This document shows positions 1-64,000 of a stretch of DNA of 64,000 bases, piece after piece. The stretch comes from Methylocystis sp. MJC1 (lineage in GTDB: Bacteria > Pseudomonadota > Alphaproteobacteria > Rhizobiales > Beijerinckiaceae), in assembly GCF_026427715.1 (NCBI RefSeq), contig NZ_CP107558.1, positions 3,441,001 through 3,505,000 of the forward strand, read 5' to 3'. Position numbers and translations under genes: made by a program. Every line of letters begins with the position of its first letter. Position 1 is the first letter of the stretch. Below the pieces are notes generated by a model. It saw nothing but the letters and a program-made list of their open reading frames with translations. It searched no databases and was not told the DNA's origin.

Positions 1-529
1 ACAGAGCCGAGCCCTTGACGATCGGAATATCGTCGCCGGGGAAGTCATACTTCGACAGCAGCTCGCGGACTTCGAGCTCGACGAGCTCGAGCAGCTCCGG
101 ATCGTCGACCATGTCGACCTTGTTGAGGAACACGACGAGCGCCGGCACGCCGACCTGACGGGCGAGCAGGATGTGCTCGCGGGTCTGCGGCATCGGGCCG
201 TCGGCCGCGGAGCACACGAGAATGGCCCCGTCCATCTGCGCCGCGCCGGTGATCATGTTCTTCACATAATCGGCGTGGCCGGGGCAGTCGACGTGGGCGT
301 AGTGGCGGTTCGCCGTCTCATATTCGACGTGCGCCGTCGAAATGGTGATGCCGCGCGCCTTCTCTTCCGGAGCCTTGTCGATCTGATCGTAGGCCGTAAA
401 CGTCGCCCCGCCCGTCTCCGCCAGAACCTTGGTGATCGCCGCCGTCAACGACGTCTTGCCGTGGTCGACGTGCCCGATCGTCCCGATGTTGCAGTGCGGC
501 TTGGTGCGCGAGAATTTTTCCTTGGCCAT
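1..529 (-). CDS. tuf: Elongation factor Tu, N-terminal part (cut by window edge)
   Basis: EF-Tu is the GTPase that delivers aminoacyl-tRNA to the ribosomal A site. Only the first 176 codons are inside the window; the 3' end lies to the left of base 1. The protein starts [16 protein letters not shown] and shows the G1 loop GHVDHGKTS, the switch motif RGITIS, G3 DCPGHADY and G4 NKVD, all typical of EF-Tu. The ATG at 527-529 is preceded by AGGAG eight bases upstream. It is the last visible gene of the str operon rpsL-rpsG-fusA-tuf, 47 bases after fusA. Confidence 0.97.
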
Positions 530-576
530 TGCCGTGCTCCTTTAGAGAGTTCCGTTTAACCCGAGCGTTCGTGAGA

Positions 577-2652
<2,076 letters not shown>

Positions 2653-2679
2653 AACTATAGTCCTCGTGAGAGCTCGGGC

Positions 2680-3150
2680 TTACCAGCGATAATGCGAGAA
2701 GGCGCGGTTGGCTTCCGCCATGCGATGCGTGTCTTCGCGCTTCTTCACGGCGGCGCCGCGATTGTTGGAAGCGTCGAGGAGCTCGGCCGACAGACGGTCG
2801 ACCATGGTCTTGTCGTTGCGCGCGCGGGCCGCCGTGATGATCCAGCGGATGGCCAACGCCTGACGGCGCTCGTTGCGCACCTCGACCGGCACCTGATAGG
2901 TCGCGCCGCCGACGCGGCGGGAACGCACCTCGATCGCCGGCGCGACATTGTCCAGCGCCTGCTTGAAGACCGCCAGCGGATCGCTCTTGGCCTTCGCCTC
3001 GACCTGGTCGAGCGCGCCATACACGATCGCCTCGGCGACCGACTTCTTGCCGTCGTACATGATCGAGTTCATGAACTTCGCGAGCACGATGTCGCCAAAC
3101 TTGGCGTCCTCGATGACTTCGCGCTTTTCCGCCCGGTGACGTCTCGACAT
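2680..3150 (-). CDS. rpsG: 30S ribosomal protein S7
   Basis: S7 is a primary 16S rRNA-binding protein that nucleates the head of the 30S subunit and touches the E-site tRNA. The product has 156 residues, the standard length, beginning [12 protein letters not shown] and ending in FSHYRW, which is characteristic of S7. It lies 24 bases after rpsL and 27 bases before fusA and is surely co-transcribed with both. In enterobacteria S7 represses the str operon by binding the rpsL-rpsG junction; the very short junction here leaves little room for that structure. Confidence 0.98.
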
Positions 3151-3174
3151 TTGTGTCTCCCTACTTCGGCCGGA

Positions 3175-3546
3175 TTACTTCGGACGCTTCGCGCCGTATT
3201 TCGAACGGCGCTGCTTGCGGTCCTTGACGCCCTGCGTGTCGAGCACGCCGCGCAGAATGTGGTAGCGAACGCCCGGAAGATCCTTGACGCGGCCGCCGCG
3301 GATCATGACCACCGAGTGCTCCTGAAGGTTGTGGCCTTCGCCCGGAATATAGCCAATGACCTCGAAGCCGTTGGTCAGGCGCACCTTGGCGACCTTACGA
3401 AGGGCCGAGTTCGGCTTCTTCGGCGTCGTCGTATAGACGCGCGTGCACACGCCGCGCTTCTGCGGGCAGGCGCCAAGATGGCGGGCCTTCTCGCGATACG
3501 TCTTCGGGTGACGCGGCTTGCGGATCAATTGGCTGATCGTGGGCAT
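3175..3546 (-). CDS. rpsL: 30S ribosomal protein S12
   Basis: S12 is the decoding-centre protein of the 30S subunit and the classical site of streptomycin-resistance mutations. I place the start at 3546 ([12 protein letters not shown]), giving 123 residues, the usual length, with AAGGAC upstream. The open frame continues further upstream but that part has no S12 similarity. The decoding loops [15 protein letters not shown] and [13 protein letters not shown] are intact and carry the wild-type lysines linked to streptomycin sensitivity. It is the first gene of the str operon. Confidence 0.98.
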
Positions 3547-3985
3547 CAAAAAGTCCTTCGCTTCGCTTCTGACGCGAATGGCGGATGTTCGGGTGAACCC
3601 GCGAGCGCATTTCCTAAAACGCGCAAACGAGCGAAGCGCCGATGGCCGCAAAGCCAAGGCGCTCCTGACGCAGAGGACCCCAGGAAACCCGGGATCGTGC
3701 CTTCCTGTCCGTCGCCGCAAAGCGACGGGATGATTACCAAACCGACCGAGGCCGGTCTTTACTGGCGGTCACAGGCAAGGCGACAGCGTTTAAGTTCGGA
3801 AGATCGAGAGCGAGGCGCTCATCGACGGCGTGAACTTACGGCCTGTCGAAAGTGGGCGGAACCTAATCGCGACCCGCCATCGCGTCAAGCGAAGATTGTG
3901 CGGACGCCAAGAAAAAATTGGCCATGACTGCGAATGTTGCGCAAGCGCGTTTCACGGTAGGCGTCCGCAGCGCGGTTTTACCTTA
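3547..3985. other. Intergenic region upstream of the str operon
   Basis: This 439-base stretch separates the Nramp gene's stop codon from rpsL; both genes are on the minus strand. I see no credible gene. It contains the candidate str promoter described separately, which leaves a leader of about 310 bases before rpsL. No tRNA or intrinsic terminator was recognised. Confidence 0.6.
3860..3888 (-). promoter_or_regulatory. Candidate sigma-70 promoter of the str operon
   Basis: On the minus strand TTGACG (3883-3888) is followed by a 17-base spacer and TAGGTT (3860-3865). The -35 and spacing are close to the alphaproteobacterial housekeeping consensus, and the position suits the strongly expressed rpsL operon. 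The -10 is only a moderate match, and no transcript data are available. Confidence 0.45.
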
Positions 3986-5260
3986 TCAAACCGCAAATCC
4001 GGATATTGAAATTGCAAGCGACAGCACGGCGAGCGTCATCGCGGCCGTGGCGATCCAGCCAAGCGCGGCGAGCCATCCCGGCGACACATGCGCGCCCATT
4101 GCGCGCTCATTTCCGGCGACGATCATCATTGCGAAAAGGAAGGGCGGCGCAATGATCCCGTTCAATAGCGCCGTCCAGAGCAGCATTTGCATCGGCTGTA
4201 TCGCGGTGAAATCCAGCGCCGCCCCCAAGAGCGTCGCAAAAATAACGATCCCGTAAAAACCCGGCGCTCGCGTGAAAGGCGCTTCCAGGCTGAAGCTTCC
4301 GCCGATGACGTCGCTGACGGCATAAGCGGCGGAGCCAGCGAGAACGGGAATCGCCAGAAGTCCTGTTCCAATGATGCCAAGCGCGAAAAGGAAAAAGGCG
4401 AAATCGCCAGCAAGCGGCCGCAAGGCTTCCGCTGCTTGGGCTGCGGTTTCGATGTCGGTTACGCCATGGGCGTTGAGCGTCCCGGCTGTCGTCAGCATGA
4501 TGAAGAAGGCGACAAGATTGGAAAGGACGACGCCGGCGCCCGTATCGAGGCGCAATCGCCGTAATTCGCCCCGCATGGACGCGTCGCGCAATGGGCGTTT
4601 GCGCGCGACACCCATCTCCTCGATCTCCTGAGCCGCCTGCCAAACGAAAAGATAGGGGCTGATGGTCGTGCCGAGCACGGCGACGATCATCATCATCCTC
4701 TCGCGGCCCCAAACGGCGTTGGGCAGAAAGGCGCCGCGCAGGGCGGCGGGCCAGTCGATCTCGACCGCGAAGGCGGCGGCGACATAGGCGAAGAGCGCGA
4801 GCGTGGACCAACGCAGAAACCGCGCATATTGCCGGTAGGGCACAATGACTTGCGCAAGAAGGCCGGCCGCGCCGATGGCGAGCCCATAATTACGCTTTCC
4901 GCCCTGCAGGATCAGCTGCAGCGCTTCCCCCATCGCGGCGAGATCGGCTGCAATATTGGCGACATTGGCGACGAGCATCAGCACGACAAGCCCGAGCGCC
5001 ACGCCTCTCGGCAGATGCTCCCGCGCATTGGCGACGACGCCCGCGCCGGTCACCCGGCCGATCCTTGCGCTCACGAGCTGGACGGCGAGCATCAATGGCG
5101 TCGTCAGCATCACAACCCAAAGCAAGCCATAACCGAAAGCGGCGCCCGCCTGCGAATAGGTCGCAACGCCAGAAGGATCGTCGTCGGCGGCGCCGGCCAC
5201 GAGACCGGGGCCGAGAAGCTTGCGCCAGCCTGTCGTCGCCGCCTTTTTGTCTTCCGTCAA
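3986..5260 (-). CDS. Nramp-family divalent metal transporter, divergent subgroup
   Basis: This is a polytopic membrane protein of 424 residues with about eleven hydrophobic segments and the Nramp (SLC11-like) fold pattern. Canonical Nramp proteins bind Mn2+/Fe2+ with DPGN in helix 1 and a Met in an MPHN-type motif in helix 6. Here helix 1 reads DDDPSGVATY (Asp28 onward) and helix 6 reads GTTISPYLF (about 197-205), so the Asn and the metal-selecting Met are replaced. That suggests a different ion, perhaps Mg2+ as in Nramp-related Mg transporters, but this is inference. The start is TTG with GAGG seven bases upstream. It stands alone, 439 bases upstream of rpsL's start and convergent with nothing. 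Confidence 0.8.
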   Translation of the reverse strand: MTEDKKAATTGWRKLLGPGLVAGAADDDPSGVATYSQAGAAFGYGLLWVVMLTTPLMLAVQLVSARIGRVTGAGVVANAREHLPRGVALGLVVLMLVANVANIAADLAAMGEALQLILQGGKRNYGLAIGAAGLLAQVIVPYRQYARFLRWSTLALFAYVAAAFAVEIDWPAALRGAFLPNAVWGRERMMMIVAVLGTTISPYLFVWQAAQEIEEMGVARKRPLRDASMRGELRRLRLDTGAGVVLSNLVAFFIMLTTAGTLNAHGVTDIETAAQAAEALRPLAGDFAFFLFALGIIGTGLLAIPVLAGSAAYAVSDVIGGSFSLEAPFTRAPGFYGIVIFATLLGAALDFTAIQPMQMLLWTALLNGIIAPPFLFAMMIVAGNERAMGAHVSPGWLAALGWIATAAMTLAVLSLAISISGFAV

Positions 5261-5388
5261 AGAAAGACCTCACTTGCGCGCTTTGGCCGCATGGTCCGAG
5301 GGCTTGGGCTTTACCCTTGCGGGCCGGTAACATTGGTAGGAGGACGCGCAAGGCGCCACCCGGATAACTAAGAGGGAGAGAAACGAAA

Positions 5389-5628
5389 ATGAGCCATGTC
5401 GCCCATGAACTGCACGAAGAGTTTCCCGAGAAGGCCGAGGCGATACATGCGCTGAAGGCCAGCAACGCTCATTTCGCGCGTCTTGCCGAAGAATATCACA
5501 CGCTCAACCGCACGATTCACCGCATTGAGACCGAAGTCGAGCCGGCGGACGACGCCACCGTTGAGGATCTCAAAAAAAAGCGTCTGACGTTGAAGGACGA
5601 GATCGCAGGCCTGATGGCCGCACTCTGA
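5389..5628 (+). CDS. DUF465 / YdcH-like small coiled-coil protein
   Basis: A 79-residue, strongly charged and helical protein that begins MSHVAHELHEEFPEKAEAIH and ends KRLTLKDEIAGLMAAL. This pattern (FPE, H-x-L, a central NRxIHRIE helix and a final LKD helix) is that of the DUF465/YdcH family, common in proteobacteria as single short genes of unknown role. A purine-rich AGGGAGAG lies upstream of the ATG. It is transcribed away from the Nramp gene and towards the convergent HugZ-like gene. Confidence 0.8.
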   Translation: MSHVAHELHEEFPEKAEAIHALKASNAHFARLAEEYHTLNRTIHRIETEVEPADDATVEDLKKKRLTLKDEIAGLMAAL

Positions 5629-5733
5629 CGCGGCGCCGCGGCGGGGCGCGAGGATGCGCGTCCGCCGCGGCGACGTTTTGGTGAGCAAACCGGAAGGCGC
5701 GCGGTCCGAGGCCGCGCGCTTCGTTAGCTTGCA

Positions 5734-6486
5734 TCAACTGCGCGAGAGCTGCGCCAATTCGACCAGCATCTGCCGCGCTTCCTCCGGCGTCTTCACGGCT
5801 CTGAGGAACGCGACGCGCGCCGTCTCGTCGCCGCAGACGAGGTCGAGTCCCTCCGGGTCGATCCCGCTCGCCCGCCATTGGCCGCCCTTGGCTCCAGCGA
5901 GCTTCTCCGCATAGAGGGCCAACGCGTCGACATGGTCGGCGTTCATATGACTGATGATATCCGTCTCCGCGGCGATCAGCCCCTCGGCGCCGTCGATATC
6001 GGTCAAAAGCGGCGCTGGGCCAAAGTCCGCCGCCCGTGCGAAGCCGCCGTTGAGATGCACGGCCTCGATCTCCGCCCGCCAAAATGAAAAGTCGGGAAAA
6101 TCGGCGTAAAGCTGCGCCTTGGCATTGCGGCTCAAAAATCGCGCCCGCGCCGTGGAGCTTTGCGTGCGCGCGGCCCGGGCGACCAGCGTCAGACGCGGAT
6201 GGGCCATGGGGTCCCCACGACCGCCCTGGGCCAGAAGCAGAGAGCAGCGCCCGTCGCGTTCGAGATTGCGCATGTGCTGCGCGAGCTTCGACAGCAGAAG
6301 GATCGGCGTCCCGTCATAATCCGTAGCGATGGCGGTCAGTGTCGCAAAGGGGGCGCCGCTTTCGGTCAATGTGGCCAGCGTGGTGGTTCGGATCGTCCGC
6401 AAAAGCCGTTTGGATTCACCCACCGGATCGAAGGACGGATCCTGCCGCGGATCGCGCGGCGGCGCGCTATTATTTTCTACCGTCAT
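5734..6486 (-). CDS. HugZ-like heme/flavin-type split-barrel protein
   Basis: A 250-residue protein combining an N-terminal pyridoxamine-phosphate-oxidase-like split barrel (about 25-165; TTTLATLTESGAPFATL) with a C-terminal DUF2470-type domain containing SHMNADHVDALALYAEKL (about 180-245). This is the HugZ architecture; characterised HugZ proteins bind and degrade heme for iron use. Several alphaproteobacterial members have no proven activity, so heme oxygenase function is an inference. The gene is divergent from chvI across a 343-base region. The Shine-Dalgarno is weak, so the start could be a few codons further in. Confidence 0.75.
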   Translation of the reverse strand: MTVENNSAPPRDPRQDPSFDPVGESKRLLRTIRTTTLATLTESGAPFATLTAIATDYDGTPILLLSKLAQHMRNLERDGRCSLLLAQGGRGDPMAHPRLTLVARAARTQSSTARARFLSRNAKAQLYADFPDFSFWRAEIEAVHLNGGFARAADFGPAPLLTDIDGAEGLIAAETDIISHMNADHVDALALYAEKLAGAKGGQWRASGIDPEGLDLVCGDETARVAFLRAVKTPEEARQMLVELAQLSRS

Positions 6487-6829
6487 GATTTTGCCCGCAT
6501 TTCTAACTCAAAAAGGCACCGGGTCGCATTGCCGACCAAATGTGTATATAAGAGAGGCGTGAGGCTGTCGCAGCTGGAGCGGGTTTCAAGGACGCGCTCC
6601 AGAAATGAACAAGCGCCTCTTCGATGCGCATTAGGCGTTTTTGGCCGTTGTATAGGCCACATTTCAGCCGCGATGGGCCGGGACTCTGGTCGGATCGAAA
6701 AAACCGCGGAGTCGCCGGGCGTTACGGGCCGGCGCCGCCCGAAGCCATTGGCGCTGCCGGAGCTTTCGCGGATCGAGAGGATCCGCGAGCGCGACAGACG
6801 CTCATCGCGGCCAACAGCAAAGGATGCTC
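6487..6829. other. Divergent regulatory region between hugZ-like gene and chvI
   Basis: 343 bases without a credible gene. It must hold the promoters of the HugZ-like gene (minus) and of chvI (plus). An AT-rich stretch reading GTGTATATAAGAG lies near 6543-6555. An inverted repeat CTGGAGCG ... CGCTCCAG (about 6574-6602) could form a hairpin. No recognised operator sequence was found. Confidence 0.5.
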
Positions 6830-7528
6830 ATGCCGACCATCGCTCTCGTCGACGACGATCGCAACATCCTGACCTCGGTGTCCATCGCGCTCGAGGGCGA
6901 AGGCTATCGCGTTCAGACCTACACAGACGGCGTACAGGCGCTCGACGGCTTGCGCGCCAATCCGCCGGATCTTGCTATCTTCGACATCAAGATGCCGCGC
7001 ATGGACGGCATGGAGCTTCTGCGCCGCTTGCGGCAGAAATCGGACCTTCCGGTGATTTTTCTCACCTCGAAGGACGAGGAAATCGATGAGCTCTTCGGCC
7101 TCAAGATGGGCGCCGACGACTTCATCCATAAGCCCTTCTCGCAGCGCCTCCTCGTCGAACGCGTGAAGGCGATCCTGCGCCGCGCCAACCCGAAGGAAGC
7201 CGCCGCGCAAAAGGAAACCGAAGCGAAGGTTCTGGAGCGCGGCGCGCTGGTGATGGACCCCGAGCGCCATACCTGCACATGGAAAGGCGACCCCGTCGTG
7301 CTCACCGTGACGGAGTTCCTGATCCTGCAATCGCTGGCGCAGCGCCCGGGCGTGGTCAAAAGCCGCAATGCGCTGATGGACGCAGCCTATGACGACCAAG
7401 TTTATGTCGACGATCGCACGATCGACAGCCACATCAAACGGCTTCGCAAGAAGTTCAAGGTTGTCGACAACGATTTCGAGATGATCGAGACGCTCTATGG
7501 CGTCGGCTATCGCTTCAAGGAAATGTAA
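6830..7528 (+). CDS. chvI: ChvI-type response regulator
   Basis: OmpR-family DNA-binding response regulator of the ChvG/ExoS-ChvI system, which in rhizobia and Agrobacterium controls envelope, exopolysaccharide and acid-stress genes. The protein begins [20 protein letters not shown]. Acidic residues at 8-10, the phosphoacceptor Asp52 ([10 protein letters not shown]), Thr79 and Lys101 (HKPFS) form the receiver site. A winged-helix output domain follows ([18 protein letters not shown]). I choose the second ATG (6830) because AAGG abuts the first ATG at 6824 but is correctly spaced for this one. It is followed 15 bases later by chvG. Confidence 0.93.
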
Positions 7529-7543
7529 CGGGACGCGCAGCTG

Positions 7544-9427
7544 ATGAGCGCATCCGAGACCGGCGACGTCCTTGCGTCGGGGGCTTCCGGGGCCCCGGCC
7601 AGCGCCGCCGCGCACGCCGAGACTCAGAGCCGGCCGCCGACGCGGCGCGCCCGGACGCTGAACGTCCGCCTCCGACGCCTGTCGCGGGCGGCGCAGTCAC
7701 ATCTTTCCTCCTCGCTCACGCGCCGCATCGTCGTCCTCAATCTGGGCGGACTGGTCGCTCTGCTCGGCGGCTTTCTCTATCTCAACCAGTTTCGTGAAGG
7801 CCTGATCGACGCCCGCGTGCAGAGCCTGCAAACGCAGGGCGAGATCATCGCCGCCGCCGTCGCCGCTTCTGCGACCGTCGACACCGACGCGATTACGATT
7901 GATCCGGAGAAGCTTCTTCGGCTTGCGCCTGGCGAGAGCGCGAGCCCCGGCGAAGACCAGCCGTCGATGGAATTTTCGCTCAATCCGGAGCGCGTCGGCC
8001 CGCTGCTGCGCCGTCTCGTTTCTCCGACGCGGCTGCGCGCGCGCATCTATGATCGCGACGGCTATCTGCTGCTCGACTCGCGCTCGGTGTCGGGGCGCTC
8101 CAATATTTTACGTTTCGACCTCCCGCCCTCGCCCAACACGACGACCATCGACGCCTCATCTTTTCTGCAGAAATCCCTCGATCTTCTGCGCAGACTGACG
8201 CGCCGTCCCGAGCTGCCGCTCTATGAAGACATCGGCATGGGCAACGGCAAGGCCTATCCGGAAGTCGTGAGCGCGCTCGAAGCGCGCGCCCATTCGGTCG
8301 TGCGCGCCAACGCCAAGGGCGAAACGATTATCTCGGTCGCTGTGCCCGTGCAGCGCTTCCGCTCGGTGCGCGGGGCGCTGCTGCTCTCCACCATGGGCGG
8401 CGACATCGACGCCATCATCGCGACGGAGCGGTGGGGCATCATTCGCATCTTCCTCGTCTCGGCGGGAGTGATGCTGCTGCTCTCGCTCTTCTTCACCAAC
8501 ACCATCACCGAACCGATGCGCCTGCTCGCGGAAGCCGCGGAGCGCGTGCGCCGAGGCGCCAAGTCGCGTCAGGAAATCCCCGATTTCTCCGACCGCCAGG
8601 ACGAGATCGGCCATCTCTCCTACGCGCTGCGCGATATGACGACGGCGCTGTATAATCGCATCGAGGCTATCGAGCATTTCGCCGCCGACGTCGCCCATGA
8701 GCTGAAAAACCCGCTGACGTCGCTGCGCAGCGCCGTCGAGACGCTGCCGATCGCCAAGACTGATTCCGCGCGTGATCGGCTGCTCGCCATCATCAAGCAT
8801 GACGTGGGCCGGCTCGACAGGCTTATCAGCGACATTTCCGACGCCTCGCGTCTCGACGCCGAACTCGCCCGCGCCGACATGGGCGACGTGGATCTCTCCA
8901 GGGCGCTCATCACCGTCGTCGACATGGCCCGCGCGGTGGATCGCGGCGACGGGGTCAAGACCGAGCTGACCATCCGCCATCTCTCGAGCGAGCCCCGCAA
9001 TCGCTGGCGGGTGACCGGAAACGATTCTCGGCTGGGGCAGGTCTTCAACAATCTCATCGACAACGCCCGGTCATTCTCGAGGCCCGGCGGCGTCGTGCGC
9101 GTTCTCCTATGGCCCGAACGCGCCAAGGGCCCTGGCGGCGCGCCGATCGACGGCTATGAGATCATCGTCGACGACAATGGGCCCGGCATTCCGGAAGACG
9201 CCTTCGAGCGCGTTTTCGAGCGTTTCTACACCGACCGGCCGGAACATGGATTTGGCCAGAACTCCGGCCTCGGCCTCGCCATTTCCCGGCAGATCATCGA
9301 CGCGCATGGCGGCCGCATTCGCGCGCTGAACCGCACGCTCGCGCATCCCAACGGGACTGACGAACCGGAAGCCGGGGACAAGGTGCTCGGCGCGCGATTT
9401 GTCGTGTGGCTGCCCGCCGCGCGATGA
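7544..9427 (+). CDS. chvG: ChvG/ExoS-type sensor histidine kinase
   Basis: Membrane histidine kinase partner of ChvI, 627 residues. A basic N-terminal tail of about 60 residues precedes the first membrane helix (VVLNLGGLVALLGGFLYL). A periplasmic sensor region of about 220 residues is followed by a second helix (IFLVSAGVMLLLSLFF), a HAMP segment, the dimerisation/phosphoacceptor helix with His385 in DVAHELKNPLTSLRSAVE, and an ATP-binding domain with N box (NLIDNARSFS), G1 (DNGPGIP) and G2 (SGLGLAI). In related bacteria the periplasmic repressor ExoR restrains this kinase; no exoR is visible here. Its stop overlaps the hprK start (ATGA), so the two are translationally coupled. Confidence 0.92.
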   Translation: MSASETGDVLASGASGAPASAAAHAETQSRPPTRRARTLNVRLRRLSRAAQSHLSSSLTRRIVVLNLGGLVALLGGFLYLNQFREGLIDARVQSLQTQGEIIAAAVAASATVDTDAITIDPEKLLRLAPGESASPGEDQPSMEFSLNPERVGPLLRRLVSPTRLRARIYDRDGYLLLDSRSVSGRSNILRFDLPPSPNTTTIDASSFLQKSLDLLRRLTRRPELPLYEDIGMGNGKAYPEVVSALEARAHSVVRANAKGETIISVAVPVQRFRSVRGALLLSTMGGDIDAIIATERWGIIRIFLVSAGVMLLLSLFFTNTITEPMRLLAEAAERVRRGAKSRQEIPDFSDRQDEIGHLSYALRDMTTALYNRIEAIEHFAADVAHELKNPLTSLRSAVETLPIAKTDSARDRLLAIIKHDVGRLDRLISDISDASRLDAELARADMGDVDLSRALITVVDMARAVDRGDGVKTELTIRHLSSEPRNRWRVTGNDSRLGQVFNNLIDNARSFSRPGGVVRVLLWPERAKGPGGAPIDGYEIIVDDNGPGIPEDAFERVFERFYTDRPEHGFGQNSGLGLAISRQIIDAHGGRIRALNRTLAHPNGTDEPEAGDKVLGARFVVWLPAAR

Positions 9428-9888
9428 GCGCCGCAGCCCGCGCCCCTTATATCCACGCCAATGCCCTGGTTTTGGGCGACAAGGGCGTGCTGCTGCGCGG
9501 TCCCTCGGGAAGCGGGAAAAGCGCGCTCACCCTCGCCTTGATCTCCCGCTACCAGTCACAGGGCGAGTTCGCCCGCCTCGTGGGTGACGACCGGGTGAGA
9601 GTAGAAGCGTTGAACGGACGCCTCATAGCGCGGCCGCATCCGGCGATCGCCGGCATGATCGAGATCCGCGGCCACGGCCTGTCGCGCGTCGAAACTGAGG
9701 CCGCCTGCGTCCTTCGCGCCATTGTCGATATTCGCACGCCCGACGACCCGCCGTCGCGCTTGCCAGATGCGGCCGAAAAATCGGCCAGTTTGCACGCAAT
9801 CGCTCTGCCACGCCTATGCACAGAGGGCTGCAGCGATGTCTCAGTTGCACGAATCATCTTTTTCATTCAATCAATTGCGACGATTTGA
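9424..9888 (+). CDS. hprK: HPr kinase/phosphorylase, short alphaproteobacterial form
   Basis: Phosphorylates HPr on a serine and links PTS state to regulation. The 154-residue product is only the C-terminal catalytic half of the Firmicute enzyme, as usual in alphaproteobacteria. It shows the P-loop GPSGSGKSA (26-34), the acidic VGDDRV segment and the signature EIRGHGL. The ATG at 9424 overlaps the chvG stop. An ATG at 9406 in the same frame would add six residues but lies inside chvG and lacks a ribosome site. chvI-chvG-hprK-EIIA-HPr is a classical alphaproteobacterial order tying envelope sensing to the nitrogen-type PTS. Confidence 0.9.
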   Translation: MSAAARAPYIHANALVLGDKGVLLRGPSGSGKSALTLALISRYQSQGEFARLVGDDRVRVEALNGRLIARPHPAIAGMIEIRGHGLSRVETEAACVLRAIVDIRTPDDPPSRLPDAAEKSASLHAIALPRLCTEGCSDVSVARIIFFIQSIATI

Positions 9889-10093
9889 CGTGCGGCTGCG
9901 CTTTTCGCTTGCCAATTTCGCCGCATCGCACAAAATGGCCCCTCTGACGCGCGCCCAGGAAAAAAGAGGATGGGCGAGGCGGCTGAGCTTGTATATGCTG
10001 TCGTCAGGGGACGAAAAGCGGCGGCGGGCCTATCTGCAACCCGTCGCAAGGCCATCGCGTAGCGCGAGACGTCTTCATGAGTGGTAGGGTCGA

Positions 10094-10495
10094 ATGATCG
10101 GAATGGTCTTGGTGACCCATGGCCACCTCGCCACGGAGTTCCGCGCGGCGCTCGAACACGTCGTGGGTCCGCAAAAACAGCTTGTTTCCATTTCAATCGG
10201 TCCCGAGGACGACATGGAGCGTCGTCGGGCCGATATCCTTGAGGCTATTCACAAGGCGGACAGCGGCGACGGCGTCGTCCTGCTGACCGACATGTTCGGC
10301 GGAACGCCATCGAACCTCGCGATTTCGGTAATGAATGGCGGTAATGTCGAGGTTCTCGCCGGGGTGAATCTCCCCATGCTGATCAAGCTCGCCTCGGTCC
10401 GAGACACCGCTACTTTGGATCAGGCGGTTCTCCAGGCGCAGGACGCCGGCCGGAAATATGTTTATATCGCCAGCCGCGTGTTGAACCCAAAGTAA
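10094..10495 (+). CDS. PTS system mannose-family EIIA component
   Basis: A 133-residue soluble phosphocarrier of the mannose EIIA (ManX/EIIA-Man) fold. The N-terminus MIGMVLVTHGHLA contains the phosphorylatable histidine (His9), and LLTDMFGGTPSNLAI is the family's second signature. No EIIB, EIIC or EIID sugar-transport partners are nearby, so it probably receives phosphate from HPr for regulation, as known for alphaproteobacterial PTS-Ntr systems. It lies 205 bases after hprK and 94 before HPr. Confidence 0.9.
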   Translation: MIGMVLVTHGHLATEFRAALEHVVGPQKQLVSISIGPEDDMERRRADILEAIHKADSGDGVVLLTDMFGGTPSNLAISVMNGGNVEVLAGVNLPMLIKLASVRDTATLDQAVLQAQDAGRKYVYIASRVLNPK

Positions 10496-10589
10496 CGTCC
10501 CCCCACCTGCCGTCTCTAAGCAACCTTTTCCAGAGAGCCTTTTTCAGCTAGCCCTCTCCCTCCGAGAAACCTAGCGAAGCGATCTTCCT

Positions 10590-10892
10590 ATGCCTAATGG
10601 TGATGAGCGGGCGGCTGAGGCCGCCATCTCCCGTGATTTGCCGATCATCAATAAAAAAGGCCTCCACGCCCGGGCGACGGCGAAGTTCGTGCAATGCTGC
10701 GAGAAATTCGACGCCGAGATCACAGTCTCGAAAGACGGCGAAACGGTAGGAGGCAGCTCGATCATGGGCATTCTGACGCTCGGCGCCGGCCAGGGCTCGA
10801 CGATCACCGTCGCCGCGAATGGCCCTCAGGCCCTGGAAGCGATCGAGGCGCTCGAGGCGCTCGTCGCCAATCGCTTCGGCGAGGACGAGTAG
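10590..10892 (+). CDS. ptsH: Phosphocarrier protein HPr
   Basis: HPr relays phosphate from enzyme I to EIIA proteins. The 100-residue product has the active site KKGLHARATAKFV with His26, and the regulatory-serine region GGSSIMGILTLGA. Ser57 lies 31 residues after the histidine, exactly the Ser46/His15 spacing of classical HPr, and is the expected HprK target. This fits the hprK gene about 1 kb upstream. A 13-residue N-terminal tail precedes the normal HPr start. Enzyme I is not in the window. Confidence 0.93.
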   Translation: MPNGDERAAEAAISRDLPIINKKGLHARATAKFVQCCEKFDAEITVSKDGETVGGSSIMGILTLGAGQGSTITVAANGPQALEAIEALEALVANRFGEDE

Positions 10893-10976
10893 AACAGGCG
10901 CCGGCTCGGCCTCGATGCTTGCGCGACGGGACGCCCGCGAGGTAAGCGCGTCCCAAAACAAAACAGCGGGCGAGAG

Positions 10977-12794
10977 ATGTCGGTCCTCAAGATTTACGCG
11001 CGCGTTCTGGGCCAGCTGCGCCCGCAGGCAAGGCTCGCCTCCATCCTTGTCGCGGCCAATCTGGCGCTCGCCATTGCGCAATTTGCGGAGCCGCTTCTTT
11101 TCGGCCGCATCATCGACCGGATGACCCAAGCGCAAGCGCCAGGCCAGACGCTTGTCTGGGGGGATCTGGCGCCCCTCCTTGCCGCCTGGGCTGGCTTCGG
11201 CCTGTTTTCGATCGTCGGCGCTATCCTTGTCGGGCTCAACGCCGACCGCTTGGCGCATCGCCGCCGCGTCGCCGTCATGTCCGAATATTTCGAGCATGTT
11301 CTCAACCTGCCCCTGAATTATCACGCCAATGTGCATTCCGGCCGTCTGCTGAAGACCATGCTCGACGGCGCCATGGCGATGTTCAGCCTCTGGCTGTCCT
11401 TCTTCCGCGAGAACTGCGCCTCCTTCGTCGCGCTGTTCATTCTTCTTCCGGCGACCCTGTTTCTCAATTGGCGGCTGGGCGGGCTTTTGGTCGTCCTTGT
11501 CCTCGCCTTTTACGTGTCGACGAGCTTTGTCGTCCGGCGCACGGAGCGGCTGCAGGGAAAGGTCGAGCGCATCAATTCGGCGCTCGCCGAACACGCCTCC
11601 GACGCGCTGGGGAATATTCCGGTCGTCCAGAGCTTCACGCGCGTGGAAAGCGAGTCCCGCGCGCTCAAGCGCATCGTCGACGACCTCCTGGCCGCACAGA
11701 TGCCGGTGCTCTCCTGGTGGGCGCTCATCGCGGCGGCGAGCCGGGCCTCGGCGACTCTCACGATCCTCTCGATCTTCCTGCTCGGCACATGGCTTCATCT
11801 GCGTGGCATGGCGACGATCGGCGAGATCGTAACCTTTACGAATTTCGCAACCATGCTGATCGGACGGCTCGAGCAGGTCGTCGGCTTCGTCAACATCCTC
11901 CTTCAGCAATCGGCCAAGATCGGCGAATTTTTCGAGGTCCTGGATACGCAGCCCTCGGTCGCTGATCGGCCGGGCGCGCGCGACGCCGGGCGGCTCTCGG
12001 GCGCCGTCGCTTTCGAGAAGGTGACCTTCTCCTATGATGGCCGCCGCAAGGCGGTGAAGAACGTCACCTTTTCCGTCAAGCCCGGACAGACGATTGCGCT
12101 CGTGGGCTCGACGGGGTCGGGCAAGTCGACGACGCTCGGACTCCTGCATCGCGTCTTCGATCCCGAAGAGGGCGCGGTGAAGATCGACGGCGTCGACATC
12201 AAGGAGTTCACGCTGCTCTCGCTGCGGCGCAACATCGGCGTGGTCTTTCAGGAGCCGATGCTGTTCGCCCGAACAATCGAGGAAAATCTGCGCATCGGCG
12301 ATCCCGACGCAACCAACGCCGAGATTGCGCGGGCGTTGGAGTTGGCGCAGGCGTCGGAGTTTGTCTCTCGCCAGAGCGACGGGCGCGACACCCGCATCGG
12401 CGAACGCGGCCGCACGCTTTCTGGCGGCGAGCGCCAGCGCCTCTCGATTGCCCGCGCGCTGTTGAAGAACCCGCCGATCCTCGTCTTCGACGAGGCGACA
12501 GCGGCGCTCGACGCCACGACCGAGCGTCAGATTCAGAAGGCGCTGGAGGCCGCGACCAGAGGGCGCACAACCTTCGTCATCGCCCATCGCCTCGCCACCG
12601 TGCGCAACGCCGACCACATTCTGGTTTTCGACCAGGGCGAGATTGTCGAGAGCGGCTCCTTCGAGACGCTCGTGGCCAAGGGCGGCCGTTTCGAGGCGCT
12701 GGCGGCGGCGCAGTTCATGACCGAGCCGACGCAGCCGGCGTCGGGGTTGGAAGGGCTGCACGAGCCGACGGCGCCGCAGGTCCGGGCAGGCTAG
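10977..12794 (+). CDS. ndvA: NdvA/ChvA-like ABC exporter (cyclic beta-glucan type)
   Basis: A 605-residue half-size ABC exporter with six membrane helices fused to a nucleotide-binding domain. The N-terminus (MSVLKIYARVLGQLRP, EPLLFGRIIDRM) resembles NdvA/ChvA, which export cyclic beta-1,2-glucan to the periplasm. The ATPase domain has Walker A GSTGSGKST (about 377-385), signature LSGGERQR and Walker B ILVFDEATAALD, followed by the H-loop VIAHRLA. No glucan synthase (ndvB/chvB) is nearby, so the substrate is inferred from the family; a lipid or other glycan is possible. The start lies 84 bases after HPr with GAGAG upstream. Confidence 0.82.
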   Translation: MSVLKIYARVLGQLRPQARLASILVAANLALAIAQFAEPLLFGRIIDRMTQAQAPGQTLVWGDLAPLLAAWAGFGLFSIVGAILVGLNADRLAHRRRVAVMSEYFEHVLNLPLNYHANVHSGRLLKTMLDGAMAMFSLWLSFFRENCASFVALFILLPATLFLNWRLGGLLVVLVLAFYVSTSFVVRRTERLQGKVERINSALAEHASDALGNIPVVQSFTRVESESRALKRIVDDLLAAQMPVLSWWALIAAASRASATLTILSIFLLGTWLHLRGMATIGEIVTFTNFATMLIGRLEQVVGFVNILLQQSAKIGEFFEVLDTQPSVADRPGARDAGRLSGAVAFEKVTFSYDGRRKAVKNVTFSVKPGQTIALVGSTGSGKSTTLGLLHRVFDPEEGAVKIDGVDIKEFTLLSLRRNIGVVFQEPMLFARTIEENLRIGDPDATNAEIARALELAQASEFVSRQSDGRDTRIGERGRTLSGGERQRLSIARALLKNPPILVFDEATAALDATTERQIQKALEAATRGRTTFVIAHRLATVRNADHILVFDQGEIVESGSFETLVAKGGRFEALAAAQFMTEPTQPASGLEGLHEPTAPQVRAG

Positions 12795-12809
12795 CGCTCG
12801 CCAACGCCC

Positions 12810-12894
12810 CCGTCATTGCGAGGAGCGGAGCGACGAAGCAATCCAGAGCCGCCACTGCTGCCTCTGGATTGCTTCGCTTCGCTCGCAATGACGG
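12810..12894. repeat. Palindromic repeat family 1, copy 1
   Basis: 85 bases with perfect 13-base inverted ends CCGTCATTGCGAG / CTCGCAATGACGG and an inner pair GAAGCAATCCAGAG / CTCTGGATTGCTTC. Further copies lie at 25425, 36915 and 59855. It sits between ndvA and the xoxF terminator. Confidence 0.9.
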
Positions 12895-12953
12895 CCGTGG
12901 GGGCGTGCCCGCGACCATTTGCCCAGCCGATGCGCCGCTTGATCCATAGCTCG

Positions 12954-12987
12954 CAAAAAAAGCGCCCGGCGAGATTTCGCCGGGCGC
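12954..12987 (-). terminator. Intrinsic terminator of xoxF
   Basis: On the minus strand an 11-base-pair GC-rich stem (arms 12962-12972 and 12977-12987, four-base loop) is followed by seven T residues. It lies about 31 bases after the xoxF stop codon and is a textbook rho-independent terminator. Confidence 0.9.
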
Positions 12988-13018
12988 CAGTCTTCGAGTG
13001 CTAGACCTTACACTCTGC

Positions 13019-15028
13019 TTAGTTGGGCAGGGCGAAGACGGTCAGGACGCCGCCGAGGGCGGTATAATTGGCGAGCGAGGCGTAGTTGCCCACCGCGCCG
13101 AGACCTTCGTTCGACTTCGACAGACCGGCCGCGAGGCCGATGCCAGCCCAGCCGCCGACGCCCGACAGAACCGCCACATACTGCTTGCCGGCCGATTCAT
13201 AGGTCATCACATTGCCGATGATGCCCGACGGGGTCTTATACTTGTAGAGCTCCTTGCCGGTCTTCGTGTCGACCGCCTTCAGATAGCCCTCCAGCGTGCC
13301 GTAGAAGGTCACGCCGCCGTCCGTCGACACAGCGCCCGACCAGGCCGAGAACTGCTCCTTGTTCGACCAGACGATCTTACCCGTCCGCGCGTCCCAGGCG
13401 ATGAAGTTGCCGGTGTGGTTCGTGCCGTCGCCCAGCACCTTGCCCGCCGGGAACATTTCCAGCGTCGCGCCGACATAGGGCTGGCCCGCCGTGTAGGACA
13501 CGCGGAACGGCTCATAGTCCATGCAGACGTGGTTCGTCGGAACCATGAACAGGCCCGTCGCCGGATCGAAAGAAGCCGGCTGTTCGTCCTTCGAGCCGAG
13601 AGCGGCCGGGCAGACGTTCTGGGTGTTCGTGTCCTCGCCATTGTGCTGCGTCGAATATTTGTCGACGACCAGCGGACGGCCATAGGTCTTGGACGACTTG
13701 TCCATGTCGACCTTCGTCGCCCAGTTCACCGCCGGATCATACTTCTCGGCGACGAGCAGGTCGCCGTTGGTGCGATCGAGCGTATAGGCGAAGCCGTTAC
13801 GGTCGAAGTGGACGAGCGTCTTGACCTTCTTGCCGCCGATGTCCTGGTCGGCCAGGATCATCTCGTTGATGCCGTCATAGTCCCACTCGTCGTGGGGGGT
13901 CATCTGGTAGAGCCACTTCGTCTTGCCGGTGTCGAGGTCGCGCGCCCAGATGGTCATCGACCAGCGGTTGTCGCCCGGACGCTGGTTCGGGTTCCAGGTC
14001 GAGGGGTTGCCGGAGCCGTAGTAGACGAGGTTCAGCTCGGGGTCGTAGCTATACCAGCCCCAGGTGGTGCCGCCGCCCGTCTGCCATTGATCGCCCTGCC
14101 AGGTGCTGATGCCGGAGTCCTTCTCGACCGGCTGGCCGAGATGGGTGGTCTTGCCCGGCTCGATCAGCGTATCGGCGTCGGGACCCATGGAGTAGCCGCG
14201 CCACACCTGCTTGCCGGTCTTGATGTCGTAAGCGGTGATATGGCCGCGCACGCCGAACTCGCCGCCGGCGATGCCGACGAACACCTTGTCCTTGAAGACA
14301 TGCGGCGCGGCGGTCGAGGTCTGGCCCTTCGACGGATCGCCGTTCTTCACCGACCAGACGACCTTGCCGGTCTTGGCGTCGAGCGCGACGAGCGTGGTGT
14401 CGGCCTGAGCGAGGAAAATCTTGCCGTCGCCGTAAGCGACGCCGCGGTTGACCGTGTCGCAGCACATGACCGGAACGACCGACGGATCCTGCTTGGGCTC
14501 ATATTTCCAGAGGATCTGGTGAGCCGGATCCTTGGCGTCGAGCGCATAGACGATATTGGGGAACGGCGTATGCAGATACATCACGTCGGTCGTGATGGTC
14601 TTGCCGGAGCTGTCGGTGACCGACACATTGTTGAGGACGATCGGCGCGCCTTCGTGGCCGCGCAGAACGCCCGTCGAAAACTGCCAGGCCGGCTGGAGCT
14701 TGCCGACGTTTTCGCCCGTGATCTGCTTGAGGCCCGAATGGCGGAGATTGGCGTAGTCGCCGGTCGGAGAGACCCACTGCTTGGGGTCCTTGGACAGCTT
14801 CAGCAACTCGTCATTCGCCAGCGCTGCGCTCGGCGTAGCGGCGGCTTCGGCTTTCACAGCCGCGGGAGCCTCGGCCTTCGGAGCGGCGGGCGCTTCCGCT
14901 TGCGGCGCGGCTTTCGTGCCGTATTTCCCCGTCTCCTCGGGCGTCAGCTTCCAGGTTTGGGCATGCAGCTGCCCCGATGTAAGTAGCGCAATAATGCCTA
15001 CAGAAGCTGTTCTCAGCAGCTTATGCAT
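13019..15028 (-). CDS. xoxF: PQQ-dependent methanol dehydrogenase, lanthanide (XoxF) type
   Basis: Periplasmic quinoprotein that oxidises methanol to formaldehyde or formate with PQQ and a lanthanide. The 669-residue precursor has a signal peptide (cleavage probably after LHA, residue 23) and PQQ propeller repeats. Vicinal cysteines Cys189-Cys190 and predicted metal ligands Glu257, Asn341 and the pair Asp383/Asp385 in DEWDYDG are present. The second Asp is the XoxF hallmark; calcium-type MxaF has Ala there. Unusual is an Ala/Pro/Lys/Glu-rich linker at about 39-70 between signal peptide and enzyme domain. The start at 15028 has GGGAGGA upstream. No xoxG cytochrome or xoxJ adjoins it. An intrinsic-terminator-like hairpin lies in its leader. 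Confidence 0.95.
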
Positions 15029-15146
15029 TCGCTTTCCTCCCGAGGAATCGTTTTTACGGCCGTAGAATAGGACCGCCGCACTCTTAGTGTATTTCGACAA
15101 AGACGACCAGAGCAGAGAAGCGCCCGGCAGGCAGGCAGGGCGCCCG

Positions 15147-15182
15147 AAAAAAATGGCCTCTGAGGCGGGATCCTCAAAGGCC
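15147..15182 (-). terminator. Terminator-like hairpin in the xoxF leader
   Basis: On the minus strand GGCCTTTGAGG and CCTCAGAGGCC (15155-15182) form an 11-pair stem including one T-G wobble, with a six-base loop. It is followed by A and seven T residues (15147-15153). It lies 118 bases upstream of the xoxF start and about 125 bases beyond the rpsR terminator. It may be a back-up terminator for the ribosomal operon, the end of a small RNA, or an attenuator for xoxF. Confidence 0.75.
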
Positions 15183-15306
15183 AGAGATATTCTCATGCAT
15201 TAAGCACATTCTCGATCCCACACGGACTCGCTTGCGTCAAGGGACGCTCGATCCTTTCGTGCGCTACCCACAAGGAGCGCGGCGTTCGGGAGGACGCCCG
15301 GCGCAT

Positions 15307-15333
15307 AAAAAAACCGCGCCCTCTCGGGCGCGG
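15307..15333 (-). terminator. Intrinsic terminator of the rpsF-rpsR operon
   Basis: On the minus strand the stem CCGCGCCC / GGGCGCGG (15314-15333, four-base loop) is followed by seven T residues (15307-15313). It begins 27 bases after the rpsR stop codon. Confidence 0.9.
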
Positions 15334-15360
15334 CTCGCTATTCGACCAAAAGCCGAAATC

Positions 15361-15597
15361 TCAGCGGATCACGTAAGGCAGCAGGCCCAGGAAGCGGGCG
15401 CGCTTGATGGCCTGGGCCAGTTCGCGCTGCTTCTTGGCGGAGACCGCCGTGATGCGCGACGGCACGATCTTGCCGCGCTCGGAGATGTAACGTGACAGCA
15501 GGCGCGTGTCCTTATAGTCGATCTTCGGCGCGTTGGCGCCGGAGAAGGGGCAGGACTTGCGGCGGCGGAAGAAGGGACGACGGGGCGCGGTGCTCAT
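15361..15597 (-). CDS. rpsR: 30S ribosomal protein S18
   Basis: S18 sits on the platform of the 30S subunit and forms a heterodimer with S6. The 78-residue protein has the typical basic start [18 protein letters not shown] and the conserved [20 protein letters not shown] stretch. Its start overlaps the rpsF stop by four bases, so translation of the two partners is coupled. rplI (L9), which often follows, is absent: the gene is followed directly by an intrinsic terminator. Confidence 0.97.
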
Positions 15598-16025
15598 TCG
15601 GTCTCTCCTTCAACTCGGCCTTCCTCACGGCGCGGACGGCGCTCGCCACGATCGCCACGCGGGGCGCCGCCGGGGCCGCGGCGCTCGCCGCGGTCGTCGT
15701 CGTCACGCTTGCGCAGCTGCGCGGACGGGCCTTCCTCGAGGGTCTCGACGCGCAGCGTCAGGACGCGAAGGATGTCTTCGTTGATGCTCTGCTGGCGCTC
15801 CAGCTCGGCGATGGCTGCCGGCGGGGCGTCGATGTTCATGAGCGTGAAATGCGCCTTGCGGTTCTTCTTGATCCGATAAGCGAGCGACTTGACGCCCCAA
15901 TATTCGGTCTTGCCGACCGTGCCGCCAAGCGACGTGACGACATTTTTGAACTGCCCGGTCAGAGCCTCCACCTGCTGGGGAGAAATATCCTGACGGGCGA
16001 GATAGACATGCTCGTAAAGAGCCAT
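15594..16025 (-). CDS. rpsF: 30S ribosomal protein S6
   Basis: S6 binds S18 on the 30S platform. The 143-residue protein begins [18 protein letters not shown] and contains [17 protein letters not shown], typical of S6. After about residue 110 comes a long, very charged Arg/Gly/Asp/Glu tail ([14 protein letters not shown] and similar), longer than in Escherichia coli; charged S6 tails are known in alphaproteobacteria. The ATG lies downstream of GGAAAGGCG. First gene of the rpsF-rpsR operon. Confidence 0.97.
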
Positions 16026-16438
16026 GTGTTTCGCCTTTCCGTTGCCGCGAGCCGCTCCGGCGCCAAGCCCTTCGAGCGCTTCTTGGGGGCGTCGCCCCTG
16101 GGAAAGGCTCGAGAGGAAGTGAGTTCGAAGGCGGAGACACGGGAAGACGGAGAGAACCCCTCGCCCCTTTTTCCGCGCATATTCCTTGTCTTGAAAGCCG
16201 CTTCGCAGTTTTCAGGAATATGCGCTTCCAGCATATTCTCTTTCCGAAAACCGCTTGGCGCTTTTCGGGAATATGCGCCAGGGCGCTTCCGTTCAGCCCC
16301 CGGCCGGGAACGTCGCGATCCGCGCCTTATACGCAGGTTTCGCCAAGATGCAAGAGCGCCTGCGACGAAGGCGCCCGTTGACGACCAAACGCCTGGGTTG
16401 CACCTTTATCTTCCCACGCCCTCACAGGGAGAGGGAAC
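16026..16438. other. Intergenic region between rpsF and the Cys-rich gene
   Basis: 413 bases holding the promoter and leader of rpsF-rpsR on the minus strand, a tandem palindromic repeat (listed separately) and presumably the promoter of the divergent secreted-protein gene. No gene was recognised. An S6:S18-binding leader structure would be expected just upstream of rpsF but could not be confirmed by eye. Confidence 0.5.
16175..16276. repeat. Tandem palindromic repeat family 5 (two units)
   Basis: Two successive palindromes of about 50 bases (16175-16225 and 16231-16276). Each starts GCATATTC, ends GAATATGC and has an inner GAAA(A/G)CCGCTT ... TTTTC core. The inner part resembles the CCGAAAACCGCTTCGC palindromes common between genes in Rhizobiales. 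Confidence 0.75.
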
Positions 16439-17257
16439 ATGCGCAACAGGCTGAATAAGAGCATTTTCAGCGTATTTTTCTTTTTGGCGCTCATCGCCCT
16501 TTCGGGCTCCGCTCGCGCCCAGACCTATGGCAGCGGCCTCATCCCCGCGAGTTCCGTGACCTTCGTCAATCGCAGCGCCAATCCACGCTATGTCGCATTC
16601 ACGGTTCAGTCCGGAAATCCCGGGCCGGCCGTCTGGTCGTCGGGCTGCGAGCGCTTCAACGACCAAGTCTATCTGGCGCCCGGCCAGCTCTGCACGGCCT
16701 CCGTGCCGAGCAGCGCAGGCCCCTCGCGTTTTTGCGCGCGGGAAAATCCCTTGCCGCCCGGCAAGGCGCCCAACTGCTTTGCCGCGCAGGCCGAAAATCT
16801 GACAATCATCGGCACGAATTTCACGAGCGGCGGGGGCTGCAACCGGGCCGGCGACCCGCATGTGGTCGATGTCGTGCAGAAAAGCTGCGTCTGGTACGAG
16901 ATCGATATCGTCCCGGAAAGCTGCACCAATTGCGCTTGGTACGGCGATAATTGCAAAAACAGCGGCGGCGTCTCCTATAACGCGCCCGTGCAGCTCTCCT
17001 GCTCAGGGGCGCCGACATTCACCTGCCGCGGTCCGGTGGGCCCTCTCGGCGTCTACGGCGCGAAATATCCGCAGAATTGCGGCACGCCCTTCAACCAGCC
17101 GAGCTGCATCGGCGGCCTCAACGGCGCCTGCCTGCAAGCCTATTTCTTCCCGATGTCGACCTCAGGCGCCTGCAAATATCCCACCGACAAACCTCAGCCG
17201 AACGCCCAATGCCCGGAAGGCCAGACGCTTTTCGTGACGTTCCTCGACGGTCTGTGA
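16439..17257 (+). CDS. Secreted cysteine-rich protein, unrecognised
   Basis: A 272-residue protein with a clear signal peptide (hydrophobic FSVFFFLALIALSGSA, cleavage near ARA-Q). The mature part contains sixteen cysteines, an even number suited to multiple disulfides, plus many Gly, Pro and Asn residues and aromatic motifs such as YGAKYPQNCGTPF. It begins VTFVNRS shortly after the signal peptide. Sixteen cysteines and a beta-rich start recall thaumatin-like proteins, but spacing and signature motifs do not match convincingly, so I leave it unnamed. AGGGAGAGGG lies just before the ATG. It is divergent from rpsF and followed 73 bases later by a small lipoprotein gene. Confidence 0.8.
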   Translation: MRNRLNKSIFSVFFFLALIALSGSARAQTYGSGLIPASSVTFVNRSANPRYVAFTVQSGNPGPAVWSSGCERFNDQVYLAPGQLCTASVPSSAGPSRFCARENPLPPGKAPNCFAAQAENLTIIGTNFTSGGGCNRAGDPHVVDVVQKSCVWYEIDIVPESCTNCAWYGDNCKNSGGVSYNAPVQLSCSGAPTFTCRGPVGPLGVYGAKYPQNCGTPFNQPSCIGGLNGACLQAYFFPMSTSGACKYPTDKPQPNAQCPEGQTLFVTFLDGL

Positions 17258-17329
17258 CCCCTGCCCCATCCTTGTCGGCGCCGGCGCGCGAGGCTATGGT
17301 CCGCGCGCAACGACAGGGGAGCGAGCGGC

Positions 17330-17467
17330 ATGACAGGCAAAACGGCGTTGGTTTTGGCTCTCTTCGGCCTCTCGCTCGCGCTTTCGGCCTGCGACAAATG
17401 CGGCGGCTTTCAGGAAATCCGCGTGCCGAGCCTCCCCCACGCCTGCCGAGACGCCGCCGCGCGCTAA
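17330..17467 (+). CDS. Very small lipoprotein (45 residues)
   Basis: A short open frame with a lipoprotein signal: MTGKTALVLALFGLSLAL followed by the lipobox LSAC (Cys21). The mature peptide is only about 25 residues and starts CDKCGGFQ with a second cysteine three residues on, and a third near the C-terminus (HACRD). AGGGGAG lies upstream of the ATG. It follows the Cys-rich secreted gene by 73 bases and could be co-transcribed with it. Function unknown; confidence rests on the signal and lipobox, since the length alone would not separate it from chance. Confidence 0.65.
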   Translation: MTGKTALVLALFGLSLALSACDKCGGFQEIRVPSLPHACRDAAAR

Positions 17468-17542
17468 GACCGCATAAACCCAAAAGCGCAGGGCGTTTGG
17501 GGTGAGCTTAAGCGCAAGAGATGCGCCAGCCGGAGGCCATGC

Positions 17543-18364
17543 TTGTCGAAAGCCGATCTCTTTCTCGAAAAGAAACGCCGCGGCGAAAAGCTCGTCGTCG
17601 TCACCGCCTATGACGCGCCGACGGCGCGCATCGAGGCGGAAGCGGGCGTCGACATTATCCTCGTCGGCGACAGCGTGGGCGTGAACATCCTCGGCTATGC
17701 GCATGAGCGCGAGGTCACGCTCGCGGATATGGCGCATCACATTGCCGCGGTGCGGCGCGGCGCGCCTCAAATCTATGTCATCGGCGATCTGCCTTACGCC
17801 ACCTATGACACGCCAGAAATGGCGCTCGCGAGCGCGCGCGTGCTGCACGATGCTGGCGCCGATTGCGTGAAATTCGAAGGCGCGCAGCCTGATGTCGTCG
17901 CGGCGCTGACGGCGGCGGGTTTCGACGTCTGCGGGCATCTCGGCCTCGAATCCCAGCATCAGGAGATCAAGCGCCGGCAGGGCAAGACCGCCGAGGCCGC
18001 TGTCAAGCTCTATGACGATGCGCGCGCCGGCGACGCGGCTGGACAGAAATTCTTGGTGCTGGAGCTGGTGCCGAGCGAGCTTGCGGGAAGCATCACGCGC
18101 TCTGTCACCGCCGCGACGATCGGCATCGGCGCAGGGCCGGAGACGGATGGGCAGGTGCTCGTCGTCAATGACCTCGCGGGCGTGACCACGCGTGATTTCA
18201 AGCACAATCGCCGCTATGGCGAGGTCGGCGCTGCGCTGCGCGCGGCCGTCGCCGCCTATGCGCGGGATGTGCGCTCGGGCGACTTTCCTGGTTCCGAGCA
18301 CGCCTTCCAGATGCCCGCCGATGAACGCGTGGCCTTCGAAAAACGGCTACGGGAGCGTTGCTGA
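17543..18364 (+). CDS. panB: 3-methyl-2-oxobutanoate hydroxymethyltransferase (ketopantoate synthase)
   Basis: PanB transfers a hydroxymethyl group from methylene-tetrahydrofolate to alpha-ketoisovalerate, the first committed step to pantothenate and coenzyme A. The 273-residue TIM-barrel protein shows VTAYDAPTARIEAEAGVD, the metal-binding LVGDSVG, VKFEGA and GHLGLESQH, and IGIGAGPETDGQVLV. The start is TTG at 17543, well spaced after GGAGG (17532-17536). The ATG at 17539 is in another frame. panC and panD are not adjacent. It converges with the GT41 gene, with 12 bases between the stop codons. Confidence 0.95.
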   Translation: MSKADLFLEKKRRGEKLVVVTAYDAPTARIEAEAGVDIILVGDSVGVNILGYAHEREVTLADMAHHIAAVRRGAPQIYVIGDLPYATYDTPEMALASARVLHDAGADCVKFEGAQPDVVAALTAAGFDVCGHLGLESQHQEIKRRQGKTAEAAVKLYDDARAGDAAGQKFLVLELVPSELAGSITRSVTAATIGIGAGPETDGQVLVVNDLAGVTTRDFKHNRRYGEVGAALRAAVAAYARDVRSGDFPGSEHAFQMPADERVAFEKRLRERC

Positions 18365-18376
18365 AAGCTGGGCCAT

Positions 18377-19732
18377 CTAGGCGATGTCGATGATCCCCGG
18401 GGCCACGCCGGATATCTTTCGTCTCCACATTTCTGAGTAAAGCGCCTCGATGCCGCGCGTATAAGAGCCGACGTCGAAGAGCGCCGTTGTGAGACGGTTT
18501 TCCGCCAGCTTCGACTTCAACCGGGCAAGGAGCGGCGGGTCGTTGGCGAGGGTTCGCGCAATTTCGACGTAGTCCTCGAAATCAGACGCGATCAGCTCGT
18601 GCAGCCCGACGGCGCTGAGAATGCTGCCCGCGACGCGCGAGGCGAAAGTTTCGCCGGGGCATGTGACGACCGGCGCCCCTGACCAAAGAGCGTCGCTCGC
18701 CGTCGTATGGGCGCCGAAAGGACTCGTGTCCAGGACAAGGTCGGCGAGCTGCAGGCGGGCCAGATGGTCGCTTTGGCTAAGATGCTCGGCAAAAATCAAG
18801 CGCGCCGCGTCAATCCCCCTTTGGCGCATCTCGTTACGCAGATTCCCTTCGGCGGCCTCCGCCCGCAGCAGCCACAGCACGCTGCCCGGCGCATCGTCGA
18901 GGAGCCGCGCCCAGAGATCGAAGATGAAGGGCGTCAGCTTATAGGCCTGGTTGAAGCAGCAGAAAACAAAACCCTGCTCGGGGAGCCCGGCGGCGGCCCG
19001 CGTCGGCGCGAGCCCGAGTGGCGCGCGCCCGCGCGGCTGGTAGCATTGCGGCATATAGGCGAAGGCTTCGGCGTAATCGGCCGACGCCGCCAACGGCGTC
19101 ACAAAACGGTCCGTGATGATGTAATCACAGACGCCCTCTCCCATCGTTCCCGGATAGCCAAGATAATTCACTTGCACGGGAGCGGGCCGGAGCATGGTCA
19201 CACCGGTGCGCGCGCCGCTCGTGAAGCCCTTGAGGTCGACCAGCATGTCGACGCCGTCTGCGTGAATACTTCGCGCGGCGTCGGCGTCGCTCGCCGCCGA
19301 AATATCCCGGAAGCCGTCGAAGGCCGCCGTCAGACGCCGCCGCATGCTCCCGCCATCCGCGCGACCGTAGCTGTAGCCGCGAATATCGAAGCGCGCCCGA
19401 TCGTGGGCCTCGAGCGTCTCGATCAAAAGATGCGCGGTGGCGTGGTCGTGAAAATCGCTGGAAAGATAGCCGATCGTGATTTTTTCGCGGCCCCCCAAAT
19501 CGAAACGCAGATCCAGACGGCCGCGCTCGATAGCGGCCGCCACCCGTCTTTCCGCGGTCCAACGCTCGGAACAGGCGCGCTGCTCGCGAGCGGTGACGCC
19601 CGGCTCCGAGAGAAGAAGAAAGGGAGGGACAAGGCCGTCATCAGGGGCAGCCATCATTGCGCGCATTTTCGGCGCAGCGCCGGCAAAGTCCCCCCATTCG
19701 CACATGGCGCGGGCGCGGTGGATGGACCTCAT
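18377..19732 (-). CDS. O-GlcNAc-transferase-like glycosyltransferase (GT41/SPY family) with little TPR
   Basis: A 451-residue protein whose last 350 or so residues match the catalytic region of GT41 (OGT/SPINDLY) enzymes. It has GYLSSDFHDHATAHLL, VNYLGYPGTMG, the QAYKLTPFIFDLW segment with the key Lys, and TSPFGAHTTASDALWSGAPVVT. GT41 enzymes use UDP-GlcNAc or GDP-fucose to modify Ser/Thr on proteins. Usually a long TPR array precedes the catalytic part; here fewer than 100 residues remain, with at most one TPR-like helix pair. It could be a natural short form or have lost its N-terminus. No flagellin or pilin gene is near to suggest a target. It is divergent from hemH. Confidence 0.8.
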   Translation of the reverse strand: MRSIHRARAMCEWGDFAGAAPKMRAMMAAPDDGLVPPFLLLSEPGVTAREQRACSERWTAERRVAAAIERGRLDLRFDLGGREKITIGYLSSDFHDHATAHLLIETLEAHDRARFDIRGYSYGRADGGSMRRRLTAAFDGFRDISAASDADAARSIHADGVDMLVDLKGFTSGARTGVTMLRPAPVQVNYLGYPGTMGEGVCDYIITDRFVTPLAASADYAEAFAYMPQCYQPRGRAPLGLAPTRAAAGLPEQGFVFCCFNQAYKLTPFIFDLWARLLDDAPGSVLWLLRAEAAEGNLRNEMRQRGIDAARLIFAEHLSQSDHLARLQLADLVLDTSPFGAHTTASDALWSGAPVVTCPGETFASRVAGSILSAVGLHELIASDFEDYVEIARTLANDPPLLARLKSKLAENRLTTALFDVGSYTRGIEALYSEMWRRKISGVAPGIIDIA

Positions 19733-19922
19733 GGCGCCCTTTCGCGGGGAGGAAGCCGAGAACGTCGGGAATGCGACGCAGGGCCCTTACTCCCAGCGAA
19801 ACTCATGCCGCTATGCGCGCGCGCTGGCGAAGGCGCGGGATTTTCCGCCCCGGCAAAATTCTATATCTAGGCCTTGGTGGCCCTCGCGCCGGTAACGGCG
19901 TCCCTCGAATAGCAGGCGAAAC

Positions 19923-20924
19923 ATGACCTCTTTGGAGACGCCCGTCGGCCTCCTCATCGTCAATCTCGGCACGCCGGACGCGCCCGACGTCGCCTCCGTG
20001 CGGCGCTATCTCGCGCAATTTCTCTCCGATCCCCGCGTGGTCGAACTGCCGCGCTTTTTGTGGCTACCCATCCTGTACGGGATCGTGCTCAACACGCGGC
20101 CGAAGAAATCCGCCCACGCCTATGAGACGATCTGGAATCATGACATCGGCGAAGGCCCGCTGAAAACGATCACCCGCCTCCAGGCGGAAAAGCTTGCGGC
20201 ACTTGGGCTCTCCGGCAAGGCGCCTGTCATCGTGGATTACGCCTTGCGCTACGGCGCGCCGTCGATCGCCACGCAGATCAACGCGCTGATGGCCAAAGGC
20301 TGCGCGCGCATCGTTCTTTTGCCGCTCTATCCGCAATACGCCGCCTCGACCAACGCTTCGGTCGCCGACGCCGCCTTCGCCGCCTTGAAGCGCCTGCGCC
20401 GCCAGCCGGCGCTGCGCATCGGCGCGCCCTATTACGACGACCCCGCCTATATCGAGGCGCTTGCAGCGCGCATCACGCGCGACCTCTCCGCGCTCGATTT
20501 CGAGCCCGAAATAATCGTCGCCTCCTTCCACGGCTTGCCGCAGGCGCAGATCGATCGCGGCGACCCTTACCGTGCGCATTGCGAGGAAACGTGGCGTTTG
20601 CTGCGCGCTAAGCTCGGCATGGGGGAAGAGAAGCTGCGCCTCTCCTTCCAATCGCGCTTCGGGCCGGCAAAATGGATCGGCCCCTATACGAGCGAGGTCG
20701 TCGAAGAACTCGCGCGCTCGGGCGTCAGGCGCATAGCCATTGTCGCGCCGGGCTTTTCGGCCGATTGCCTGGAGACGATCGAGGAGCTCGGCGTCCAAAT
20801 TCGCGATCTTTTCCTGGAAAAAGGCGGCGAGAAATTCGCGCGGCTCTCCTGCCTCAACGACAGCGTGGAAGGCATGGCGCTGATCGAAACACTGGCCAAG
20901 CGCGAGCTCGCGGGCTGGATTTGA
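19923..20924 (+). CDS. hemH: Ferrochelatase
   Basis: Inserts Fe2+ into protoporphyrin IX, the last step of heme synthesis. The 333-residue protein begins with a typical VGLLIVNLGTPDAP, has the substrate-loop region VRRYLAQFLSDPRVVELPRFLW, the catalytic-histidine region ASFHGLPQ, and a C-terminal APGFSADCLETIEELG with the conserved acidic residues. The ATG is the first codon of the similar region. It is followed 35 bases later by a small secreted-protein gene that may share its transcript. Confidence 0.96.
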   Translation: MTSLETPVGLLIVNLGTPDAPDVASVRRYLAQFLSDPRVVELPRFLWLPILYGIVLNTRPKKSAHAYETIWNHDIGEGPLKTITRLQAEKLAALGLSGKAPVIVDYALRYGAPSIATQINALMAKGCARIVLLPLYPQYAASTNASVADAAFAALKRLRRQPALRIGAPYYDDPAYIEALAARITRDLSALDFEPEIIVASFHGLPQAQIDRGDPYRAHCEETWRLLRAKLGMGEEKLRLSFQSRFGPAKWIGPYTSEVVEELARSGVRRIAIVAPGFSADCLETIEELGVQIRDLFLEKGGEKFARLSCLNDSVEGMALIETLAKRELAGWI

Positions 20925-20959
20925 GCCTTCTTGCTGGCGCCGCAATTTTCAGGTCCGAT

Positions 20960-21286
20960 ATGCTCATGTCTCTGCCTCGTTTCCTTGCCGTCGCCGCCGC
21001 CCTCGCCGTCGCCAGCCCCGCGGCAGCGCAAGAGGGAGCCATCGCGACCGGCGGCCAGGCGATCGGCGCGCTCTTCGAGTCGCTCGGCCTGCGCAAGCCG
21101 CCGCCCCCCACCCCGGATTTCGTGCGCCAATCGCGTCCCGAGAAAATGGATTACGCGCCGCTCACGCCGACGCCTGAAAAAGACGGCAAGCAGCGCGCCG
21201 CGCAAATGCAGGCGGCAGGCTCCGCGCTGGACCGCTCCGCCGCCGAGGCCCGCCGCCGCGCCGCGCGGGTGAAAGTCCCGAACTAA
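20960..21286 (+). CDS. Small exported protein, unknown function
   Basis: About 108 residues with a signal peptide (MLMSLPRFLAVAAALAVASPAAAQ, likely cut at AAA-Q). The mature part of about 85 residues is rich in Ala, Pro, Arg and Lys, with LRKPPPPTPDFVRQSRPEKMDYAPLTP and a helical, basic C-terminus. The second ATG at 20966 is an equally possible start. No domain is recognised. It lies between hemH and the retropepsin-like gene on the same strand. Confidence 0.7.
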   Translation: MLMSLPRFLAVAAALAVASPAAAQEGAIATGGQAIGALFESLGLRKPPPPTPDFVRQSRPEKMDYAPLTPTPEKDGKQRAAQMQAAGSALDRSAAEARRRAARVKVPN

Positions 21287-21364
21287 TCTCGGCAGGAGGC
21301 GCTCGCAAGGAGGCGCTCGGGAAGCCGCTTGATATTGTCGCCCTAAAAGGGGCCTTATCGGCGC

Positions 21365-22264
21365 ATGAGATATCTTCGCCTCATCGCCCTCGCCCTGTTC
21401 GCCACGCCGCTTTGGGCGGAAGGCGCCTGCGCCCAGACCAGCCGCTCCGTCGTTGCTATGACCTTGACGCAAAGCGATTACGGCGGCGGGCGCATCTATC
21501 TCCCGATGCGCTTCGGCAATGTCATGGGGACCATACGGCTCGACACCGGCGCCTCGACGACGCGCCTGCGGCTCGCGCCCTGGAACAAGGACTTGCCCGC
21601 CTTGTCGCAAAGCCTCTCGGCCGGAGCCACCGGGCAGACGACGCTTTGCGAGGATGTCGAAGCCAAGAATGTCGCGTTGAAGGCCGAGCAGGGCAACGAC
21701 ATCGCGCGAGGGGCGTATGAGGTCTCGCGCTGCGCCGCGAATGACGGCGACGATCTCCTTGGCCTCGATTTCTTCAGGAAGGCGCGTTTCTCGCTCGATT
21801 TCCAGCGCAAGGAGATGGTCTTTTTCGGCGAGCCGCTCGCAAGCGGTCACGCCAAGCCGCTGCGGCTCATCGGCCCCGACAAGCGCCTCGTCGGCATAGA
21901 GCTGCGCGCGGGCAATGCTGCAACCGTCGGGCTTCTCGACACCGGCGCCGAAATCTGCGCCGTCGATCTCGCCTTCATGAAAAAGAACCGCAAGCTTTTC
22001 ACGCCCGCGAAGGACAAAGCCAAAGCGAGCGAAGTGGGCGGCAGAAAGTTTTCGTCCCGTCTTTACAAGATCAAGACGCTCGATCTCGGCGACGGGCGGG
22101 TGGCGCGTGATCTCTACGCGCTCGTCTATGATTTCGGCCCGCTGCGCGAGGCGCTGGGCCGCGAGACGTCCTTTATCCTCGGCTACAATCTCATCGACCA
22201 GTTTACGTGGGAGCTGGATTTCCGCGCGCCCGAGAAGCCGATGTGGGACGCGAAGGGACAATAA
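21365..22264 (+). CDS. Exported two-lobed retropepsin-like aspartic protease
   Basis: A 299-residue protein with a signal peptide (cleavage near ACA-Q, residue 24). It contains two aspartic-protease catalytic motifs, LDTGAST (Asp60) and LDTGAEI (Asp192). Each is followed about 70 residues later by a hydrophobic-Gly segment and a beta strand (DLLGLDFF...FSLDF and FILGYNLI...WELDF). Retroviral-type pepsins normally have one such lobe and dimerise. Here the two lobes appear to be in one chain, which would make an internal pseudodimer acting in the periplasm. The substrate is unknown. The open frame begins close to GGCGC and the start has no strong ribosome site. Confidence 0.75.
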   Translation: MRYLRLIALALFATPLWAEGACAQTSRSVVAMTLTQSDYGGGRIYLPMRFGNVMGTIRLDTGASTTRLRLAPWNKDLPALSQSLSAGATGQTTLCEDVEAKNVALKAEQGNDIARGAYEVSRCAANDGDDLLGLDFFRKARFSLDFQRKEMVFFGEPLASGHAKPLRLIGPDKRLVGIELRAGNAATVGLLDTGAEICAVDLAFMKKNRKLFTPAKDKAKASEVGGRKFSSRLYKIKTLDLGDGRVARDLYALVYDFGPLREALGRETSFILGYNLIDQFTWELDFRAPEKPMWDAKGQ

Positions 22265-22601
22265 TACGAGATTCGCTTAATTGGGTTCTGTGTCATTCCC
22301 GACGCTCGCGCAGCGAGCGATCGGGAATCCAGAGCAAAACCAGCGCTCTTGTGGCTCTGGATTCCCGGTCGGGCTTTCAGCCCGCCGGGAATGACAAGCG
22401 CCCGATGCGAGCTGATCAACCGGAAACGGCATAAGGCGTCAGCTTCGAAAGGAAGCATCGCACAGCTCAAGAACGACGCCGGCAAAGCAAGCCGATGAAA
22501 GCGCGCCAGCCCTTGTTCCAGCCGTCAGCCGCCCTTATAGACCACGGGCGGCCAGAATATCGTCAATCGCCCGCCGTCTGCCGGGCCCCAACGGTCATGC
22601 C
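22265..22601. other. Intergenic region with a family-2 repeat
   Basis: 337 bases between the retropepsin-like gene and the membrane-protein gene. The first third is a family-2 palindromic repeat (22292-22395). The rest should contain the promoter for the membrane protein and bioB, but no clear promoter sequence was found. Confidence 0.5.
22292..22395. repeat. Palindromic repeat family 2, copy A
   Basis: 104 bases running from GTCATTCCCG to CGGGAATGAC, with inner arms GAATCCAGAGC / GCTCTGGATTC. Each half also has its own smaller hairpin (GACGCTCGCGCAGCGAGCGATC; GGTCGGGCTTTCAGCCCGCC, partly). It is almost exactly the reverse complement of copy B at 59245-59348. Confidence 0.9.
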
Positions 22602-23093
22602 ATGCTCGACACTGTGGAAATTGCCCTCTTCGCGGGGCTCGGAGTTCTCTTCGCCATCGGCCTCGGCGTTCTCGCCCGCTGGTCGAAGACGCGACCGGCC
22701 CTCCTCGCCGCCTATGCGCTCATCGCCATTTCTTTCTTTTACGTCGGTTTCGCGATCCGCGCGGAGAACTCCGACACTTGGACCGGCTTCGAGATGACCG
22801 CCGTCGCCTTCTTCGGCACGCTCGCCGGTCTGTCGATCATCGGCTCGCCGTGGTTCGTGACCGTGGGCTTTGCGCTGCACGCCGCCTGGACGCTTTATGA
22901 GCATTACTTCGGCTCGGGCTCGGCTTTCGCGCCGGCGCCTTTCGTTGTGGCCAACGCCGGCTTCGACGTCGTCGCAGCGCTCTATCTGGCCTTCATGACC
23001 CTCAAGGCCAAAGTCGCCAAGGAGCCGGAGTCCGCCGCGCCCGAGCGCAAGCTCGCCGCCCGCTCGCAAAACCGCAAGGGAGCCGCTAAGTGA
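22602..23093 (+). CDS. Integral membrane protein, DUF6010-like, coupled to bioB
   Basis: A 163-residue protein with four or five hydrophobic helices (for example [20 protein letters not shown] and [17 protein letters not shown]), followed by a basic, soluble tail of about 30 residues. The pattern [14 protein letters not shown] ... [13 protein letters not shown] resembles the DUF6010 family, which I assign only tentatively. Its stop overlaps the GTG start of bioB by four bases, so the two are co-expressed. It is not BioY: it is shorter and has no BioY signature. A role linked to biotin is therefore suggested only by position. Confidence 0.7.
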
Positions 23094-24055
23094 ACGCCGT
23101 GGGGCCTGCTGATTTCGACATCCGCCACGACTGGACCATCGACGAGATCGTCGCGATCCATAATCTGCCGCTGCTCGATCTGATCGCCCAGGCCAACGCG
23201 GTCCATCGTCGCTACCACGACGTCAACGACATTCAGAAGTCGGCGCTGCTGTCGATCAAGACCGGCGGCTGCCCGGAAGATTGCTCCTATTGCCCGCAAT
23301 CGGCGCATCACCGCGAAGTGAAGCTCGACCGTGTCGATCTCCTCTCGACGGACGACGTGCTCGCCGCAGCGAAGTCGGCCAAGGAGGCCGGCGCCGACCG
23401 CTTCTGCATGGGCGCCGCCTGGCGCTCGGCGCCCAAGGACAAGCGCTTCGACGCGGTGGTCGACATGGTGCGCGGCGTGCAGGAGCTCGGCATGGAGGCA
23501 TGCGTCACGCTCGGCATGATCGACGCGCCCCAGGCGCAGCGCCTCGTCGAGGCGGGGCTCACGGCCTACAATCACAATCTCGACACCGGGCCCGAATTCT
23601 ACGGCGACATCATCACCACCCGCACCTATCAGGACCGCCTCGATACGCTGAAGGCGGTGCGCGGCGCCGGGCTGGAGATGTGCTGCGGCGGCATCATCGG
23701 CATGGGCGAGAGCGTGCGCGACCGCGCCGGCATGCTGCAGGTGCTCGCGGGCTTTGATCCGCATCCCGAAAGCGTGCCGATCAATACGCTCGTCGCCGTC
23801 GAGGGCACGCCACTCGCCGAGCGCGACAAGGTCGACCCGCTGGATCTCGTGCGCATGATCGCGACGACGCGGATCGTCATGCCCAAAGCCCGCGTGCGTC
23901 TGTCGGCGGGCCGCTCTTTCCTCACCCGCGAGGCGCAGATCCTCTGCCTGGTGGCGGGCGCCAATTCGATCTTCTACGGCGAGAAGCTGCTGACGACCGG
24001 CAACAAGGACGTGAACGAGGACGACGCGCTCTTTAGCGCTCTCGCGCCACGCTGA
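23090..24055 (+). CDS. bioB: Biotin synthase
   Basis: Radical-SAM enzyme that inserts sulfur into dethiobiotin, the last step of biotin synthesis. The 321-residue protein has the 4Fe-4S motif CPEDCSYC (Cys61, Cys65, Cys68) and downstream [19 protein letters not shown] and [10 protein letters not shown], which carry the ligands for the auxiliary cluster. The GTG start overlaps the previous stop codon. Its last 23 bases overlap the convergent unknown gene at 24033. Other bio genes (bioF, D, A) are not in the window. Confidence 0.96.
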
Positions 24056-24434
24056 AATCGAGCTTGCGCCCCGCCGGCTCGCGGCGGGGGAAATTATTGG
24101 GGTCCAATCCCGCAATTTCCGCCGCGTTGAGAAAGAGAGGCTCGAGCAGATCGCGCTCGGCCTCTTCCAATAGGCCGCCGCCAGTCTCCTGGTCGATCCT
24201 TTCGAGGTCGTCGAAGAGGCTCGCGAGCGCCTTCACGATTTTTTCCTCCTCCGCCGCCGCAGGAAGCGCCTTCAGCGCCTGGAAATACGCCCGGATGCGC
24301 GCGTCGATTCGATCGGTCGCCTCTCGCGTCGCTCCTGCAACTGCGCTCTCGCGGCAGCGCTCCCAATGCGCGGTGATGGATGGTTCCGCATCTTCCAAAA
24401 GTGCGCTTAGCCGTCTGTTCCTTGTAAAAGTCAT
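24033..24434 (-). CDS. Hypothetical helical protein
   Basis: A 133-residue acidic, mostly helical soluble protein starting [19 protein letters not shown]. It has no signal peptide or membrane segment. Regularly spaced hydrophobic residues ([43 protein letters not shown]) look like a real coding sequence. GGAAGG lies four bases before the ATG. It overlaps the 3' end of bioB tail to tail by 23 bases. I do not recognise its family. Confidence 0.65.
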
Positions 24435-24574
24435 CTAGCCTTCCCTGCCGGCGCCCGGGCGCCCGCTCGAACGTCAATGGTTCGCATAATTCAGGATCGG
24501 CAGAAAGCGCGCTTGACTGGCAGGCCCTAACGGGGGATTCGATCGCTCCCGTTTCGGGCCGCTCGGGAGAAGAA

Positions 24575-25417
24575 ATGTCGAACCATCACCGCTTCATTCT
24601 CGCGGGCGTCATGGGCTGGCCCATAGGCCATTCGCGCAGCCCCAAGATCCACAATCATTGGTTCGCGCAATATGGCGTCGAGGGCGCTTATGTCCCCCTG
24701 AAGGTGGAGCCGGCCAGGCTCGAGACAGCGCTGCGCGCGCTGCCGGCGCTGGGGTTTTCGGGCTGCAATCTCACGATCCCGCATAAGGAAGCTGCGCTGG
24801 CCGTCCTCGATCGGGTCGAGGCGACTGCAGCGCGCATCGGCGCGGTCAACTGCGTGGTGGTGGAGCCCGACGGCGCGCTCACCGGCAAGAATTACGACGG
24901 CTATGGCTTCGTCGCGTCGCTTTATGAAGCCGCGCCGATGTGGCAAGCCGCGAGCGGGCCCTCCATTGTCATCGGCGCGGGCGGCGCCGCAAGAGCGATC
25001 GTCTCGGGGCTGATCGACGCGGGCGCGAGCGAAATCCGCCTCTTCAATCGCACGCGGGCGCGCGCGGAGAAAATCGCCGCGGACTTTGGCGCGCCCGTTG
25101 CGGCCTATCCCTGGGAGGAACGCCATGAGGCGCTTGCGGGCGCCGGGCTCCTCGTCAACGCCACGAGCCAGGGCATGATCGGCCAGGAGCCGCTCGACCT
25201 TTCGCTTGGCGCTCTGCCCACGACCGCGCTGGTCGCAGATATCGTCTACGCCCCGCTGGAGACGCCGCTGCTCGCCGCCGCGCGACGCATGGGCGCGACG
25301 CCGGTCGACGGCCTCGGCATGTTGCTGCATCAGGCGCGACCGGCCTTCCGCGATTGGACCGGAACCATGCCGAACGTCACGCCGGCGCTGCGCGCCCTCA
25401 TCGCCGCGACGCTGTAG
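24575..25417 (+). CDS. aroE: Shikimate dehydrogenase
   Basis: NADPH-dependent reduction of 3-dehydroshikimate to shikimate in the aromatic amino-acid pathway. The 280-residue protein has the substrate site GWPIGHSRSPKIHNHW, the catalytic lysine in NLTIPHKEAAL, the Rossmann glycine motif IGAGGAARAI and the NADP-binding NRTRARAEK. The C-terminal ends DGLGMLLHQARPAF, as usual. The start is preceded by GGGAGAAGA. It stands as a single gene and is followed eight bases later by a family-1 repeat. Confidence 0.96.
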   Translation: MSNHHRFILAGVMGWPIGHSRSPKIHNHWFAQYGVEGAYVPLKVEPARLETALRALPALGFSGCNLTIPHKEAALAVLDRVEATAARIGAVNCVVVEPDGALTGKNYDGYGFVASLYEAAPMWQAASGPSIVIGAGGAARAIVSGLIDAGASEIRLFNRTRARAEKIAADFGAPVAAYPWEERHEALAGAGLLVNATSQGMIGQEPLDLSLGALPTTALVADIVYAPLETPLLAAARRMGATPVDGLGMLLHQARPAFRDWTGTMPNVTPALRALIAATL

Positions 25418-25424
25418 AATAAGC

Positions 25425-25504
25425 CCGTCATTGCGAGCGAAGCGAAGCAATCCAGGGCGGCGGTAGCGCTGGATTGCTTCGTCGCTCCGCTCCTCGCAAT
25501 GACG
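25425..25504. repeat. Palindromic repeat family 1, copy 2
   Basis: 80 bases from CCGTCATTGCGAG to CTCGCAATGACG with the inner GAAGCAATCCAG / CTGGATTGCTTC arms. It lies between the convergent aroE and phasin genes. Confidence 0.9.
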
Positions 25505-25517
25505 AGGTAACGCTGCC

Positions 25518-26006
25518 TTAAGCGGCCTTTTTCGAAGCGTCGCAAAGCGGCGCAGCAGTCAGGGTCGTCAAGCCTCTCGCAAATTCCATCAGCTCCGTGG
25601 ACTGGCGGATGAAGGCCTCGAAGCGCTCGCTCGCGAAGCGCGTCTGGAGGTCGACGACCTCCTCGAAGCTTTTCGCCTTGGCGATTCCTTCGGCTAACCC
25701 AAGGAAAGCGGCCGCGTTTTCCGACCAGAGCTCCAAGGATCTTTTCGACCAAAGGGCCGTGTCGAACTCGAAGGAGGCAGAGAAGCTTTCTTGCGCCGGC
25801 TCGATCGCCTCCTCGATGACGGCGAGGGGCGCGACGACGGCGCTCGCGACGCCCTCGTTCAACGGCGCCGGAGCCGCGGCTTCGTCAGCGTGAGCGTCGA
25901 GCGTCGCCGGCACAGGCGCCGGGGCCGGCGCGGGGACCTCGGCAGGGGTTTCCTGCCCAGCGCCGGGGGTGCCGCTGTGCTGATCAGCTTTGCCTTGCTT
26001 CGCCAT
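25518..26006 (-). CDS. Phasin-family protein
   Basis: A 162-residue protein with a low-complexity Ala/Pro/Glu N-terminal third (about 1-65) and a helical C-terminal two thirds typical of PhaP-type phasins (WSENAAAFLGLAEGIAKAKSFEEVVDLQTRFASERFEAFI). Phasins coat polyhydroxyalkanoate granules and limit their size. It follows the second phasin gene by 33 bases on the same strand, so the pair probably forms one transcript. No phaC, phaA or phaB gene is in the window. The Pro/Ala-rich extension is unusual compared with short phasins. Confidence 0.82.
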   Translation of the reverse strand: MAKQGKADQHSGTPGAGQETPAEVPAPAPAPVPATLDAHADEAAAPAPLNEGVASAVVAPLAVIEEAIEPAQESFSASFEFDTALWSKRSLELWSENAAAFLGLAEGIAKAKSFEEVVDLQTRFASERFEAFIRQSTELMEFARGLTTLTAAPLCDASKKAA

Positions 26007-26039
26007 GATACCGCTCCTTCGAGTGTTCGAACCGATGGG

Positions 26040-26399
26040 TCAGGACTTGAGCGTCGTGGACCGTTGAATGGCGGCGCCCAGTTCCTTCGTCTGCTCCTGG
26101 ATCGTCGCAAGCTGCGATTTCACATATTCCGCCTGGAGCTGGAAAACCTCCTGCGGATCCTTCGCCTTCACGAGCTTCTGCGCGAGGTCGAAGGCGGCGT
26201 TGACGTTAGCTTCCGCAAAAGACAGCGCCTTGACGCCGACGTCCTTGGCGCCCGGCGGCACGATCGGCAGTTCGTTCGTCGAGCTCAGCGCCTTATGGGC
26301 CGCGCCGGCGAACCCCTCGAAGGCCTTACGCGCCTGTTCGACGCTCTTCTCCGCGAAATCACGAACTTCATTTGGAACCTGATAGATCGGGTCAACCAT
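26040..26399 (-). CDS. phaP: Phasin (granule-associated protein)
   Basis: A 119-residue helical protein beginning MVDPIYQVPNEVRDFAEKSVEQA, with the phasin core FSFAEANVNAAFDLAQKLV-like segment and LQAEYVKSQLATIQEQTKELG. It would coat polyhydroxybutyrate granules. I place the start at 26399: GGGAG directly abuts the ATG at 26405 but is correctly spaced for the ATG six bases on. The open frame extends upstream without phasin similarity. First gene of a two-phasin operon; its upstream region carries inverted repeats listed separately. Confidence 0.87.
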   Translation of the reverse strand: MVDPIYQVPNEVRDFAEKSVEQARKAFEGFAGAAHKALSSTNELPIVPPGAKDVGVKALSFAEANVNAAFDLAQKLVKAKDPQEVFQLQAEYVKSQLATIQEQTKELGAAIQRSTTLKS

Positions 26400-26731
26400 G
26401 GACATCTCCCTTTTGGAACGCCGCGCGGAGCTTTTCCGCGTTCGCGGCGCTTGTCGCCTATCGGCTGTAACGTCGATTGGTAACGAAACAATGCCCGAAA
26501 CTTTGCTGCAACGCAAACAAAATTGTGCGTCGCACAATGCTCCACGTTCTACACAAGGCTTTGCACAGAAATGCGCTGGAATTCGGGTGAATTCCAATAG
26601 ACGCGGCCCTCGCCGTACGATTAAGTTTGCGTTAACGCCCGAGCCTGGGCGCCCCTTTGAAAGGGATTAAGTCAATCCCCGGGGCGCTACGGCGGCGAGG
26701 CGGCGTCTCCGTCGCAAGGGCGGTTTGTGTC
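26400..26731. other. Divergent region between phasin operon and PAS kinase
   Basis: 332 bases without a convincing gene. It includes the two inverted repeats at 26503-26538 and is relatively rich in short AT runs, as expected of two divergent promoters. The lower part of the kinase frame reaches into this region but has no domain there. Confidence 0.5.
26503..26538. promoter_or_regulatory. Candidate operator pair upstream of the phasin genes
   Basis: Two inverted repeats stand side by side: TTTGC-TGCAAC-GCAAA (26503-26518) and the perfect ATTGTGCG-T-CGCACAAT (26522-26538). They lie about 105-140 bases upstream of the phaP start. Phasin genes are commonly repressed by PhaR, whose known sites are TGC/GCA-type palindromes, so the first repeat is a plausible PhaR site. 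The second may serve another regulator. Confidence 0.45.
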
Positions 26732-29449
26732 ATGAGCGTTTCGCAGGTCGAGGTCGAAGGGGGCAGTTTTGCCGCCAGCCGCATCGCGGCCGATCCTGCA
26801 TTTTCGGCGCTCGACGCTTCGGGGGCGCCAATTGTTGCGGCTTGCGGCGATCCGTTAGAAATCATTCATCTAAACGATTCCGCCCGCGCGGTTTTCGGCG
26901 CGGATGCCGACGCCGTGGCCAAGCGCCTCTTTTTCAGCGACGCCCCCGGCGCGAAGCGACTTGTCGAGCTGGTGGAATCGGTCCGGCACGGCGCCGCGCT
27001 GCGGCTCGAGCGCCTGCATTTTGACCTCGCGGATGCGCCTCAAACCATCACCATCCTCTGCCGCAAATTGGCGGAGGGTGACGCGCGCGCCTGTTTCGTC
27101 ATTGCAGCGCTGGGCGTGCGCCCGGCGACGGCGAAAGCGACTCGGGAGCGGTCCGAGCCGGACGCCACGACCGAAACTGCGGCGATCGCGCAGGCTGCGA
27201 AGTCTGTCGACGCGCCACCTCCCGTTGCGCGACAGGATCAAGCCGCGACGCGGGAAATGCTTGTGGCCCGACATGGGCCCCGCGCCCGCTTCCTCTGGAA
27301 AACCGACGCCGCCGGCCGTTTCACCGATGTGACGCAGACGCTCGCTGACGTCGTGGGCGTCGAGAACGCCGACATATTGGGCCGCGCCGTCGAGGAGATT
27401 GCGGCCGATTTCTCCCTCGGCCCGGCGCTCGCGACGGCGATCGCCACTCGGAAAAGCTGGGGCGGCGTAGACGTAAATTGGCCGCTCGACGGGTGCTCGG
27501 CGCACGCGCCCGCGACGCTTGGCGCGCTGCCGATTATGGACGCCGATCGCCGTTTCGCGGGCTTTCAGGGCTATGGCGTCTTGCATCTTACCCGCGCCTT
27601 CGTCTCGGAGCCTCCCATGGAGAAAGAGGAGAGCCCCGCCGCGCCCCCTGAGCCTTTGCCGCCCCCGGCGCTCGAGGCTTACCCCGCGGCGAATGTCGTT
27701 CCTTTGCGCCCCGTAGCCCCTCGGCAAGAACCGGAGCACCGGGTTTCGCCCGTCTCGGAGAAAGACGCGCTGACGTCTTCCGAACGCATGAATTTCGAGG
27801 AGATTGCCCGCGCCTTGCGCGCTGGCGATCTTCCCCTGATGAACTCGGGCGAAGAAGCGTCCGCAGAGGGCACGGAAGCTATGGACGCGCCGTCCGCCGA
27901 CTCCGGACTCGACGCCATTGCGGCGGAGCTTCAGCGGATCGAGAAAAGCGCGTCGGAACCCGCTCCCGCTCAACCTTCTGTTGATCAGGCGCCCGCGCTG
28001 CCGGCGGCGGATGTTCTCGATTGCCTGCCTGTGGGCGTGTTGATTGCGCGGGGGGCGCAGACGCTTTTCGCCAACCGCACGCTGCTCGACTATCTGGGCT
28101 ACAAGGACGCTGCGGCTTTCGAAGCCGACGGCGGGCTCGCGCGCATGTTTTTCGGCCGGCCTCCGGCCAATCCCGGCGCGCGCGCCGCCGCCGTGCAGTC
28201 GAGCGAGGGAGAAACCCTCGACGTCGACGTGCACCTCCAATCCGTCGAGTGGGACGGCGCGCCGGCGACGCTCGTCACCCTGCGCCGCAATCGCAACCGC
28301 CTGCCTGGCCCCGAGGAAAGCGCATTGGGGCTTGCGCGCGAGCGTGAAGAAAAGCTTGCCCGCCTGCAGACGGACAACAGCCAGTTGCGCGCCATTCTCG
28401 AGGCGAGCGGCGTCGCGGTCGCCGTCCTGGGCGATGACGCCCGCATCGAGAACGCCACGGGCGGTTTCGCGACGCATTTCAACACCGAGAACCGCGCCTT
28501 GGAAGGCCTGCCCCTGGCCTCGCTGTTTGCGCTGGAAGAGACGCGGGCGCTCGCGGCAAGGCTGATTCGCGCCACCGAGACCGGCGAAACGCTGCGCCTG
28601 ACGGCGCGGGTCGGCGCCAAGAGCTTCGAGGCGTCCTGCCGCCGTCTCGGCCCGGCGCGCAAGCTTTGCTTCACCCTGCGGGAGCCTAGCTCACAGATCC
28701 GCAATATCGAGCTGGAAGCCGCCCGCGACGCGGCGGAACAGGCGAGCGCGGCGAAATCCGATTTCCTCGCGCGCGTCAGCCATGAAATCCGCACGCCGCT
28801 CAACGCCATCATCGGATTCGCCGAAGTGATGATGGAAGAACGCTTCGGCCCGATCGGCTCGGTGCGATACAAGGAATATCTCAAAGACGTGCACGCCTCG
28901 GGCGCGCATGTGCTCTCGCTCGTCAACGACCTCCTCGACCTCTCCAAGATCGAGGCCGGCAAGATGGAGCTCGAATTCGACCGAGTGGACGCCAACGCCG
29001 TTATCTCGGAATGCGCCTCCATCATGCAGACGCAGGCCAATCAGGCGCGCGTCGTCATGCGCCTCTCGCTTGCGCCGCGGCTGCCGCCGATCCGCGCCGA
29101 CAGGCGCTCTCTCAAGCAGATCCTGCTGAATCTTCTGTCCAATGCGATGAAGTTCAATGAAGCGGGCGGCCAGGTGATCGTCTCTTCCGCGCTCACCGAC
29201 GCCGGCTATGTCGTCATCCGTGTCAAAGACACCGGCATCGGCATGTCGGACGACGAAGTGCAGATCGCGCTCGAGCCTTTCAAGCAGATCTTGACCGCCC
29301 CTAAGAGGCCGGGGACCGGACTCGGCCTGCCGCTCACCAAGGCGCTGATCGAAGCGAACAACGCCTCCTTCACCATCCAGAGCCGCAAGAACGAAGGCAC
29401 GCTGATCGAGGTCGCCTTCCCGCCCCCGCAGGTGCTCGCGGCGGAGTGA
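26732..29449 (+). CDS. PAS-domain sensor histidine kinase, CbrA/PdhS/PleC-like
   Basis: A 905-residue soluble kinase with no membrane helix. The N-terminal 500 residues hold PAS-like segments (for example about 190-280 and 420-500) separated by Pro/Ala/Glu-rich linkers. A further PAS-like region ends near 650. The C-terminal kinase has SHEIRTPLNAIIGFAEVMMEERFG (His684), N box NLLSNAMKFNE, and DTGIGMSDDE / GLGLPLTKA. This H-box sequence matches the kinases that act on DivK/PleD to control the alphaproteobacterial cell cycle (CbrA in Sinorhizobium, PdhS in Brucella). I choose the ATG at 26732; an upstream ATG at 26657 is possible but that stretch is not similar to anything I know. Confidence 0.82.
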   Translation: MSVSQVEVEGGSFAASRIAADPAFSALDASGAPIVAACGDPLEIIHLNDSARAVFGADADAVAKRLFFSDAPGAKRLVELVESVRHGAALRLERLHFDLADAPQTITILCRKLAEGDARACFVIAALGVRPATAKATRERSEPDATTETAAIAQAAKSVDAPPPVARQDQAATREMLVARHGPRARFLWKTDAAGRFTDVTQTLADVVGVENADILGRAVEEIAADFSLGPALATAIATRKSWGGVDVNWPLDGCSAHAPATLGALPIMDADRRFAGFQGYGVLHLTRAFVSEPPMEKEESPAAPPEPLPPPALEAYPAANVVPLRPVAPRQEPEHRVSPVSEKDALTSSERMNFEEIARALRAGDLPLMNSGEEASAEGTEAMDAPSADSGLDAIAAELQRIEKSASEPAPAQPSVDQAPALPAADVLDCLPVGVLIARGAQTLFANRTLLDYLGYKDAAAFEADGGLARMFFGRPPANPGARAAAVQSSEGETLDVDVHLQSVEWDGAPATLVTLRRNRNRLPGPEESALGLAREREEKLARLQTDNSQLRAILEASGVAVAVLGDDARIENATGGFATHFNTENRALEGLPLASLFALEETRALAARLIRATETGETLRLTARVGAKSFEASCRRLGPARKLCFTLREPSSQIRNIELEAARDAAEQASAAKSDFLARVSHEIRTPLNAIIGFAEVMMEERFGPIGSVRYKEYLKDVHASGAHVLSLVNDLLDLSKIEAGKMELEFDRVDANAVISECASIMQTQANQARVVMRLSLAPRLPPIRADRRSLKQILLNLLSNAMKFNEAGGQVIVSSALTDAGYVVIRVKDTGIGMSDDEVQIALEPFKQILTAPKRPGTGLGLPLTKALIEANNASFTIQSRKNEGTLIEVAFPPPQVLAAE

Positions 29450-29542
29450 GAAGCCGCAAGAGGGCGCCGCAGCCATTGCCGAGCGCTGGGTCGGGGCTTT
29501 AAAGACTTGGCGCGCAAAACCTATCCGATTCGGAGGAGAGAC

Positions 29543-29881
29543 ATGCGCCTTTCGGCTTTCCTTGCCGCCGGCCTGACAGCAACGGCTTTGGCCGGTTGCA
29601 ACGCCCCACGCCAGAGTCAGCCCGTCATCGACCCACCGCGGCAGAACGTCACGCCTTCGACCTTTCAGGTGCCGGAAGGCTCAGGCTGCTCCGGCGCCGT
29701 GTCGCGCTACAAGGCGGTGATCGACAACGATCTCTCCATGGGCCACGTCAATCAGGGCGTCTATGGCCAGATCCAGGGAGAAATCTCCGAAGCCGCCGCC
29801 GCCTGTTCGTCCGGACAAGACGCCAAGGCGATCTCGCTCGTGCGCGCCTCCAAGGCCCGCCATGGCTATCCTGGCGGATAA
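29543..29881 (+). CDS. Small lipoprotein, unknown function
   Basis: A 112-residue protein with a lipoprotein signal (MRLSAFLAAGLTATALAGC, Cys19). The mature part has a Pro/Asn-rich start and a conserved-looking helical body, GCSGAVSRYKAVIDNDLSMGHVNQGVYGQIQGEI, with two more cysteines that could form a disulfide. GGAGGAG lies six bases before the ATG at 29543; a frame beginning at 29507 lacks a good ribosome site. It follows the PAS kinase by 93 bases. Confidence 0.8.
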   Translation: MRLSAFLAAGLTATALAGCNAPRQSQPVIDPPRQNVTPSTFQVPEGSGCSGAVSRYKAVIDNDLSMGHVNQGVYGQIQGEISEAAAACSSGQDAKAISLVRASKARHGYPGG

Positions 29882-30071
29882 ATAATTGAAAAACATATAG
29901 TTTTACATTATGCTGCGCCAGCCGCGGCAAGATGCGTGAGAAAAGCGACAGTAGCGCGTAAGAAAAACGTCAACTCAGTAGTCTGGAAAAAATCCAGACT
30001 ATCCCCTTTGACGGCCGCGCTGCTGGTCCCTACGTTGCTTGTGGTAAGTATTCGGCCAGGAAGCGACGCAC

Positions 30072-30395
30072 ATGAACAGGATAGCGACGGCGTTTTTGAT
30101 TTTCATCACGGGTTTTGCGGGCGCGGCTTCCGCCGAGACCTATACGCTCACGATCAAGGACCATAAGTTCGATCCTGCCGAGCTGAAAATCCCCGCCGAC
30201 AAGCCCGCGACGCTCGTCGTCAAAAACCTCGATGGCACGCCGGAGGAATTCGAGTCGAAGCCGCTGCGCATCGAGAAGGTCGTTCCGGCCAACAGCGAGG
30301 CGACCTTCCAGATCCGGGCGCTGAAAGCCGGCCGCTATAAATTCTTCGGCGAATTCCACGAGGACACCGCCAAGGGCGAGGTGGTTGTCGAATAA
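30072..30395 (+). CDS. Periplasmic cupredoxin-like iron-uptake protein
   Basis: A 107-residue exported protein: signal peptide to about ASA-E (residue 21), then a small beta-sandwich beginning YTLTIKDHKFDPAELKIPADKPATLVVKN. This is a cupredoxin-1 type domain as found beside FTR1/EfeU permeases. Typical blue-copper ligands (Cys and the Met/His pair near the C-terminus) are missing: the final loop reads FFGEFHEDTAKGE, so metal binding may differ. The stop codon overlaps the ATG of the FTR1 gene by one base, showing coupled expression. It probably delivers or oxidises iron for that permease. Confidence 0.82.
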   Translation: MNRIATAFLIFITGFAGAASAETYTLTIKDHKFDPAELKIPADKPATLVVKNLDGTPEEFESKPLRIEKVVPANSEATFQIRALKAGRYKFFGEFHEDTAKGEVVVE

Positions 30396-31225
30396 TGCTC
30401 GGCGCGCTCATCATCGTCTTTCGCGAGGCCATCGAAGCGGGCCTCATCATCGGCATCGTCGCGGCGGTGACGCAGGGCGTCGACGGCTCGCGGCGGTTCA
30501 TCGCAGGCGGAGCCGGCGCGGGCGTATTGGGCGCCCTGATTGTCGCCGTCTTTGCCGAACAGCTGTCGCGCGCTTTTGAGGGCAGCGGGCAGGAATTGTT
30601 CAACGCCGGCGTGCTGATCCTCGCGGTGGCGATGCTCGCCTGGCACAATGTCTGGATGGCCAAGCACGGCAAGGAGCTGGCGCAGGAGCTCTCCGCCGTC
30701 GGCAAGGCGGTGGCGCGGGGCGACCGCACGCTGTTCGCGCTCGCGACCGTCGTCGGCCTCGCCGTGCTGCGCGAGGGTTCGGAGGTCGCGCTCTTCCTCT
30801 ATGGCGTGCTCGCCTCGGGCGAATCGGGCACGAGCGTGCTGATCGGCGGCCTCGGCGGCCTGGCGCTCGGCGCCTTGACCAGCTTCGCGACCTTCTTTGG
30901 CCTCGTCTCCATTCCGCCCAAAAAGCTCTTCGCTGTGACGACCGCGATGATCACGCTGCTCGCCGCCGGCCTCGCCGCTCAGGCGGTGGCCTTTCTCCAG
31001 CAATCGGGGACGATCACGGCGCTCACCGATACGGTGTGGGACACCTCCTGGATTCTCTCCGACAAAAGCATCCCCGGCCGCGTGCTGCATACGCTCATCG
31101 GCTATGCCGATCAGCCGTCGCAAATGCAGGTGGTCGTCTATGTGCTGACGATCGTGGCGATCATGGCGGCGACAAAGCTGACCACGATGGGCGCGCAGCC
31201 GCCCACGCCTGCGCCAGCGGAGTGA
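30395..31225 (+). CDS. FTR1-family iron permease
   Basis: A 276-residue inner-membrane protein with seven predicted helices. It carries the two REXXE iron-transit motifs of the FTR1/EfeU family: REAIE (residues 10-14) in helix 1 and REGSE in LAVLREGSEVALFLYG. Family members import iron, usually with a periplasmic copper protein or cupredoxin, which here is the gene just upstream. No EfeB or EfeO peroxidase is present. A family-3 repeat follows 52 bases after the stop codon. Confidence 0.9.
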   Translation: MLGALIIVFREAIEAGLIIGIVAAVTQGVDGSRRFIAGGAGAGVLGALIVAVFAEQLSRAFEGSGQELFNAGVLILAVAMLAWHNVWMAKHGKELAQELSAVGKAVARGDRTLFALATVVGLAVLREGSEVALFLYGVLASGESGTSVLIGGLGGLALGALTSFATFFGLVSIPPKKLFAVTTAMITLLAAGLAAQAVAFLQQSGTITALTDTVWDTSWILSDKSIPGRVLHTLIGYADQPSQMQVVVYVLTIVAIMAATKLTTMGAQPPTPAPAE

Positions 31226-31276
31226 TTGAGTGTTTCTTGGTGATGGGGTGACGATCTCGCGTCGTTAGCCCCAATA

Positions 31277-31402
31277 CCTCCCCTTTACGGGGAGGTCGGC
31301 GGCCAAAGGCCGCCGGGTGGGGCTCGCGCCGCTACGACGTTGGTGGGGCTTTACCCCACTCGACCCCGCTTCGCGGGATCACCCTCCCCGTAAAGGGGAG
31401 GG
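31277..31402. repeat. Palindromic repeat family 3, copy 1
   Basis: 126 bases bounded by CCTCCCCTTTACGGGGAGG and CCCTCCCCGTAAAGGGGAGGG, each of which is also a hairpin. Internal smaller palindromes (GGCGGCCAAAGGCCGCC; CCCCGCTTCGCGGG) lie between. A similar element is at 62127. Confidence 0.85.
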
Positions 31403-31475
31403 ATGGGCTCACGCTCGAGACTGTCGCGGACGAACAGTCCTGCGAGGCAGAGAGGCCCCGCGACAAAAGCGAACC

Positions 31476-31901
31476 TCAATCCCGCGCGGTAATATCAATC
31501 TTCTTGATCACCCGCGCCGGCTCCGGCCGCACGAGATCGACCGACAAAAGCCCGTTCACCAGATCGGCGCCGAGCACCTGCATGCCGTCGGCGAGCAGGA
31601 AAGCGCGCTGGAATTGCCGGGCGGCGATGCCGCGATGCAGAAAGTGGCGCTCGCGGTCGTCGACCTGACGACCGCGGATGACAAGCTGGTTTTCCTCAAG
31701 CGAAACATCGAGCTGGTCGCGGGTGAAGCCCGCCACGGCCAAGGTGATGCGCAGCCGCTCAGGCTCATTTTCGCTGCGCGGGATGCGCTCGATATTATAG
31801 GGAGGATAGCCGTCCGTGCCGCTCCGGGCGACGCGATCGAGCGCCCGTTCGATTTCGTCGAAGCCGAGCAGAAACGGCGAGTTGAGCGGCGGACGCGACA
31901 T
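31476..31901 (-). CDS. Small heat-shock protein, Hsp20/IbpA family
   Basis: A 141-residue alpha-crystallin-type chaperone. It begins with a short IbpA-like arm (FLLGFDEIERALDRV), and the alpha-crystallin domain runs from about 38 to 125 (YNIERIPR...LRITLAVAGF, QLVIRGRQ, FQRAFLLADGMQVLGADLVNGLLSVDL). The C-terminal VIKKIDI supplies the I-x-I/V type tail used for oligomer assembly. These holdases keep unfolded proteins soluble. It is a single minus-strand gene; no ROSE-type RNA thermometer was identified upstream. Confidence 0.93.
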   Translation of the reverse strand: MSRPPLNSPFLLGFDEIERALDRVARSGTDGYPPYNIERIPRSENEPERLRITLAVAGFTRDQLDVSLEENQLVIRGRQVDDRERHFLHRGIAARQFQRAFLLADGMQVLGADLVNGLLSVDLVRPEPARVIKKIDITARD

Positions 31902-32070
31902 ATGCGGAAGCCCTTCTGGCGCCTCGATATTGCGGAACCCGAACGGCGTCCCGCGCGGCCCAATTTATGGCCGAGCGGCGCGGCGCGATCAAGAGCGGGC
32001 TAAACCCAAAAGGCGCCGCGCCCCGGCCACTGGCGCGAGGTTCTTCGCAAGCCCAAGCGTCGATCAGGAA

Positions 32071-32475
32071 CTACTGCTGCTCGCCGCGCCACGCGCCGCC
32101 GCACATATCGGTCGACGACGACCAGGCGCCCGAGGCCTTGCCGCCTCTCACCAATCCGTGAAAGCGGGCGACATGCTCGCCCTGCCCGGTGAAGCGCGCG
32201 ACGATGTTCCCGTCCTCGTCGACATAGCCCCAGGCCGAGACGCTGGCCCCGGACGCGCTCGCAACCTTGTTGTCTGCAACTGTGAGGCTCGTCGGGATCA
32301 GCGCCGGGCAGTCGCCGACGCGCGTCGTTGCCTCGATGGCCCAGGAGCCGTTGGGATCGCGGGGGCTCGCCGCCGCCGCGATTTTCTGCTCCCCCTCCTT
32401 GCGGTGCTTATAGGACTTCGCCACCGCGCCGCTCGCCACGAGCGACGCCGCCACCGCAATAGCCCAAAACCTCAT
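32071..32475 (-). CDS. Exported protein coupled to mutA, unknown function
   Basis: A 134-residue protein with a signal peptide (MRFWAIAVAASLVASGAVA). The mature part contains DPNGSWAIEATTRVGDCPALIPTSLTVADNKV and GYVDEDGNIVARFTGQGEHVARFHGLV, a beta-rich pattern with two cysteines, ending in a Gly/Trp stretch (GAWSSSTDMCGGAW). Its ATG overlaps the mutA stop by four bases. Such small lipocalin-like exported proteins are common in Rhizobiales, but I do not know the function. The coupling to a cytoplasmic metabolic enzyme is odd. Confidence 0.75.
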   Translation of the reverse strand: MRFWAIAVAASLVASGAVAKSYKHRKEGEQKIAAAASPRDPNGSWAIEATTRVGDCPALIPTSLTVADNKVASASGASVSAWGYVDEDGNIVARFTGQGEHVARFHGLVRGGKASGAWSSSTDMCGGAWRGEQQ

Positions 32476-34337
32476 TTAGCCTCCTCGAGCGCCCGCTGCA
32501 GAACGTCATACATGTCGCAGCCGACATAGATGAACTCTGTGACGCCCGAATTGCGAAGCTTTTGCTCCATCTCGCCGGGCCGTCCGGCGGAATAGAGCTT
32601 GGCGCCCGCCGCCTTCAGGGCGGTGGCGGCCGGCTCGGCGGCGTCTGCGTAAATCTTGTCGGACGAGCACAGGCAAGCGAGTTTTGCGCCAGACGCGCGG
32701 AAGGCGTCGACCACACCGGCCGCCGATTCCGTCTCCGGGCCAAAAACCGCTTCAATGCCGCCGGCTTCGAAGAAATTCTTGGCGTAATTCGCGCGCGCCG
32801 TGAAGGCCGCGACCGAGCCGAGATTGGCCAGGAAGACCTTCGGACGGCTGCCTGTCTTTTCAGCAAAAGCATCAGAATTATCGCGCAGCCGCTCGAAGGG
32901 CTCGGCAAGGCGATGCGGGGCGAGCGGGGCGCTCTTCAGCGCCCCGGCCGGCGCATCGGCGCCGAGCCGCGAGGCGTCGTAAGGCGCGGCGATGTCGAGC
33001 GCCTTCTCGTGAATATCCGGGAATTCGTTGGCGCCGATCACCTTCTCGCGGGAACGTGCGACTTTCTTGGCGCGCTCGCCTGCCGTCGCGGCGACGCGGC
33101 CCTGGAAGGCGCCCTTCTCCAGCGCCGCGGCGAGGCCGCCCTCGGCCTCGATCTCCTGGAAAGCCGCCCAGGCGCGTTCGCAGATCTCCTGCGTCAGCGC
33201 CTCGAAGCCGCCGGCGCCGCTCGTCGGATCGTCGACGACGTCGATATGGGACTCGTCCTGCAGCACGAGCTGGGTGTCGCGGGCGAGGCGGCGCGCGAAA
33301 CCATCCGCCGCGCCGAAGGCCTGGGTGAAAGGCAGGACGGTGATCGTGTCGGCGCCGCCGATCGCGGCGGAGAAGGTCGCGAGCGTGCCGCGCAGAATGT
33401 TATTCCACGGGTCGCGGCGCGACATCATGCGCCAGGCGGTCTCCGCGAAAATCAGGACGGGTTTCGGCGCGAGGCCGCAGGCTTCCTCGATCCGCGCCCA
33501 GAGACGGCGCGCGGCGCGGAATTTCGCGACGCCCAGGAATTCGTCGGCGTCGGCGGCAAAGCGCAGGGCGATCAGCGAACGGGCAGTCTCGATGTCGAGG
33601 CCGTTGTCGGTGAGCGCCCGCAGATAGGCGACGCCGGCCGAGAGCGCGAAAGCCAGCTCCTGCGTTTCAGAACCGCCCGCCGCATGGATCGCGCGGGCGT
33701 CGGCGACGACGGCGCCATTGGCGAAGCCGGCCTTGGCAATGGTCTTGGCGGCTTCGGCGAAGGTCTTGGCGCCCTCGCGCCACGGAGCCGGCGCAAAGCC
33801 GTGCAGCGCCTGCAGCCCCAAGGGATCGAGGCCGAAGGAGATGCGGGTGATCGACGGCTCGATATGATGGCTGTCGACATAACGCATGACCGCGCCCACC
33901 GCGTTCGGCGCGCGGGGCGAGGCCTCGATGAGGACGGGGACGCCATAGTCGAGGCGGATATTGGCGAGCAGATGCGCGATCGTCTCGTCGCTGTCATTGG
34001 TCAGACCCGCGCCATAGGCGCCTTGCGAGCCGGCGAAGACGATATGCAGGCCATCGGCGCCGCCTTCGAGATCTTCGAGAGCGAATTTATTCGCCGCGTC
34101 GGCGTCGGCGAGATCGACGCGCCCGAGGATCGACCAGCGGCCGGGCGTCCTGCGCAGCGCGCGCGGGCTCTGCGTCGTCGCGCGGGCGTAGAGCGGCGCA
34201 ATGGCGACGCCGTCATAAGTCTTGGAAATAAGGGAATCGAAGGAGCCGCCTTTCAGCGCCTTATCGACGAGTCTGCGCCACTGCTCCTCGTTCGGCTGTG
34301 GAAAAACCCCGGCGATGGCTGTCTCATTGGCGCTCAT
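32472..34337 (-). CDS. mutA: Methylmalonyl-CoA mutase small (beta) subunit
   Basis: The small subunit of adenosylcobalamin-dependent methylmalonyl-CoA mutase, which interconverts methylmalonyl-CoA and succinyl-CoA. The 621-residue protein has the TIM-barrel region (from about 30; GVAIAPLYARA, FGLDPLG, RIEEACG, WRMMSRRDPWNN, ESHIDVVDDPTSGAG) and a C-terminal Rossmann domain (KVFLANLGSVAAFTARANYAKNFFEAGG). The cobalamin lower-axial DXHXXG motif is absent, as expected of the non-catalytic subunit. mutB, the catalytic subunit that normally follows, is not here: a small exported-protein gene takes its place. I start at 34337 (MSANETAIAG). Confidence 0.9.
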   Translation of the reverse strand: MSANETAIAGVFPQPNEEQWRRLVDKALKGGSFDSLISKTYDGVAIAPLYARATTQSPRALRRTPGRWSILGRVDLADADAANKFALEDLEGGADGLHIVFAGSQGAYGAGLTNDSDETIAHLLANIRLDYGVPVLIEASPRAPNAVGAVMRYVDSHHIEPSITRISFGLDPLGLQALHGFAPAPWREGAKTFAEAAKTIAKAGFANGAVVADARAIHAAGGSETQELAFALSAGVAYLRALTDNGLDIETARSLIALRFAADADEFLGVAKFRAARRLWARIEEACGLAPKPVLIFAETAWRMMSRRDPWNNILRGTLATFSAAIGGADTITVLPFTQAFGAADGFARRLARDTQLVLQDESHIDVVDDPTSGAGGFEALTQEICERAWAAFQEIEAEGGLAAALEKGAFQGRVAATAGERAKKVARSREKVIGANEFPDIHEKALDIAAPYDASRLGADAPAGALKSAPLAPHRLAEPFERLRDNSDAFAEKTGSRPKVFLANLGSVAAFTARANYAKNFFEAGGIEAVFGPETESAAGVVDAFRASGAKLACLCSSDKIYADAAEPAATALKAAGAKLYSAGRPGEMEQKLRNSGVTEFIYVGCDMYDVLQRALEEAK

Positions 34338-34591
34338 TTTGGTCTTGACCCCTCTGTTTTGGGGCCTTTTGCCATGAAGAGCGGTCTTGGGGAAGCGGGC
34401 CCGTTGCTCGGTCAGGTTGGGCCGGGCTTTATTTTCGCGTCCAAAACCCTTAACCAAGGTCGCGCTGCTCGGAAATCGGGCGGCGAAAGACCGGCGCGCG
34501 GCCTTGACCCGCCTTCGCCGCAGCGGGCGCGGCGGGCGCCTTGCGAAGGCCGCTTTCTCGCGGATCGACAGACCCTTAACGGAGGGATTTC

Positions 34592-34867
34592 GTGGCAGAC
34601 ACTCCTCAGGACATTGCCAAGCTCAAGGAAGAAATCATCGAGGTGATCGCTTCCGAGGGCATGGTCGACCGCACCAAGGTGACGCCGGATGCGACCATCG
34701 AGAGTCTCGACCTCAAATCGGTCGACATCGTGATGATCCTCACGGCGCTGGAAGAGAAATTCAACGTCTATATCCCCATGGACGGCTCGCTGCAGGAAGC
34801 CAAGACGGTCGAGGCCCTCATCGGCGCGATCGCCGAGCACATCCAGAAAGAGCGCGAGACCCAGTAA
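34592..34867 (+). CDS. Atypical acyl carrier protein
   Basis: A 91-residue acidic four-helix carrier protein. Helix 2 reads DLKSVDIVMILTALEEKF, aligned with the usual DSLDTVELVMALEEEF. The phosphopantetheine serine would be Ser43, but the preceding aspartate of the DSL signature is Lys42 and the following Leu is Val. The GTG start has GGAGGG upstream. The ketosynthase ATG comes immediately after the stop codon. It is the carrier for the acyl chain assembled by this seven-gene cluster. It is clearly not the housekeeping AcpP, and the altered motif suggests recognition by its own set of partners. Confidence 0.88.
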   Translation: MADTPQDIAKLKEEIIEVIASEGMVDRTKVTPDATIESLDLKSVDIVMILTALEEKFNVYIPMDGSLQEAKTVEALIGAIAEHIQKERETQ

Positions 34868-36106
34868 ATGGCGGCTTCGCGAAGGGGAGAGGCAGGGCGC
34901 CGCGTCGTCGTCTCCGGCATGGGCGTGGTTTGCGCCTCCGGCGTCGGCGCGCGCAAGCTGTGGGAGGCAGCGCGCGACGGCGTCGCCCAGATTCGCGAGC
35001 TCAAGACCGAGCGTCCCTATGACGGGCGCATCAAGATCGCCGCGCAAGTGCCGGATTTCGACCCGGCCGCCTATATCGAGGCGAACGTCCTCCCCTTCTG
35101 CGATCCCTTCACGCAATTCGCTGTCGTCGCCGCCGACGAAGCGATGGCGCAGGCGGGCTTCGGCCGCAAGGATATCGCCGGGCCACGCACGGCCGTGATC
35201 ATGGGCTCCGGCATCGGCGGCATGACCACGATCGAGGACGGCATCTACAAATATTACGTCGAGCACACGCGGCCCGAGACATTGAGCGTGCCCAAGCTCA
35301 TCCCGAGCGCCATGCCGACGACGCTTAGCGCCCGCTTCTCGGCGCTGGGGCCGACTTTTGCGGTCGGCAGCGCCTGTTCTTCGGCAAGCCAGTCCATCGG
35401 TCTCGGCCTGCAGATGATCCGCTCCGGCATGGTGGACAAGGCGATTGTCGGCGGCGCCGAAGCCTGCGTCATCAACGCCACCATCCGCGCCTGGGAAGGC
35501 CTGCGGGTGATGACGCCGAATTTCTGCCGCCCCTTCTCCATGGGCCGCAACGGCATGTCGCTCGGCGAAGGAGCCGCCGTCTTTATTCTGGAGACGGCAG
35601 AGTCGGCGCGCGCGCGCGGGCACGAGCCGCTGTGCGAGCTTACGGGCTATGGCACGACGAGCGACGCCAAGGACCCTGTGCGGCCGGATCTCGACGGCGC
35701 CGCCAACTGCATCGCCGCGGCGCTGGAAGACGCGGGGCTGGCGCCGCGCGACATTCACTACATCAACGCGCATGGCACGGCGACGCACGCCAATGACATC
35801 ACCGAGTCGGAAGCGATCCTGCGCGTTTTCGGCGACGATTATGGGCGCGAGGTTCCCGTATCCTCCACCAAGCCCATTCACGGCCATGCGCTTGGCGCGG
35901 GCGGCGGGCTCGAGCTGGCGATCACGATCGAAGCGCTGCGCGAGCAGATCGCGCCGCCGACGATTAACTTCCTCGAATTCGACGCGCGCTGCCCGATCGA
36001 CGCCGTGCCCAATGTCGCGCGCCTGCACAAGATCGACGCGGCGATGTCAAATTCGTTCGCCTTTGGTGGAATCAACGCCGTGCTGATCGTGCGCCATGCA
36101 GCCTGA
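34868..36106 (+). CDS. Beta-ketoacyl-ACP synthase, KAS I/II-like
   Basis: A 412-residue condensing enzyme of the FabF/FabB type. The catalytic triad is complete: Cys170 in VGSACSSASQSIG, His302 in NAHGTATHAND and His338 in KPIHGHALGAGGG, with Lys335 nearby. The N-terminal VVVSGMGVVCASGVGA is also typical. It would elongate an acyl chain on the preceding ACP with malonyl units. It is a single ketosynthase with no chain-length-factor partner, unlike aryl-polyene or aromatic polyketide systems. The next gene starts inside its 3' end (11-base overlap). Confidence 0.9.
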   Translation: MAASRRGEAGRRVVVSGMGVVCASGVGARKLWEAARDGVAQIRELKTERPYDGRIKIAAQVPDFDPAAYIEANVLPFCDPFTQFAVVAADEAMAQAGFGRKDIAGPRTAVIMGSGIGGMTTIEDGIYKYYVEHTRPETLSVPKLIPSAMPTTLSARFSALGPTFAVGSACSSASQSIGLGLQMIRSGMVDKAIVGGAEACVINATIRAWEGLRVMTPNFCRPFSMGRNGMSLGEGAAVFILETAESARARGHEPLCELTGYGTTSDAKDPVRPDLDGAANCIAAALEDAGLAPRDIHYINAHGTATHANDITESEAILRVFGDDYGREVPVSSTKPIHGHALGAGGGLELAITIEALREQIAPPTINFLEFDARCPIDAVPNVARLHKIDAAMSNSFAFGGINAVLIVRHAA

Positions 36107-36491
36107 CGCTACGGCGATCCTCGGGCCGTTCCGCCTGTGCGTCGATCCCGAGCGCGCCGAGGCCTATGCGCGTGAGACCGGCGGCGACGGCAAGATCGTG
36201 CCGCTGTCCTTTCCGGCGGTCTGGCTGATGGAGCCCACGCTGTTCGCGCCGGTGCGCGAGATTTGCGCGGCGCTCGACGTGGTGCCGGTTCACGAGTCGC
36301 AGAGCTTCGCCTATGAAACGCCGCTCGCGATGGGCGCGCGCTATGATGTGAGCGTGTCGCTGCGACGCGAGGAAACGCCGTCGCGCCTGATCATCGACGC
36401 GACAATTTTTGCGCTGGACGGCGCAAAGATTGGAAAGAGCGAGACCATGCTTCGCCTCGTGTCGCGCGCAGGATTGGGAGCGGGATCATGA
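36096..36491 (+). CDS. Hot-dog fold dehydratase-like protein (HadA/FAS1-DH type)
   Basis: A 131-residue protein with a hot-dog-like pattern: a central helix (PAVWLMEPTLFAPVREICAALDV) and a strand set ending SRLIIDATIFALDGAKIGKSETMLRL. It has no MaoC catalytic Asp-His motif. The very next gene is a MaoC protein with that motif. The arrangement resembles heterodimeric (3R)-hydroxyacyl-ACP dehydratases such as mycobacterial HadAB, in which one subunit lacks the catalytic residues and shapes the acyl tunnel. This is an inference from size and context. It overlaps its neighbours by 11 bases upstream and 4 bases downstream. Confidence 0.68.
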   Translation: MQPDATAILGPFRLCVDPERAEAYARETGGDGKIVPLSFPAVWLMEPTLFAPVREICAALDVVPVHESQSFAYETPLAMGARYDVSVSLRREETPSRLIIDATIFALDGAKIGKSETMLRLVSRAGLGAGS

Positions 36492-36901
36492 GCCCTGCCA
36501 TCGCCGTCGGCGACAAATTGCCGGAAGTGATCATCGGCCCTTTCGACGCTGACGCGCTGTCGCGCTATGCGCAAATTTCCGGGGATGACAATCCGCTCCA
36601 TCTCGACGACGCCATCGCCGCCAAAATCGGCCTTGCGGCGCCGCCCGTGCACGGCATGAAGCTGCTTGCCGCCTTCGAGCCCATGCTCGCCAATTGGCGC
36701 GACGATCTCATGCTCGTCGGCCTTTCGGCGAAATTCATCCAGCCGGTGTTGCGCGGCGAAGCCGTGACGCTCTCGGGCCGCGTGCTGCGCGCGTCGGAGA
36801 ATGAAATCTTCGTCCGCCTCTTCGCCCATGGCGCCGCGCGCGCGCCGGGAATTATCGGCGAGGCGACGCTGCGCCCTGTCGACAGGACCTCGCTGATATG
36901 A
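36488..36901 (+). CDS. MaoC-like (R)-3-hydroxyacyl dehydratase
   Basis: A 137-residue single hot-dog domain. The hydratase-2 motif is present as YAQISGDDNPLHLDDAIAAKIG, giving the catalytic Asp33 and His38, followed by APPVHGMKL. It would dehydrate 3-hydroxyacyl-ACP in the elongation cycle of this cluster, probably as a complex with the preceding protein. Its ATG overlaps the stop of that gene by four bases. A family-1 repeat lies just after its stop and separates it from the reductase gene by 139 bases. Confidence 0.85.
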   Translation: MSPAIAVGDKLPEVIIGPFDADALSRYAQISGDDNPLHLDDAIAAKIGLAAPPVHGMKLLAAFEPMLANWRDDLMLVGLSAKFIQPVLRGEAVTLSGRVLRASENEIFVRLFAHGAARAPGIIGEATLRPVDRTSLI

Positions 36902-36914
36902 AGTTCTCACCTTA

Positions 36915-36999
36915 CCGTCATTGCGAGCGGAGCGAAGCAATCCAGAGCCGCGCCGGCTGCTCTGGATTGCTTCGTCGGCTTCGCCTCCTCGCAATGACG
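36915..36999. repeat. Palindromic repeat family 1, copy 3
   Basis: 85 bases from CCGTCATTGCGAG to CTCGCAATGACG with inner GAAGCAATCCAGAG / CTCTGGATTGCTTC arms. It interrupts the otherwise overlapping acyl-chain cluster between the MaoC and SDR genes. Confidence 0.9.
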
Positions 37000-37040
37000 C
37001 GCGTTGGCGTCTCAGGTGAGCATGAGATGGGAGCGGGTTT

Positions 37041-37835
37041 GTGACTCAGCGCCTCCTCATCACCGGCGCTTCCTCCGGCATCGGCCGGGCGCTCGCCATC
37101 GCCTATGCCAAGGACGGCGCGAGCCTCTACCTACTCGGTCGCGACGACGCGCGCTTGCAAGCGACGGCGGAAGCCTGTCGCGCGGCGGGCGCCTCAGAGG
37201 TCGAGACCCGCGTGGCGGACGTGCGTGACCGCGAAGCCATGGCGCGCATCGTTGAAGCCGCCCATGCCGCGCGGCCAATCGACATTCTTGTCGCCAACGC
37301 CGGGATCGCCACCGGGCTTTCTCCCGGACAAATTCTCGAGACGCCGGAAGCCGTGCGCGCCACTTTGGCGATCAATGTCGCGGGCGTCTTCAACACGGTG
37401 GAGCCCGCCATTCCGCCCATGGCCGGCCGCAAGCAGGGCCAGATCGCCATCGTCGGCTCCATGGCCGGCGTGCGGAGCCTGCCCTATTCGCCCGCCTATT
37501 GCGCCGCAAAGGCCAGCGTCCATATGTGGGCCGATTGTCTGCGCGGCCAGCTCGCGCCCCATGGCGTCAAGGTGAGCCTCGTCGTGCCGGGCTTCGTGAA
37601 GACGCCCATGTCGGCACGCACCAAATCCTGGCAGCCCAGCGCCATCTCCGACGCGCGCGCGGCCGAGATCATCAAGCGTGGTCTGGAGCGGCGCCGGCCC
37701 GTCATCGCCTTCCCGCAATATATGTATTACGCCTTGCGCTTCTTTTCCTTTCTGCCACCCTCGCTTGTCGACGGCGTGATGCGGCGTTTCCATGTCGTCG
37801 TGCCGGAATCCCCAGAGCGCGGCGAGGGCATGTGA
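37041..37835 (+). CDS. Short-chain dehydrogenase/reductase (ketoacyl or ketolipid reductase)
   Basis: A 264-residue classical SDR. It has the NAD(P) motif ITGASSGIG, the structural VANAG, and the catalytic Ser140, Tyr153 and Lys157 (YSPAYCAAK). Within the cluster it is the natural 3-ketoacyl-ACP reductase, but a C-terminal hydrophobic patch (AFPQYMYYALRFFSFLPPSLVDGVM) suggests membrane association, as in 3-ketosphinganine reductases. GTG start with GGGAGCGG upstream. Its stop codon overlaps the start of the next glycosyltransferase by three bases. Confidence 0.85.
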   Translation: MTQRLLITGASSGIGRALAIAYAKDGASLYLLGRDDARLQATAEACRAAGASEVETRVADVRDREAMARIVEAAHAARPIDILVANAGIATGLSPGQILETPEAVRATLAINVAGVFNTVEPAIPPMAGRKQGQIAIVGSMAGVRSLPYSPAYCAAKASVHMWADCLRGQLAPHGVKVSLVVPGFVKTPMSARTKSWQPSAISDARAAEIIKRGLERRRPVIAFPQYMYYALRFFSFLPPSLVDGVMRRFHVVVPESPERGEGM

Positions 37836-38983
37836 ATCTTGGCGTCTCTCTGAGCTGGATTGCCGCCGTCTATTGGGTCGCCGCCACCGCGCTCCTGGTC
37901 CTCTCGGTCGTCGCAACGATCCTGCAGCCGTATATTGTGGGTCGCCGCGCGCGCCGGCGCGACCAGCCGCCGGTCTCGATCGTCCTGCCGTTGAAGCTTC
38001 TGGAGGACGGCTTCGAGCGCACGCAGGAATCCGCCTTCGCGCAGCACTATCCGCGGTTCGACGTCACCGCGTCTGCTGTCGAAACCGACTCGCCCGCGGT
38101 GCGAAAAATCCGCGAGATATTTGGCCGCCACGCCGAAACGCCCACGCGCCTGCTCGCATCGACGGCGCGTTTTGCGGCGAGCCCCAAGGTCGACAATCTC
38201 TACGCGCCTTTCATGCAGGCAGAAAACGACGTGATCTTCATGAAGGACGCCAATGTCCTTTTGGAGCCGGACGCCCTCGCCGAGCATATGCGCCAGCTTG
38301 GCGACGATATCGGGCTGGTCTGCGCCATTCCCTATTGCGCTAGGCTCGAAAACTTCCCCGCCCATGTCGAGGCGGCGGTTATCAACGGCCCGCATGCGCG
38401 CATGCTGTTCCTCGCCTCTTGTCTGGGTCAGGGACATGGGGTGGGAAAGATCATGCTCTTCCGCCGCTCGGATTTCCTCCAGGCCGGCGGCTTCGAGGCC
38501 ATCTCCCATACGGTCGGTGAAGACAATGCGCTGGCAAAGGCCATGCGCCGAATCGGCCAACGTCCTGTTTTCTCTCATCGCCCGGTGCGGCAGGAACTCG
38601 GCGCGCGTTGCTTTTACGATGTTTATCAACGGCAATTGCGCTGGAGCGTCACCCGCCGCAACGATGAGCTGATCTCCTTCCTGCTGGAGCCGATCTGCCA
38701 AGCTTTTCCGTCACTTGTAGCAGGATGGCTGGCGGCGCCGCTTCTCGGCGTGGCGCCGCTCTGGGGCGTCGCCGGGACCGCGGCGCTCTGGTTCACGCTG
38801 GAAACATTGCTTTCCTTGGCGAAAGGATGGCAATTATCCTGGACGGCGCCCGCGGTTTTCATTGTCCGCGAGGCGGTCATGCTCGCAGTCTGGGTGAACG
38901 CCTGGATGACCAATCGGGTGGTCTGGGCCAACGGCAAAGTCCACGCGCGCACGGCGGCGCGGCCCGCGCCTGAAGAAGGATAA
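37832..38983 (+). CDS. Ceramide-glucosyltransferase-like enzyme (GT21/HpnI-like)
   Basis: A 383-residue membrane glycosyltransferase. One N-terminal helix (WIAAVYWVAATALLVLSVVA) is followed by a GT-A domain with the D...DxN...GED...(Q/R)xxRW pattern of ceramide glucosyltransferases: Asp139-Ala-Asn141, Gly229-Glu230-Asp231, and Arg267-x-x-Arg270-Trp271. Two or more C-terminal helices follow. Relatives transfer a sugar to ceramide or, as HpnI, to bacteriohopanetetrol. No hopanoid genes are nearby, so a product of the linked acyl cluster is the likelier acceptor. GTG start overlapping the SDR stop. Confidence 0.83.
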   Translation: MNLGVSLSWIAAVYWVAATALLVLSVVATILQPYIVGRRARRRDQPPVSIVLPLKLLEDGFERTQESAFAQHYPRFDVTASAVETDSPAVRKIREIFGRHAETPTRLLASTARFAASPKVDNLYAPFMQAENDVIFMKDANVLLEPDALAEHMRQLGDDIGLVCAIPYCARLENFPAHVEAAVINGPHARMLFLASCLGQGHGVGKIMLFRRSDFLQAGGFEAISHTVGEDNALAKAMRRIGQRPVFSHRPVRQELGARCFYDVYQRQLRWSVTRRNDELISFLLEPICQAFPSLVAGWLAAPLLGVAPLWGVAGTAALWFTLETLLSLAKGWQLSWTAPAVFIVREAVMLAVWVNAWMTNRVVWANGKVHARTAARPAPEEG

Positions 38984-38987
38984 CCCT

Positions 38988-40292
38988 TTGCTTATCGGAC
39001 TCGTCACCTTCCTCGTCGACGCCGTCGCCTATCTCTGCGCCGCCATCCTGGTCGCCATCGGGCTCGGCTATCTCGTCGTTATCGGGCGTTTCCTCTACGA
39101 CTGGCTACGCGGCGCGCGCGATCCGGAAGCGCCGGCGACGCCGGACGCCGATCTGCCGCATGTGCTGCTGCAAATCCCGGTCTTCAACGAGCCCCTGGTC
39201 ACCGAGCAATCGCTGCGCTGCGTCGCCCAGCTCGACTGGCCGAAGGACAAGCTTCGCATTCAGCTTCTCGACGACTCGACCGACGAAACGACCGCGCGCG
39301 CCGAACGCGTGGCGCAGGAGCTGCGCGCCCAGGGCGCGATCATCGACCATGTGCGCCGCACGGATCGCTCGGGCTTCAAGGCCGGCGCCTGCGCCCATGG
39401 CCTCACGCTGACGAACGAGCCCTTCATCGCCATGCTGGACGCCGATTTTCGGCCGCCGGCAAATTGGCTCAAGCGCACCGTGCCGTTGTTTCTGACGGAC
39501 GATCGCGCCGGCTTCGTGCAGTCGCGCTGCGAGTTCCAGAACTTTGAGACGAATTGGCTCACCCGCGCCCAGGGGCTCGTGCAGGATGGCCATTACATGG
39601 TCGAGCAGCGCTCGCGCGCCTTGGCCGGCTGGCTCTTCCAGTTCAACGGCACGGGCGGCATCTGGCGCCGCGCCACGGTCGAAGACGCCGGCGGCTGGTC
39701 GGATTACTCGCTTTGCGAAGACCTCGACCTCACAGTTCGCGCGGAACTGCGCGGCTGGCATGGGCTCTTTGTCTCCGAGCCGCCGATCCCCGGCCAGGTG
39801 CCGGACGGCATCCGCGATTTCCGCCGCCAGCAGCGGCGCTGGTCCAATGGCTTCGTGCAAGTCGCGCAGAAGACGATCGTGCCGATCTGGGAAGCCCCCT
39901 GGCCGCTCGTCAAGCGCGTGATGGCCATTTCGCTGATCGCCCATCAGGTCTTCTTTCCGGCGGCGGCGATCGGCGTGATTTCATTCGTGTTCGGCGCGCT
40001 GCTGCATGGATCGCTAGCGCCCTATTCCGGGCTGCTGGAGCTGATCCTGGTCATGACGGCAATGGTGGCGCTCGGCATCACCATGCCCCCCTACCTCGCC
40101 TTGAAGCGAGGCACGGTCGTGGATTTCGCCAAGACAGTCGGCTCGCTCCCGCCGCTGTTCATCTATCTGGCCTTCGCCAATGGCGCGAAGATCCTGCAGA
40201 CGCTGCGCGGCCGCAAATCGACCTTCAAACGCACGCCCAAGCAGGAGACCGCAGCGGTCGAAACCGCGCCGGCGGAGGCGGAGGCTGAATAA
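38988..40292 (+). CDS. Membrane glycosyltransferase family 2 (BcsA/CslA-like)
   Basis: A 434-residue inner-membrane GT2 enzyme. An N-terminal helix pair precedes the cytoplasmic GT-A domain with LLDDSTDETT, Asp151-Ala-Asp153 (LDADFRP), the acceptor-site CEDLDL (Glu244-Asp245) and QQRRW (Gln281...Arg284-Trp285). Three or four C-terminal helices and a Glu/Ala tail follow. The QxxRW motif is typical of processive cellulose/mannan synthase-like enzymes, but single-sugar transferases on lipids also have it. The TTG start has AAGGA at the right distance. It is the last gene of the seven-gene cluster and would add a second sugar or a short glycan. Confidence 0.85.
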   Translation: MLIGLVTFLVDAVAYLCAAILVAIGLGYLVVIGRFLYDWLRGARDPEAPATPDADLPHVLLQIPVFNEPLVTEQSLRCVAQLDWPKDKLRIQLLDDSTDETTARAERVAQELRAQGAIIDHVRRTDRSGFKAGACAHGLTLTNEPFIAMLDADFRPPANWLKRTVPLFLTDDRAGFVQSRCEFQNFETNWLTRAQGLVQDGHYMVEQRSRALAGWLFQFNGTGGIWRRATVEDAGGWSDYSLCEDLDLTVRAELRGWHGLFVSEPPIPGQVPDGIRDFRRQQRRWSNGFVQVAQKTIVPIWEAPWPLVKRVMAISLIAHQVFFPAAAIGVISFVFGALLHGSLAPYSGLLELILVMTAMVALGITMPPYLALKRGTVVDFAKTVGSLPPLFIYLAFANGAKILQTLRGRKSTFKRTPKQETAAVETAPAEAEAE

Positions 40293-40377
40293 AGAAGCGC
40301 TCTCGCGCCGGTAATTCTTTCCGAGTGACCCTGGCGCGTCCGGCGATCTAAAGCCGCCGCGCCCTACTTTTCGGCCC

Positions 40378-40821
40378 ATGACCGAGAATAAGCGTTCCTA
40401 TCATATGGTCCCGGGCTCTCTTGGACTCAGGCGCGATTTCCGCATCACGGTCGGATTGCGAGAAGGCTGGGATCCGGAGGGGCGGGTCTATGATGTCTCC
40501 GAAGCCGTCCGCACAGCGCGCAGTTGGATGCGGCGGCGCGTCGAGGCGGGCAAGCCCGCGCTCTCTGGCATGTTCACCCGCGCCGAGGTGACCTACGCCT
40601 GGCCGAAAGAAGACGGCACCGCCGGCTCCGATCGAGAGCCCGTCGCGATCTTCACCGGCGAAGCTGTGCACGCCTATCTCGGTCACCTGCCCGATGACGA
40701 CATAGAAGCCATGCTCAACGAGCTCGCCACCGAACTTGGACACGCCCTCGGGCAGGAACGCATTTACGTCGCCTTCTGCAGCCGAACATGGATTTTGAGC
40801 TGCGAGCCCGACGCCGCTTGA
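40378..40821 (+). CDS. Hypothetical soluble protein
   Basis: A 147-residue protein beginning MTENKRSYHMVPGSLGLRRDFRITVGLREGWDPEG. It has no signal peptide or membrane helix. Later segments (MFTRAEVTYAWPKEDG, EPVAIFTGEAVHAYL, IEAMLNELATELGHALGQERIYVAF) have the mixed strand-helix pattern of a compact domain, and the end GQERIYVAFCSRTWIL looks like a buried strand. I do not recognise the family. It lies 85 bases after the glycosyltransferase cluster on the same strand but does not overlap it. Confidence 0.65.
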   Translation: MTENKRSYHMVPGSLGLRRDFRITVGLREGWDPEGRVYDVSEAVRTARSWMRRRVEAGKPALSGMFTRAEVTYAWPKEDGTAGSDREPVAIFTGEAVHAYLGHLPDDDIEAMLNELATELGHALGQERIYVAFCSRTWILSCEPDAA

Positions 40822-40887
40822 AAGAGAGCCACGGCGTCCCGATATCCGGCGGGGCGCGGCCCGTGAGCCCGCCAGGCTTCCGTCTTC

Positions 40888-40925
40888 TTGCGGGACTAGA
40901 TGTTAATGTGTATAACATTCACATC
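40888..40925 (+). promoter_or_regulatory. Promoter with overlapping palindromic operator
   Basis: TTGCGG (40888-40893), a 17-base spacer and TATAAC (40911-40916) make a good sigma-70-type promoter for the DUF2852 gene. A 27-base inverted repeat, GATGTTAATGT-GTATA-ACATTCACATC (40899-40925, one mismatch), covers the spacer and -10. A repressor bound there would block RNA polymerase. Confidence 0.6.
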
Positions 40926-40965
40926 GCCGCCGGGAGACCGGAGCCGCCATCAACTGGAGCCAAAC

Positions 40966-41433
40966 ATGAGCTGCGATCGTGATTCCCGCATGTACTCCTC
41001 CGCCTGGGGGCGTCACGGAGGATGCGCGCATTGGAGGCCGTTCGAAATCGCGGCCATCGTCATCGGCTTTATGATCTTCTGGCCGATCGGTCTCGCCCTG
41101 CTGTTCCTAAAGCTATGGGGCAAGAGCTTCGGCTATGAGGGCGACCTCTTCTCCTTCGCGGCCGAGCAGGGCGCGAAAGTGCGCAGCGCCTTCGGCGATG
41201 TCTCCAAGGAGGCCTCGCGCGGCTGGGCCGGGCCCTCCTTCATGCGTTCGACGGGCAATGTCGCCTTCGACGAATGGCGCGAGGGCGAACTCGCCCGTCT
41301 CGAAGAGGAGCGCCGCAAGCTCGCCGAGGCCGAGCGCGAATTTTCGGAACATATCTCCGAACTGCGCCGCGCCCGCGACCGCGATGAATTCGAAAGCTTC
41401 ATGCGCGCCCGGAACAAGGGAAGCGCGCAGTAA
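40966..41433 (+). CDS. DUF2852 membrane protein
   Basis: A 155-residue protein with a short cytoplasmic or Trp/His-rich start (MSCDRDSRMYSSAWGRHGGC), one strong hydrophobic segment (FEIAAIVIGFMIFWPIGLALLFLKLWG) and a long charged C-terminal helix that should form a coiled coil (LARLEEERRKLAEAEREFSEHI). This is the DUF2852 layout found in Rhizobiales, of unknown role. I start at 40966, with GGAG just upstream; the frame extends further upstream but across the promoter. A strong hairpin follows the stop codon. Confidence 0.8.
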   Translation: MSCDRDSRMYSSAWGRHGGCAHWRPFEIAAIVIGFMIFWPIGLALLFLKLWGKSFGYEGDLFSFAAEQGAKVRSAFGDVSKEASRGWAGPSFMRSTGNVAFDEWREGELARLEEERRKLAEAEREFSEHISELRRARDRDEFESFMRARNKGSAQ

Positions 41434-41440
41434 ATAAACT

Positions 41441-41473
41441 AAAAACTGCGGCCGGCGGAAACGCCGGCCGCAG
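41441..41473. terminator. Strong hairpin after the DUF2852 gene
   Basis: A perfect 12-base-pair stem CTGCGGCCGGCG / CGCCGGCCGCAG with a GAAA loop (41446-41473). The T run lies on the minus strand (complement of AAAAA at 41441-41445), so it would terminate leftward transcription best. For the plus-strand gene it could still act as a 3' stabiliser. Confidence 0.6.
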
Positions 41474-41568
41474 CCGTCTGGGGCAGCCGCGCCACACGCC
41501 TGGAATATCGCGCTGTTAACTAAACTTTTCGACGCCCGGTTAACGAAGACTTCGTAACCCTAGGCGGC

Positions 41569-42453
41569 ATGCTCCGCCGCGCCACACTCCTCCTGCTTCT
41601 GGTCGCCGCAACGCTTGGCGGTTGCTCCGGGCCGTTCAGACCGCAGCGGCCGGCCTGGCGCACGCACGCTGAAAACGCCTGCATCGCGCAGCGCCGCGTG
41701 CAACCGACAGAATTCATCGCTCTGGCCAATGAGCTCGAAGGCCCCGGCATTTGCGGGCTCACCAGGCCGTTCAAAGTGACCGCCCTGCAGGGCGGCGCCG
41801 TCTCCTTTAATTCCACGGCGACGCTCGACTGCCCCATGGTGGCGGAGCTCGAATCCTGGGTCGCCGACACGGTGCAGCCTGCCGCGCAGGCGCGCTTCGG
41901 CCAGCGCGTCGTGCGCATCGACTCCATGGGCTCCTACGCCTGCCGCGGCATGAACAATCAGAGCGGCGCGCAGCTTTCCGAACATTCCTTCGGCAATGCG
42001 CTCGATATCGGCGGCTTCGTGCTCGAGGACGGCCGTAAGATCACGCTGGTGAGCGATTGGTGGCGCGGCGAGGAGCAGACGCGCGCCTTCCTGATGGACG
42101 TGCATCGCGGCTCCTGCGCGCATTTTTCGACCGTGCTGTCGCCGGGTTCGAACGCCTTCCACTACAACCATATTCACGTCGATCTGGCGCAGCACGGGCG
42201 CTCCCGCACGATCTGCAAGCCCGCGCCTCAGGAGACACTGCCGCCGCCGGACCAATCGCCGCTCGTCGCCATGCGGAACGCAAGTCCCATGGCCGGCGAG
42301 GAGACGGACAATGACACGACCGGTCGCCCGCCCGCCGCAGCCTTCGAAGGCGGCGACAGCCTCGGGCCCATCAACGCGCCGGACACGCCGCTGCCGCCGC
42401 GGCGCTACGATCCGGACGAAGCCGATCTGACCTCGACAATAAGAAGAAGGTGA
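41569..42453 (+). CDS. Extensin-like lipoprotein, probable M15-type peptidoglycan peptidase fold
   Basis: A 294-residue lipoprotein (lipobox LGGC, Cys19) with the extensin-like C-terminal domain found in Rhizobiales. The conserved core has TLDCPMVAELESWV, SYACRGMNNQSGAQLSEHSFGNALDIGGF and the closing YNHIHVDLA. The spacing of His (SEHS), Asp (LDI) and His-x-His is that of the Zn ligands of LAS/M15 D,D-carboxypeptidases, so a role in peptidoglycan processing at the outer membrane is plausible. After about residue 220 comes a Pro/Asp-rich tail of low complexity. Confidence 0.85.
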   Translation: MLRRATLLLLLVAATLGGCSGPFRPQRPAWRTHAENACIAQRRVQPTEFIALANELEGPGICGLTRPFKVTALQGGAVSFNSTATLDCPMVAELESWVADTVQPAAQARFGQRVVRIDSMGSYACRGMNNQSGAQLSEHSFGNALDIGGFVLEDGRKITLVSDWWRGEEQTRAFLMDVHRGSCAHFSTVLSPGSNAFHYNHIHVDLAQHGRSRTICKPAPQETLPPPDQSPLVAMRNASPMAGEETDNDTTGRPPAAAFEGGDSLGPINAPDTPLPPRRYDPDEADLTSTIRRR

Positions 42454-42456
42454 GGA

Positions 42457-42858
42457 TTACCGACGCCCGCCTGTATTCATCAGCCTCAACACCAACCACG
42501 CCGGCACCACAAACACGGCGCCCGCCAGCACATAGCTGAAAAGCTCCTTCACCGCCCCCAAGCCCAACGACGAGATGCGGTCGATAAAAGCCTGCACGCC
42601 GTGCAGAATGTCGATCGGCCGCAACTCCAGCCACATCAGCAAGGCGCCGACGACGAGCGAGATGAAGAAAAGCCGCACCGCCACATTGAGGGGCGAGCCG
42701 CCAAGGAAATTTTCGAGCCCGTTATTCGACGCCATGTGCAAGGGTTCCGTAGTGCGTTTCGCTTCGGCCGCGCCGGGGAGGATCAAATATTCGCGCTCGA
42801 GGCGCGGCGGTTTCTTATCGAGATGGGGCCAATTGGAGAAGGGGCTCTCATCGGTCAT
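42457..42858 (-). CDS. DUF6460-like membrane protein
   Basis: A 133-residue protein. The N-terminal third is soluble; then comes NNGLENFLGGSPLNVAVRLFFISLVVGALLMWL and a second helix (LFSYVLAGAVFVVPAWLVLRLM). The GGSPL-x-V-x-x-RL motif and two-helix hairpin fit the DUF6460 family. An internal Met (MASNNGLE) could be an alternative start for a shorter form. It ends four bases after the extensin-like gene, tail to tail, and is preceded by the next minus-strand gene 19 bases away. Confidence 0.7.
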   Translation of the reverse strand: MTDESPFSNWPHLDKKPPRLEREYLILPGAAEAKRTTEPLHMASNNGLENFLGGSPLNVAVRLFFISLVVGALLMWLELRPIDILHGVQAFIDRISSLGLGAVKELFSYVLAGAVFVVPAWLVLRLMNTGGRR

Positions 42859-42877
42859 CGGCGCACGGCTCCTGCGC

Positions 42878-43321
42878 TCATAGCGCGCCTCCCGTCTGCG
42901 TTTCCTCCTTGAAGAGACGCATTATGCGTCTCAGGAACCGCTCCGTAAAGGAGAGCGCCTTTTCGAATTCTTGTTCGTCGGGAAGCGTCGATGGTTTGCG
43001 CGGCGCGGCGCTGGCGGACTTCAGCTGCGCATTTTCGGCGCGCAGCCGCTCGATCTCGGCTTCCAAAGCCGCACGCTCGTCGGCGCCCAGCCGGCAGACG
43101 GAAACGCCTTCCTTCACCGAGCAAAAGGAAACCGCGCCGGTGTCTTTGTTCATGCGCAGAAACCCGCCATCGGCGGGCTGGAGCGTGAAGCGATCTTTCT
43201 CCGGCGCGATAATGACCGGCGTGTCTTCGGCCCGCGCCGCGAACGGCGCAAGCGCCAAAACCAGAAGCGCCGATCGCAAGACGACGTTGGACGTGACGAC
43301 GGCTGGGAAGCGAGAAACCAT
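42878..43321 (-). CDS. Exported coiled-coil protein, unknown function
   Basis: A 147-residue protein with a signal peptide (VVLRSALLVLALAPFAARA). The first half of the mature part has a short beta-like module with two cysteines (FLRMNKDTGAVSFCSVKEGVSVCRLG). Then comes a helix with coiled-coil periodicity (DERAALEAEIERLRAENAQLKSA) and a basic amphipathic end (ERFLRRIMRLFKEE). The same layout is common in Rhizobiales but not characterised. It is probably co-transcribed with the DUF6460-like gene. Confidence 0.72.
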   Translation of the reverse strand: MVSRFPAVVTSNVVLRSALLVLALAPFAARAEDTPVIIAPEKDRFTLQPADGGFLRMNKDTGAVSFCSVKEGVSVCRLGADERAALEAEIERLRAENAQLKSASAAPRKPSTLPDEQEFEKALSFTERFLRRIMRLFKEETQTGGAL

Positions 43322-43366
43322 GGCCCGCAGATGGGAAGCGGCAAGGCCCGCGTCAATAAGCCGGAC

Positions 43367-44629
43367 TCACCGCGTAATCAGCCGCGAGCCCCGGTGGTAG
43401 GTGAAATAGGCGGCGATCCAGCTGATCGCGACAAAAAGCCGGCTACGCAGATTGATCAAGAAATACACTTGGGCGACGCTCCAGAAGAGCCAGCCGACAA
43501 AACCCGTCAGCTCGAGCCGCCCGAGCTTCACGATCGCCGACTTGCGCCCGATGGTGGCGAGGTTCCCATGGTCCCGGTAGTGAAGCGGCTTTCGCGGCTT
43601 TTGCCCGCGCAGCCGCCGACGGATGGCGCGGCCCGCGTACCAGCCCATCTGCTTGGCAGAGGCTGCGAGCGCAGGGACGGGCTTCCCATCCGCGCCGATC
43701 ACCAGCGCCTGATCGCCCGCCACATAGACATCCGGCAGCTCTGGAGCGGTAAGCTCGGGCCCCACTGCGATGCGGCCGGCGCGATCGCCGGGAACGCCAA
43801 GCCAATCCGCCGCCGGCGAGGCCCGCACGCCCGCCGCCCAAAGGATCGCGCCGGCCGGTATGTCCTTGCCGCCGGCGACAACCTTCTTCTCGTAGACCTC
43901 CTCGACCGCCAACCCTGTGCGCACCTCGACGCCCATGCGCTGCAGCGCGCGTCGGGCGTAGTCGGAGAGCTGCTCGGGAAAGGTCGAAAGAATTCTTGGG
44001 CCCGCCTCCAGCAAGAGAATGCGCGCGGCGCGTGGATTGGCGCGGCGGAATTCAGGCGGCAGGGCTCCGCGCGCTAGCTCGGCGATGGCGCCGGTCAGCT
44101 CCACCCCCGTCGGCCCGCCGCCGACGATGACGAAGGTGAGCAGACGGGCCCGCTCTTCCTCGTCGCCGCTCGCCTCCGCCTGTTCGAATGCCAGCAGCGG
44201 GCGGCGGCGGATCAGCGTTGCGTCGTCTATGGATTTTAGCCCCGGCGCGGCCTTGGCCCAATTTTCGTGGCCGAAATAGGAATGAGCGGCCCCGGTCGCG
44301 ATGACAAGGAAGTCATAGGGGATCTCACCCCGATGCGTCTTGACGACCTTGCGCGCCGCATCGACGCCGTCGACGGCGAGCATAAGCACGGTCACGTCGG
44401 CGCGCCCGCGCATCACATAGCGAATCGGCCATGCGACATCCGAGGCGGCGAGGGCGGCGGTCGCGACCTGATGTAGAAGCGGCTGAAAACAGTGATGATT
44501 TTCTTTGTCGAGGAGCAGGATTCGCGCGCCGCTCCCGTTGAGAGCCAGCGCCGCCGAGAGACCTGCAAAGCCCCCGCCGATGATGATCACGCGTGGAGGG
44601 CCGCTTTGTTGCGCGCATGGCTCTGGCAT
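43367..44629 (-). CDS. ndh: Type II NADH:quinone oxidoreductase (NDH-2)
   Basis: A single-subunit, non-proton-pumping NADH dehydrogenase of 420 residues that feeds electrons to quinone. It has the FAD-binding IIIGGGFAGLSAALAL at the N-terminus and QPLLHQVATAAL near residue 50. A second Rossmann motif FVIVGGGPTGVELTGAIAELA binds NADH, and the late FAD motif is DVYVAGDQA. A C-terminal amphipathic/hydrophobic region (GFVGWLFWSVAQVYFLINLRSR) anchors it to the membrane. I start at ATG 44629; a TTG 30 bases upstream is in frame but lacks similarity. A perfect SOS box lies 69 bases upstream of the start, between ndh and recA. Confidence 0.92.
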   Translation of the reverse strand: MPEPCAQQSGPPRVIIIGGGFAGLSAALALNGSGARILLLDKENHHCFQPLLHQVATAALAASDVAWPIRYVMRGRADVTVLMLAVDGVDAARKVVKTHRGEIPYDFLVIATGAAHSYFGHENWAKAAPGLKSIDDATLIRRRPLLAFEQAEASGDEEERARLLTFVIVGGGPTGVELTGAIAELARGALPPEFRRANPRAARILLLEAGPRILSTFPEQLSDYARRALQRMGVEVRTGLAVEEVYEKKVVAGGKDIPAGAILWAAGVRASPAADWLGVPGDRAGRIAVGPELTAPELPDVYVAGDQALVIGADGKPVPALAASAKQMGWYAGRAIRRRLRGQKPRKPLHYRDHGNLATIGRKSAIVKLGRLELTGFVGWLFWSVAQVYFLINLRSRLFVAISWIAAYFTYHRGSRLITR

Positions 44630-44697
44630 GAGGCGTTCCCAAAATGCGATCCCCGTCAACTAGCCCTTCAGAAGCCGTCGAAAAGAACGAATGCGTT

Positions 44698-44712
44698 GTT
44701 CTCCGGCCGTTC
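44698..44712 (+). promoter_or_regulatory. SOS (LexA) box near the ndh promoter
   Basis: GTTC-TCCGGCC-GTTC, a perfect copy of the alphaproteobacterial LexA direct-repeat box GTTC-N7-GTTC. It lies 69 bases upstream of the ndh start codon and 229 bases upstream of recA. Confidence 0.6.
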
Positions 44713-44840
44713 GGGGAAATGACAACAAGCGGTCCGTCCGAACGGAGAGTTGATCCCCCAAACGCGCCGGCCCCGACTGCAAATTGGCCGAGACCATCTC
44801 AGGAGGACCGCCCCGAGCTTCGGAGCCCAATTTTAGGCGC

Positions 44841-44855
44841 GAACAAAAAATGAAC
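44841..44855 (-). promoter_or_regulatory. SOS (LexA) box of recA
   Basis: On the plus strand GAAC-AAAAAAT-GAAC, which reads GTTC-N7-GTTC on the minus strand: a perfect alphaproteobacterial LexA box. It is 86 bases upstream of the recA start. A degenerate partner GAAC-N7-GCAC follows at 44866-44880. Confidence 0.85.
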
Positions 44856-44940
44856 TTGGCTTCGAGAACAAATCATGCACAATTGTGTCAGAGTTGTTGT
44901 TGCCCCCGCCATTGAAATCATGCCAGAAGGGATTTCAGCC

Positions 44941-46008
44941 GTGAGCCAAGCCAATCTCCGCCTCGTGGAAGGATCGTCCGTGGACAAGACCAAGGCGCTG
45001 GACGCCGCCCTGTCGCAGATCGAACGCGCCTTCGGCAAGGGCTCGATCATGCGGCTCGGCAAAAATCAAAAAGCCGTCGAAATCGAGACCATTTCCACCG
45101 GCTCGCTCGGCCTCGATATCGCGCTTGGCGTCGGGGGCCTGCCGCGCGGTCGCGTCGTCGAGATTTACGGCCCCGAATCCTCGGGCAAGACCACGCTGAC
45201 CCTGCATGTCATCGCCGAGGCGCAGAAGATTGGCGGCGTCTGCGCTTTCGTCGACGCCGAACATGCGCTCGACCCGGTCTACGCCCGCAAGCTCGGGGTC
45301 AATCTGGACGAGCTGCTGATTTCTCAGCCCGACACCGGCGAGCAGGCGCTGGAAATCACCGACACGCTGGTGCGCTCGGGCGCGGTCGACGTGCTCGTCA
45401 TCGATTCGGTCGCCGCCTTGACGCCGCGCGCCGAGATCGAAGGCGAAATGGGCGAGGTGCAGCCCGGTCTCCAGGCCCGTTTGATGAGTCAAGCGCTGCG
45501 CAAGCTGACCGCCTCCATCTCGCGCTCCAATACGCTCGTCATCTTCATCAACCAGATTCGCATGAAGATCGGCGTCATGTATGGCTCGCCGGAAACGACG
45601 ACGGGCGGCAATGCGCTGAAATTCTACGCTTCGGTCCGTCTGGACATCCGCCGCGTCGGCGCGATCAAGGAACGCGACGAGACGATCGGCAACCAGACTC
45701 GCGTCAAGGTGGTCAAGAACAAGGTCGCCCCGCCTTTCAAGCAGGTGGAATTCGACATCATGTATGGCGAAGGCGTCTCGAAGGTCGGCGAGCTCATCGA
45801 TCTCGGCGTGAAGGCCGGCGTTGTCGACAAATCAGGCGCCTGGTTCTCCTACGACAGCCAGCGGCTCGGCCAGGGCCGCGAGAACGCCAAAGGCTTTCTG
45901 CGGCAGAACCCCGAGGCCGCTCAGCGCATCGAGCAGGCGATCCGCGAGAACTCGGGCCTTATTGCCGAGAAAATTCTGGATGCCGCCGACGCTGACGACA
46001 AGGAATAG
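44941..46008 (+). CDS. recA: RecA recombinase
   Basis: Strand-exchange ATPase of homologous recombination and coprotease for LexA. The 355-residue product (starting [16 protein letters not shown]) has the P-loop GPESSGKTT (77-85), catalytic [13 protein letters not shown]-type [12 protein letters not shown], and the DNA loops [19 protein letters not shown] and [27 protein letters not shown] choose GTG 44941, preceded by GAAGGGA; the frame extends upstream to an ATG at 44875 without RecA similarity. A LexA box sits in the promoter region and an intrinsic terminator follows 37 bases after the stop. Confidence 0.98.
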
Positions 46009-46045
46009 GCGGAAGGATCCTTCCCGCACGGATCTCCCGCTTTTC

Positions 46046-46070
46046 AAAGGCCCGCCCCGCGGGCCTTTTT
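46046..46070 (+). terminator. Intrinsic terminator of recA
   Basis: AAAGGCCCG / CGGGCCTTT form a nine-base-pair stem with a five-base loop, continued by T residues (46046-46070). It begins 37 bases after the recA stop. Confidence 0.88.
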
Positions 46071-46227
46071 CATTGCCGAAAAGCTTGCGGACTGGCATAT
46101 CGCCCCGCGACAGACATGCGCTCGTAAAATCGAGATGGCCCCGACGCGCCGGACGCGCTTTCGTTCGGCTTACCTATTCACCATATGATCGGGAGGGTTT
46201 CCCGGTCGCGCCCGAGAGAGACGCATA

Positions 46228-48893
<2,666 letters not shown>

Positions 48894-48897
<4 letters not shown>

Positions 48898-50153
48898 CCG
48901 CGCACGAGCCGCGCGGTTGGTATCACCGCCTGCGCAGACGCGTGCACCATATTCTCGACGGCGGCGTCAATGATCGCGCGACGCGCATCGTGCATCGCGC
49001 CTTCATCGCCCTCGTCGCTTTATCTGTTCTATCCGTCGTTCTGGAATCGGTGCCCGAATATGATCGGCGTTTCCGCCAGCTCTTCCTTACGGTAGAGCTT
49101 GTCGCAGTTGGCATTTTCACTGTCGAATATCTGCTTCGGCTCTGGTCCGCGCCCGAGCATACGCCTTATTCCGACCGGACGGCGACGAGCGCGCGGCTGG
49201 CGTTCATCGTCTCCGGCTCGGCGATTATCGATCTTCTGACGGTATTGCCTTTTTACCTTTCCTACTTTTTCTCAGCGGATCTGCGCGTTCTTCTGCTGCT
49301 GCGCCTTTTGCGGTTTTTCAAGCTCGCACGCTATTCGGCGGGTATGCGAACCCTCATCGCGGTGATGGAAGCCGAGCGCAAAGCGCTCCTTGCAACAGGC
49401 ATATTGCTGTTCGGCGCGGTTCTCTTTTCAGCCGCGGCAATCCATCTCGCCGAGCACGAAGCGCAGCCCAAGAGTTTCGGTTCCATTCCGGCCGCCATGT
49501 GGTGGGCCATCGTCACGATCACGACGGTCGGATATGGCGACGTCAGCCCCATCACGCTCACTGGACGCATTATCGCTTCGATCACCATGGTGACCGGCTA
49601 TGTGATGCTGGGTCTTCCAGTCGGCATCGTCGCGACGGCTTTCGCAGAGGAAATTCACCGGCGGGAATTTGTCGTCACCTGGAGCATGGTGGCGAGCGTG
49701 CCGCTGTTTCGGACGCTCGACGCCAGCGCGATCGCGGAGATCATGCGTTATCTGAGCGCGCAATCGGTTCCGGCCGGCACATTGATCGTTCGGCGCGGGG
49801 AAATCGCGCAGTCCATGTATTTCATCGCTGAAGGAGAGGTCGAGGTCGAGTTGCCAACGAAGGTGGTTCGTCTTGGCGTCGGGCAATTTTTCGGTGAAAG
49901 AGCTATTCTTTATCAGACGCCGCGCACCGCAAACGTGCGCGCGACAGAGCCGACGAAGCTGCTCATTCTACAGGCTTATGATCTGCAGACGCTGATCGCC
50001 CGCACGCCTTTGATCGGGGAGTGCATAAGAGAAGTCGCCGCGGCTCGATCAGTGCTTGCGCCTGAAGAGCCACACGGCGACATTATCGAAGCAGAACTGG
50101 AAGAGCATCCCGCTCCCGCGGACGGACCCGCGGGGGCCGAGTTTACGCCGTAA
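48894..50153 (+). CDS. Voltage-gated-like K+ channel with cyclic-nucleotide-binding domain
   Basis: A 419-residue six-helix channel resembling MlotiK1. The S4 helix has regularly spaced arginines ([20 protein letters not shown]). The pore has the potassium filter TVGYGD (211-216) and an S6 helix ending at [16 protein letters not shown]-terminal cyclic-nucleotide-binding domain (about 280-400) shows [18 protein letters not shown] and PRTANVRA, the phosphate-binding cassette. It probably opens on cAMP or cGMP binding. It has about 65 residues more than MlotiK1, in the N- and C-terminal tails. Its translation is coupled to alaS (ATGA), and its 3' end overlaps the convergent atpC by 11 bases. Confidence 0.88.
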
Positions 50154-50544
50154 GGGCGGCGCGCATTTCCTCGAGCTGCGCAAGCTTCTCGCTCGCAGCC
50201 AGACGCGCGGCGTCGGTTTTGGCGTCGGAGAAGTCTTCCTTGGCGTTTTTGATGTCGGCGTCGAGCTTACCCGCCTCGATGTCCGACAGAGGAAGAGCGA
50301 GTTCAGCGAGGATGGTGAAGCCGGCAGCATTCACATCCGCGAAACCGCCGCGAACGAAAAGCTTCTCGACTTTCCCGTCGCCGCCCGCGACCGTCACGAC
50401 GCCGGCCTTCAGCGTCGTCATCACCGGCGCGTGATCCTTGAGGACCGTGAACTGGCCCTCGGCGCCCGGCGCAACCACGCTTTCGACGTCGCCCGAAAAC
50501 AGGAGCTTCTCGGGAGAAACAAGTTCGAAGTGGAAAGCGGCCAT
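50143..50544 (-). CDS. atpC: ATP synthase epsilon subunit
   Basis: Part of the central stalk of F1, coupling rotation to catalysis and inhibiting hydrolysis. The 133-residue protein begins [18 protein letters not shown] and has the beta-sandwich motif [18 protein letters not shown], then a short C-terminal helical part. Last gene of atpHAGDC (116 bases after atpD). Its 3' end overlaps the convergent K+ channel gene by 11 bases. Confidence 0.96.
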
Positions 50545-50660
50545 GTCATTCTCCGGCGACGCTGATCGTCATAAGCGAATGGCCGGTCTTAGCCCGGCCA
50601 TCAATTGTTGGGATCGGGCGCGGGACGGCCGCAGGCCGCCCCTCCCGGATTGCTGAAAGC

Positions 50661-52115
<1,455 letters not shown>

Positions 52116-52122
52116 TTAGCGA

Positions 52123-53004
52123 TCAGAGCGCTTCGGCGCCCGAGATGATTTCGATGAGTTCTTTGGTGATCATCGCCTGGCGCGACCGGTTGTAGAGGGT
52201 CGTCTGCTTTTTGATCATGTCGCCGGCGTTGCGCGTGGCGTTATCCATCGCGCTCATGCGCGCGCCCTGTTCGGAGGCGGCGTTTTCGAGCAGCGCGCGG
52301 AAAACCTGGACCGAGATGTTGCGCGGCAGGAGTTCGGAAAGGATTTCGTCCTGACCGGGCTCATATTCATAGGACGGCTGCGGACCCTCGAGGACCGGCG
52401 CGTTCTCATTCGCGGCGATCTGCGCCGGAATGAGGCGCTGCGCCGTCGGAAGCTGCGCGATCACCGACTTGAACTTCGAGAAGAACAAGGTGGCGACGTC
52501 GAATTCGCCCGCCTCGAACATGGCGATGATCTTCTTGCCGATCTCGTCCGCGTTTTCGAAGCCGATGGTCTTGAGGCCGCGCAGCTCGATGAGCTCCACA
52601 ATGTCTTTCTCGAACTGGCGGCGAAGCTGGTCGTAGCCCTTCTTGCCGACGCAGAGAATCTTGACCGTCTTGCCCTGCCCCTGCAAGCGCAGGATATGCT
52701 CGCGGGCGAGGCGCACGATCGAGGAATTGAACGCGCCGCAAAGGCCGCGCTCGGCAGTGGCGACGACGAGGAGATGCACGTCATCCTTGCCATTGCCGGC
52801 GAGAAGCTGCGGACCGCCGGTGGAGACGCCGGCGGCGAGATTGGCGAGCACGGATTCCATGCGCTCGGCGTAGGGACGCGCGGCCTCGGCCGCCGTCTGC
52901 GCGCGGCGCAGCTTGGCCGCCGCGACCATCTGCATGGCCTTGGTGATCTTCTGCGTCGCCTTGACGGAAGAAATCCGGTTTCGAAGATCCTTCAACGAGG
53001 GCAT
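52123..53004 (-). CDS. atpG: ATP synthase gamma subunit
   Basis: Rotor shaft of F1. The 293-residue protein has the two long terminal helices: [32 protein letters not shown] at the start (split here by the usual conserved Met-Lys pattern) and [18 protein letters not shown] near the end. The middle Rossmann-like domain contains [12 protein letters not shown]. Co-transcribed with atpA upstream (66 bases) and atpD downstream. Confidence 0.97.
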
Positions 53005-53070
53005 TGGCGTGCTTCTTGTCTCGAGGGCGCCGCGCGCCCGCTACCGGGCGCGCGATCCGTCATTGTCGGC

Positions 53071-54599
<1,529 letters not shown>

Positions 54600-54600
<1 letters not shown>

Positions 54601-55163
54601 CAGCCGACCTCTTTCATGCGTGTGCGGATTGAGTTGAGCTTGGTGCGAACGGAAGCGTCGACCATGCGCGAACCGAGTTTGACGACGATGCCGCCGATGA
54701 TCGACGGATCGGTCTTGACGTTGAGGCTGACCGACTTGCCGCCGGTGACGCCGGCGAGCGCCTGGCGCAGCGCCGTTTCATGATCCGGCTTGAGCGGGGC
54801 GGCGACGATCACGTCGGCGCGGACCAGACCACGGGCCTTGTCGTGAAGGCTCTGATAGGCGGCGATCATGTCCTGGAGAACGAAGAGGCGGCGCTTGGAG
54901 GCCACCAAGCGGATGAAATTGCCGGCGATGCCGGAAATGCCCGCTTTCTTGAGGATTGCGTCGAGCGCCTTGACCTGCTCCTGCGCGGAGAAGACGGGGC
55001 TTCTCACCAGACGCTTGAGGTCGGCGCTTTCATTGATGAGCCCCTGGAACGCGGCGAGCGCCGTAGCGACCTCGTCCGTGGCGCTCTTTTCCGACGCCAG
55101 TTCGTAAAGGGCGGAGGCGTAACGTCCTGCGACGCCGGAAAGCGAAACTCCGTCTTGAGCCAC
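54600..55163 (-). CDS. atpH: ATP synthase delta subunit
   Basis: Stator subunit that attaches the b subunits to the top of F1. The 187-residue protein has an N-terminal helical domain ([19 protein letters not shown]) and the C-terminal signature FVIKV-like [34 protein letters not shown]. It is the first gene of the F1 operon atpHAGDC. Separation of the F1 operon from the Fo genes is standard in alphaproteobacteria; Fo is not in the window. Confidence 0.97.
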
Positions 55164-55689
55164 TTGGATCGCTCGTCAAATTCGCATCGCTCGAAACGAC
55201 GCCCACGCGAAAATGCGTTCGCGCCTTTGGCGGTCGGCTTCGTAGCGACGGATGCTGCAGGGGCAAGGAACTAAGAGCGGCAACGCCCCAGTCCCAAGGC
55301 GATGGGTCCCTAACACAGTGAATTTTGCGGCGCAACCCTGTCCGGCGCCCAGATTTCGCTCGCGCCTTCGCGCTAGGCATGACGCGAACCGCCGAGACTG
55401 CGCCGCCGGGTCGTGAGGGAGCGTGGGATTCATGCGGAGTTGGCGTGAATTCTCACGCCGAAAACTTCCGGCCTCCCGCCGGCGGAAGGCAGTGGCTCGC
55501 GAGAAAAATCTGCCTCAATTTTAGCCTTCCAGATTGTCGCAGCAAGACGAGCCTATCGGCCGATCAAGAACAGTGACGCGTCGCACAATCAAAACTCATC
55601 GGGCTTTGCTTGCAGCTTGCCGGCGGATAAGTTGCGCCTGCCCGTTCCTGCGGGATCGGTGCGATTTTTTGGAATTCTGGGGGATGCGC
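55164..55689. other. Divergent region between atpH and mtnP
   Basis: 526 bases with no credible gene. It must contain the F1-operon promoter (minus) and the mtnP promoter (plus). A candidate minus-strand promoter TTGGGA-N17-TTAGTT lies near 55272-55301, but it is weak. An inverted repeat GGCGTGA-ATTC-TCACGCC stands at 55442-55459. priA, which often lies here, was not found. Confidence 0.5.
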
Positions 55690-56574
55690 ATGGCGCGCGC
55701 GGTGGTCGGAATTATCGGCGGATCCGGGGTTTATGATTTGCCGGGCGAGCAGAAGGTCAGGCGCGAGCGCGTCGCCAGCCCCTGGGGCGAGCCCTCGGAC
55801 GAACTCGTCTTCGGCGAGGTCGGCGGCACACAGGCCGTCTTTTTGCCGCGACATGGACGCGGACATCGGCTGTCGCCGTCGACGATCAACTACCGCGCCA
55901 ATATCGATGCGATGAAGCGCGTCGGCGTCACCGACATTATTTCAGTCTCAGCCTGCGGATCGTTCAAGTCGCAGTTTTTCCCCGGACTGTTCGTGCTGGT
56001 CGACCAGTTCGTCGATCGCACCTTTGCGCGTCAGTCGTCGTTCTTCGGCGACGGCTGCGTAGCGCATGTGTCGATGGCGCACCCGGTCGCCCCGAAATTA
56101 TCCGCCCGCATTGCAAAGGCGGCGCGCGACGAAGCGATCGAGATCGCCGTCGGCGGCACATATGTCTGCATGGAAGGCCCGCAATTTTCGAGCTACGCCG
56201 AATCGCTTCATTACAAGGCGTCGGGTTTCGATCTCATCGGCATGACCGCCATGCCCGAGGCCAAGCTCGCGCGCGAGGCCGAGATTTCCTACGCCACTAT
56301 CGCCATGGTGACGGATTTCGATTGCTGGCATCCCGAGCACGACCATGTGGACGTCGCCTCGGTGATCGCGATCGTGCGCGAGAACTCGGCCAAAGCCGCC
56401 CGGCTCGTCGCGCGCGTGCTGAAAGATTTCCCGCGCGAGCACGAAGCCTGCCCCGTGGGCTCCGATCGCGCGCTCGATAACGCCATTCTCACGGCGCCCG
56501 AGGCGCGCGACCCTGAATTGCTGAAGAAGCTCGACGCTGTGATGTCGCGGCTGAACGGCGCGGCCGCTCAGTAA
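55690..56574 (+). CDS. mtnP: S-methyl-5'-thioadenosine phosphorylase
   Basis: Cleaves methylthioadenosine, a by-product of polyamine and homoserine-lactone synthesis, to adenine and methylthioribose-1-phosphate. The 294-residue protein shows VVGIIGGSGVYDL, LPRHGRGHRLSPSTINYRANI, SACGSFKSQFFPGLFVLVDQFVDRT and CMEGPQFSS...DLIGMTAMPEAKLARE, matching the MTAP family. I choose the second ATG (55690) because GGGGG abuts the first at 55684. Its adenine product can be salvaged by apt, 0.5 kb downstream. The 3' end overlaps a convergent gene by seven bases. Confidence 0.93.
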   Translation: MARAVVGIIGGSGVYDLPGEQKVRRERVASPWGEPSDELVFGEVGGTQAVFLPRHGRGHRLSPSTINYRANIDAMKRVGVTDIISVSACGSFKSQFFPGLFVLVDQFVDRTFARQSSFFGDGCVAHVSMAHPVAPKLSARIAKAARDEAIEIAVGGTYVCMEGPQFSSYAESLHYKASGFDLIGMTAMPEAKLAREAEISYATIAMVTDFDCWHPEHDHVDVASVIAIVRENSAKAARLVARVLKDFPREHEACPVGSDRALDNAILTAPEARDPELLKKLDAVMSRLNGAAAQ

Positions 56575-56993
56575 TACCACTGGCCGTTTCGCCATTCGCC
56601 CTGGATGCGCTTGGGCGGCGCCATTGGCTTGGCCGGTAGGTTGCCGCCGTTGGGATTGTAATCCCCGATATAGCTGCAGCCGATGCAGCCGTAACCGTTC
56701 CCATTAGCGCCATTGGCTCCCTGGCCGCCGGCGCCGGCGCCGTAGCCGCCGCCTGCGCCATAACCACCGCCTGGGTAGCCCCCGTAACCACCGCCATAGC
56801 CTCCGTAACCGGGGCCCGGGGGCATGGGCTGGGCCGGGACGCCCGGCTGACCGGGCGCCGGCATGCGAGGGCCGTAGCCGCCCATCATGCCCGCCTGAGG
56901 AGCCGGGGGCGGAACAACATGGTAGTTCTGGGCCTGCGCGGCGCCGGAGAGGCTCAGGGCAAGCGCGAAGGCAAGACGGAATAGGGCGTGCAT
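56568..56993 (-). CDS. Exported glycine-rich protein with CxxC motif
   Basis: A 141-residue protein with a signal peptide (MHALFRLAFALALSLSGAAQA). The mature part is of low complexity: Pro/Met/Gly-rich first (VPPPAPQAGMMGG), then GYGG-type repeats (about 60-95), then a small module NGNGYGCIGCSYIGDYNPNGGNLP with a CxxC pair and an end GEWRNGQWYY. Such Gly/Tyr-rich proteins are often surface or envelope proteins. The CxxC could form a disulfide or bind metal. Function unknown. Convergent with mtnP. Confidence 0.72.
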   Translation of the reverse strand: MHALFRLAFALALSLSGAAQAQNYHVVPPPAPQAGMMGGYGPRMPAPGQPGVPAQPMPPGPGYGGYGGGYGGYPGGGYGAGGGYGAGAGGQGANGANGNGYGCIGCSYIGDYNPNGGNLPAKPMAPPKRIQGEWRNGQWYY

Positions 56994-57100
56994 GAGCGAA
57001 ATCCTTGGAGGGAACGCAGGTTGAGTGTAAAGAGCTTGGCTGCGCGCGCCAGCGCCAAATCAGCCTATGGTTGAGTGTTTTCTAAAAGCCAGGAAAGCCT

Positions 57101-57628
57101 ATGTCGCTTCGCGCCGCCATCCGCACCATTCCGGACTTCCCCAAGACAGGCATTCTCTTCCGCGACATCACCACGCTGCTCGGCGACGCCAAGGCGTTTC
57201 GCAAGGCGGTCGACGAGCTCGTCCAGCCCTGGGCCGGGACGAAGATCGACAAGGTCGCTGGGATAGAGGCACGGGGCTTTATCCTCGGCGGGGCGGTCGC
57301 GCATCAGCTCTCCGCCGGCTTTGTGCCGATCCGCAAGAAGGGCAAGCTGCCACATACGACCGTCTCCATGTCCTACGCGCTGGAATATGGGACTGATGAG
57401 ATTGAAGTGCATGTAGACGCCGTCGCGCAAGGCGAGCGGGTCATATTGGTAGACGATCTGATTGCGACCGGCGGGACGGCGGAAGGCGCGGTCCGGCTTC
57501 TGCAGAAATTGGGCGCGGAAGTCATGGCGGCCTGTTTCGTCATCGACCTCCCCGATCTCGGCGGCGCGAACAAGATCGAAGCGCTGGGCGTCCCGGTTCG
57601 CACGCTGGTCGCCTTCGACGGGCATTGA
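57101..57628 (+). CDS. apt: Adenine phosphoribosyltransferase
   Basis: Converts adenine and PRPP to AMP. The 175-residue protein starts [27 protein letters not shown], has [17 protein letters not shown] and [12 protein letters not shown], and the PRPP-binding motif [14 protein letters not shown]. Near mtnP it completes methylthioadenosine-to-AMP salvage, although a convergent gene lies between the two. A hydrophobic C-terminus follows the standard length. Confidence 0.96.
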
Positions 57629-57678
57629 CGCGGGTCTGCCGGGCTTTCCCGCGCCGCTAGGGTTAGACTGCTGTCTTT

Positions 57679-59202
57679 ATGAAGCTTCGTTCGACCCATC
57701 TGTTGTTTGCCGCCGTCGTCCTCGCCGCGATCGCCGCGGGGACCGGGGCCCTTTATTTTCTCCCGAGCCTCGGCGAGCGGGACGGAACGGCGTCAAAGAA
57801 TGCGCCGCGCGTCGGCGCGACACATATTGCCGGCGGAAGCATCATGCCCGGCCTCAGACGGGCGATCGTGCCACAAGCTGAAGCGCCGACGATCGCGACG
57901 CCTGCGCCGGCGGAACCGACGCTATCAGAGAGCCCCCCGCCTGCCCTGATCGCTGCCGCGCCGCCGCCGGCCTCTCCAGCCGCCGAGGCGCCGCCCGCGG
58001 CAGATGATCTGCAGGGGTCAGGCGTCGAAGGGCTGGTCTCCTTCCCGCCCTTGGCGCCAAGACCTCCGGCCCGGCCTGCCGATCTGCAAGGCGCGCAAAT
58101 CGAGGCGCCTTTGCCGCCGATACGGCCAGCCGATCTTGCGTCCCTGCAAGGTCCGTCGGAGCCGCCGGCGGCCCCTGCCGGCCAGCCCCAACCCGCCCAA
58201 CCGCAAGCCATTCCGCCCCGAGCCGCTCTGCCTCAAGCCGCTCTGCCTCAAGCGGCTCAACCGCAAGCCGCCCCGTCGTGGTCCTTCCCACATTGGCCGC
58301 AGGCGGCGCAGCCTGCGCCCGAAACTCAGCAAGTCAGCGCCTCGCCGGCGCCCAATTATGTCGATGCGCCGCAGCCGCCCGTGCGTCCGGCCGACTTGAC
58401 TGCCGCGCTCGCCCCCGGCAAGGCGACGACAGCCGCTTCCGCCGCGGCGGAGAGTTCCCAGACGCCGGCTCCGGCCGCCGCCCAGCAGACGGCGCGGCTA
58501 GAGGAGCCCGCGTTGCGGCCGGCGCCCGATGACGCATTTCAGGCGCCGCCTCCAAAATTCGGCATGGGCGACCCGGTCTTCGTGCGCATCTTCAAGCAGG
58601 AAGGCCAGCTCGAATTATGGCTGAAGAAGAACGGCCGCTATTCGCTCTATAGAAACTTCCCCATCTGCAAATGGTCAGGCCGTCTGGGGCCGAAGCTCAA
58701 GGAAGCCGATTATCAATCGCCCGAAGGCTTCTACAGCGTCTCCGCCAAGCAGCTTCACCCGCATTCCAACTACCACCGCGCCTTCAACGTCGGATATCCC
58801 AACGCCTTCGATCGCCAGAATGGCCGCACCGGCGGGCTCGTGATGGTGCATGGGGCGTGCAAGTCGGTCGGCTGTTTCGCCATGACCGACCAGGGCATTG
58901 AAGAGATTTACGGCTTCGTCGAAGCGGCGCTGCGGGCGGGGCAGAAGGAAGTTCCGGTCCATATCTTTCCGTTCCGCATGACCGAGGCGAATATCACGCG
59001 CGAAACCGGCAACAACGGCGGCTGGCTGTCCTTCGTCGGCAATGGCGGCAGCTATCGCCAATGGCTCGACTTCTGGAAGAATCTCAAGGAAGGCTACGAC
59101 AGATTCGAACAAGCCGGCGAGCCGCCGGTGGCCTTCGCCTGCGGCGACCATTACGAGTTCGACGGCGGCTCCGCCTCCTGCCGGCGCGTCGCCGGCTGGT
59201 AG
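57679..59202 (+). CDS. L,D-transpeptidase-like (YafK/YkuD) protein with long Pro/Ala linker
   Basis: A 507-residue envelope protein. An N-terminal signal anchor (LLFAAVVLAAIAAGTGALYFL) is followed by about 270 residues very rich in Pro, Ala and Gln (repeats like PQAALPQAAQPQA), then a YafK-type YkuD catalytic domain (about 295-460; YQSPEGFYSV, NVGYPNAFDRQNGRTGG). The catalytic motif is HGACKSVGCF, with His391 and Cys399. Relatives cut or form links between peptidoglycan and proteins. The linker would let the enzyme span the periplasm. A short Cys-containing C-terminal tail follows. It starts 51 bases after apt. Confidence 0.85.
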   Translation: MKLRSTHLLFAAVVLAAIAAGTGALYFLPSLGERDGTASKNAPRVGATHIAGGSIMPGLRRAIVPQAEAPTIATPAPAEPTLSESPPPALIAAAPPPASPAAEAPPAADDLQGSGVEGLVSFPPLAPRPPARPADLQGAQIEAPLPPIRPADLASLQGPSEPPAAPAGQPQPAQPQAIPPRAALPQAALPQAAQPQAAPSWSFPHWPQAAQPAPETQQVSASPAPNYVDAPQPPVRPADLTAALAPGKATTAASAAAESSQTPAPAAAQQTARLEEPALRPAPDDAFQAPPPKFGMGDPVFVRIFKQEGQLELWLKKNGRYSLYRNFPICKWSGRLGPKLKEADYQSPEGFYSVSAKQLHPHSNYHRAFNVGYPNAFDRQNGRTGGLVMVHGACKSVGCFAMTDQGIEEIYGFVEAALRAGQKEVPVHIFPFRMTEANITRETGNNGGWLSFVGNGGSYRQWLDFWKNLKEGYDRFEQAGEPPVAFACGDHYEFDGGSASCRRVAGW

Positions 59203-59244
59203 GGATCGAAATTATTTCCCTTTGAATAGCTCGCATGTGGACTT

Positions 59245-59348
59245 GTCATTCCCGGCGGGCTGAAAGCCCGACCGGGAATCCAGAGCCACAATAGCGCTGG
59301 TTTTGCTCTGGATTCCCGATCGCTCGCTGCGCGAGCGTCGGGAATGAC
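59245..59348. repeat. Palindromic repeat family 2, copy B
   Basis: 104 bases from GTCATTCCCGG to GGGAATGAC. Nearly the exact reverse complement of copy A at 22292-22395, including the central spacer, with only a few differences. Confidence 0.9.
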
Positions 59349-59380
59349 AGCGAACCAATCAAGCGGATCTCGTATGAGCC

Positions 59381-59791
59381 TTAAAGCGATGCGGCGAGCT
59401 TGCGGGCAGTAGCGCGCAACTCATCGAGCGTGAGGAGCTTGTCCTGCTCCGGCTCGTGAATGACCGCGCCGAATTTATCCGCCAACGCCGCGCAGACCGC
59501 GACAGCGGCGAATTGTTCGCGCGGATCGCCGCCCCAGCGAAATTTCATGGCGACGTCGCGCCCGTTGAGCGCCGCCGAGAGGATGTCGGAAGGCGACTCC
59601 ACTTCGTCGAAGCGCAGGTCGAAGCCGGCATCCTCGCCATCATAAGTGCAGGGCAGATAGCCTTTGGTCTCGAACGGCGCATAGGCATCGTCGAGCGTCA
59701 GCTTGAAGCCCAGCTCATTGAGCGCAGACTGCAGCGCTTTGCGCGCGGGAACCTCCGCGCGGTTGAGATACGCCGTTTGCGCGCGCGCCAT
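59381..59791 (-). CDS. Hypothetical soluble protein
   Basis: A 136-residue acidic protein beginning MARAQTAYLNRAEVPARKALQSALNEL. The middle (LDDAYAPFETKGYLPCTYDGEDAGFDLRFDEV) and the helical end (FAAVAVCAALADKFGAVIHEPEQDKLLTLDELRATARKL) look like one compact mixed domain. I choose ATG 59791 because GAGGG is well spaced for it; another ATG lies four codons upstream. No family recognised. It is flanked on both sides by palindromic repeats. Confidence 0.7.
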   Translation of the reverse strand: MARAQTAYLNRAEVPARKALQSALNELGFKLTLDDAYAPFETKGYLPCTYDGEDAGFDLRFDEVESPSDILSAALNGRDVAMKFRWGGDPREQFAAVAVCAALADKFGAVIHEPEQDKLLTLDELRATARKLAASL

Positions 59792-59838
59792 TTTTGCCCT
59801 CATTTCATTGCCTGTTGAAAAACTCGCATTCGGTCCCT

Positions 59839-60035
59839 GTCATTCCCGGCGGGACCGTCATGGCGAGGAGCGGCAGCGACGAAGCAATCCAGGAGCGTCA
59901 TCGCGACTCTGGATTGCGTCGCTCCGCTCGCAATGACGGAAGCAGAAAGCCCGACCGGGAATCCAGAGCGACAACGACAGCGCTGGTTTTTGCTCTGGAT
60001 TCCCGATCGCTCGCTTCGCCAGCGTCGGGAATGAA
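59839..60035. repeat. Family-2 repeat interrupted by a family-1 repeat
   Basis: The left end GTCATTCCCGGCGGG (59839-59853) and the right part AAAGCCCGACCGGGAATCC ... GTCGGGAATGA (about 59946-60034) together rebuild a family-2 element like copy B. Between them sits a whole family-1 element (59855-59939). This is a nested insertion. Confidence 0.88.
59855..59939. repeat. Palindromic repeat family 1, copy 4 (nested)
   Basis: 85 bases from CCGTCATGGCGAG to CTCGCAATGACGG, with one base changed in the left end. Inner arms GAAGCAATCCAG / CTGGATTGCGTC. It lies inside the interrupted family-2 element and has the same length as copy 1. Confidence 0.9.
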
Positions 60036-60064
60036 AACAAACCAAGCGAGTGGCTCGATAACAC

Positions 60065-60379
60065 TCACAGATCGACGAAGAGGAATTTATTGGCCTTGAG
60101 CGCCGGATAGTTTTCCCGCAGCGCCTTTGCGATTTTTCCGACGAGGTTTTTGTCTCCGGCGGCCGAGGGCCCGACGAAATCGGTGCCCGCCATCCATGTT
60201 TCGAGGAAACAATGCAGCGCAGCGTCGTAGTCGACGCCGGTCGGATTCGCGGTCTTGTCGGCAAGATCAGCGACGCCGTCGGCGCTGACCTCAAGGCGCC
60301 AGTCGCGATCGTCTGTCACCGAGCCGATCAACGACGCAATATCCGCGTCCGTCCAATCTTTTTTAAGGTCCACGGGCAT
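60065..60379 (-). CDS. Hypothetical small protein
   Basis: A 104-residue acidic protein beginning MPVDLKKDWTDADIASLIGSVTDDRDWRLEV. The pattern (two strands, then AALHCFLETWMAGTDFVGPSAAGDKNLVGKIAKALRENYP) looks like a small single domain. No signal peptide. The ATG at 60379 has no clear ribosome site and the frame extends 13 codons upstream, so the start is uncertain. Family not recognised. It lies 69 bases downstream of the amine oxidase gene and on the same strand. Confidence 0.65.
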   Translation of the reverse strand: MPVDLKKDWTDADIASLIGSVTDDRDWRLEVSADGVADLADKTANPTGVDYDAALHCFLETWMAGTDFVGPSAAGDKNLVGKIAKALRENYPALKANKFLFVDL

Positions 60380-60448
60380 GAGTGTCGGTCTCCAGACAAT
60401 GTTCGATTGGCTAAGCAAAAAAGCACGCGGCGGGCCAAAGCGGCGACA

Positions 60449-62044
60449 TCAGGCGTCGACCGGCGCGCGTTGCTTGGCGATCAGGCGGCTGTTGGCTTCG
60501 AGCGAAAACTCCCGCCACGCCGCGCCGATGTCGCGCAACGTCGCCGAGACATAGTCCTTCGTCGGCTTGTGCTCCTGAGGGAAATTCGACAGCGCGCAGG
60601 ATGTGCGATTGAAGTCGATAATCGCGTCGAGCAGCGCCTGGATGAAACCGTCGAACGCCGCCTGCACTTTCGGCGTGAGATCGGAACGCCCGCGCTCGAC
60701 GGCGACGACCGCGTGGTCGAACGGCAGCTCGTCGATCATCGACAGCGCGTCGGCGAAGGTCGCTTCCATGGCGCCCAGCATGGCGCGTTGCGTGAGCTGC
60801 TCGCGCTCACCGTGGGACAGCGCAAAATTGAGCCGCTGCCGATAGGCGGCGAAAGCCGGCGCGCGCCGCGACGCCACCCATTCGTGGAACAGCTCGAGGC
60901 AGCGCTCGTTGCGCTCGGCGGGCGATCCCGCGACATTCGATATCGTCATGCACGTCTCCTGTTGCGGCAAAATCTGCCGGGCGATCCGCAGGGCGGCGTT
61001 GATTGCGCCCTCGACATAGCCGCCGCCCTCTCGCGCCGTTTCCGAGCTTCCGAAAAAGAGCTTTCCGCCCCAGAGCGGCTGGCTGAAGGCGCGCGCGCCA
61101 TAGTCGGGATGGGCGCCGTCTGCGGCGCGATCGGCTTGCGTGCAGGTGAAAGGTTCCGTCGCCCAGTCCTGTATCTTCAATTTACCCGCGTCGAGCGACG
61201 GGCCGAAGAGCTGGGCGAACTGGCTTTTCGCGAGCGTCGGCAGACCGTTGCGGAACGCGTCTCGCGTGTCGGGCGGAAGGGCGAAAAAGCCGCCGAGCGC
61301 GCCCCTCTCCTCTCCGGCGTCACAGGCGTCGAAGATTTCGCCCAGCACCGCTTGATCGTGAACCACGAAGGCGTTGCCGGAATGACCGAAGGACCGCCAG
61401 ATCGGCGGTTCGGCAAGCCCGATCAATGCCTTGGCGCTCGCCGCCATCCATGTGGGCGTGTCCCGCATGGCCGCCGACATGAAGTCGGGCAGCGTCGGCG
61501 CGAAAGCGACGTCGCGATCGAGCAGGCGGGGCGGAACGGCGAGCGCAAGCTGACGGGCGGCAATCTTGATTTCGCCCTCTCCCGTCTCGAAGCAAAGCTC
61601 GACGGCGTCGCCACAATCGCGCGCCGCGCGAAGGACATGGCCGAGATGGAGAGTCTGCGGATCGAGATCGGCGGCGAGCGCCGCAACGAGCGCGGCCATG
61701 CCGCCCGTCAGCCGTTGCGCGCCGGCGTGAAGGCCCGGCGCCGACTGCACTGCGGGCGCCTTTTCGGGGTCCGTCATCAGCAGGGCTGTGCCGGGATCGT
61801 GCTGATCGAAAGGTTCGAGCCCCAATTCGCCGACGAGGCGGGTAATGGTGGGCTGTGTCTGCGGCCAGAACCAGGTGGGTCCGAGATCGAGGCGCAGGCC
61901 GCTTGTCGGGTTCTCGACAGTCAGAACGCGCCCGCCGAGCCGGTCGCGCGCCTCGAACAGCGCATAGGAAACGCCTTTCGCGGCAAGGCTGCGCGCCAGC
62001 GCGAGACCGCAGATTCCGCCCCCGACAATTGCGACATCCAGCAT
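60449..62044 (-). CDS. Flavin amine oxidase fused to an extra C-terminal domain
   Basis: A 531-residue protein. Residues 1-365 form an FAD-dependent amine oxidase: Rossmann motif VAIVGGGICGLALARSL, the DRLGGRV segment, and a closing LFFGSSETAREGGGYVEGAINAALRIARQIL, where members of this family normally stop. Residues 366-531 (from MTISNVAGS) form a separate, mostly helical domain (ELFHEWVASRRAPAFAAYRQRL ... FDGFIQALLDAIIDFNR) I cannot name. AGGAG stands six bases before the internal ATG at 60949, so this domain may also be made on its own as a 166-residue protein. The substrate of the oxidase is unknown. Confidence 0.82.
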   Translation of the reverse strand: MLDVAIVGGGICGLALARSLAAKGVSYALFEARDRLGGRVLTVENPTSGLRLDLGPTWFWPQTQPTITRLVGELGLEPFDQHDPGTALLMTDPEKAPAVQSAPGLHAGAQRLTGGMAALVAALAADLDPQTLHLGHVLRAARDCGDAVELCFETGEGEIKIAARQLALAVPPRLLDRDVAFAPTLPDFMSAAMRDTPTWMAASAKALIGLAEPPIWRSFGHSGNAFVVHDQAVLGEIFDACDAGEERGALGGFFALPPDTRDAFRNGLPTLAKSQFAQLFGPSLDAGKLKIQDWATEPFTCTQADRAADGAHPDYGARAFSQPLWGGKLFFGSSETAREGGGYVEGAINAALRIARQILPQQETCMTISNVAGSPAERNERCLELFHEWVASRRAPAFAAYRQRLNFALSHGEREQLTQRAMLGAMEATFADALSMIDELPFDHAVVAVERGRSDLTPKVQAAFDGFIQALLDAIIDFNRTSCALSNFPQEHKPTKDYVSATLRDIGAAWREFSLEANSRLIAKQRAPVDA

Positions 62045-62581
62045 GGCGCGTGTTCCTTTGGGAGGTGAGGGAGCAAGCGGTGTGCCGGGGGCCAAGTTTG
62101 GGATAAGCCGGGCAGATTCTTATCGTGGCCCCGCCCCCTCCCTGTCCCTCCCCCGCGTCGCGGGAGAGGGGACGCTCGCGATCAGCGCTTTGGATGAAGG
62201 CCACAATCTGCTCCCTCTCCTGCGAAGCGGGGGAGGGTTGGGGAGGGGGCCATCCAGCGCCAACTTCCCCGCCGCCGATTCCCGACGCAGGGCGATACTG
62301 GAGGCCGGGACGCCCCGACCCCGTTCGGCCGAGGGTGTTTTCCCATTTCGGTAGTCATCCCGAGCGCGCGGCCGCAAATGCTATGCCCAGCCTTTTCGCG
62401 GAAACATCCGCCCTCCACGCATCGGGAGGAAGCCCGGCAAGCGGCGCAAAACCCACACGAGGCGAGGGTCGCCGCCTTGCGTTTAACCGGCCCCGCCGGC
62501 GCCGCCGATTCGACAGCGCCCCTGCAAGATGGCGAAGCGGGGGAAGCATAAGGCAGGTTTCGGGGGTGGGGATAAAATAAA
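62045..62581. other. Intergenic region with a family-3 repeat
   Basis: 537 bases between the amine oxidase start and the azoreductase stop, both minus strand. A GC-rich family-3 repeat fills 62127-62251. The remaining 330 bases show no convincing gene; open frames there have the Pro/Arg-rich composition of random GC-rich DNA. Confidence 0.5.
62127..62251. repeat. Palindromic repeat family 3-like, copy 2
   Basis: About 125 bases with outer arms GGCCCCGCCCCCTCCC / GGGGAGGGGGCC and inner hairpins (CCCCCGCGTCGCGGGAG; CTCCTGCGAAGCGGGGGAG). It is of the CCCTCCCC...GGGGAGGG type also seen at 31277, but the sequences are not identical. Confidence 0.75.
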
Positions 62582-63208
62582 CTAAGCCGCGTCGCGGACG
62601 GCGGCGACGGCTTGTGCTTCCGCCGCTTCGATAGCCGCGCTTGCGGCGTCGGGACCAAGCGAAAGACCTTCGGCGCGCACGAAGGAGATGTCCGTCAGCC
62701 CGAGGAAACCCAGCACCGCTTCGAGATAGGTCTCTTGATAATCCCACGCCCTTCTCGGGCCCTCGGTGAAAACGCCGCCCCGCGCCGAAACGACGATGAC
62801 CTTCTTGCCAGCGGGCGTCAGGCCCACAGGGCCGGCCTCCGTATATCGGAAGGTTCGTCCGGCGCGGACGATGTGGTCGATCCAGGCTTTTAGCGCCGAC
62901 GGGATCCCGAGATTATACATCGGCGCGCCGATGACGATGGCGTCTGCGCCCAAGAATTCGTCGACTGCAATATCCGAGAGCTGGACCGCTTGCGAAAGCG
63001 CCGCGTCGCGCTCTTCGGGGGCAGTGAAAAACCCGCCGATGGTCGAGGCGTTCAGATGCGGCAAAGGGTTTTTCGACAGATCACGCTCGATCACCTTGGC
63101 TCCTGGCTGCTTGGCCACGAGCTCCGCGACGACCTTCGCGGTCAACTTGCGCGAAACAGAACCTTCTCCCAAGGGGCTGCTATCGACCCGCAAAATGGTG
63201 AACGACAT
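62582..63208 (-). CDS. azoR: FMN-dependent NADH-azoreductase
   Basis: A 208-residue flavodoxin-like quinone/azo-compound reductase. It starts MSFTILRVDSSPLGEGSVSRKL, with the FMN phosphate-binding SSPLGEGSVSR loop. It has PMYNLGIPSALKAWIDHIVRAGRTFRY and the FMN-binding SARGGVF. Characterised AzoR enzymes detoxify quinones by two-electron reduction. AGGAG precedes the ATG. It is divergent from an HxlR-type regulator gene, which probably controls it. Confidence 0.93.
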   Translation of the reverse strand: MSFTILRVDSSPLGEGSVSRKLTAKVVAELVAKQPGAKVIERDLSKNPLPHLNASTIGGFFTAPEERDAALSQAVQLSDIAVDEFLGADAIVIGAPMYNLGIPSALKAWIDHIVRAGRTFRYTEAGPVGLTPAGKKVIVVSARGGVFTEGPRRAWDYQETYLEAVLGFLGLTDISFVRAEGLSLGPDAASAAIEAAEAQAVAAVRDAA

Positions 63209-63220
63209 GCGACATCTCCT

Positions 63221-63309
63221 ATAGTTACAAAAACATACTATGATGATAAGCAGGAACTAGGTTTAAAAGAAGACGGAACATTCAAGTTAGAGAGTTACAT
63301 GGAAGTAAC
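63221..63309. promoter_or_regulatory. AT-rich azoR/hxlR operator region
   Basis: The divergent intergenic region is unusually AT-rich. Two inverted repeats stand out: ATAGT-N11-ACTAT (63221-63241) and GTTAC-N6-GTAAC (63294-63309). The first is close to the azoR start and resembles sites of HxlR-family regulators. Confidence 0.45.
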
Positions 63310-63416
63310 CCATGGCGCGTTTCGCTGGCCGCGGCGCGCTTTGGCGACGCGCCGCATGGCTCTTTTATGGTTTCTTTCCGTGGCATAGGATCGCTCGGGC
63401 AACGCGGGGATGCGCC

Positions 63417-63809
63417 TTGAAGTCTCGAAAAAACGCCGGTCAGATCGACTTTATCTCCCATCGCGAGGCATGCCCTTTCGTGCGCGATGTGCTGACCCGC
63501 GTCGGCGACAAATGGAGCGTGCTGGTCATTATGCTTCTGGGCGACGGCACGAAGCGCTTCAGCGAGTTGAAGCGGATGATCGACGGCGTCTCGCAGAGGA
63601 TGCTGACGCTCACATTGCGCGGACTCGAACGCGACGGACTGGTCTTTCGGAAGGTTTTCCCGACGGTCCCGCCGCGGGTCGAATATACGCTCACCCCGCT
63701 TGGCAAGACGCTTCTCAAAACCGTGACGTCACTGGCGATTTGGGGGATGGACAATCGCAAGGAGATCGAGCGCGCCCGTGACGAGTTCGATAATCGGGAG
63801 AGCTTTTGA
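63417..63809 (+). CDS. HxlR-family transcriptional regulator
   Basis: A winged-helix regulator of about 130 residues. The core reads CPFVRDVLTRVGDKWSVLVIMLLGDGTKRFSELKRMIDGVSQRMLTLTLRGLERDGLVFRK, the HxlR signature with the conserved Cys near the N-terminus that in several members senses quinones or electrophiles. I prefer the TTG start at 63417 (GGGGA upstream); an ATG at 63312 in frame would add 35 hydrophobic, atypical residues and overlaps an inverted repeat. It is divergent from azoR, its likely target. Confidence 0.87.
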   Translation: MKSRKNAGQIDFISHREACPFVRDVLTRVGDKWSVLVIMLLGDGTKRFSELKRMIDGVSQRMLTLTLRGLERDGLVFRKVFPTVPPRVEYTLTPLGKTLLKTVTSLAIWGMDNRKEIERARDEFDNRESF

Positions 63810-63836
63810 GCGGCGCGCTGATCGAACCCCGAGGCG

Positions 63837-63970
63837 GCCTCGTCCTTCGAGACGCGAGCTTCACTCGCTCCTCAGGATGAGGCCTAAGTGTTTGGCGCAA
63901 AAGCCCCTCATGGTTGCAGAAGCCCTTCATGCTGAGGAGGCTGCGCAGCAGCCGTCTCGAAGCACGGAGG
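63837..63970. repeat. Palindromic repeat family 4
   Basis: About 134 bases. Left part GGCCTCGTCCTTCGAGACG ... CTCCTCAGGATGAGG; right part CCTTCATGCTGAGGAGG ... CGTCTCGAAGCACGGAGG, which is its imperfect reverse complement. Elements of the GTCCTTCGAGACG/CTCAGGATGAGG type are widespread in Rhizobiales. Nothing else was seen to the right window edge. Confidence 0.8.
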
Positions 63971-64000
63971 GCGTCAATGGCGCTTTGTCAGCGATGCCGT

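Follow-up and report, generated by a model that had tools for sequence, protein, structure and literature searches.

Gene content and organization of the cluster

The window analyzed here, a stretch of 64,000 nucleotides whose source is Methylocystis, contains seven intact and conserved genes on the plus strand (Table 1). From ACP to GT2, the spacings between them are 0, -11, -4, +139, -7 and +4 nt, where the value of -7 is counted from an alternative GT21 start at 37829 and becomes -4 from the GTG at 37832 that we chose as the start. The genes overlap or abut throughout, with the gap between HD2 and SDR as the sole exception, in agreement with the initial annotation, which had described seven plus-strand genes, most of them overlapping. 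Gene calling relied on a home-made heuristic of longest open reading frames and codon usage, which missed genes that tblastn found, GT21 in the window among them. A scan for promoters and terminators gave no excess over chance (1 found against 0.8 expected, and 5 found against 5.1 expected).

The initial annotation had proposed a search for the same gene order in other genomes. This order is identical in 19 of the 21 fetched loci, more than chance would give, and is kept beyond close relatives; the remaining two loci (L043 and L052) are cut by contig ends. An aryl polyene cluster was rejected as an explanation, since the seven genes include a single ketosynthase and no ammonia lyase, and the absence of these hallmarks had been noted correctly.

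Table 1. Positions of the seven cluster genes within the window and the main evidence for each assignment.
Feature	Position	Strand	Evidence
Dedicated acyl carrier protein (ACP), 91 aa	34592..34867	+	Pfam PP-binding, 29.8 bits, over cut-off
FabF-like ketosynthase (KS), 412 aa	34868..36106	+	Pfam ketoacyl-synt N and C; Cys/His/His kept
HD1, HadA/HadC-like hot-dog protein without catalytic motif	36096..36491	+	HadAB/HadBC best solved matches to the predicted model
HD2, MaoC-type dehydratase, HadB-like	36488..36901	+	Pfam MaoC_dehydratas, 49.2 bits; motif SGDDNPLH
SDR, probable sphingoid-base 3-keto reductase	37041..37835	+	Pfam adh_short; tree placement
GT21, ceramide-glucosyltransferase-like	37832..38983	+	Pfam Glyco_transf_21, 144.5 bits (cut-off 21.7)
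GT2, BcsA-like membrane glycosyltransferase	38988..40292	+	Pfam Glyco_trans_2_3

The acyl module and the SDR

The first four genes form the acyl module. In a small tree with long branches, the window ACP tentatively groups with 16 module ACPs (support 85/63) and falls outside five AcpR sequences (95/99), that of E. coli BL21 included, the AcpR rows having been picked by position. The module KS forms a clade (100/99) separate from the FabF-like KS that the Methylocystis genome also encodes, and motif inspection located its Cys, His and His residues. HD1 has no match in Pfam or NCBIfam; its predicted model adopts a hot-dog fold (pLDDT 80). Sources that name HD1 call it hypothetical or, once, a member of the MaoC family. 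The SGDDNPLH motif is present in HD2 and not in HD1, and the PDB matches of HD2 include HadB; with the HadB equivalog model HD2 scores 40.6 bits, below the cut-off of 203. By motif and fold, a catalytic and a non-catalytic hot-dog subunit are therefore encoded side by side, in the manner of HadAB, which bears out the description of this pair in the initial annotation. HD1 and HD2 would form one enzyme.

The initial annotation had also counted the SDR as the reductase that completes a condensation, reduction and dehydration set. This claim is probably incorrect. In a tree of 13 rows, the cluster SDR groups with SDRs encoded beside serine palmitoyltransferase (SPT) or the bacterial ceramide synthase CerS, and not with FabG (98/98). 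Because of this grouping, the SDR is probably the 3-keto reductase of the sphingoid base and probably lies outside the acyl-chain cycle, and a role as acyl-chain reductase becomes less likely.

Glycosyltransferases

A PDB search with GT21 returned ceramide glucosyltransferase as its only match (1.3e-33), with an alignment that spans 331 of 384 residues and includes the catalytic-type motifs. By its Pfam score and this homology to a solved enzyme, GT21 is ceramide-glucosyltransferase-like; it may transfer glucose to ceramide. GT2 matches cellulose synthase in the PDB (9.1e-19) and contains the motifs DxD, ED and RQQRRW; it would add a second sugar.

Ceramide genes elsewhere in the genome

SPT had been reported as absent, which is correct for the window but not for the genome. 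Approximately 74 kb downstream of the cluster, a single run of genes encodes an SPT-like enzyme, CerS, a PF08557 desaturase and a PF04116 fatty acid hydroxylase. CerS is 37% identical to YghO of E. coli BL21 in an alignment that covers 99% of its length (1.3e-82) and has no Pfam, NCBIfam or PDB match. The SPT-like enzyme adjoins CerS, and its best PDB match is an SPT (1.7e-62), the nearest solved SPTs being 3a2b and 8guh. It scores 293, 287 and 210 bits with the NCBIfam SPT models (cut-offs of 500, 640 and 670) and 339 bits with bioF (cut-off of 426). Against the SPT of E. coli BL21 it reaches 180 bits, only slightly more than the 160 and 152 bits of two further oxoamine synthases that Methylocystis encodes; the identity to this reference is 34% for the Methylocystis enzyme, 56% for the SPT at locus L139 and 43% for that of family f20.

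The desaturase-like protein, which resembles sphingolipid Delta4-desaturases, exceeds the cut-off of PF08557 (Lipid_DES) with 37.1 bits against 23, none of 14 control genomes has a match, and a PDB search with this protein returned none. For the ceramide reductase CerR, an extended SDR, the best Methylocystis match has a value of 2.5e-23, compared with clear matches (1.7e-36 or lower) in 28 of 71 genomes; clear CerR is also missing from 11 of the 38 genomes with AasR.

Co-occurrence of the module with CerS and AasR

We analyzed the distribution of these genes in order samples of 297 and 295 genomes. CerS is present in 22 of the 23 order genomes with HD1, compared with 70 of 295 overall, and in nine of 27 module genomes, from four families, it immediately precedes ACP-KS in the same orientation. 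The KS search gave 40 matches, and neighbors were checked for 30; the other ten are the second KS of G000, the second KS of G238 and eight weaker matches (1e-104 to 1e-84). Genome G246 was scored with its KS in two pieces. PF08557 was found in 13 of the 28 genomes with the module and in none of the 42 others; in Labrys (family f50), which carries the module, five genomes gave no match.

The ceramide genes have been characterized in Caulobacter and E. coli BL21, where the acyl-ACP ligase AasR, which loads the special carrier AcpR, serves SPT (PMC9386255). According to the same paper, an acyl ligase accompanies every spt of the alpha-, beta- and gamma-proteobacteria. Among genomes with CerS, AasR occurs in 6 of 28 with the module and in 32 of 42 without it, as raw counts in which phylogeny is not factored in. 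Thus six module genomes carry AasR as well, and 12 of the 22 that lack it belong to one genus-level group (f20 g24). CerS matches accompanied by neither a confirmed AasR nor the module amount to 10 of 70 order genomes, plus G322, G331 and G627 in the class sample.

To identify AasR we used the model NF006624 (cut-off of 600 bits), which was validated by scores of 762 and 755 bits for L139 and L128 and by controls from Caulobacter and E. coli that likewise exceeded the cut-off. The best candidate of Methylocystis, a fusion protein (L230, C1:3398365-3401250) that joins a PP-binding, an AMP-ligase and an acyltransferase part, reaches 413 bits; it was set aside as an AasR and retained as an alternative, weighed below.

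Proposed pathway and alternatives

We propose, with a probability of roughly 0.78 and on the basis of sequence comparisons, that the cluster provides the acyl supply and the glycosylation steps of a glycosylceramide pathway, the ceramide half of which would be encoded by the distant gene run. The acceptor of glycosylation is most likely ceramide, because an SPT-like enzyme, CerS, a desaturase and a hydroxylase are encoded in that run and CerS accompanies HD1 almost without exception. The initial annotation had envisaged an acyl chain handed to a membrane acceptor and glycosylated; its coupling of a dedicated acyl module to lipid-type glycosyltransferases stands, but it missed the sphingolipid link.

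We infer the following reactions. KS would elongate a primer on the dedicated ACP, a housekeeping FabG would perform the reduction step and the HD1-HD2 pair the dehydration; the cycle could end there or be completed by a housekeeping enoyl reductase. The resulting acyl-ACP would be taken by SPT, CerS or both for the ceramide backbone, replacing AcpR loaded by AasR. The SDR would act on the sphingoid base by reducing its 3-keto group, and modification of the ceramide would fall to the desaturase and hydroxylase. GT21 would attach the first sugar, and GT2 would add another.

The strongest alternative, less probable but tenable, concerns the destination of the chain: the module may feed CerS only. 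The ACP would then carry a special N-acyl chain, be it long, unsaturated or 3-hydroxy, and SPT would use acyl-CoA or acyl-AcpP. The gene found directly upstream of ACP-KS is indeed CerS and not SPT, and the SPT-like enzyme of Methylocystis, nearest to 3a2b and 8guh, differs in type from the SPT beside AasR at L139. However, AasR, the supplier of SPT in Caulobacter and E. coli BL21 (PMC9386255), is absent from 22 of the 28 genomes with the module, so that their SPT must obtain its substrate in another way, and the SPT of family f20 is of the usual type.

A variant of the proposed pathway that we regard as rather unlikely is suggested by the module bringing no enoyl reductase: trans-2-enoyl-ACP might pass to SPT, so that condensation with serine would set the 4,5-trans double bond of the sphingoid base directly and no desaturase would be needed, which might apply at least to Labrys and similar members. 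If so, the desaturase-like protein of Methylocystis would be redundant or act elsewhere.

Two further explanations appear improbable, to about the same degree. In one, that of the initial annotation, the cluster makes an independent glycolipid on an acceptor other than ceramide. The Methylocystis cluster could act alone at its distance from the ceramide genes, and genome G173 has the module without a CerS match; against this stand the near-complete co-occurrence of HD1 with CerS, the lack of CerS in the nine listed HD1-free genomes of Methylocystis's family and the adjacency of the module to CerS in four families. In the other, the ACP is charged by a ligase, for which the L230 fusion is the candidate in Methylocystis, and the role of the module is confined to lengthening or modifying the chain. 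The ligase part of L230 is 34% identical to AasR of E. coli BL21 (285 bits), and G238 has a similar fusion-type ligase (424 bits with NF006624), but L230 stays under the cut-off and has PP-binding and acyltransferase domains of its own, no score above 98 bits was obtained for G255, of Methylocystis's family, and the best score in f20 is 131 bits. Finally, it is very improbable that GT21 is an HpnI-type enzyme and the cluster decorates hopanoids, an option we rejected because HpnI, although the best NCBIfam model for GT21, gives 158.7 bits, about half of its cut-off of 310, and a second GT21 in the genome (L058) scores slightly higher (170.5 bits), the only PDB match of GT21 is ceramide glucosyltransferase, and the scanned neighbors of the cluster include no hopanoid genes.

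If the proposed glycosylceramide pathway is correct, it would represent a second proteobacterial acyl supply for ceramides, in which a small type II synthase assembles the chain on a dedicated carrier in place of loading by AasR, and would assign a function to HD1. It would also be an exception to the co-occurrence of spt and acyl ligase stated in PMC9386255, and would predict that methanotrophs and Labrys contain glycosylceramides whose head group and backbone are eukaryote-like (animal- or plant-like).

Comparison with known systems

It is the proposed acyl supply that is new, and the ceramide pathway itself is of a known kind. The HD1-HD2 pair resembles HadAB/HadBC of mycobacterial FAS-II, in which a hot-dog protein with the motif is likewise paired with one that lacks it, HD1 being nearest to these chains by its model; it differs in that HD2 scores under the HadB cut-off and the Methylocystis pair is tied to ceramide genes. 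Rhizobial NodF-NodE similarly combines a dedicated ACP with a dedicated FabF-like KS and has no enoyl reductase of its own, but its product and partners differ. GT21 shares its Pfam family with the eukaryotic glucosylceramide synthase (PDB 26qf and 26qs), whereas the cluster enzyme is bacterial, lies in an operon with fatty-acid genes and has only a predicted donor and acceptor.

The initial annotation had named a match to a characterized pathway as grounds against its reading. Such a match exists for the ceramide genes, which are characterized (PMC9386255); for the acyl supply, titles or opening lines of abstracts in the literature searched contained no description of a KS/HadAB-like system. 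With the Caulobacter and E. coli pathway (PMC9386255 and PMC11324152), Methylocystis shares a CerS homologue, an SPT-like oxoamine synthase and a dedicated ACP. In contrast to that pathway, it has no AasR over the cut-off, its ACP falls outside the AcpR group, another SDR takes the place of CerR, KS and a HadAB-like pair replace the ligase, and GT21 and the PF08557 desaturase are additional. A parallel in logic is offered by the sphingolipids of Pseudomonas fluorescens, for which an acyl chain is assembled on a carrier before an SPT-type enzyme receives it (PMC12134224); there, SgaAB is an iterative type I PKS, whereas the Methylocystis module consists of separate type II proteins.

Gene content and conservation of the cluster

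All seven genes of the cluster are intact, and motif inspection shows that the window ketosynthase (KS) retains Cys/His/His and that the SGDDNPLH motif is present in the dehydratase HD2 and missing from HD1. The latter, with zero matches to Pfam and NCBIfam, has a predicted hot-dog fold (mean pLDDT 80), and the solved structures that best match its model are M. tuberculosis HadBC and HadAB (TM about 0.6, 14-18% identity); HadB is also among the PDB matches of HD2. The gene anatomy proposed in the initial annotation was correct. A 147-aa ORF just 3' of the cluster has no Pfam or NCBIfam match; among 21 related loci it is found in two, L036 and L037.

Coordinates of the features discussed (C1, contig of the own genome, G000; L, fetched loci)
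Feature	Position	Strand	Content
Window	C1:3441001-3505000		own genome size 4.54 Mb
Seven-gene cluster	window 34592-40292	+	ACP, FabF-like KS, HD1, HD2, SDR, GT21, BcsA-like GT2
147-aa ORF	window 40378-40821		
Second lone KS	L057 9328-10545 (G000:C1:405339-406532)		module KS clade
Ceramide-gene run L092	C1:3555023-3559450		SPT-like, CerS, fatty acid desaturase, fatty acid hydroxylase
Fusion protein	L230 8366-11251 (G000:C1:3398365-3401250)		PP-binding, AMP-ligase and acyltransferase domains
ABC-type pair	L061 12037-13582		permease-like and ATP-binding (read by eye)

The window GT21 is 94% identical to those of Methylocystis iwaonis and Methylocystis sp. Sn-Cys (L036), on which basis we assign the window to Methylocystis. 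A search for the same gene order elsewhere, suggested at the outset, found it kept in 19 of the 21 related loci, with methylmalonyl-CoA mutase beta upstream; the two others (L043, L052) are truncated by contig ends. Across the order, HD1 matches occur in 23 of 297 genomes. The ACP-KS-HD1-HD2 block, here called the module, recurs around the matches fetched (from 18 of the 23, with three stretches from the own genome), and most of these have genes for a 380-aa protein and an alpha-oxoamine synthase nearby. In family f50, GT21 follows the SDR in four of five genomes, G050 having none there. An ABC-type pair, possibly a glycolipid exporter, lies beside the module in G255 and f50, with homologues at L064, L068, L070, L072 and L074.

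Module KSs form a single clade (100/99), separate from the own genome's FabF-like KS (L001). Within it nests a second, lone Methylocystis KS with 69% identity to the window KS, followed by a MurA-like gene (read by eye); G238 likewise has a second KS (69%). In a small tree with long branches, the window ACP and 16 further ACPs of the module cluster together (85/63), outside a group of five AcpR carriers (95/99) to which the E. coli BL21 protein belongs; without E. coli, these groups receive 76/55 and 96/94.

Putative ceramide genes elsewhere in the genome

Judged by sequence, the 380-aa protein is a ceramide synthase (CerS): the Methylocystis copy shares 37% identity, across 99% of its length, with YghO of E. 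coli BL21(DE3), listed as the acyltransferase of ceramide synthesis in PMC9386255. It belongs to a run of genes (L092) beginning about 74 kb past the cluster end, whose desaturase carries the sphingolipid Delta4-desaturase domain PF08557 above cut-off and whose SPT-like enzyme has serine palmitoyltransferase (SPT) as PDB match (1.7e-62). Given this SPT-like gene, the reported absence of SPT holds within the window and is probably a window effect. SPT is the weakest of the putative assignments in the run: the enzyme reaches none of NCBIfam's SPT cut-offs, and two further oxoamine synthases of the genome score almost equally against E. coli BL21 SPT.

No clear extended-SDR ceramide reductase (CerR) was found in the own genome (best match 2.5e-23); matches of 1.7e-36 or better occur in 28 of 71 genomes, and a clear CerR is also missing from 11 of 38 genomes with the acyl ligase AasR. 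A tree of 13 SDRs places the window SDR together with other SDRs of the module and the SDRs of G627 and G453, apart from FabG (98/98); these two genomes lack the module, and their SDRs adjoin SPT and CerS (G627) or CerS (G453). We propose that the window SDR probably reduces the 3-keto group of the sphingoid base, in which case the acyl cycle would rely on housekeeping FabG and enoyl reductase. In f20 loci, the SDR is missing after HD2 and a different SDR lies beside SPT.

Association of the module with CerS and AasR

CerS is present in 70 of 295 genomes of the order and in 22 of the 23 with HD1 (Fisher 1.9e-14, n=295, kinship ignored); in the window's family it occurs in 3/3 listed HD1 genomes and 0/9 listed genomes without HD1. 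Among 27 tabulated genomes, nine (f50, f49, f23, f22) have CerS immediately 5' of ACP-KS and in the same orientation; it is on the opposite strand within 7 kb in 12, at a distance in two (own genome, G238) and on a different contig in four. The sole exception to the link, G173 (L076), has ACP-KS-HD1-HD2 and a PF08557 match yet no CerS match.

AasR was scored with NF006624 (cut-off 600 bits), which only Caulobacter and E. coli pass among 14 control genomes. The model gives 762 and 755 bits to the ligases of L139 and L128, both encoded ahead of an extended SDR, an ACP and SPT, in that order; the L139 ligase shares 44% identity with AasR of E. coli BL21. The L230 fusion has a ligase part 34% identical to the same AasR. 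With the module defined as a KS with ACP and HD2 neighbours, AasR exceeds the cut-off in 38 of 70 CerS genomes (71 searched, including G173) and the module occurs in 28 (27 by fetched loci, plus G246). AasR is rarer with the module (6/28) than without it (32/42; Fisher 7.9e-06, kinship ignored). The module stands without AasR in f1 (3/3), f20 (12/12), f49 (2/2), f22 (1/1) and f50 (4/5), and together with it in G037, G050, G068, G114, G186 and G208; G186 has two CerS genes, one adjoining the module, the other near AasR.

An "AasR or module" rule has exceptions, since neither was confirmed in ten of the 70 CerS genomes: G026, G057, G062, G078 and G089 (all <90% complete), G072, G205, G257, G274 and G276. 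Only weak CerS matches (1e-30 to 1e-28) were found in G257, G274 and G276; a fragment of AasR is present in G078 (221 bits), and G205 has only KS and ACP of the module. In the class outside the order, AasR occurs in 46 of 50 CerS genomes and is missing in G322, G331, G479 and G627, among which only G479 has a KS match (CerS match weak, 4e-9); no module KS clade member was found by tree among the seven of the 50 with a KS match. G627 (L125), G322 and G331 have CerS without AasR or module KS and may use a third route of acyl supply; the Methylocystis SPT-like enzyme shares 49% identity with the SPT of G627.

PF08557 was found in 14 of 71 genomes. These are G173 and 13 of the 28 that have both CerS and the module, against 0/42 CerS genomes without the module. 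That no match was found in the five f50 genomes leaves room for a trans-2-enoyl chain that would yield the Delta4 bond directly, an idea against which the Methylocystis desaturase speaks in Methylocystis.

We found no published description of the cluster or its acyl supply in the literature searched, which covered few subscription papers. The acyl-ACP may go to SPT, CerS or both: loss of AasR favours SPT, and gene adjacency favours CerS. Our best reading is that the cluster contributes the acyl-chain and sugar half of a glycosylceramide pathway whose acyl groups come from a source other than AasR, the ligase that loads AcpR in known proteobacterial ceramide pathways.
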